A DNA stretch of 24,615 bases, taken from the IMG/VR virus record IMGVR_UViG_3300048929_000261, positions 1 through 24,615 of that record. The stretch is one strand, 5' to 3'. Origin of the DNA: a virus. Positions 1 to 24,615 of the stretch are shown here, one piece after another. The position numbers and the translations under genes were made by a program. Position 1 is the stretch's first letter. Each line of letters begins with the position of its first letter. The notes beneath the pieces were generated by a model. The model was not told where the DNA came from. It did no database searches and saw only the letters and a program-made list of their open reading frames with translations.

Positions 1-5
1 ACCCG

Positions 6-40
6 GTGTACTCCGGGCACGGGGTGATTGTCGATTAAAT
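6..40 (-). promoter_or_regulatory. possible leftward promoter at window edge
   Basis: On the minus strand the sequence ATTTAATCGACA resembles the ATTTAATTGAC upstream block of the promoters at 3408-3436, 8579-8607 and 11492-11520. A TCGACA -35-like box is followed after 17 bases by GTACAC. It would drive genes left of the window. The -35 is one base off and the box lies inside a 9-bp inverted repeat (21-46), so the likeness could be chance. Confidence 0.25.
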
Positions 41-46
41 CACCCC
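21..46. repeat. 9-bp inverted repeat at operon end
   Basis: GGGGTGATT (21-29) and AATCACCCC (38-46) are perfect complements around an 8-base loop. The hairpin overlaps the stop codon of the last minus-strand gene. There is no T run on either side, so it is not a canonical terminator; it could stabilise the 3' end of the transcript or pause polymerase. Confidence 0.4.
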
Positions 47-144
47 ACCATGTCGATGAACGTCGTGATCGCGTATCCTATCCCGTACAGGATCGCGATG
101 CCGATCGGTGTCCACGCGGCGTAAACGGCGACGGTTCTCATCAT
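40..144 (-). CDS. small single-span membrane protein (34 aa)
   Basis: A 34-residue ORF beginning MMRTVAVYAAW and ending TTFIDMVG. Residues about 5-29 are hydrophobic and form one probable membrane span (WTPIGIAILYGIGYAI), so it is likely an inner-membrane miniprotein. The start is chosen because its ATG overlaps the TGA of the upstream gene in an ATGA junction. An in-frame ATG at 171 would add nine residues. It is the last gene seen in the leftward early operon. The small size and the position are typical of phage accessory or lysis-associated proteins, but no family was recognised, and lysis is not claimed. Confidence 0.5.
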   Translation of the reverse strand: MMRTVAVYAAWTPIGIAILYGIGYAITTFIDMVG

Positions 145-287
145 GAGAAGAACCTGTGTCCGATCTGCCATATCACCGTCGCCGAGAACATGCCGTCGAC
201 CGCGACCATCAATTCGAGGACGCCGGGCTCGGAGCGACGACGTTTGCTATCCGCGTAAAGCAGGTTGTAAATCAAGACTGCGACCAT
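141..287 (-). CDS. small hypothetical phage protein (48 aa)
   Basis: A 48-residue ORF beginning MVAVLIYNLLYADSKRRR and ending WQIGHRFFS. A GGAGG ribosome binding site lies five bases before the ATG. Its stop overlaps the ATG of the next gene (ATGA), which argues that both are translated. It overlaps the 3' end of the upstream 85-residue gene by 41 bases in another frame, more than at other junctions here. The N-terminus is weakly hydrophobic and is followed by a basic patch. No family was recognised. Confidence 0.5.
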   Translation of the reverse strand: MVAVLIYNLLYADSKRRRSEPGVLELMVAVDGMFSATVIWQIGHRFFS

Positions 288-504
288 CCCATCCTCCCAC
301 CGTAGGCGGTATATCTATCAACTGCGATCCGAGCATCACCGCGACGTGATCCGCCCATGGTGCCAGAATTACTTGGTACGTTCCGTCCGCATTTCGCAAC
401 GCTACGGCGTTGCCCTGCAAAGTCATACCCATAACGGGACGAAACGCGATGCGCCGCCAGGTCAGGTACGTCATTGCCAGGCGATCGAGCCATTTAGTCA
501 TCAT
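247..504 (-). CDS. hypothetical phage protein (85 aa)
   Basis: The product begins MMTKWLDRLAMTYLTWRR and has a compact mixed-composition body with segments such as VMGMTLQGNAVALRNADG. The start ATG lies inside the last codons of the DUF2800 gene (an 11-base overlap over GATGATGACTAA), the pattern expected from translational coupling. A longer reading of the same frame upstream is only the shadow of the nuclease gene. No domain was recognised. It sits directly downstream of the nuclease and may be an accessory of the recombination module, which is inference from position only. Confidence 0.6.
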   Translation of the reverse strand: MMTKWLDRLAMTYLTWRRIAFRPVMGMTLQGNAVALRNADGTYQVILAPWADHVAVMLGSQLIDIPPTVGGWDGRSLDLQPALRG

Positions 505-1780
505 CTTCCACCGCTCCAAATGATCCACCCGTTGATAGCTTTGCCTGTTCGCGCCCGTCTTCGATCGGCGCCAGCACAAAGCCGGAAGACTCCTTCTTCC
601 ACAGCCGCTCCGGATCGTCCTTGTCGCCGAATATCTCGACGAACTTCTTTTTGCCGATAGACTTCTCAAGCTGCGTCAGCGACAGCAGCTTGGGGTCCTT
701 CATGTAATCGTCTTCGCTGAACCCTTCGAGGTCGAGCAGCGCTACGATCTCGTCTTCCGTAGCCGTGAACTTGCGATACGCGCGCTTGTCGACGATCTTG
801 GTGCCATCAGGCACACGACCTTCCATGGCCTCGCTGTGAGCGTGCTGAAGCACGCGCCGCACCCACCCTTCGATGATGTGGGCTTCTCGAACGACACGCC
901 CCAGCTCTGCCGGGGTCATCTGCGTAGGCTTGGGCATATCAGCTTCCGTTATCTCTTCGGCCGGCCTGACGCCGGCAGTCTCCAGGACGTACAGTCTCAA
1001 CGTCGGACAGCAGTGTGCGGCCGGGCAGAACTTGCAGTGATCTCCGGCGATCAACGGCGCGTCAGGATCGTCGGTCGCCGCGGCGCGCTCGATCAGCTGC
1101 CCTTCGAACACGGTCAGATCGAGTGCTTCTATCTCGATCGTTCGGACAGGCCCCTCGCGATGGAATGCGCGCGGCTGGATGATGACGCACACGACCTTGT
1201 CGACACCTTCGATCTCGAACAGCTTGGCAGCACCCACCCCGTAGGTGAGAACCTGCTCGTTGTCCTCTACCTCGACGACGTGGCCGCTACCGTACTTGTA
1301 GTCGAGAACGATCAGCGTCTTGGTGCGGCGCTTGTAGATCAGGATGTCGCCGGTCCCGAAGAGCTTCGGGTGTATCCAGCTCATGTCGAGCCTGGTCTCA
1401 AGCATCAGCTCGTCACCGTCGACCCGGCTGTAGTATTTTTCGATGGTGTCGATGGTGAGCTGACAGCCCTCGACCATTTCGGAATCGATCTCGAAGAAGC
1501 GCTCGCGGTCGATCAGATAGGGGTGACCTTCTTTCAGGAAGGCCGGCTGCCCCTCGGACGGCTGAAGATCGACCGCCCCACCTTGCCAATCCAGCGGATC
1601 GTAGCCGTTCGAGATGATGAACTCGTTGAACTCGTGCGCGGCGGTGCCTTCGAGCGCGAACACGGTGGACTTGTTGTCCTGGCCCTCCGACATGGCGACG
1701 GACCCCGCGCAGATCATCCAGCGGGATGCCGCCGAGGGTCCGAGCTTGCTATGCGATCGGCTGGAATGGGCCTGTGTCAA
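494..1780 (-). CDS. DUF2800 family PD-(D/E)XK nuclease (Cas4/RecB-like)
   Basis: A 428-residue protein with the DUF2800 signature. It has an N-terminal SAASRWMICAGS motif near residues 16-27, then EGTAAHE at about 44-50. The nuclease core has E129, D145 (in GTGD), D160 and K162 (in LDYKYG), the PD-(D/E)XK pattern. A C-terminal cysteine cluster, CKFCPAAHCCP (249-259), resembles the Cas4/AddB iron-sulphur region. The family is common in phage replication and recombination modules and is expected to trim DNA ends. The start is a TTG overlapping the upstream stop as TTGA. The nearest ATG would delete the conserved RWM motif, so TTG is preferred. Confidence in the family is high; its substrate in the phage is unknown. 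Confidence 0.85.
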   Translation of the reverse strand: MTQAHSSRSHSKLGPSAASRWMICAGSVAMSEGQDNKSTVFALEGTAAHEFNEFIISNGYDPLDWQGGAVDLQPSEGQPAFLKEGHPYLIDRERFFEIDSEMVEGCQLTIDTIEKYYSRVDGDELMLETRLDMSWIHPKLFGTGDILIYKRRTKTLIVLDYKYGSGHVVEVEDNEQVLTYGVGAAKLFEIEGVDKVVCVIIQPRAFHREGPVRTIEIEALDLTVFEGQLIERAAATDDPDAPLIAGDHCKFCPAAHCCPTLRLYVLETAGVRPAEEITEADMPKPTQMTPAELGRVVREAHIIEGWVRRVLQHAHSEAMEGRVPDGTKIVDKRAYRKFTATEDEIVALLDLEGFSEDDYMKDPKLLSLTQLEKSIGKKKFVEIFGDKDDPERLWKKESSGFVLAPIEDGREQAKLSTGGSFGAVEDDD

Positions 1781-2058
1781 CTTAGAGCCTCGTCGTCTTC
1801 TGCGCTGAGCACGGGCGTGTGCCAGTGATCCTCGGGAACGCCGGCAGGTTGAAGGAAGCCGCAAGCGCAGATGTCTGCGCTGCGCTCGTGATGCGTCTTG
1901 GGCCAGCCACACGCGAGAACCTTTGCCTCGCGCTCATAGAACTCGCGAGCCGTGATCTCTTCGACCATCGGCCCATCGGGCATCGGGTGATCCGCGCCAA
2001 AGAACCCCCGACGCCCCGTTTCTACGTCTTCCCAAAATCCGCGATGACTGCCGCTCAT
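1777..2058 (-). CDS. small Cys/His-containing phage protein (93 aa)
   Basis: The protein begins MSGSHRGFWEDVETGRRG. In its second half it carries CGWPKTHHERSADICACGF, four Cys/His groups that could bind one zinc ion, followed by an acidic tail (SAEDDEALS). The ATG overlaps the upstream TGA (ATGA), and the stop overlaps the TTG of the nuclease gene (TTGA). It therefore lies in a strictly coupled trio. The Cys/His arrangement suggests a mini zinc finger, perhaps a DNA-binding partner of the nuclease; that is inference. No family was recognised. Confidence 0.65.
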   Translation of the reverse strand: MSGSHRGFWEDVETGRRGFFGADHPMPDGPMVEEITAREFYEREAKVLACGWPKTHHERSADICACGFLQPAGVPEDHWHTPVLSAEDDEALS

Positions 2059-2378
2059 GCTGCCTGGCGGACCGGAGGCATCTGCCGCTTCAGTTCGCGG
2101 ATGATGCGATTGACGACGCGCGAACGCGGCGGCTTCATATCGCGATAGAAATCGAGCATCGCGGCAACGGCTATGGACGGCTGCGCAAGCACGCCGGCAT
2201 TCACCAGAGCGCGGGAGGCAGCCTCGCGTGCAGCGTTGGCGAGCTGCGCGCGACCTTCCAGGTTGGCCTTGGTGTTCGCCTGCTCCCAGGCGTTCCAACC
2301 GAAGAAGCGAGTCTGCTTCGCGGCGGGGCTCACGTAATTGTTGCGGCGAGCGCCGCGGTAGGTCGCTGCTTTACGCAT
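2055..2378 (-). CDS. hypothetical phage protein (107 aa)
   Basis: A basic protein beginning MRKAATYRGARRNNYVSP, with a central helical region rich in Ala and Asn (ANLEGRAQLANAAREAASRA) and a basic C-terminus (RELKRQMPPVRQAA). The ribosome binding site GGAGG lies four bases before the ATG. Its stop is coupled to the next gene by ATGA. No domain was recognised. The basic charge is compatible with nucleic-acid binding, which is inference only. Confidence 0.7.
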   Translation of the reverse strand: MRKAATYRGARRNNYVSPAAKQTRFFGWNAWEQANTKANLEGRAQLANAAREAASRALVNAGVLAQPSIAVAAMLDFYRDMKPPRSRVVNRIIRELKRQMPPVRQAA

Positions 2379-2404
2379 GGTGCCTCCGAAGGAGTGGGGC
2401 GCCC

Positions 2405-2429
2405 CGCCCTGTGAAGAAGGGCCAGGGCG
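2405..2429 (-). other. intercistronic hairpin
   Basis: CGCCCTG and CAGGGCG form a 7-bp stem in the 58-base gap between the 170-residue and 107-residue genes. No T run follows, so it is more likely a processing or stability hairpin than a terminator. Confidence 0.35.
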
Positions 2430-2436
2430 CTAAGGG

Positions 2437-2949
2437 TTACTTGCCGGCCTTGGCGAGCAGCTCGCGGCACTTCGCGGCGACGGCGCCGAGATTCTCTTCG
2501 GCGATCTCGCTGAGCTTCTTGGACTTGCCCTGCTCCTGCACGATCTTGGAGATGATCGTCGCGTCCTTCGGGTACGCGGCCTTCACTTCGAGCAGCAGCT
2601 TCTTGGCGTCTTCCGCCGTGACGGCTTCCTCGCCGGACCCGTCGACCGATTCCTCTTCGGTCTCGCCGAGCGCTTCGGCTTCCGCCTTCGCGGCGGCTTC
2701 CTTCGCGGCCTTGTCGGCGGCAGCCTTGGCGGCCTTGTCGGCGGCCTTCTTCTCGGCTGCGGTCGGCGCCTTCGGCGGGACGACGGTTGCGTCACCGCGG
2801 AGCTTGGCCTGCTCGGCGCCGGTCAGCGGAGCTTCAGCTCCGATAGACGCCGTCTGGTAAGACGCAGCGGAGCTGGTAGATGCCAAGAACACTTCCATCT
2901 TGGCTTTGAGAATTTCGACCGTTTCGCCCTGGATGGTGATTGAGAACAT
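2437..2949 (-). CDS. hypothetical protein with Ala/Lys/Glu-rich linker (170 aa)
   Basis: Three parts are visible. There is a short N-terminal beta-like segment (MFSITIQGETVEILKAKMEV, 1-20). A long low-complexity linker of Ala, Lys and Glu spans about 60-110. A compact C-terminal helical domain spans about 115-170 (EDAKKLLLEVKAAYPKDATI then SKKLSEIAEENLGAVAAKC). The linker looks disordered, and its composition gives a long false ORF in another frame. The gene sits between the DUF4406 gene and the recombination genes, so a DNA-metabolism role is plausible but unproven. A GGAG lies 12 bases before the ATG. No family was recognised with certainty. Confidence 0.75.
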   Translation of the reverse strand: MFSITIQGETVEILKAKMEVFLASTSSAASYQTASIGAEAPLTGAEQAKLRGDATVVPPKAPTAAEKKAADKAAKAAADKAAKEAAAKAEAEALGETEEESVDGSGEEAVTAEDAKKLLLEVKAAYPKDATIISKIVQEQGKSKKLSEIAEENLGAVAAKCRELLAKAGK

Positions 2950-2999
2950 GGTAGTGGGGTCTCCGTTGGGGTTGAGAGGTTACGCGTCTGACATTGCGG

Positions 3000-3377
3000 T
3001 CAGAGTTCGGTTGTCTGGCCGTTTTCGTCCAGCTCGACGACTTTCAGCCCAAGCGCGACAGCGGTCGCATGCTCGGCGGTGGCGCCCTTGCTGTTGCGCC
3101 AGCCAGGAAGAAGCGCGATACCATCGGCTTCGAGCGTGATGAACTTCAGGTCATCGTAGAGCGCTTCGCGAAGATTGAAGCCGTGCTGCTCGGTCGCGAT
3201 CTTCTCGTCGCCGGTCGCATTGCCCTTCGAGATGTCCGTGCCGTGGCGTTCATTGTCCTTCGCGGCCGGATTGAACACGTAGTGTCCGCGGCTCTTCAAC
3301 CAGGCTGCCGCCGCGTTGAACGCGGGGAAATTGAACTCGGGGATGCCACGCATCGGCCCCGCAACGTAGAGCTTCAT
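3000..3377 (-). CDS. DUF4406 protein (nucleoside deoxyribosyltransferase-like)
   Basis: A 125-residue protein of the usual DUF4406 length. It has the N-terminal YVAGPMRGIPEFNFPAF motif (4-20) and the C-terminal ALLPGWRNSKGATAEHATA motif near 88-106. This fold is related to nucleoside 2-deoxyribosyltransferases, and the E in the AEHATA helix corresponds to the catalytic-type position. In phages the family is presumed to act on nucleotides or nucleosides, but the reaction is not established. A GGAG site lies 10 bases before the ATG. It is the first gene after the internal promoter at 3408-3436. Confidence 0.85.
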   Translation of the reverse strand: MKLYVAGPMRGIPEFNFPAFNAAAAWLKSRGHYVFNPAAKDNERHGTDISKGNATGDEKIATEQHGFNLREALYDDLKFITLEADGIALLPGWRNSKGATAEHATAVALGLKVVELDENGQTTEL

Positions 3378-3403
3378 ATGTCACGTTCTCCATTGATGGT
3401 AGA

Positions 3404-3436
3404 CGTGTAATCTCACACGCCCGACATCTTCGTCAA
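3404..3436 (-). promoter_or_regulatory. leftward sigma70-like promoter with operator-like element
   Basis: On the minus strand TTTAATTGACG contains a -35 (TTGACG, 3436-3431). After 17 bases comes AGATTA (3413-3408), preceded by TGTG like an extended -10. The -35 overlaps the last codons of the helicase gene. The -10 is embedded in the 13-base element GTGAGATTACACG (3404-3416), and CGTGT and ACACG form an inverted repeat across it. The promoter at 8579 matches base for base at TTTAATTGAC and at GCGTGTGAGAT with identical spacing. It would boost DUF4406 and downstream genes. Confidence 0.6.
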
Positions 3437-4719
3437 TTAAATAGCCGCCGGGTGTCCGACAATTTCCGCTCGCAGGCCGCAATGATCTGCTCGTCGAGCG
3501 ATCCCACCAGCACTACGAAGCGGGTGAACTTCGGCTCGGGGGAGTTCATGTTGAAGATACGCGAGCGAGCCTGCTCGTTTTCATCCCCCACCCAACTTTG
3601 TTCGACGAACATGACGTCGTTCGCGGCGCTGAAGTCGAGGCCGACGCCCATCGCCGTGAGCTGCCCGACGACGACCCGGCATTTCGGATCGGTCATGAAG
3701 CGCTGCTTGATGCGTTGCTTCCTGGCGTCGGTGGTGCGGCCGTCGAAGGCCTCAACCCCAAAGTCTTTCAGCCCGCGCCGGAGCGCGTCGATCACGTCGT
3801 GATGGTAGGCGAACAGAACGATCTTCGAGCCGGGCTCGGCTTTCAGTTCCTCAGTCACGAGGTCGATCACACCTGGGACCTTCGCCAGGCCGAACGTTCG
3901 GCGCAGGCCGGCGACGTGCTTCTCCTGCCGGGCAAGGGCCTTCAGCGGATTCGACGATTGCATTGCCTGCGCCACGAGGCGACCTTGCTCGGACTGCATA
4001 AGCGAGTCCAGCTCGCGCTTGTCGGTCTGGTTGGCGCGCACGTAGACCTTTGAAGGCGGCAACATATCGCGCCCGAACACGCTGGTGCGCGTACGGCGAA
4101 TCACGAAGTCGGCCAGCTTTTGCTTCAGTTCTTTGTAGTTCTTCGAGCCGGCGATCTTCACTCCGAACGGCGTGTTGATCATGCGGCAGTATCGGTCGCG
4201 GAACGTCGACCAACTCATCGGCTTGCCGCGGCCGTTGTCGATCAACTCCGGTGCGAGCGCCCGGAGCATCGGCCACAACTCAGTGGGGTTGTTCGGCATC
4301 GGGGTGCCGGTCAGGCAGAACACGTTGGTCGCGAACTCGGCGAGCCCGCCGATCTTGTCGCATAGCGTGCCGTAGACGGCCTTAGTCCTGCCGGTCGATC
4401 GTTCTTTGCAGTAGTGGGCCTCGTCGACGATCAGCACATACTTCTTGCCGCGCACCACCCGAAGCACCGAGCCCGCTTTGTTGTAGCTGACGATGATCGC
4501 CCACCACCCCGCCTTTCGAAACTCCAGGATCGCTTCGCGCCATGACTCTTTGACGGCGGCCGGGCATACTACCACAACCAGCTTGGCGTCCACCAAGTCT
4601 GCACCATGAATGGCCACGTTCGTTTTGCCCACCCGCGGCTCGTGCCCGACGAGCGTAGCGAACCGGCGCGAGACATACTGGCCGTCTTCGCGCTGGTAGT
4701 CCCGGAGTTCTCTTGCCAT
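3433..4719 (-). CDS. SNF2-like superfamily 2 DNA helicase/ATPase
   Basis: A 428-residue helicase with motif I PRVGKT (28-33), motif II DEAH (99-102), motif III LTGTP (136-140), a motif V region GVGLDFSAAND and motif VI QARSR (about 383-387). This is the compact SNF2 layout common in phage replication modules, where the ATPase is thought to remodel replication or recombination intermediates. Motif I reads EPRVGKT rather than the usual MGxGKT, a mild variant. The ATG at 4719 overlaps the upstream TGA (TGATG). Neighbours are a RuvC-like resolvase upstream and a RecB-like nuclease downstream, which supports a recombination-dependent replication role. Confidence 0.88.
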   Translation of the reverse strand: MARELRDYQREDGQYVSRRFATLVGHEPRVGKTNVAIHGADLVDAKLVVVVCPAAVKESWREAILEFRKAGWWAIIVSYNKAGSVLRVVRGKKYVLIVDEAHYCKERSTGRTKAVYGTLCDKIGGLAEFATNVFCLTGTPMPNNPTELWPMLRALAPELIDNGRGKPMSWSTFRDRYCRMINTPFGVKIAGSKNYKELKQKLADFVIRRTRTSVFGRDMLPPSKVYVRANQTDKRELDSLMQSEQGRLVAQAMQSSNPLKALARQEKHVAGLRRTFGLAKVPGVIDLVTEELKAEPGSKIVLFAYHHDVIDALRRGLKDFGVEAFDGRTTDARKQRIKQRFMTDPKCRVVVGQLTAMGVGLDFSAANDVMFVEQSWVGDENEQARSRIFNMNSPEPKFTRFVVLVGSLDEQIIAACERKLSDTRRLFN

Positions 4720-4904
4720 CAGCGCGGCGGCGCCTCGAACTCAGCTCGAATAGCGGCAACCTCCCACTCCGACCTGTAGTTTTGCTTCGACTTCACCTCG
4801 ACCTTGATGTCCTTTGTTGAGATGTCGATCCCAAGCTGCGACGATATGTGTGCAGCGATGGCCGCGTGGATGTCGTCCTCGGTCAGACTGATTTTAGCTC
4901 TCAT
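4719..4904 (-). CDS. small hypothetical protein (61 aa)
   Basis: The product begins MRAKISLTEDDIHAAIAAHI and continues with an alternating charged beta-like stretch (IKVEVKSKQNYRSEWEVAAI). It is coupled at both ends: its ATG overlaps the upstream stop (ATGA), and its stop overlaps the helicase start (TGATG). The arrangement suggests co-translation with the helicase and possibly a partner role, which is inference. No family was recognised. Confidence 0.65.
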   Translation of the reverse strand: MRAKISLTEDDIHAAIAAHISSQLGIDISTKDIKVEVKSKQNYRSEWEVAAIRAEFEAPPR

Positions 4905-5176
4905 GCTGCACCCTTGATCTCGTAGTGGCCCGGTACGCACTTGACCCGCCCCACACGCCACGACGGCTTGAAGTAGATCGGGTGCTTGACCTTCCAGTCG
5001 GCCAGTCCCAGCTGCGCGTGGATCATGCAGCTCATGAAGTCGACGTTCGGGTCCATGTCCGAGCTGGTGACGATCTCTTCGACGCGCGCCTCTTCGGCGG
5101 TACAATCCCGGTCGGGCGCGATGGTAGGTTGCTCGACCATCATGTGGCACATCACGGCGACGACAGTGACGATCAT
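4901..5176 (-). CDS. hypothetical protein with hydrophobic N-terminus (91 aa)
   Basis: The product starts MIVTVVAVMCHMMVEQPTI. A short hydrophobic stretch could be a signal peptide or weak anchor. There are five cysteines, including the C in VMCHM, DRDC, MSC and VKC. The C-terminus (HPIYFKPSWRVGRVKCVPGH) looks beta-rich. The start overlaps the upstream stop (ATGA), and the stop overlaps the next ATG. If exported, the cysteines could form disulphides; if cytoplasmic, they could bind metal. No family was recognised. Confidence 0.65.
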   Translation of the reverse strand: MIVTVVAVMCHMMVEQPTIAPDRDCTAEEARVEEIVTSSDMDPNVDFMSCMIHAQLGLADWKVKHPIYFKPSWRVGRVKCVPGHYEIKGAA

Positions 5177-5361
5177 TGTGCACGCCTCGCTTCCAGCATG
5201 GCGTCGGCGTAGATGTAGGCGTCCTTAGCGGTGTAGACGGCAACACGGTCGAGGCGAGCGATAATGCCCGTCAGCGCTTGTCCGGCGAAGTAGTCGCGCA
5301 GAGTCATGCCTTCTTGTTGCATAAACCCACCGTGCGGGAATGCAGACTTGGTGTCTTTCAT
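5173..5361 (-). CDS. small phage protein with LRDYFAGQAL motif (62 aa)
   Basis: A 62-residue protein beginning MKDTKSAFPHGG with GMTLRDYFAGQALTGIIA and ending AYIYADAMLEARRAQ. Small proteins with this GMTLRDYFA...ADAMLxAR plan are widespread and uncharacterised in phages and prophages. A strong AGGAGG lies five bases before the ATG, which fixes the start; longer readings would run through it. The stop is coupled to the next gene by ATGA. Confidence 0.8.
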   Translation of the reverse strand: MKDTKSAFPHGGFMQQEGMTLRDYFAGQALTGIIARLDRVAVYTAKDAYIYADAMLEARRAQ

Positions 5362-5591
5362 AGCTTCCTCCTGAGAATCGAAACGTGCTTGCTGACCACG
5401 GTGTTCTCGCAGTGGTCGGGTGAGATGTAATCGAGCGTGGCGCACGTGATGCAGCCCCAGCGCTTGCCGCGCTCACACGCCCGTGCCGCGCGCAGCGAAA
5501 TCGTCTCGTCGGGATAGCCGCCGAACAGCGCGTTGATAATCTGGTCGAGCGCGACCAAAAGGTTGAATACGTATCGCCAGACGCGCTTCAC
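5358..5591 (-). CDS. conserved phage hypothetical protein (77 aa)
   Basis: The protein begins VKRVWRYVFNLLVALDQIIN and continues FGGYPDETISLRAARACERG, then a Cys segment (WGCITCATLDYISPDHC). Proteins with the LLxALDQxxNxxxGGxPDETxSxR pattern are common in proteobacterial phages and have no assigned function; the four cysteines and one histidine suggest metal binding. The start is GTG, overlapping the RuvC-like gene stop as GTGA. The hydrophobic segment at 8-20 could be membrane-associated. Confidence 0.75.
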   Translation of the reverse strand: MKRVWRYVFNLLVALDQIINALFGGYPDETISLRAARACERGKRWGCITCATLDYISPDHCENTVVSKHVSILRRKL

Positions 5592-6055
5592 AGCTTGGTC
5601 TCCAATCCACACTTGAGAATGCAAATCGCATCGGCCTCGTCTTCCGAGCCCGGCCGGTAACCCCACAGCCGTGCCGCCTCGATCATCGCGGCCTTCTTCG
5701 CGTTGCCCTTGCCGGTGGCGTGCTTCTTGATTTCCTGCACCGACAGGCCCTGGTAGGGCACGCCGAACTCGTCGGCGGTCTCGTGCAGCTTGTTGAGGAA
5801 TGCACCATAGGCGTGGGCCGCAGCGGTCCCCATGTGCCTGTGCACTTTCTCGTAGAAGATCAGATCGACGCCGAGCGTCAGGTGATTGCGAAGCTCGATG
5901 CCGAACTTCGTGTAGCGCGTCGACGGGGAGTCGAATCGGGTCGGACTAAAATCCCATGTGCCGCTCATGAATACGCCGCCCTTACCGGCGGCGATATCAG
6001 TGCGGGCCCATCCTGTGTGCGTGCCGAGGTCGAGCCCCATGTATGCTTTCATCAT
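5588..6055 (-). CDS. RuvC-like Holliday junction resolvase
   Basis: A 155-residue RNase H-fold nuclease. It has the first acidic motif GLDLGTHTGWA (D9), a second acidic residue in FYEKVHRHMG (near 70), the SVQEIKKHATGKGNAKK region and the final acidic cluster EDEADAICIL near the C-terminus. The length and order match RuvC-like phage resolvases, which cut branched DNA during replication or packaging. It is the first gene of the leftward early operon. The promoter lies at 6093-6122, and AAAAGGA lies about 10 bases before the first of two adjacent ATGs (6055 or 6052). Confidence 0.87.
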   Translation of the reverse strand: MMKAYMGLDLGTHTGWARTDIAAGKGGVFMSGTWDFSPTRFDSPSTRYTKFGIELRNHLTLGVDLIFYEKVHRHMGTAAAHAYGAFLNKLHETADEFGVPYQGLSVQEIKKHATGKGNAKKAAMIEAARLWGYRPGSEDEADAICILKCGLETKL

Positions 6056-6092
6056 TCGAATCGTCCTTTTGATTTTGGGTGATGCAGCGCCG

Positions 6093-6122
6093 TTAATACC
6101 CGCTGTGGGTGAGGTGCGTCAA
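6093..6122 (-). promoter_or_regulatory. leftward early promoter
   Basis: On the minus strand TTGACG (6122-6117) is followed by TATTAA (6098-6093) with an 18-base spacer, or GTATTA with 17. It faces the RuvC-like gene 40 bases downstream and is divergent from the plus-strand promoter at 6153. This is the only open region between the two early operons, so a control region is expected here. Confidence 0.55.
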
Positions 6123-6152
6123 CTTTTTCTCCTTACGATCTTACAAAAGCGG

Positions 6153-6181
6153 TTGCGTTCATATGATTCGTCGTGTATGAG
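6153..6181 (+). promoter_or_regulatory. rightward early promoter
   Basis: TTGCGT (6153-6158), 17 bases, then TATGAG (6176-6181). It is placed about 50 bases before the start of the 51-residue gene and is divergent from the leftward promoter. The -10 is only a partial match to consensus. Confidence 0.4.
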
Positions 6182-6230
6182 ACCTACCATGGCTGACAGA
6201 CCTGCCAGCGGCAGAAAAGGGAAAACGCCA

Positions 6231-6386
6231 ATGACCGAAGATCAAATTAGAGCGCGCGTCGCGGAGATAGACGAGAAGATCGCAAATGCGAAACAGTGGG
6301 GCGCTATGATCACTGCGCTGGACGAAGAGCGCCGAGGGTTACTGCGCCTGCTATCGTCACGCCAGACAGAGGGGACGGTCCGATGA
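6231..6386 (+). CDS. small helical phage protein (51 aa)
   Basis: The product begins MTEDQIRARVAEIDEKIANA and is almost wholly helical and charged, probably a small coiled coil. The start at 6231 is preferred over an in-frame ATG at 6189. It is preceded by AAAAGGGAAAACGCCA, nearly the same ribosome-binding leader used by seven minus-strand genes at 15.5-18.6 kb. The stop overlaps the next ATG as ATGA. No family was recognised. Confidence 0.65.
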   Translation: MTEDQIRARVAEIDEKIANAKQWGAMITALDEERRGLLRLLSSRQTEGTVR

Positions 6387-6784
6387 AACTCATCAATGTG
6401 ATCCTGATCGACCCCTTCGCCTGCGAGGTCCGCGAGATTCAAATCGAAGCCGGCAACTTGCAGAGTTATTACGACGCCCTCTCGCACGAGAGCATGGCCG
6501 TCGACATCTTCACCACCGCCAAGCCGGGTATCCTCAAAGGTCTCGATGCGCTTTTCGTCGACGACGAGGGCCTCCTGAAGAACGCTCAGCGCTGGTTCGT
6601 GATGCCCACAGCCCATCAGTCGTTCGCCGGCAAGGGGCTGATCGTCGGGGCCGACAGCAGCGGTGACTCTACCGACGCTGCCACCGATGTGAGATTGATC
6701 CGCGCGATCACCGTGTTCGCCGAACCGAGCGGCGATGCACTTCGGGTGGTTCAGGCGCCGTGGACGCCGCCGCGCAATACGTGA
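6383..6784 (+). CDS. conserved phage hypothetical protein (133 aa)
   Basis: The protein begins MKLINVILIDPFACEVREIQ and contains DALFVDDEGLLKNAQRWFVM followed by HQSFAGKGLIVGADSSGD. This layout (IDPF start, D-E-G loop, GKGLIVG turn) is familiar from uncharacterised early phage proteins. The start is set by the ATGA overlap with the previous gene. A rho-independent terminator follows within 11 bases, so this pair forms a short transcription unit. Confidence 0.75.
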   Translation: MKLINVILIDPFACEVREIQIEAGNLQSYYDALSHESMAVDIFTTAKPGILKGLDALFVDDEGLLKNAQRWFVMPTAHQSFAGKGLIVGADSSGDSTDAATDVRLIRAITVFAEPSGDALRVVQAPWTPPRNT

Positions 6785-6794
6785 AGTCGTAAAG

Positions 6795-6829
6795 GCCGTC
6801 AGAGAGTGGGGCGATCTCTGACGGCTTTC
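6795..6829 (+). terminator. rho-independent-like terminator
   Basis: GCCGTCAGAGA (6795-6805) and TCTCTGACGGC (6815-6825) form a perfect 11-bp stem with a 9-base loop, followed by TTTCG. The T run is short, so termination may be partial and allow read-through into the next genes. Confidence 0.65.
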
Positions 6830-6848
6830 GTGCGCCCGCCCTGTAAGA

Positions 6849-6861
6849 CGTGTCACCTAAC
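6849..6861 (-). promoter_or_regulatory. operator-like element GTTAGGTGACACG
   Basis: Read on the minus strand this is GTTAGGTGACACG. It is identical over 13 bases to 17013-17025 and similar to sites at 3404, 8599 and 17561. Relative to the downstream gene it reads CGTGTCACCTAAC and sits just before a GAGG ribosome binding site, 18 to 30 bases from the ATG at 6879. Confidence 0.5.
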
Positions 6862-6878
6862 AACGAGGTATCAATCAC

Positions 6879-7292
6879 ATGACGACGAAACCCAAGAAGT
6901 CGCTCGGCGAACTGAAGGCCGAGCAGCAAGAGCAGATCAAGGCGCGCGTGGCGCCGGAACGGAAACCCAATGTGGTGAAGAAGGGCTACGCCATGGGATC
7001 GCCCGGCCATGACCGCAGACGGCTCGATATCACGCTCACGCAGATCAAGAAGTACATCGACATGCGCGTTCCCCGCGTGGTCACCGACTCAGAGGGGGAA
7101 GAGACCGTTGAATTGGTCCGCGACACCGCCGTCTGCACCGCAGAGCGTCGCAACTACGTCAGCCGCGGTCTGCTCGGTGCTCCCTCGAAGACCGCGAAAC
7201 AACGCCGCCGCAACAACCGCGTTTCGGCGGTCGGCACCAAAGGCACCAAACCCCCGAAGAAGTCCTGGCACAAGTCGAAGAAGGCAGCCTGA
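6879..7292 (+). CDS. basic hypothetical protein (137 aa)
   Basis: The product begins MTTKPKKSLGELKAEQQEQI, has a central VPRVVTDSEGEETVELVRD strand region and ends in a strongly basic tail (KQRRRNNR... KSWHKSKKAA). The tail and overall charge suggest nucleic-acid binding. GAGG lies before the ATG, after the operator-like element. It heads a series of four closely spaced plus-strand genes. No family was recognised. Confidence 0.7.
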   Translation: MTTKPKKSLGELKAEQQEQIKARVAPERKPNVVKKGYAMGSPGHDRRRLDITLTQIKKYIDMRVPRVVTDSEGEETVELVRDTAVCTAERRNYVSRGLLGAPSKTAKQRRRNNRVSAVGTKGTKPPKKSWHKSKKAA

Positions 7293-7295
7293 CAC

Positions 7296-7535
7296 ATGAA
7301 ACATCCCCCGCGCTTCACCCGCGAAATCGGCACGGAACTCGGCGACAAGCTCGTTGTCCAGATCACTCCCGAGAACAACAAGTGCGTTGTGCTCGGCGAT
7401 GTGGAGATGTGCACGGCGGTCACGCTCGACCCGCGCGCAGCCAACCAGCTCGGCCACGCCCTGATCACGGCAGCCCGCCTGGCCGCCATGAACACCCTCG
7501 ACCCCATCCCGGCGAAAGCGGAGGTCGGCCAATGA
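7296..7535 (+). CDS. hypothetical phage protein (79 aa)
   Basis: The protein begins MKHPPRFTREIGTELGDKLV, with an N-terminal beta-like half and a C-terminal helix (AANQLGHALITAARLAAMNT). It starts three bases after the previous stop, and its stop overlaps the next ATG (ATGA). No family was recognised. Confidence 0.65.
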   Translation: MKHPPRFTREIGTELGDKLVVQITPENNKCVVLGDVEMCTAVTLDPRAANQLGHALITAARLAAMNTLDPIPAKAEVGQ

Positions 7536-7933
7536 TAGTTGTCGACCGGGAAACGTTCGCGCGCCTGCACGCGCTGGCTAGCCATCCTAGTGCCTGGTTC
7601 ACCATCAACGACCTGGTGGCGTGGATGAAGCAGAGCGAGCAGGACATCGAAGGCTTCGTGTCGCTGGTGCAGCTGCAACTCGACGTGATGGCGGCCTTCA
7701 GCACGTTCTTCGCAGCGCGCGGAAACGCACAGGAAACTTACCCCGTCATGGCGGCCACCGCCGGCTACACGCTGGCTCGGCTGTCAAGTCAACACCCCGT
7801 GGAAGGGCAGGAGGCAGGGCAGATCGTAGTGAACCAGTGCGCGCAGGTCTTCACGGCCAGCTGTCAGGTCTCATGGAAGCCGGTGCAGTGGGTCAAGCAG
7901 CCCTCCGTTGAAGTCCCTCATTCCGTCAACTGA
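7532..7933 (+). CDS. hypothetical phage protein (133 aa)
   Basis: The product begins MIVVDRETFARLHALASHPS. It is mostly helical, with a WMKQSEQDIEGFVSLVQLQL segment and two cysteines near the C-terminus (NQCAQVFTASCQ). GAGG lies eight bases before the ATG, inside the end of the previous gene. No domain was recognised. It is co-transcribed with its neighbours. Confidence 0.65.
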   Translation: MIVVDRETFARLHALASHPSAWFTINDLVAWMKQSEQDIEGFVSLVQLQLDVMAAFSTFFAARGNAQETYPVMAATAGYTLARLSSQHPVEGQEAGQIVVNQCAQVFTASCQVSWKPVQWVKQPSVEVPHSVN

Positions 7934-7942
7934 AAGCATCAC

Positions 7943-8563
7943 ATGACCATCGAAACATCGTCTGAATATCAGACCACCGTCAAGACCCGCCGGCTGTTCG
8001 GCAATCTCACCGAGCACTTGCAGCAGATCGACAAGCGCATCACCGAGCAACTCGAACTCGGCGCGCGTATGCGGAACTCGCTTGGGCAGATCATGCTCAC
8101 GCTGGCCCATGTCGAGGCCCTCTATGTCGACAACTGCGTGGAGCGCCGCAAGGCCGAAGAGCAGCTCGCCGAGAAGACTCAGCAGCTTGACGATCTCGCC
8201 GGCAAGTTGAGCGAAAGGATTCCGCAGTCCAGCGTTATTGCCGGTGCGGTGGCGGTCAGTCTTGCAGGCGTTCAGACTCAGGCCGATCGGATCGCGACCG
8301 ATCGCTACGTGAAGGACACCGAAAAGGGTCAGCCCATTCCCGGCGTCGAGTATGTCACCGCCGACTGGTTCCTCTACAACCTGATGATCTCGCGCAAGGT
8401 CTTCGACAAGCTGGTCATCTCGCGCGAACTGCCGGAGCATGACGCGGTGGAAGAAGGCGGTCAGGGCAGGCCCAAGTTCCTCTGGATCAAGCACAAAGCC
8501 GACGCGGCCTGCAACACCTTCAGGAAGAAGCCGACCAGGAAGGGGGGCCGCGCTCTGGCCTAG
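7943..8563 (+). CDS. hypothetical coiled-coil protein (206 aa)
   Basis: Residues about 20-95 form a long heptad-like helix (LTEHLQQIDKRITEQLELGA and AEEQLAEKTQQLDDLAGKL). A separate C-terminal part (about 125-206) contains PGVEYVTADWFLYNLMISRK and ends in a basic tail. The coiled coil suggests oligomerisation. There is no clear ribosome binding site, only GAAAG upstream. It is the last gene before the promoter of the primase gene. No family was recognised. Confidence 0.65.
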   Translation: MTIETSSEYQTTVKTRRLFGNLTEHLQQIDKRITEQLELGARMRNSLGQIMLTLAHVEALYVDNCVERRKAEEQLAEKTQQLDDLAGKLSERIPQSSVIAGAVAVSLAGVQTQADRIATDRYVKDTEKGQPIPGVEYVTADWFLYNLMISRKVFDKLVISRELPEHDAVEEGGQGRPKFLWIKHKADAACNTFRKKPTRKGGRALA

Positions 8564-8578
8564 CCTCCAGCTATTTAA

Positions 8579-8611
8579 TTGACAGTCGTGTAAGGCGTGT
8601 GAGATGACAAG
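8579..8611 (+). promoter_or_regulatory. rightward promoter with operator-like element
   Basis: TTGACA (8579-8584), 17 bases, then AGATGA (8602-8607), with TGTG just before the -10. The element GTGAGATGACAAG (8599-8611) covers the -10. TTTAATTGAC and GCGTGTGAGAT are shared exactly, with the same 11-base gap, with the leftward promoter at 3404-3436. It drives the primase-helicase gene through a folded leader. Confidence 0.65.
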
Positions 8612-8632
8612 CCTTCACGACCCCCAAAACAC

Positions 8633-8674
8633 GATCGGCCGTAGCTTCGGGGTGAACCCTGACTACGGCCGATC
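8633..8674 (+). other. structured leader hairpin before the primase gene
   Basis: GATCGGCCGTAG (8633-8644) and CTACGGCCGATC (8663-8674) form a perfect 12-bp stem around an 18-base loop that contains a further GGGT/ACCC pairing. It starts about 20 bases after the predicted transcription start and lies 73 bases before the ATG. It could be a regulatory RNA element, a protein site or a DNA cruciform; the sequence alone does not decide. Confidence 0.55.
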
Positions 8675-8746
8675 TGCCGAAAGGGACCGCGCCAACGCCA
8701 ATCAGCAACGGTCGAGTCCTCCTACCATGTTCGTGACGGGAAGGCT

Positions 8747-11029
8747 ATGGCAAATCAAGACGATGCGCGGCGCGTCCAGAACAAACACAATGCGATGGCG
8801 CTTGCGCGCAACGGCATCCCTGTATTCCCTTCGAGCGGCAAGGTTCCGCTCATCAAGCTATACAATCGGCGTGACACCGAGATCAGTCCCGAGGACCGCG
8901 CAGCCGCAATCGAGAAGGCGCGCGAAGAGGGGAACACTAACGCTACCGTGTTCGTCGGCGCGACCTGCGATCCCGATCTCGTCAAGCGGATGTGGCGCGC
9001 TCCCAATTGGGATGCCGTGCCTAGCATCCCTTGCGGCCCCGCGCGCCTGGTCGTGCTCGACGCCGACACAAAGTTCAACGGCCCGGAGCTGATCGCCAAG
9101 CTGTTCGAATCCCACGGTGGTGTGCCCGATGGCACCCCCATCATCACGTCGCAATCCGGCGGCAAGCACTACGTTTTCAGCGATCCCGACAACGCCTTCA
9201 CCAACTCGGCCGGCGCGCTGAAGAAACAGTACGGCTGCGATGTCAGAGGCCGCGGCGGTCAGTTCGTGGCCCCTGGCAGCATCCGCGAGGACGGCAAGAC
9301 CTACGGCGACTCCAAGACGCTCAAGGACTTCATCGCCGCCTACACCGCCGGCACCATCCCTCCGCTGCCGGATTACATCGTCGAGCTGATCGGAACATCG
9401 TCGTCAGAACTCGGCGAAGAGATCGCGCCGTCGAAGGAGCGCGAGATCATCAAGCAGCTCAGCGAAGCCGAGGTCCCCGAGTGGGAAGACCTCTGCACGC
9501 CGCTCGGCGATTATGACTTCGACAAGCTGCAATCTGAGAACACCGAGTTCAAGCAGCTCTTCACGGCGCCGGGTGACGACTGCTCGGACAACCGATTCAA
9601 GGCCGCGCGTCACGTCATGCGTGAGTGGCCCCACATGCCGCCGGAGCATCTCGCATCGTTCTTCCTGGCCTATGATGGGGCCGGAGAATACACCGACGAG
9701 AAGCCTCGGTCAGGCGAATACGACAACCGTCAGACCGCACGCGAGTGGCTGAAGAATCAGGGCCTGTCCAAATCGTCGACCGGCGAAGCGTTCGGCGCCG
9801 TCGTCGACGAGGACGAGCACGACAGCGAAGAGCACCCCACTGCGCCGCTCGGCACAATGTATTACGCCAACGATGCAGCGTTCTATTCGGCCACGGATTT
9901 CATCATCGAGAATCTGTGCGCGCCGGGCCAGCTCGGCGTGATCTACGGTGCGTCCAACGTCGGCAAGACCTTCGCCGTGATCCATCTCGGCGATTGCGTG
10001 GCCGATGGCAAGAAGTGGTTCGGCAAGCAGACCGAGAAGTCCGGTGCGCTCTACATGTTCGCCGAGGGCAAGGACCAGTTCAACAATCGACTCGCCGCGT
10101 ATCGCAAGCGCTACCCGAGCGACACCAAGGGCATGATCGTGCACAAGGGCATTCCCCCGATCGCACAGACATCCGGCATCAAGGCGATCGGCAAGGCGAT
10201 CGAAGAGGCCAACGCGTGGCAGGCCGCCAACAACCTGCCGCCAGTGCGCCTGGCGTTCATCGACACGTTCGCCAAGGCCGTTGCCGGCGCCGACGAGAAC
10301 AACGCCAAAGAGATGCAGCCGATCCTCAACGCGCTGCGCAAGATGGCCGAGAAGCACGGGGTGTGCGTCATCATCGTCCATCACACCGGCAAGGACACCA
10401 CGGCCGGGTCGCGCGGCAGCTACGCCATTTACGCGGACGCCGACTTCGAGCTGGAACTGCTCAGCCCCGAGACGGTCAGGAAAAAGAAGCTGAAGATCGA
10501 CATCAAGCCGGGACAGATCGCGATCCTCTCCGACAAAATGCGCGACGGCAGCAAAGGCGGCGCGGCCCTGTTCCGGCTCGAAGAGATCGAGCTCGGCACC
10601 AACAAATGGGGCAACCCCGCTACCTCCGTGGTCGTGGTTCCGATCGAGGCTCCTACCGGGGAAGCCATGGGACCTGTCACGGATGACGAAGAGCCCGCCA
10701 CCCTCAAGGACGAGCTGACCCCCGAGGTCAACCGATCCGACGACGAGGGCCGGCTGAAGCTCTGCGCCAGGATCATCGCCATAGTGAAGCAGGTCGGCAA
10801 GCTGGTCGGTAAGGAGGTCCACGCCGACGTAGAGGCTGTGCGGCTCTCCCTGCCAGCCCTTCAGGCCCTCTACGACGAGGCTGGGGCCGACAACTTCGCC
10901 AGGGCGTTCAAGCGCCGGGCGTTCGGCGGCCAGGAGACCAAGCGCTTCGTGCCGGCGGCGGACGGCTACCTGCTTTACAGCCCCGCTCGCGGCAAGAACG
11001 GGAGCATGCTCGTGTTCAGGCCCCGATAG
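8747..11029 (+). CDS. primase-polymerase / RepA-like helicase
   Basis: A 760-residue two-domain replication protein. The N-terminal Prim-Pol domain (about 10-210) has the metal-binding motif LDAD (104-107) and the SGGKHYVF motif with H141. The C-terminal RecA/RepA-like ATPase has Walker A GASNVGKT (401-408), Walker B LAFID (502-506) and VIIVHHTGK (541-549), the sensor-like motif of hexameric RepA/DnaB-type helicases. It should prime and unwind DNA at the phage origin. A GGAAGG ribosome binding site lies close to the ATG. A terminator and an iteron-like repeat field follow directly, the arrangement seen around replication initiators of many phages and plasmids. Confidence 0.9.
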   Translation: MANQDDARRVQNKHNAMALARNGIPVFPSSGKVPLIKLYNRRDTEISPEDRAAAIEKAREEGNTNATVFVGATCDPDLVKRMWRAPNWDAVPSIPCGPARLVVLDADTKFNGPELIAKLFESHGGVPDGTPIITSQSGGKHYVFSDPDNAFTNSAGALKKQYGCDVRGRGGQFVAPGSIREDGKTYGDSKTLKDFIAAYTAGTIPPLPDYIVELIGTSSSELGEEIAPSKEREIIKQLSEAEVPEWEDLCTPLGDYDFDKLQSENTEFKQLFTAPGDDCSDNRFKAARHVMREWPHMPPEHLASFFLAYDGAGEYTDEKPRSGEYDNRQTAREWLKNQGLSKSSTGEAFGAVVDEDEHDSEEHPTAPLGTMYYANDAAFYSATDFIIENLCAPGQLGVIYGASNVGKTFAVIHLGDCVADGKKWFGKQTEKSGALYMFAEGKDQFNNRLAAYRKRYPSDTKGMIVHKGIPPIAQTSGIKAIGKAIEEANAWQAANNLPPVRLAFIDTFAKAVAGADENNAKEMQPILNALRKMAEKHGVCVIIVHHTGKDTTAGSRGSYAIYADADFELELLSPETVRKKKLKIDIKPGQIAILSDKMRDGSKGGAALFRLEEIELGTNKWGNPATSVVVVPIEAPTGEAMGPVTDDEEPATLKDELTPEVNRSDDEGRLKLCARIIAIVKQVGKLVGKEVHADVEAVRLSLPALQALYDEAGADNFARAFKRRAFGGQETKRFVPAADGYLLYSPARGKNGSMLVFRPR

Positions 11030-11066
11030 CAATCCGGCGATCTTCGAAACGACTGAACGACTTACA

Positions 11067-11093
11067 GCCGCCCTCCGGGGCGGCTTTTCTTTT
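11067..11093 (+). terminator. rho-independent terminator
   Basis: GCCGCCC (11067-11073), loop TCCG, GGGCGGC (11078-11084), then TTTTCTTTT. This is a classical terminator 38 bases after the primase-helicase stop codon. Confidence 0.85.
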
Positions 11094-11338
11094 CCTTCCG
11101 GGCGGAAGGAAGGCCGGAAGGAATGCCGGAAGGAATAGGTTTAAGTCATTGATTTCATTGAGGTGAGTCGGAAGGAATAGAAACGGAAGGAATAGCGGAA
11201 GGAATGGAAGGATTGAAAGGCCGCGAGTGGAAGGAAAGGCGGCGGATCATCTTATTGAATGTGCAGTGCTTTTCGGTTTCTTCCTTCCGATCTTTTCCTT
11301 CCATTCCTTCCACTCTCAGGCCCTACGCCTTTCCTTCC
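11092..11338. repeat. GGAAGGA iteron-like array (candidate origin)
   Basis: Eight direct GGAAGGA copies begin near 11104, 11116, 11128, 11170, 11185, 11197, 11206 and 11229, often as CGGAAGGAATAG. At least five inverted copies (TTCCTTCC) lie near 11092, 11281, 11296, 11303 and 11331. Between the two sets is an AT-richer stretch (11238-11280). There is no gene on either strand. Clustered short direct repeats next to a replication initiator gene, with an AT-rich interval, are what an iteron origin looks like; binding by the primase-helicase is inference. The array is followed by a CACCCCC/GGGGGTG hairpin (11343-11359). Confidence 0.6.
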
Positions 11339-11401
11339 ACACCACCCCCGTAGGGGGTGTGGAGGGAATAGGCAACGCGTCTGGAAGGCGGTTGTCGTGA
11401 C

Positions 11402-11458
11402 GTCGATCAGTCGATTGGTCGGGTAGTCGGTCAGTCGATTGGTCGATTGGTCGGTCAG
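11402..11458. repeat. TCGATTGGTC short tandem repeats
   Basis: TCGATTGGTC occurs at 11411-11420, 11435-11444 and 11443-11452, with related units GTCGATCAG, AGTCGGTCAG and GGTCGGTCAG around them. They form a second short repeat family right after the GGAAGGA array and before the promoter at 11492. This could be a second binding site set in the same origin or an operator cluster. Confidence 0.55.
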
Positions 11459-11491
11459 CCTGACAGCCAGGATCATGGTGGGGAGATTTAA

Positions 11492-11521
11492 TTGACGACG
11501 GAAGGTGCGTCAGCTTACACA
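11492..11521 (+). promoter_or_regulatory. rightward promoter
   Basis: TTTAATTGACG supplies a -35 (TTGACG, 11492-11497), and after 17 bases comes TTACAC (11515-11520). GTCAGCTTACACA (11509-11521) is a partial copy of the operator-like element. It lies 30 bases before the ATG at 11552 and just after the repeat field. Confidence 0.5.
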
Positions 11522-11551
11522 CCTACCGTACCCCCAGCATTCCGAGGTTCC

Positions 11552-11785
11552 ATGTCCGTCCAGTTCACCGCCCCCAACGGCCAGCCGGTAATCATCCGGC
11601 ACCCCGACCAGGTCGTCGCCTTGCGCGGCTACGCCAAGACCTGTCCCGAGAGCGGCGAGGTCCGTGAAGGCACTATCGTCATGTTCGAGAATGGCGAGCT
11701 GGTTTGGCTGAAGGGCCGACCCGAGGTGATCGAGGCGGCGCTGGCCGCTGAGTGTAAAATCAAGCGCGAAGAGCCGTCGATCTGA
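11552..11785 (+). CDS. small hypothetical protein (77 aa)
   Basis: The product begins MSVQFTAPNGQPVIIRHPDQ and reads as a compact beta fold (EGTIVMFENGELVWLKGRPE), then a short helix. Start choice: ATG at 11552 follows CGAGG by four bases. A TTG at 11492 in the same frame would place the start inside the promoter -35, so it is rejected. The stop overlaps the next ATG (TGATGA). Proteins of this size with this layout occur in phages without known function. Confidence 0.7.
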   Translation: MSVQFTAPNGQPVIIRHPDQVVALRGYAKTCPESGEVREGTIVMFENGELVWLKGRPEVIEAALAAECKIKREEPSI

Positions 11786-12426
11786 TGACAGACGCAATGC
11801 GCGCCGTGCTCGACGGCACCGATCCATCCACCGTCCTCGTGCGCGTTCGCACGGCCGAGGGCGTCTCCCTGGCAACGCGCAAGGATTACGGCCGCCCGAT
11901 CGATTATCTCCGCTACCGCGTCAAGGCGCCGATCAGCGACGCGCAGTTCATGGCCGCCGAGTTCTACATCGGCGACTATCACGCGATCTCACAGGTCGGC
12001 TCGAACACCGCGGCCACCATCAACCACATGGTGATGGCCGTGCCGATCACGCCGGACGAGCGTCGCATGCTCGACCAGGACGGCATCAACGGCGGCCGCA
12101 TGCACGGCAAGGGGGACTGCGGCGGCGCGCCGAAGGACCCGAGCGACCGCATGCTTCACGCGGCATTCGCGTTGAAGCAAATCGACAAGCTACTCGACAA
12201 GGTCGTCATCGAGCTGCTGCGCGATCTGCTGATCCGCGAGAACACCGTGGGCACGATTGCGCAACGCTGGCGATGGTCGCCTGAACAGGCCGGCGTGATG
12301 GTGCGCTACGCGCTGCATCGCCTAGTCGACGCCTACGAGAGCGTCAACGAAGACTTCGCAACCTACCTTCGGCAGGAGCGCCAGCGCTCGAATGAAGGCA
12401 ACCCCCGCGACAGGAGCCCCCGATGA
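11785..12426 (+). CDS. hypothetical protein with possible C-terminal HTH (213 aa)
   Basis: The product begins MTDAMRAVLDGTDPSTVLVR. The middle part has a FYIGDYHAISQVGSN region and a Gly-rich loop (GGRMHGKGDCGGAPKD). The C-terminal part (about 150-195) reads as a helix-turn-helix (TVGTIAQRWRWSPEQAGVMV), of the kind found in late transcription regulators or small DNA-binding proteins. The tail is basic. A regulator role is inference from this region and from its place between the replication and late genes. Coupled starts and stops (ATGA) link it to both neighbours. Confidence 0.7.
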   Translation: MTDAMRAVLDGTDPSTVLVRVRTAEGVSLATRKDYGRPIDYLRYRVKAPISDAQFMAAEFYIGDYHAISQVGSNTAATINHMVMAVPITPDERRMLDQDGINGGRMHGKGDCGGAPKDPSDRMLHAAFALKQIDKLLDKVVIELLRDLLIRENTVGTIAQRWRWSPEQAGVMVRYALHRLVDAYESVNEDFATYLRQERQRSNEGNPRDRSPR

Positions 12427-12566
12427 AATCCCTCGACGAGCTGTTCAAGACGATCATGTCGATTCCGTTTATCGACACGAACACCAAAGTTCGTGCCGGC
12501 TTCCTCCGCACGAAACTCTGCGGCCAAGGCTGCGGCTACGACATCTTCAACCTGTTTGGATTTTGA
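12423..12566 (+). CDS. 47-residue hypothetical protein
   Basis: The protein begins MKSLDELFKTIMSIPFIDTN and ends CGQGCGYDIFNLFGF. The ATG overlaps the preceding TGA (ATGA), and the next gene starts one base after its stop, so it fills the gap exactly. Two closely spaced cysteines (CGQGC) are present. It lies just before the nucleotide kinase. No family was recognised; the tight spacing is the main support. Confidence 0.6.
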   Translation: MKSLDELFKTIMSIPFIDTNTKVRAGFLRTKLCGQGCGYDIFNLFGF

Positions 12567-12567
12567 C

Positions 12568-13323
12568 ATGCGCAACATTGCCGTGATGACGGGCGCCGCG
12601 GGCGCCGGCAAGACCACGATCGCGAAGTATCTCGTCGAGCACTGCGGCTACCACCGCATTCGCTTCGCAGGCCCGTTGAAGGCGATGGCCGCGGCGATGG
12701 GACTGAGCGAAGACGAGATCGACGGCCACCTGAAGGATACGCCCTCTTCGAAGCTTCAACTTGGTACTATCAGCCGAGGATTCTTTCGACCCGAGTTGGT
12801 TCACGCCATCGTCCCTGACGCGATCCCGGAGCGCGTGCATGATCCACTGGACGTGTTCGGCGGGTGGTCGCTTGAAGAAGCTATGACGATGCTCATGTAC
12901 GTAGTGTTGAAGTGCATCGTCCAAGCAGGTACGCGGGGTGCCACACCTCGTTCATTGATGCAGATGATCGGCACCGATTGGGGTCGCAAGATGATCCGCG
13001 AGGACCTGTGGGTCGACATGTGGCGTCAAGCCGTTGCCGCCACGCCTTATAACGCAGACATCGTGATCGACGATTGTCGCTTCCCGAACGAGTTGGACGA
13101 ATGCAACGCTTTGGGTCGAACGTTGGTCTTCCGCGTCGAGCGCGATGCACCCTCGGTGCTGACGGGAGAGGCCGAGAAGTCCCACGAGAGCGAGAAATAC
13201 TCGCTACCGTTCGATTTTTTGGTTCGAAATAACTCGGTTCCGGCGGACGCTGGCGAGTTCGTGCGCCATCGTATTTGGCGTAACCACCTTGATTCTGCTA
13301 AGTTTGTCAGGGTGGGAACCTGA
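12568..13323 (+). CDS. deoxynucleoside monophosphate kinase-like protein
   Basis: A 251-residue P-loop kinase. The Walker A motif is GAAGAGKTT (9-17), and FAGPLKAMAAAMG follows in the nucleotide-binding region. Later come MQMIGTDWGRKMIREDLWVD and a DIVIDDCRFPNE motif, the set seen in phage dNMP kinases and in the related adenylate-kinase-like enzymes. It should supply dNDPs for phage DNA synthesis. The start at 12568 places the P-loop at the N-terminus as in the family; an upstream in-frame ATG would add residues that are a shadow of the 47-residue gene. The second half appears to be less GC-rich than the first. No strong ribosome binding site is seen, so translation may be coupled. Confidence 0.82.
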   Translation: MRNIAVMTGAAGAGKTTIAKYLVEHCGYHRIRFAGPLKAMAAAMGLSEDEIDGHLKDTPSSKLQLGTISRGFFRPELVHAIVPDAIPERVHDPLDVFGGWSLEEAMTMLMYVVLKCIVQAGTRGATPRSLMQMIGTDWGRKMIREDLWVDMWRQAVAATPYNADIVIDDCRFPNELDECNALGRTLVFRVERDAPSVLTGEAEKSHESEKYSLPFDFLVRNNSVPADAGEFVRHRIWRNHLDSAKFVRVGT

Positions 13324-13348
13324 CATATACGCCAGGTGGGAGAATTAG

Positions 13349-13377
13349 TTGACACTCCCGGTCTCAACCGCTATATC
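13349..13377 (+). promoter_or_regulatory. strong rightward sigma70-type promoter
   Basis: TTGACA (13349-13354), exactly 17 bases, then TATATC (13372-13377). This is the best consensus match in the window. The predicted start, near 13384, falls just before the stem of the folded leader. Confidence 0.7.
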
Positions 13378-13387
13378 TCCCTACGTT

Positions 13388-13486
13388 GCGACAAGTGGGT
13401 GAGGCAGCCGGATCGGTTTGTTACCCGGTGTCACCTTGTCGCTTTTGATCACACAAGCCCTCGAAGCTCCCCAGCTTCGAGGGCTT
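13388..13486 (+). ncRNA. structured leader RNA or small RNA
   Basis: Directly downstream of the promoter is an elongated hairpin. GCGACAA (13388-13394) pairs with TTGTCGC (13436-13442), with inner GGTGA/TCACC and CCGG/CCGG pairings, and TTTT follows. Twelve bases later comes a perfect 14-bp hairpin, AAGCCCTCGAAGCT (13455-13468) with AGCTTCGAGGGCTT (13473-13486), loop CCCC. The second hairpin has no T run of terminator quality. The ATG at 13508 follows after an AGGAG. The element could be a cis-regulatory leader or an approximately 100-base stand-alone RNA. Confidence 0.5.
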
Positions 13487-13507
13487 CGCATTTCTAGGAG
13501 CCCCATC

Positions 13508-13675
13508 ATGGGATGCAATTGCGGAAAACGCCGCGACCTCACGGTGAAGGCGGTGAAGAACATCAGCTCCGGCAATCTGAGCGCCGCGCGCCAGAACGCC
13601 CAACGCTTTGTGCAAACGCTGAAGGTCGACGCGCGCAAGATCAGCCGCTCGATCCTCAACAGCCGCCCGCGGTAA
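13508..13675 (+). CDS. small MGCNCGKR phage protein (55 aa)
   Basis: A 55-residue protein beginning MGCNCGKRRDLTVKAVKNIS, with a CxC pair at the N-terminus and a basic helical body. Small phage proteins with an MGCNCGK start are commonly found near head-tail genes; their function is not known. The ATG at 13508 has AGGAG eight bases upstream. It is separated from the following tail-Z-like gene by six bases. Confidence 0.7.
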   Translation: MGCNCGKRRDLTVKAVKNISSGNLSAARQNAQRFVQTLKVDARKISRSILNSRPR

Positions 13676-13681
13676 TGCGCG

Positions 13682-14353
13682 ATGGCCGGCACGCAAACGA
13701 GATACAGCGGCCCGGTCAAATCGTATCGGCAAGCGCACGGCGTGTATCCGCGCGCTGCGTCAGCCGGCGAAGGCGGCGTGATCCGAGTCGATCTCACCGA
13801 TGCGATGTCGCGCCTCAATGTGGCGCTGAGCGTCTATTCGCAAGAGGTCCAACGCCGCGCGCTCTACAACGCGATCAACAAACTCGGCAGCAAGCTGCTC
13901 ACAGTTGTTCGTCGCGACGTAGCGCAGCAGTCGGGCGCGAAGTATGGCCGCGTCATGAAGGCCATCAAGGCCGATCGCGCGCACCCAAATCGATTGTTCT
14001 TTCGCATCGTCGCGACTGACCAGGCGATGAAGGTCAGCGACTTCGCTCGTTCGTTGACGCCTGGCGCGAAAGACCCAAGCGCGCGCCCGTGGAATAAATC
14101 GCGCCGCTTCAAAGGCGCGTTCGTGATCCGCTTCAAGAGCGGCGCCACCGAGATCGTCAAACGCATCGGCCGGCACAACAAAGGCGGCAAGATCAGAACC
14201 CTGTGGGGTCCGATCATCCCGAAGGAAATGGTGCGCGCCGGTAGCCCGAGCGTAGCACATATCACGAGCGCGTTGCCGGATCAGCTGGCGCCTGTGCTCA
14301 TGCACGAACTCGAACAAGCCGTTGCGCGCGCCAAGGCGGCGAGCGGCACTTAA
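13682..14353 (+). CDS. minor tail protein Z-like
   Basis: A 223-residue protein. After a variable N-terminus, residues about 38-85 carry DAMSRLNVALSVYSQEVQRR and the conserved ALYNAINKLGSKLLTVVRRD segment (compare ALNxTAxKxxTxxxRxV of prophage minor tail protein Z). Further on come KAIKADRAHPNRLFFRI and a basic C-terminal region. In lambda-like phages gpZ is a tail-completion or minor tail protein acting at the head-tail interface. Here the gene is isolated from the other virion genes by about 5 kb of noncoding and accessory DNA, which is unusual. Confidence in the family is moderate. Confidence 0.65.
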   Translation: MAGTQTRYSGPVKSYRQAHGVYPRAASAGEGGVIRVDLTDAMSRLNVALSVYSQEVQRRALYNAINKLGSKLLTVVRRDVAQQSGAKYGRVMKAIKADRAHPNRLFFRIVATDQAMKVSDFARSLTPGAKDPSARPWNKSRRFKGAFVIRFKSGATEIVKRIGRHNKGGKIRTLWGPIIPKEMVRAGSPSVAHITSALPDQLAPVLMHELEQAVARAKAASGT

Positions 14354-14354
14354 C

Positions 14355-14425
14355 CGCGCTGTAGTCTAATTAGGACCCTCGGGGCACCGAGGTGGTGCAG
14401 GTATCGAATCCTGTCAGCGCGACCA
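14355..14425 (+). ncRNA. tRNA-like RNA with encoded CCA
   Basis: A 71-base cloverleaf. The acceptor stem is CGCGCTG (14355-14361) with CAGCGCG (14415-14421), discriminator A, then CCA. U8-A9 are present. A short D arm reads GTCTAATTAGGAC, without the usual GG of the loop. The middle hairpin is CCTCG/CGAGG with a six-base GGGCAC loop. The T arm is GCAGG/CCTGT with TATCGAAT, one base longer than the usual TTCGAAT. There is no U33 and no readable anticodon, so a functional decoding tRNA is doubtful. It may be a degenerated tRNA or a tRNA mimic. Confidence 0.5.
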
Positions 14426-14443
14426 GATTTCATCGGAGAGCGC

Positions 14444-14638
14444 ATGATAGCAACCAAGATGCTTGAGCTTGTCATCACTGCGTGGATCGGTTCACACCCG
14501 ATCACGTACACTCTGCCGAAGGTTTACGCGCTCACGAGCGGCGCTTGCGAACGACAGGCCGAGCTGCTTGAGTCCAAGAAGCGCAAGGGTGCACGGGTCT
14601 CGATCGCGTGTGTGCCTACTGACGCGCGACGGGCATAG
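14444..14638 (+). CDS. small hypothetical protein (64 aa)
   Basis: The protein begins MIATKMLELVITAWIGSHPI and ends with a basic segment (ESKKRKGARVSIACVPTDAR). GGAGAG lies five bases before the ATG, and the start is 18 bases after the CCA of the tRNA-like RNA. An N-terminal hydrophobic helix (LELVITAWIG) is followed by a compact region with two cysteines. No family was recognised. It ends the rightward unit. Confidence 0.55.
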   Translation: MIATKMLELVITAWIGSHPITYTLPKVYALTSGACERQAELLESKKRKGARVSIACVPTDARRA

Positions 14639-14644
14639 CCCCCT

Positions 14645-14690
14645 CTGAACGATTTTTCTCAGAACGACTGAACGAAAATTCGCAGAACGA
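14645..14690. repeat. 23-bp-period tandem repeat CTGAACGA-N7-CAGAACGA
   Basis: CTGAACGA begins at 14645 and 14668, and CAGAACGA at 14660 and 14683, giving two units of 23 bases. A further AACGACTGAACGA copy lies at 11048-11060, just before the primase terminator. Function is unknown; protein binding is possible. Confidence 0.5.
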
Positions 14691-14734
14691 GAATCCAAAA
14701 ATTCATGTTCTGCGCAACGAGACGAACGGCATCA

Positions 14735-15121
14735 TCAAGGGCGAGACAACGCAACGAAAGGGATCAACGACTCGAACGAGTCAACGATCACCATTACATC
14801 GAAGCGCTTCACGATCTTGCCGTTCAACCAACAGCGCGCGAAAGCGCGGAGCCCGGCCCGCGTATGTGGGAGGCTCACTAGGCGACGCGGACGGGGGTCA
14901 CGCGTGTCTGGTTCTGTGCAGCCCACGACGACGAAGTAGACGACCTCTTGCGCTGGCGGGAGCGCGGTTGTTCGAATGCCGTCGTGGGCTGCTCCCGTCT
15001 GATCACGCGCGCACGCGCGCGCACGGCTAAAAAATTTTCTGAGCGATTCTGTTTTCTGAGACGAAAGTGCGCTTTTCAGGTTTGGCCGGATTGTTGACTT
15101 TTTAGTTTCGTCAGTGCTCAC
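14735..15121 (-). CDS. possible hypothetical protein (128 aa, GTG start)
   Basis: An open frame beginning VSTDETKKSTIRPNLKSALS. Its second half looks protein-like (VVYFVVVGCTEPDTRDPRPR, then AFARCWLNGKIVKRFDVMVI). It has no clear ribosome binding site or promoter and lies beyond the tandem terminators of the leftward operon. It contains a 13-bp inverted repeat. It may be a real small gene with its own weak promoter, or chance in a GC-rich noncoding stretch. If it is not a gene, 14639-15402 is 764 bases with only repeats and terminators. Confidence 0.35.
   Translation of the reverse strand: MSTDETKKSTIRPNLKSALSSQKTESLRKFFSRARACARDQTGAAHDGIRTTALPPAQEVVYFVVVGCTEPDTRDPRPRRLVSLPHTRAGLRAFARCWLNGKIVKRFDVMVIVDSFESLIPFVALSRP
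14918..14992. repeat. 13-bp inverted repeat
   Basis: GCAGCCCACGACG (14918-14930) and CGTCGTGGGCTGC (14980-14992) are perfect complements separated by 49 bases. They lie inside the uncertain 128-residue frame. They could form an RNA hairpin in either transcript. Confidence 0.55.
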
Positions 15122-15224
15122 AAAGCACTCGACTTGAGTCCTATCGATCTATGCGCGCTCGCGGCCGGTGTGGCATTTCGATAAATCCGCAACATGGGGC
15201 TATAACCGCATTAGAGCGTCGCCT

Positions 15225-15278
15225 ATTCGTTTGTCCGGTTACCCGGTGTTTGGTAGCTTTCATGCCAGACAAACGAAT
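15225..15278. repeat. 11-bp inverted repeat
   Basis: ATTCGTTTGTC (15225-15235) and GACAAACGAAT (15268-15278) are perfect complements, 32 bases apart, downstream of the leftward terminators. They could fold in a read-through transcript or be a protein site. Confidence 0.45.
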
Positions 15279-15295
15279 GAGCGCTGCATCTAGCC

Positions 15296-15329
15296 AAAGA
15301 AAAAGCCGCTGCGATCGGATCACAGCGGC
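15296..15329 (-). terminator. second leftward terminator
   Basis: On the minus strand GCCGCTG pairs with CAGCGGC around an 11-base loop (15305-15329), and TTTTTCTTT follows. It backs up the terminator at 15331-15363. The two share the GCCGCTG/CAGCGGC stem, so one is probably a copy of the other. Confidence 0.8.
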
Positions 15330-15330
15330 A

Positions 15331-15363
15331 AATAAAAAAGCCGCTGCGAATTGTCGCAGCGGC
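15331..15363 (-). terminator. first leftward terminator
   Basis: On the minus strand GCCGCTGCGA and TCGCAGCGGC form a perfect 10-bp stem with a 4-base loop (15340-15363), followed by TTTTTTATT. This is a strong end to the accessory operon at 15403-18616. Confidence 0.88.
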
Positions 15364-15402
15364 GTTTGACTGTTTCCCTGACGCCTTAGCGCCAGGGCGA
15401 AG

Positions 15403-15507
15403 TCATGGCGGTTCGATAACTACCGAATCGCCCTCGCCGCTGGAAGCGGCGCATGGTGGGAACGATGCGAGCGCAAAGCACGTCATGGCGTATTCGCGGT
15501 TTGTCAT
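15403..15507 (-). CDS. 34-residue hypothetical protein
   Basis: The product begins MTNREYAMTCFALASFPPCA and ends GDSVVIEPP. GGAAAG lies about 10 bases before the ATG, which is 19 bases after the previous stop. It is the last gene before the tandem terminators. The N-terminal half is moderately hydrophobic, with two cysteines. No family was recognised. Confidence 0.5.
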   Translation of the reverse strand: MTNREYAMTCFALASFPPCAASSGEGDSVVIEPP

Positions 15508-15526
15508 TGTGGTACGCTTTCCAGGG

Positions 15527-15730
15527 CTAGTTGGCTACGCGCGTAGCGATTTTGTCAATTAGTTTACCGTCGCGTTCCCATACCTTGGCCGCCGCACTGT
15601 CTTGCCAATTGGAGCGCAAGTGAATCGCTTTTTCGAAACAAACGTTCCCGATTGCGCTAAGCACGCCTTTAAGACCGTGCTTGTCGATTAGCGACTCCAG
15701 CTCGTTTTGCATTTCGGTATTGTCAGACAT
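15527..15730 (-). CDS. small hypothetical protein (67 aa)
   Basis: The product begins MSDNTEMQNELESLIDKHGL and continues KGVLSAIGNVCFEKAIHL; it is mainly helical. Small phage proteins of this type (LESLIDKHGLxxVLxAIxxVCxEKAxHL) are found in early accessory regions. The start is set by the AAAGGATCAAACGCCA leader directly before the ATG; an upstream in-frame ATG would translate through the ribozyme at 15753-15807 and is rejected. Its mRNA is predicted to begin at the hammerhead cleavage site. Confidence 0.75.
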   Translation of the reverse strand: MSDNTEMQNELESLIDKHGLKGVLSAIGNVCFEKAIHLRSNWQDSAAAKVWERDGKLIDKIATRVAN

Positions 15731-15752
15731 TGGCGTTTGATCCTTTCGATTT

Positions 15753-15807
15753 GGACTCGTCAGTAGCGGCACAACCGCTAGACCGCGCGCTAGGCGCGGT
15801 TTCGTCC
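15753..15807 (-). ncRNA. type II hammerhead ribozyme, copy 1
   Basis: Minus-strand order: stem II strand GGAC (15807-15804), GAA (15803-15801), stem III ACCGCGC/GCGCGGT with loop CTAGC, C17 (15781), stem I TAGCGG/CCGCTA with loop TTGTG, core CTGACGA (15763-15757), stem II strand GTCC (15756-15753). All conserved core bases of the hammerhead are present. Predicted cleavage is between 15781 and 15780. The first G is also the last base of the upstream TAG stop codon. The next gene's ribosome binding site follows after six bases. Confidence 0.92.
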
Positions 15808-16058
15808 TAGCAGGAAACGATGGCGAGCCAATCTCCGGGTTTGCCTATGTACATCGTTCCTGCGTTGCTTATCTGGCATGCCTTGACGCGATACCACCGG
15901 CCTTGCCATTTCACCTCATAAGGCGTCGGTAACGCACGCCCGTAACCGGACGTGGTGCGGCCTTTGCGCGGCTCTTGGCTGACGCGGTGCGCGACCTTGA
16001 CGGTCTGGCGAGGCTCATTGCCTTTTCCGAAGTGCAAATAAAACTGTTCCGGTGTCAT
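15807..16058 (-). CDS. hypothetical phage protein (83 aa)
   Basis: The protein begins MTPEQFYLHFGKGNEPRQTV. It has a basic middle (RKGRTTSGYGRA) and a beta-like C-terminus (YEVKWQGRWYRVKACQ, then GDWLAIVSC). The ATG overlaps the previous TGA (ATGA) with GAGAGGGG just upstream, so these two genes have no ribozyme between them. The stop codon runs into hammerhead copy 1. No family was recognised. Confidence 0.7.
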   Translation of the reverse strand: MTPEQFYLHFGKGNEPRQTVKVAHRVSQEPRKGRTTSGYGRALPTPYEVKWQGRWYRVKACQISNAGTMYIGKPGDWLAIVSC

Positions 16059-16264
16059 CGTTCGCCCCTCTCGCGGTTGTCCAACCGACCTTCGCAGGAA
16101 CAAAGGTGCATCAAGCATTCGCCTAGCTCTTTCGCGGCTTCGGAGTATGTGAGGCCTATGCAAACCTGCTTGCCATACTCAACCGTGAATCGATTGCGGC
16201 CAGTTTGCCAAAGTCGAATTGGGAATGACCCGTTTATTTCTTCAAAACACAGCGTTCGTTTCAT
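16055..16264 (-). CDS. hypothetical phage protein (69 aa)
   Basis: The product begins MKRTLCFEEINGSFPIRLWQ. It has a beta-hairpin-like run (NRFTVEYGKQVCIGLTYSEA), then a helix with two cysteines (LGECLMHLCSCEGR). The start is fixed by the AAAGGAAACAACGCCA leader; longer readings would cross hammerhead copy 2. It looks like a small globular early phage protein. No function is assigned. Confidence 0.72.
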   Translation of the reverse strand: MKRTLCFEEINGSFPIRLWQTGRNRFTVEYGKQVCIGLTYSEAAKELGECLMHLCSCEGRLDNRERGER

Positions 16265-16286
16265 TGGCGTTGTTTCCTTTCGATTG

Positions 16287-16340
16287 GGACTCGTCAGTAG
16301 CGGCACAACCGCTAGACCGCGCCAGCGCGCGGTTTCGTCC
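16287..16340 (-). ncRNA. type II hammerhead ribozyme, copy 2
   Basis: Minus-strand order: GGAC (16340-16337), GAA, stem III ACCGCGC/GCGCGGT with a four-base GCTG loop, C17 (16315), stem I TAGCGG/CCGCTA with loop TTGTG, CTGACGA (16297-16291), GTCC (16290-16287). Predicted cleavage is between 16315 and 16314. It starts immediately after the TAA of the upstream gene (16341-16343), with no spacer, and ends just before CAATCGAAAGGA, the next ribosome binding site. Confidence 0.93.
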
Positions 16341-16619
16341 TTACCACCGCGCGTAGTCTGGCAAAGACTCGAAAATGTTGTCGCATATGCCTTCATACAA
16401 AAGAGCGGCGTGGAGATCGCCACGCGCGCGGCACTGCATCGCGGTTGCCTTGTTAGAAGCGTAGTTCGCCAAAGCACGCGCGGCCGTTACTGTCCCCTCG
16501 CCAGTGCGACCGAATAGCTCGACTCGATTCGCTTTGGTTGCGCGACTGTATTTGCTCCAAAACGTCATGAGTTCATCCGCGTGCATCGCGTCCAAATTCA
16601 ACGTGTCAATAATTGGCAT
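16341..16619 (-). CDS. conserved phage protein, LANYAxNKATAM type (92 aa)
   Basis: The protein begins MPIIDTLNLDAMHADELMTF and contains WSKYSRATKANRVELFG, ANYASNKATAMQCRARGD and a C-terminal YEGICDNIFESLPDYARW. This helical family is recurrent in phages and prophages and has no assigned function. Position and length match those relatives as far as memory allows. It is flanked on both sides by hammerhead ribozymes (copies 2 and 3), so its mRNA is predicted to be released as a monocistronic unit. Confidence 0.78.
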   Translation of the reverse strand: MPIIDTLNLDAMHADELMTFWSKYSRATKANRVELFGRTGEGTVTAARALANYASNKATAMQCRARGDLHAALLYEGICDNIFESLPDYARW

Positions 16620-16640
16620 GGCGTTGTTTCCTTTCGATTG

Positions 16641-16694
16641 GGACTCGTCAGTAGCGGCACAACCGCTATACGGGGCCGAAACCCCGTTTCGTCC
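16641..16694 (-). ncRNA. type II hammerhead ribozyme, copy 3
   Basis: Minus-strand order: GGAC (16694-16691), GAA, stem III ACGGGG/CCCCGT with loop TTTCGG, A17 (16669), stem I TAGCGG/CCGCTA with loop TTGTG, CTGACGA (16651-16645), GTCC (16644-16641). Stem III has a different sequence from copies 1 and 2 but is still fully paired, and H17 is A, which hammerheads allow. Predicted cleavage is between 16669 and 16668. The first G is the last base of the upstream TAG. Confidence 0.92.
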
Positions 16695-16999
16695 TATTCG
16701 GAATTCATGACGCGCGCGGCGGCGCCTGCACCGTATCGGTGCTCGAAAGCTTCGCAGTTCGTATCAGTGGGGCTTGCGCGCAACTCGACGATGTCGCGGT
16801 AGTCAATGTCCGGCCATCGTTCGTCTATGACGACGCCCATGGGCGGAATGGTCACGATGGATTCTTCGTCAACCCATTGCGGCCATATGTGCGCGTCGCC
16901 ATGTGCGAACGCGGCGCCAGGTACGATGGCTTGCAAGCTGGCGAGAATGCGAAGCACTGCGAGCCGTCTTTTACGTTGCTGCTTTTTGGTCATTGTCAT
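16694..16999 (-). CDS. hypothetical protein with possible signal peptide (101 aa)
   Basis: The product begins MTMTKKQQRKRRLAVLRILA. A basic n-region, a hydrophobic stretch (LAVLRILASLQAIVPGAA) and an AFA-HG junction near residue 32 look like a signal peptide or an N-terminal anchor. The rest is acidic (VDEESIVTIPPMGVVIDERW). If exported it would be a periplasmic phage protein. AAAGGG lies before the ATG. An operator-like element and CCC/GGG pairing potential surround the ribosome binding site. No family was recognised. Confidence 0.68.
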   Translation of the reverse strand: MTMTKKQQRKRRLAVLRILASLQAIVPGAAFAHGDAHIWPQWVDEESIVTIPPMGVVIDERWPDIDYRDIVELRASPTDTNCEAFEHRYGAGAAARVMNSE

Positions 17000-17012
17000 T
17001 TCCCTTTGTGTG

Positions 17013-17025
17013 GTTAGGTGACACG
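17013..17025 (+). promoter_or_regulatory. operator-like element GTTAGGTGACACG
   Basis: Identical over 13 bases to the site at 6849-6861. In the direction of the downstream minus-strand gene it reads CGTGTCACCTAAC. It fills most of the 28-base gap between two genes and begins right after the TAA stop, the same position that hammerheads take in neighbouring gaps. In RNA, CCC-GTGT can pair with ACAC-AAA-GGG and would cover the ribosome binding site. Confidence 0.55.
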
Positions 17026-17027
17026 GG

Positions 17028-17540
17028 TTACACTTCGCGCAGCATTTCTTCCAGCGCGCGACCGATAGTAGTGTCGGGAATGTCGCAAAAGCCATATCGG
17101 CCATATTGCCAAACCGGCTCGCTAGAAAGCCAGTGGTAACGGGAGCGAACGTCCATGGCCATTCGCACTTTTTCGCGCGGGGAAAGGCTATCCCAATAGT
17201 CGGCGGATTCGTTCCACTCCAATTCCGACCAATGGTCCTCATTTATGGCGGGGTAATCAGCGAGCTTGGCTTTGATATCGTCGGCAATTTCGAGCGCCTT
17301 GGAATCATCTTGATGAATGGCGATCCATTCCACCCACCCTACCGCCCAATGAGATTCGCGAACTACCTGGACCGTATCGGACTCGCCTCCGATTGCTTTG
17401 AGCATGCATTCGAAGTTAGAGCGTTCAAGTGCGTCGCTATCGCGTGACTGGCCGACTCCGCTTGAATAGTAAGCCGGCCAAACGGCGCCGGTATAGTTGC
17501 TTGGCATAGTCCAGAGCTTCAAGTGCTTTGGTTCATACAT
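17028..17540 (-). CDS. conserved phage hypothetical protein (170 aa)
   Basis: The protein begins MYEPKHLKLWTMPSNYTGAV. It has SNFECMLKAIGG, VVRESHWAVGWVEWIAIHQD and a C-terminal half with DIKAKLADYPAINEDHWSEL and SADYWDSLSPREKVRMAM. This plan (ALEIADDIxxxLxDYPxxxEDHxSELEW...YWxxLSxREKV) recurs in uncharacterised phage proteins. The ribosome binding leader is CGAAAGGTATAACGCC. The operator-like element lies between it and the upstream gene. Confidence 0.8.
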   Translation of the reverse strand: MYEPKHLKLWTMPSNYTGAVWPAYYSSGVGQSRDSDALERSNFECMLKAIGGESDTVQVVRESHWAVGWVEWIAIHQDDSKALEIADDIKAKLADYPAINEDHWSELEWNESADYWDSLSPREKVRMAMDVRSRYHWLSSEPVWQYGRYGFCDIPDTTIGRALEEMLREV

Positions 17541-17557
17541 GGCGTTATACCTTTCGA

Positions 17558-17596
17558 GTTGTGAGGTGACACAACTTACAAGCTAGATAGCTTGTA
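17558..17596. promoter_or_regulatory. two adjacent palindromes with operator-like element
   Basis: GTTGTG-AGGTGA-CACAAC (17558-17575) is a perfect 6-6-6 palindrome and contains GTGAGGTGACACA (17561-17573), a member of the recurring element family. TACAAGCTA-GA-TAGCTTGTA (17577-17596) is a perfect 9-bp palindrome that includes the stop codon of the upstream gene. Together they fill the intercistronic gap. Confidence 0.55.
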
Positions 17597-18074
17597 TGAC
17601 TTCGTAGCCAATATCGCGAAGGTATTCGAAACCTTGCATACGGTAGCAATCTAGAAAGCCTTCCTGCCCGTCGTTACGCTCGCCAGAGATAAAGTTAGCA
17701 AAGCGATAACCACGCGGCGGCTTTGCATCGCGCGGAAACACGGTGCAACCTTTCGGCGGCTTTTTGTTTTTGCCGCAATGGTCGCTCAATTCGTGGCCAT
17801 CAAACCACATGCCGGATAGCGCTGACGTAAACTTATCATAACCATATCCGCCAGCGCTGGCGCTCTGAAAACAATAGTCGCGTGCCGTGCGTTTCGCGTT
17901 CTTCGCGGCCGCCGCGCTACGTTCGGCGGCTTTGTCGCTTTGAAACAAGTTCACTAGGCATGTTCCGCCGTCGCTGAAATGGACAAGGCATGTGCCAACC
18001 TGCTTTCCGCCTTTGAGGATCACATAGGCGGAAATGGATTTTCCTGCTTTGGTTTCGCGTACGTATTTGATCAT
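17583..18074 (-). CDS. hypothetical phage protein (163 aa)
   Basis: The protein begins MIKYVRETKAGKSISAYVIL. Visible features are a beta-rich N-terminus, an Ala/Lys helical segment (DKAAERSAAAAKNAKRTARD), a Gly/Ser stretch (FQSASAGGYGYDKFTSAL) and a C-terminal acidic region. Several cysteines and histidines are scattered without a clear metal motif. The leader is CGAAAGGAATCAAACGCC. No family was recognised. It is larger than its neighbours and sits in the middle of the accessory operon. Confidence 0.72.
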   Translation of the reverse strand: MIKYVRETKAGKSISAYVILKGGKQVGTCLVHFSDGGTCLVNLFQSDKAAERSAAAAKNAKRTARDYCFQSASAGGYGYDKFTSALSGMWFDGHELSDHCGKNKKPPKGCTVFPRDAKPPRGYRFANFISGERNDGQEGFLDCYRMQGFEYLRDIGYEVIQAI

Positions 18075-18109
18075 GGCGTTTGATTCCTTTCGCTTGTGAG
18101 ATTGTCAGA

Positions 18110-18283
18110 TTAGCGAGCTAACACGTATGACGCAATAGGCGCGCGAACGCCTTTCACAGCGTTGTGTTTGTAGGAGTCGTGCTGGCGCATGGCGCAACCG
18201 ACTGCGGCGAATGCAATGACAACCGCGATGCTAAGCGCGATCGTAACAGCTTGGCATAGAGCAATGAAATAGGCGCGCAACAT
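18110..18283 (-). CDS. small single-span membrane protein (57 aa)
   Basis: The protein begins MLRAYFIALCQAVTIALSIA and continues VVIAFAAVGCAMRQ; residues about 5-33 form one hydrophobic span with a Gly-Cys near its end, followed by a basic tail (YKHNAVKGVRAPIASYVLAR). It could be a membrane miniprotein or a lipoprotein-like protein (AVGC), though the cysteine lies late. A strong GAGGA precedes the ATG. It follows the 32-residue gene by four bases. No family was recognised. Confidence 0.62.
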   Translation of the reverse strand: MLRAYFIALCQAVTIALSIAVVIAFAAVGCAMRQHDSYKHNAVKGVRAPIASYVLAR

Positions 18284-18287
18284 GTGC

Positions 18288-18386
18288 TTATCCTCTTCGC
18301 GCGATGCAGAACGAAAAACAAAGGCGGCCGATACGGATAAACCGCAGGCCGCCGACTCGTTTTGTGCTGATACTGAAGGCGCTCAT
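18288..18386 (-). CDS. 32-residue conserved phage miniprotein
   Basis: The protein begins MSAFSISTKRVGGLRFIRIG and ends RLCFSFCIARRG. Miniproteins with the pattern STKRxGGLRFxRIGRLxFSFxIxR recur in proteobacterial phages and have no known function. The ATG overlaps the previous TGA (ATGA), which supports translation despite the small size. Confidence 0.62.
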   Translation of the reverse strand: MSAFSISTKRVGGLRFIRIGRLCFSFCIARRG

Positions 18387-18616
18387 GGCCACGCCTCAAC
18401 AGAAGCAAGTTGAATGACGTTGAAATGGGGTGAGTCGCGATACTCGGATATGTCGGCGCTTACGCGCGGCGCATTACGCGAACCCTCTGCACTTCGCGCC
18501 CATACGTGATATCGCTTGCCTTCATTAGTGACGGCAACGCGTCCCCCATCACGGTGACCGTAAACGGCATTGATGCGAGATGGATACTTACCGCGATATG
18601 GCTTTGGTTTTGTCAT
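18383..18616 (-). CDS. small basic hypothetical protein (77 aa)
   Basis: The first gene of the leftward accessory operon. It begins MTKPKPYRGKYPSRINAVYG, with a basic N-terminus and a beta-like body (GGRVAVTNEGKRYHVWARSA), and ends VIQLASVEAWP. The leader AAAGGACAACGCCAA before the ATG matches the other genes of this operon. No family was recognised. The basic charge is compatible with nucleic-acid binding. Confidence 0.7.
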   Translation of the reverse strand: MTKPKPYRGKYPSRINAVYGHRDGGRVAVTNEGKRYHVWARSAEGSRNAPRVSADISEYRDSPHFNVIQLASVEAWP

Positions 18617-18667
18617 TTGGCGTTGTCCTTTCGACTTGTGCGGGGCAGAGCGCCGCGCGCAAGGCGA

Positions 18668-18696
18668 GTTAGATCACAAACCTAACAGAATGACAA
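18668..18696 (-). promoter_or_regulatory. promoter of the leftward accessory operon
   Basis: On the minus strand TTGTCA (18696-18691), 17 bases, then TCTAAC (18673-18668) with TGTGA directly upstream. GTGATCTAACTCG over the -10 matches 9 of 13 positions of the element at 3404-3416. The predicted start lies about 45 bases before the first ATG. It is the only good promoter seen upstream of the ribozyme-bearing genes. Confidence 0.6.
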
Positions 18697-18718
18697 GCGC
18701 CTATCGTGCATCCTCACA

Positions 18719-18759
18719 AAGGAAAGCGCGCACGCACGCGCGGCTAAGGAAAGCGCGCA
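18719..18759. repeat. 14-bp direct repeat in the divergent noncoding region
   Basis: AAGGAAAGCGCGCA occurs at 18719-18732 and 18746-18759. Nearby are three CATGCACA-like words and alternating CGCGCA tracts, similar to 15003-15028. The whole stretch 18617-19086 (470 bases) lies between divergent operons and holds no convincing gene; it contains the accessory promoter, these repeats and the GC hairpins at 18980-19010. A clear rightward promoter for the virion genes was not found. Confidence 0.45.
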
Positions 18760-18979
18760 TGCACACTCGCCCATGCACACACGCGCGTAGCAAGGCCTAT
18801 GCCAAGCTGTACACGCCATGCACAAACCGCATGCAAAGCAAGCGCCGTGCCACGTTGGCTAGCGTCGAGCTGACATAGTGCGTGAACGCCTAGTGTCTCT
18901 ATGTTTCCAATGACTTAGACCGCGCTGTAACAAAGCGTGATAGCCCGCGCAATTTTGTTGCGGGTCCCTGCTAGGCCCA

Positions 18980-19010
18980 CCCCCTCCCACCGGGGGCAGT
19001 CGCCGCCCCC
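18980..19010 (+). other. two mutually exclusive GC hairpins in leader
   Basis: CCCCC (18980-18984) can pair with GGGGG (18992-18996), while GGGGGC (18992-18997) can instead pair with GCCCCC (19005-19010). The two stems share the same G run, so only one can form at a time. They lie 77 bases before the first virion gene. No T run follows, so a terminator is unlikely; a translational or pausing switch is possible. Confidence 0.4.
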
Positions 19011-19086
19011 GAAAGATGCGCAGATTTAAGCGTTTTTGCCCACTCTTGATCGCTTGCGCGGTCGAGCCCACCCATCGGAGTTTTGC

Positions 19087-19437
19087 ATGGCTAGCAGCCC
19101 TTATAGGACGTTTTCGGCTTCGCGCATGCAAACCAATGCGGCGTGGGAGAGCCCGTCGATCAGTTTGCGCGCCGGGTCGCCGGCAACGCTCGTCGATCTC
19201 TCGTCGTGGACGCTTGATGGCGTCGCCATCGGCCAGAAGTGCGGTCGCATCAAGCTCACGGAAGCAAACGGCAAGATCGTGATCGCGAGCACTACGGAAT
19301 TCAAGGTCGCTCTTACGCCCGCCGACATGGCGCAGCTCGGCGCCGGGACGGTCACTATCGAGGTCATGCGTCGCGATCCTGCGCCTGTGCGCCCGATTGT
19401 GCGACTGACAGGCCAGAACGAGCTGGGGGTCGCATGA
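19087..19437 (+). CDS. probable tail-associated protein (116 aa)
   Basis: The protein begins MASSPYRTFSASRMQTNAAW and then is beta-rich: DLSSWTLDGVAIGQKCG, KIVIASTTEFKVALTPAD and IEVMRRDPAPVRPIVRLTG. Such beta-sandwich proteins with an S-W-x-L-x-G segment are common in phage tail-fibre and baseplate regions. CGGAG lies six bases before the ATG. It is coupled to the next gene by ATGA. The function is inferred from fold style and neighbours only. Confidence 0.7.
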   Translation: MASSPYRTFSASRMQTNAAWESPSISLRAGSPATLVDLSSWTLDGVAIGQKCGRIKLTEANGKIVIASTTEFKVALTPADMAQLGAGTVTIEVMRRDPAPVRPIVRLTGQNELGVA

Positions 19438-19874
19438 CGGACCTCATCATTGATCAGATTTACCCGGCGCCACTGCTCGTCGAGACGCCGGACGACGACA
19501 TTCAAATCCTTCTCAGCGCTGCGGAGCAGGGACCGCCCGGTTCGCAAGAGCTGAAAGTGCACGAGGTCGTCTCTACCGACATCACCGAGATAGATTACGC
19601 GAAGGGGGAGTGGCAAGTTCTCTCGCTTCAGACTGATATCTCGCAATTGAACGTCGTGAACTGGCCGCCGGCTGGCAAAGCAGCGCGTCTCGTTCTCGAA
19701 ATCAATAACACGGGCGGCTTCAGCATAGAAGCGTGGCCCGCGAACACAAGATGGGTCGACGGCCCGCCAGCGATCACGCTCGGCGCGGGGAAAGACGACC
19801 TGATCGTTCTCTCAACCGGCAACGGCGGCGCGAAAATCTTCGGAAGCGTGGTCGGCCAAGACTTCACCCCATAG
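19434..19874 (+). CDS. probable tail or receptor-region protein (146 aa)
   Basis: The protein begins MTDLIIDQIYPAPLLVETPD and contains AAEQGPPGSQELKVHEVVS, a short collagen-like turn (QGPPG) seen in tail adhesins, then a beta-sandwich C-terminus (KAARLVLEINNTGGFSIEAW, TRWVDGPPAITLGAGKDDLI). This C-terminal module resembles those at the ends of phage tail fibres. The start overlaps the previous stop (ATGA). The receptor is unknown. Confidence 0.72.
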   Translation: MTDLIIDQIYPAPLLVETPDDDIQILLSAAEQGPPGSQELKVHEVVSTDITEIDYAKGEWQVLSLQTDISQLNVVNWPPAGKAARLVLEINNTGGFSIEAWPANTRWVDGPPAITLGAGKDDLIVLSTGNGGAKIFGSVVGQDFTP

Positions 19875-19887
19875 GGATCACACCAAC

Positions 19888-20307
19888 ATGGCAATCCAGC
19901 TCTCCGTTGCTGTTCGCAACGCGCGCCTTGACGCGATCGAAACCGTGATCGGCACTGGCGCAAAACTGCAAATCTACTCCGGCACGATGCCGGCCAACGC
20001 CGCCGCTTCGGCAACCGGCACCAAGCTTGCGGAAATCACGTTGGCCACCGATTGGGCCGCCGCGGCTGCGAGTGGCTCGAAGAATTTCAACAACACGCCG
20101 CTGTCGACGACAGGTCTATCAGGGGCGGCCGGCGGTACGAACGCTGGATATTTTCGTCTTGTCGCTAGTGACGGCACGACTTGCGGCATGCAAGGCACCG
20201 TCACCATCACAGGCGGCGGTGGCGACATGACCGTCGACAATCTCTCGATCGCGTCGGGCCAGGCCTTCAACGTGACGGGATTCTCCCTCACCGACGCCAA
20301 CGCCTGA
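19888..20307 (+). CDS. conserved phage virion-region protein (139 aa)
   Basis: The protein begins MAIQLSVAVRNARLDAIETV and has a TGAKLQIYSGTMPANAAAS segment, a central Gly/Asn-rich stretch and a C-terminus VTITGGGGDMTVDNLSIASG, NVTGFSLTDANA. Proteins with the start MAIQLSxAVRNARLDAIET are frequent in phage tail regions and are thought to be tail-associated beta-structured proteins. GGGAT precedes the ATG. Function is not established. Confidence 0.8.
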   Translation: MAIQLSVAVRNARLDAIETVIGTGAKLQIYSGTMPANAAASATGTKLAEITLATDWAAAAASGSKNFNNTPLSTTGLSGAAGGTNAGYFRLVASDGTTCGMQGTVTITGGGGDMTVDNLSIASGQAFNVTGFSLTDANA

Positions 20308-20340
20308 TTTCACAACCTCTTACAAACGCGGAGCATACCT

Positions 20341-20643
20341 ATGTCCGGTACTTGGAACGTTACTGCCTCTTACGACAAGTCGAGCTACAACCAGGGTGAT
20401 GTCATGGCCATCGCCATTGTGGGCAACTACGTCGCCGACGTGGTCTCGCAGCAGCAAGCCGGCCCTTACTCGTTGGAGCTGACCGCTGATGACGGCACGA
20501 AGACCAACATCTCCGTGCCCGCCGTTCCGGTGAGCGTGACCAACCACATTTCGAATAACGTTCGGATTACAGCTGTCACCCCCTCGGACGGCCGCACGTG
20601 GACCCTCGCAGCTGACGGCAAGAGCGTCAGCGCAGTCGCCTAA
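20341..20643 (+). CDS. Ig-like beta-sandwich virion protein (100 aa)
   Basis: The protein begins MSGTWNVTASYDKSSYNQGD. The alternating pattern YNQGDVMAIAIVGNYV, GPYSLELTADDGTKTNISVP and WTLAADGKSVSAVA reads as one Ig-like domain. Such small proteins decorate tails or heads. GCGGAG lies seven bases before the ATG. The next protein repeats its TADDGxxK motif, which suggests a shared module. Confidence 0.72.
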   Translation: MSGTWNVTASYDKSSYNQGDVMAIAIVGNYVADVVSQQQAGPYSLELTADDGTKTNISVPAVPVSVTNHISNNVRITAVTPSDGRTWTLAADGKSVSAVA

Positions 20644-20674
20644 AACAGGTTCACCACCAAAGGGAGAGCCGTTA

Positions 20675-22402
20675 ATGTCCGTCACGCTCACGGTCACAGC
20701 CGATGACGGCTCGACCAAGCAACTTGTGCTGGCCGATCCAGTCGTCAACTCAGCCACGCCGGCCAATTTCCGCAACGTCTCTTCGGTGCCGTATGCGGCC
20801 CGAACGAACACGACGGTCAACAAACCGTCCGGCACGGTCGACAAAGATGTCATGTTCGCCGAAGTGTTCGTGTTCAGTGGGCAGGGCGCTACCGTAGCGC
20901 TTACTGCGCCAACCGGGTGGGTACAAATCGGCTCTCCCGTCATCGTGACGGATGTTGCGGGATACAGCGCAGCGTTCTACTTGTTTTGGAAGCGGGCGAG
21001 CAGCGAGGGCTCTAGTTACGTCTTTGCACATGCCGCCGCGTCTACGGAGATCGTCATCTCGTCGTGGTCTGGATGTATCGAAACGGGATCGCCTATCGGT
21101 GCGACCTCGTCGAACAGTGGCCAGGGGACTTCTACTTCGGCTCCGAGCATCACTACCACGGCGGCAAACTCACGCGCAATCCTGGCGCAACACGGATGGG
21201 ACGCAGGCACGTTCACTCCACCCGCCGGTATGACGAAGCGATTCGAGGACCTCGTGTTCCTCGCCGACTATTTGGTGGCGTCCGCCGGCCCCACGGGGGC
21301 GAAGACCAGCACCGTGCCCGAGGGTCCTTGGGTTGCTCGACTGGTCGAGCTGAAGTCTAAGTCAACGGTGGTCGCTCCGACCGCTCCGAACATCGGCAAC
21401 GCGAGTTTCTCGCTTCAGCTGCCTGTGTCGAGCGGTGCGGCGGTGGGTTCTATCGCCAACACGGGCGGCAGTGTCACGAGCTGGTCGATTACGGGCGGCA
21501 ACGCCTCCGGCTATTTCGCGATCGACACCGCCGGCAACATAACGGTGACGGCCGCCGGAGCCTCGGGGCTGACGGCGCAGACGTACTCGCTAACGGTGCA
21601 GGCAACGAACAGCGTCGGCAGCAGCGCAGCCGCTACGTCTGTGGCGGTGTTGGCACCCCCATCATCATCGTCCTTCGACATTTCGCTCATACCTCTCTCA
21701 AAGAGCGATCCCAGGTTCGCTAACAACACTCCAGGCCCCACCGGGCCGGCACTTGTGGGTGGGACGCTGACCAACAAGACATGGGATAAGTCACCGGGAT
21801 ATCCCGATGGCGATGCCGTTTTCGCATGGCGGCCGGCTGCGACGCCAGCCACGCTCAGCATCATCAAGAGTTTGATGGATGCACGCGAAGGACCACGTAT
21901 CGGTGGTGGGGCGACTACCACGGGCGCCGTGATCAAACTTGATCAGGACTTCATCAACGTAGTCGGCATGGGTGACGATCATCCAGACGGGCTGCAATTC
22001 TTTGCCAATCAAGGCAGTGATGGGCGCGCGACCTGTATCATCACCAACAGCTGTATTTGGAGCTACACCGACGCACAGGCGGTGGCGAAATACGGATCAG
22101 CATTCAAGGGCTCCGACTGCATTCAGTACGCTGATGGTTTTGGCGGCCGGCTGGACGTGATCAACAGCGCGTTAGTGAGCGGCCAGGGCTTTACCATCAA
22201 CATCGGCGCCGATGATGGCAGTACCATCGAGGTCAACTTCGACCATGTCTACGTCGTAGGAAATTCCGGTCTGCTCTTCGCGCAGAAGGGCTCCGGTGTT
22301 TGCACCATCAAAACCTGGAACGAAGTAAGGAACGCCACGATAGTGAACGGCGTGCTTGTGCCTGGCTCCTTGATCTCGAAGCCGACCGTTCGACAACTGT
22401 AA
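20675..22402 (+). CDS. large tail/fibre protein with cadherin-like and beta-helix parts (575 aa)
   Basis: Three parts. The N-terminal lectin- or fibre-like region (1-230) has KPSGTVDKDVMFAEVFVF and TAPTGWVQIGSPV, also present in the next gene. A cadherin-like module (about 236-325) has SFSLQLPVSSGAAVGSIANT and YFAIDTAGNITVTAAG. The C-terminal 240 residues have WDKSPGYPDGDAVFAWRPA, NVVGMGDDHPDGLQFFANQG and a run typical of right-handed parallel beta-helices (pectate lyase style). The C-terminal domain may bind or degrade surface polysaccharide; no catalytic residues can be named. AAGGGAGAG precedes the ATG. Confidence 0.78.
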   Translation: MSVTLTVTADDGSTKQLVLADPVVNSATPANFRNVSSVPYAARTNTTVNKPSGTVDKDVMFAEVFVFSGQGATVALTAPTGWVQIGSPVIVTDVAGYSAAFYLFWKRASSEGSSYVFAHAAASTEIVISSWSGCIETGSPIGATSSNSGQGTSTSAPSITTTAANSRAILAQHGWDAGTFTPPAGMTKRFEDLVFLADYLVASAGPTGAKTSTVPEGPWVARLVELKSKSTVVAPTAPNIGNASFSLQLPVSSGAAVGSIANTGGSVTSWSITGGNASGYFAIDTAGNITVTAAGASGLTAQTYSLTVQATNSVGSSAAATSVAVLAPPSSSSFDISLIPLSKSDPRFANNTPGPTGPALVGGTLTNKTWDKSPGYPDGDAVFAWRPAATPATLSIIKSLMDAREGPRIGGGATTTGAVIKLDQDFINVVGMGDDHPDGLQFFANQGSDGRATCIITNSCIWSYTDAQAVAKYGSAFKGSDCIQYADGFGGRLDVINSALVSGQGFTINIGADDGSTIEVNFDHVYVVGNSGLLFAQKGSGVCTIKTWNEVRNATIVNGVLVPGSLISKPTVRQL

Positions 22403-22436
22403 GACAGCCCATTGCGGTTGTTAGAGGGGAAGCCCA

Positions 22437-24176
22437 ATGGCAATCGCAGTAGCGTCTACCAGCAACACGCCGAGTCTCGGCACGAGAGTCAATACTACGA
22501 TCACGGCACCGTCCGGTATCACGGACGGTGAACTGCTTGTCGCAGAATTGCACGTCGGCGATCTGTCAGCTCTTCCGGCGCTCGCGGTTACGCCGCCCGC
22601 CGGTTGGTTTGAGGCGCCTAACAGTCCGGCGGCAATTTCTGCGAGCGGCTACACCATCGCTATCCACACCTACCTCAAGGTGGCATCGGGGGAGAGTGGG
22701 GACTACACGTTCACCCACACTTCGGCCGATACCGAAGGGTTTATGTACAGGCTAACCGGCGCCGATCCGGTGAACCCGCTCGACGTGACTCCCGTCGCGC
22801 AAGTCTCGATTGCCGGAAACGGCACGACGACGAACTACCCGTCAATTACGCCGATCACGAACGGCGCTTTTCTGATTTACGTCGAGTCTGTTTGGGACGC
22901 GGTTGGCGCTGGCGCGATATCGGGGACGACCCCGACCATTACAGCGCGGCGGACCGGCTCCATCAGCTTGATATCTGACGGCACGCAGACGACGGCGGGT
23001 GCGACAGGCGCCCGAACCCGAGTCAACGGAAACGGCGGCACAGGTCTGGATCACCCGTGGGCATCGTTTGTCCTCGCTATTCGACCGGCAACTGGCGCTT
23101 CCGCGATATCCGCTTCGGTCTCGTCGACCTTGGGCTCCTTGAACGCTTCTGCTTCAGGGACCGTGGCCAACAATGGAAGCGCAGCTAAGACGCTTGGCGC
23201 GCTCACCGCGTCGGCTCAGGCCGGCAATCCGGTAGCCGCCGCTGCAACGGCTACGATGGGGTCATTGCAGTCGGTAGCGGCTGCCGCTAATCCGATCACG
23301 GCCCAATCTTCGAATACGCTCGGTGTGCTGGTAGCGGCGGTGACCGCCACCCACCAGGTGGCCGGACAGGTTTCAGCTACGCTCGGTGCTCTCACCGTGT
23401 CGGGGCAAGCATCGCACGCGGTGACAGCCGCGGTAGCGGGGACGCTAGGCACACTGCAAAGCGGGGCAGTTGCTACCAACGCCGTAACGGCACAGGTCGC
23501 GAACACGCTAGGTCTATTGACCGTGTCGGCGCAGGCTACCGCGCCGATCCCTGGCGAGGTTTCGGCACAGGTCTCGGCCACTCTTGGGCCAATCTCTGCG
23601 TCCGCGCAGGCTTCGTCTCCAATAGCGGCGCAGAGCCCGGTTACGCTCGGCGCGCTTACTGCGTCGGCCGCAGCCGCGCATCCGGTTACGGCGCAGACCA
23701 CGGTCACGCTCGGAGCGCTTACTGCTTCGGCGGCAGCTTCGCATGCGGTAACAGGTCAGGCCGTAGCCACGCTCGGTGCGCTCACTGTGTCGGCGCAGGC
23801 TACCGTGCCGATACCCGGACAAATTGCAGCGCAGGTCGCGGCCACGCTTGGTAGCCTCAGTGCGTCGGCGACGGCTTCACATTCGGTGGCAGCCGCAGTT
23901 GCCGCCTCGCTCGGTGCTCTGACCACGTCGGCGAACGCTTCGCATCCCGACACAGCGCAGGTCGCGAGCACGCTCGGCGCTCTCACGGTCTCGGCCCACG
24001 CAGGTAACCCTGTGACTGCACAGAGCGTAAACGCACTCGACGCATTGACAGCAACTGGCACCGTGGAGGTGCCGGTAAAAGCGTTCGTTTCCGCTGCGCT
24101 TGAATCTCTGACCGTGAACGCTCGCGCACGTAACCACCCAAAGGCGGTTACCTCGGGCGCGTTCATGCTCATCTGA
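22437..24176 (+). CDS. repeat-rich tail fibre-like protein (579 aa)
   Basis: The N-terminal 225 residues are a fibre-head-like domain (ITAPSGITDGELLVAELHVG, VTPPAGWFEAPNSPAA), homologous in style to the start of the preceding protein. From about residue 226 to the end there are about 16 tandem units of roughly 21 residues built on TLGALTVSAQASHPVTAQVA. Two units are 25 residues long (with IPGEVSAQVS and IPGQIAAQVA). The repeat composition (Ala, Thr, Ser, Val, Leu) suggests a long beta-solenoid or triple-stranded fibre shaft. GAGGGGAAG lies before the ATG, and CCATTG/CAATGG can pair across the start codon. Variation in repeat number could change fibre length. Confidence 0.78.
   Translation: MAIAVASTSNTPSLGTRVNTTITAPSGITDGELLVAELHVGDLSALPALAVTPPAGWFEAPNSPAAISASGYTIAIHTYLKVASGESGDYTFTHTSADTEGFMYRLTGADPVNPLDVTPVAQVSIAGNGTTTNYPSITPITNGAFLIYVESVWDAVGAGAISGTTPTITARRTGSISLISDGTQTTAGATGARTRVNGNGGTGLDHPWASFVLAIRPATGASAISASVSSTLGSLNASASGTVANNGSAAKTLGALTASAQAGNPVAAAATATMGSLQSVAAAANPITAQSSNTLGVLVAAVTATHQVAGQVSATLGALTVSGQASHAVTAAVAGTLGTLQSGAVATNAVTAQVANTLGLLTVSAQATAPIPGEVSAQVSATLGPISASAQASSPIAAQSPVTLGALTASAAAAHPVTAQTTVTLGALTASAAASHAVTGQAVATLGALTVSAQATVPIPGQIAAQVAATLGSLSASATASHSVAAAVAASLGALTTSANASHPDTAQVASTLGALTVSAHAGNPVTAQSVNALDALTATGTVEVPVKAFVSAALESLTVNARARNHPKAVTSGAFMLI
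23100..24160 (+). repeat. about 16 tandem 63-bp coding repeats
   Basis: Within the fibre gene, units of about 63 bases (two of 75) repeat around a conserved ACGCTCGG-GCGCT core encoding TLGAL. Adjacent units differ by many synonymous and conservative changes, so the array is old, but it could still expand or shrink by recombination. Confidence 0.75.
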
Positions 24177-24215
24177 AAACAGGAGGCCAACGGCCTTTAC
24201 ACCAGGAGTCCCGCT

Positions 24216-24530
24216 ATGCCCGCAACCTACACCCCACCGTACCCGTTCGTCGAGATTATATGGGACGATGCGGCTAGTAATTCGGCGACATGGGTGACCG
24301 CGGACGAGATCACGGGACCCGAACAAGTCATCACGCGCGGGTGGCTTGTCAAGGAAACAGACGCATACGTCGCGCTCGCTAGCTCTGTCGCCAACGAAGA
24401 ACTGCACGAAGAGACGGTTGGCAACACGATGACGATCCCGAAAGGAATGATCGTGTCGCGACGCGAACTGAAGCTCTCTACATTGCGGCCGAAAAAGCCG
24501 AAGAAGGGCGTGGAGAGCAATGCCGCCTGA
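24216..24530 (+). CDS. conserved phage hypothetical protein (104 aa)
   Basis: The protein begins MPATYTPPYPFVEIIWDDAA and has TADEITGPEQVITRGWLVKE and a C-terminal NTMTIPKGMIVSRREL. The plan (IxWxDxxxxxxW, GWLVKExDxYVxLASSV, TIPKxxIVSRRxL) matches a widespread uncharacterised phage protein usually found close to the packaging genes. It is separated from the fibre gene by 39 bases and overlaps the next gene by 11 bases. Confidence 0.78.
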   Translation: MPATYTPPYPFVEIIWDDAASNSATWVTADEITGPEQVITRGWLVKETDAYVALASSVANEELHEETVGNTMTIPKGMIVSRRELKLSTLRPKKPKKGVESNAA

Positions 24531-24615
24531 GTTGCCGAAGAAGCTCCCCGCAAAGGGCATCTCGATACTCTTTGGCGTCAGTGAGCAACGCATCTCCCAG
24601 CTGAAGCGCAAAGGC
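24520..24615 (+). CDS. small terminase subunit (Nu1-like), 5' part
   Basis: A partial gene running off the right edge, beginning MPPELPKKLPAKGISILFGV, then SEQRISQLKRKG. The KGISILFGVSEQRISQLKRKG stretch reads as the winged helix-turn-helix N-terminus of Nu1/gp1-type small terminases, which bind packaging sites on phage DNA. GGAG lies six bases before the ATG. Only 32 codons are visible, so the identification is provisional. A large terminase gene would be expected next. Confidence 0.6.
   Translation, partial: MPPELPKKLPAKGISILFGVSEQRISQLKRKG

Follow-up and report, generated by a model that had tools for sequence, protein, structure and literature searches.

Three type II hammerhead ribozymes (HHRs) lie in the spacers of one operon of small genes in an uncultured phage, and they probably serve as self-cleaving elements that punctuate its polycistronic transcript, a reading given a probability of roughly 0.78. 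The operon is part of a 24,615-base IMG/VR virus record, for which no end repeats are reported and which is referred to here, in its full length, as the window. HHR arrangements of this kind in phage operons have been described since 2011, when clustered HHRs were reported to flank prophage genes and processing of the transcripts to gene-length mRNAs was proposed (Perreault et al. 2011, PMC3088659). In that paper clustered HHRs from Agrobacterium, Azorhizobium and Clostridium (C. scindens) cleaved in vitro, those of Agrobacterium also in E. coli. The window resembles those arrays in having several HHRs per transcript around single small phage genes and in the processing proposed. It differs in that it comes from an uncultured phage with other genes, and in that placement relative to stop codons has been quantified here over several hundred clusters. 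No later work on type II HHR arrays in phages was found in the open-access literature, and the role of bacterial and phage hammerheads has been stated to be an open question in the field (PMC6155905).

The window encodes replication proteins (an exonuclease, a SNF2-type helicase, a RuvC-like resolvase, a primase-helicase and a dNMP kinase) and a tail-completion protein, and no tRNA genes were found in it. The ribozymes sit in the spacers of a minus-strand run of small ORFs without assigned function that extends from 18616 down to 15403. All three are on the same strand between ORFs of one predicted transcription unit, which is closed by two tandem, nearly identical rho-independent terminators (15305-15363, minus strand; individually 15363-15340 and 15329-15305). 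In the order of transcription a 99-aa ORF of no known family (16694-16993) precedes copy 1 (16641-16694), a 92-aa ORF (16341-16619) separates it from copy 2 (16287-16340), and copy 2 is followed by a 69-aa ORF (16055-16264) that overlaps, at an ATGA, the 83-aa ORF (15807-16058) upstream of copy 3 (15753-15807). The operon then ends with ORFs of 67 aa (15527-15730) and 34 aa (15403-15507), all of these features being on the minus strand. The 69-aa ORF has weak matches to phrog_36600 and phrog_6500 and the 83-aa ORF matches phrog_3436 (4.7e-10), all three of unknown function. Copy 1 is joined to the ATG of the next gene by a leader with the Shine-Dalgarno-like motif GAAAGGA (16620-16640, minus strand; CAATCGAAAGGAAACAACGCC); a leader of this type also stands behind copies 2 and 3 and, with no ribozyme, before further genes of the operon. 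Some spacers of the operon thus carry no HHR; the one at 17550-17580 (minus strand) has the hairpin AGTTGTG-TCACCT-CACAACT followed by a GAAAGG leader, and shares with that at 17002-17032 the sequence GTGTCACCT, in a small hairpin-like element before the leader. A nucleotide search with the operon against 50,697 phage records found no match, nor did an exact search for the stem I-core sequence in IMG/VR.

A preliminary description had placed the elements on the minus strand at 15807-15753, 16340-16287 and 16694-16641, and re-reading of the sequence bore it out in every detail of position and motif. Each copy has the order GGAC-GAA, stem III, H17, stem I, CTGACGA and GTCC. Stem I is TAGCGG/CCGCTA with the loop TTGTG in all three, stem III is ACCGCGC/GCGCGGT in two and ACGGGG/CCCCGT in one, and H17 is C, C and A respectively. 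The CTGACGA and GAA core is complete in every copy and H17 is not G in any; stems I, II and III are fully paired, I and III being closed by loops and the short, 4-bp stem II being open. The predicted cleavage positions had been counted correctly, at 16669/16668 in copy 1, 16315/16314 in copy 2 and 15781/15780 in copy 3. An H17 of A, as in copy 1, usually cleaves more slowly than C. The minimum-energy fold of each isolated segment is the exact three-stem hammerhead (-24.7, -26.1 and -24.0 kcal/mol; z-scores -2.2 to -2.6), and when copy 2 is folded with its native flanks stem II is unpaired in the minimum-energy structure. A structural motif defined as the core with a minimum of 5 bp in stems I and III and 3 bp in stem II occurred once in 300 first-order Markov windows searched on both strands, as against three times in the real window. 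Core, fold and an independent covariance model agree that these are type II HHRs in a phage operon.

The preliminary description had also read compensatory change among the three copies as strong evidence for a selected structure. The change in stem III is real, stem I is invariant, and the copies are probably duplicates of one unit and not three independent events, since they are 77-88% identical to the middle copy, used as reference, over 77 nt that include the leader up to the start codon, and since stem I does not vary. Independent variation of the stems is found in a related phage, L124, which has stem I TGGCCG/CGGCCA, changed on both sides, and in unrelated phages.

A covariance search with the Rfam type II family, which had been proposed as a check, gave a divided answer: all three copies fall below the RF02276 cut-off of 37 bits, in form the very outcome that the description had named as refuting it, matching over the full model at 23.1 (copy 1), 29.9 (copy 2) and 29.8 bits (copy 3), whereas an independent phage model recovers them at E values of 4.6e-18 to 1.2e-20. 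This model was built from 25 unrelated phage HHRs, with the window and L124 sequences left out, and scores copy 1 at 64.9 bits (E 7e-19), copy 2 at 70.3 bits (E 1e-20) and copy 3 at 62.5 bits (E 5e-18). The best remaining match in 91 kb, beyond the copies of the window and of L124, reaches 11.4 bits, and a search without filters for degenerate HHRs in other spacers of the window, L125, L126 and L411 found none above that score. Applied to 15 other phage loci, this model recovers 32 HHRs with E < 1e-12, most of them unlisted by Rfam at E <= 1; because none of these 32 comparable phage HHRs reaches 37 bits, the cut-off is insensitive for this group. It is a curation limit and not a defining feature of the ribozyme, and it fails to separate members from non-members here. 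The window copies share with RF02276 the order of core and stems, the open stem II and predicted cleavage after H17, and differ from it in scoring below the gathering score and in having a 4-bp stem II and a weak tail pseudoknot.

The distribution of related elements was surveyed by scanning IMG/VR for the core with each of three stem II sequences, the counts being of matches listed; to these were added a genome scan and relatives found by protein, and a stem test was applied. At least 523 HHRs in at least 366 clusters passed this test, and at least 495 HHRs are in at least 336 viral loci, the window included. Among the viral matches listed that were selected on the core only, stems I and III are in place in 157 of 166, 124 of 136 and 127 of 129 for the three stem II scans, and since these matches were chosen by their core the presence of both stems is independent evidence for the structure. 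A scan of bacterial and archaeal genomes gave 56 core matches in 257 Gb, by estimate about the number expected by chance, 28 of them with stems; the motif is mainly viral in the collections scanned. Alignment of the 25 unrelated phage HHRs gives a covariation score of 0.843, compared with 0.182 for shuffled and 0.10-0.14 for slid alignments, with pairing in 99.3% of the pair cells. A minimum stem length of 6 bp was among the selection criteria for these HHRs, which accounts in part for the high share of paired cells but not for the two-sided change of pairs. The catalytic core bases are invariant while the stems vary freely in the aligned phages, a comparison of sequences found with a pattern that included the core, though the window was chosen otherwise. 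At one locus (L024:1269-1324, minus strand) a type III hammerhead, scoring 46.7 bits and just below its cut-off, was seen together with a type II HHR.

The placement of the HHRs is strict, starting at the stop codon of the preceding gene. For 250 of the 347 clusters among the matches listed (72%), the end of the upstream stop codon falls between -2 and +6 nt relative to the start of stem II, as against 2.9% of random positions, with peaks at -1 (83 clusters), 0 (46) and +2 (56). In the window the TAG of the 99-aa ORF and that of the 83-aa ORF each overlap GGAC by their final G, and the TAA of the 92-aa ORF abuts GGAC. All copies are on one strand in each of the 89 multi-copy loci among the matches listed, with up to eight HHRs in a locus and a median spacing of 540 nt between neighbours, or about one or two genes. 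In the first set examined a start codon was found for 184 of 188 HHRs, at a median of 24 nt past stem II, most often preceded by a Shine-Dalgarno match. Strict strand and stop placement indicate a function in the transcript. Identity, fold, intergenic position, restriction to one strand, abutment on stop codons and conservation backed by covariation can be read from the sequence itself; the steps by which the elements may act are proposed as follows.

Each HHR would fold during transcription, once its 54-55 nt have been made, and would cut after H17, between the two closed hairpins. In the type II order both stems flanking the cut are closed hairpins, and a cut would therefore leave the upstream product with a 3'-terminal hairpin and the downstream one with a 5'-terminal hairpin. 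A few bases past the stop codon, the upstream product would terminate in hairpin III and carry a 2',3'-cyclic phosphate; the downstream product would carry a 5'-OH and open with hairpin I, its own Shine-Dalgarno sequence coming next. The operon RNA would in this way be divided into one- or two-gene mRNAs bounded by hairpins at the cut ends, which would probably set the stability and translation of the individual mRNAs. The operon and its relatives offer a concrete arrangement for such processing, in which ribozymes are fixed at stop codons and the predicted cut yields an mRNA with a hairpin end on either side.

The abutment on stop codons also raises the tentative possibility that the ribozyme reports translation, beyond punctuating the transcript. 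The footprint of a ribosome at a stop codon reaches about 10 nt past it, and a ribosome that has stopped next to GGACGAA would cover this 5' strand of the element, so that cleavage would wait for termination and track translation of the upstream gene. The sharp edge in the distribution is as such a switch would have it: the three peak positions of the stop (-1, 0 and +2) together account for 185 of the 347 clusters listed, the upstream ORF runs more than 2 nt into the element in only two (overlaps of up to 20 nt having been allowed), and all three window copies are at -1 or 0. The compact spacers of phages would, however, by themselves press an element against the preceding stop. Timing by the ribosome is compatible with punctuation and both could hold together; if the abutment is functional, translation termination would be linked to RNA self-cleavage.

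Contacts of the 3' tail were examined in the same clusters. A pseudoknot between loop I and the 3' tail has been described for type II HHRs, and in copies 1 and 2 of the window this pairing amounts to 3 bp (UUG/CAA) with a possible G-U, and is shorter in copy 3; over 366 clusters among the matches listed it is barely above the level of shuffled pairings. The conserved U of loop I and A before stem II are present in the window copies. In 45 of the 366 clusters among the matches listed (~12%) the tail has N'TCAG just past stem II, able to pair with CTGAN of the core, the N-N' pairs being T-A in 33, C-G in eight, T-G in two and A-T and C-A in one each. The pair is thus Watson-Crick in 42 of these 45 listed clusters (examples are L093, L030, L080, L138 and L178), and the covariation has a Fisher p of 2e-6 in a table of T/C by A/G, which is only indicative because the clusters are not fully independent. 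The N'TCAG tail is absent from the three window copies. Such pairing is a possible hairpin into which the RNA refolds after cleavage. A wider proposal, which is rather doubtful, joins it to the timing by the ribosome: phage type II HHRs would be translation-timed marks held open by the terminating ribosome, and in the ~12% with an N'UCAG tail CUGAN of the core would pair with this tail after the cut and so refold into a second 5' hairpin of the downstream mRNA, making cleavage irreversible or switchable. Stop-codon abutment and the covarying anti-core hairpin go beyond the accessible text of PMC3088659 and are fresh leads. A general tail hairpin with GAGUC of stem II was also considered and was rejected, as in a class-swap test own pairing clearly exceeded foreign pairing only for the GAGTCC class, where it was 14.8% compared with 1.4% for GAGAC but equal with GAGGT.

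The nearest relative, L124 (IMG/VR 3300017745_000004, a 63 kb contig), has a primase 65% identical to that of the window. The corresponding operon of L124 likewise contains three type II HHRs, which supports the punctuation reading; it shares the GAAAGG leader and has a relative, 62% identical, of the last ORF of 34 aa. Apart from the altered stem I, the genes and the spacers occupied are partly other ones. Both phages have an HHR in the spacer before the last two operon genes, and behind an orthologous 57-aa ORF L124 alone has one. This difference at an orthologous spacer, with the homogeneity of the L124 copies among themselves and the close similarity of the window copies, leader and stem I included, would suit a selfish or duplicating unit copied between spacers by gene conversion or otherwise without benefit to the phage. 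That is unlikely as the explanation of the elements, given that core and pairing have been retained across hundreds of diverged clusters, that strict strand and stop placement point to a function in the transcript, and that no mobile gene was seen near the window copies.

Another locus, L411, encodes a relative of the window 92-aa protein (57% identity), and no HHR was found within the 7.2 kb of it examined. In its spacers, at 4363-4390, 4935-4962 and 5389-5416, the position taken by a ribozyme in the window is occupied by a repeated hairpin, TTCTGGTTG-nnnn-CAACCAACTG. The intergenic slot is thus filled by various hairpin elements, the HHR being one, and a role at mRNA ends therefore fits better than a gene-specific role. 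Simple hairpins in this slot, in L411 as elsewhere in the window operon, could also mean that the HHRs are static structures, inactive hairpin pairs that stabilise 3' and 5' ends or act as spacers; this is very improbable, for the core is invariant while the stems vary, which a plain hairpin does not need, and relatives do cleave (PMC3088659). In principle, two neighbouring HHRs on one strand might excise the intervening RNA and let it form a circle, but a retrozyme- or viroid-like use to make RNA circles or mobile RNA can be set aside almost completely, as these HHRs are of type II and lie between ordinary genes with start and stop codons and as circular or spliced products of such arrays were sought and not found by Perreault et al. 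(PMC3088659). Self-cleavage that punctuates the transcript remains the preferred reading; weighed against it are the short loop I-tail pairing, the A at H17 of copy 1, the unpaired stem II of copy 2 in its native flanks and the absence of an HHR from some spacers, among them the one behind the 57-aa ORF.

Some further features were seen. A 63,072-base contig in the assembly of Streptomyces iakyrus NRRL ISP-5482 agrees with L124 at 100% over 5.9 kb, one of Phycicoccus jejuensis NRRL B-24460 does so at 100% over 4.6 kb, and a contig of an Eggerthellaceae MAG is 99.7% identical to it; the matching records of this phage are L124, L370, L367 and L408, and such contigs in unrelated assemblies are probably one phage contaminating libraries. 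Just past the primase-helicase gene of the window, a non-coding stretch (11086-11460) is crowded with GGAAGGAAT repeats in direct and inverted orientation, after which come repeats of GTCGATTGGTCG; it may be an origin of replication or a control region. On the plus strand, at 22437-24176, a tail-fibre-like ORF of 579 aa contains many imperfect repeats of the type TLGALTASAxAxHPVxAQ and has a tandem period of 63 bases at 23626-23798.
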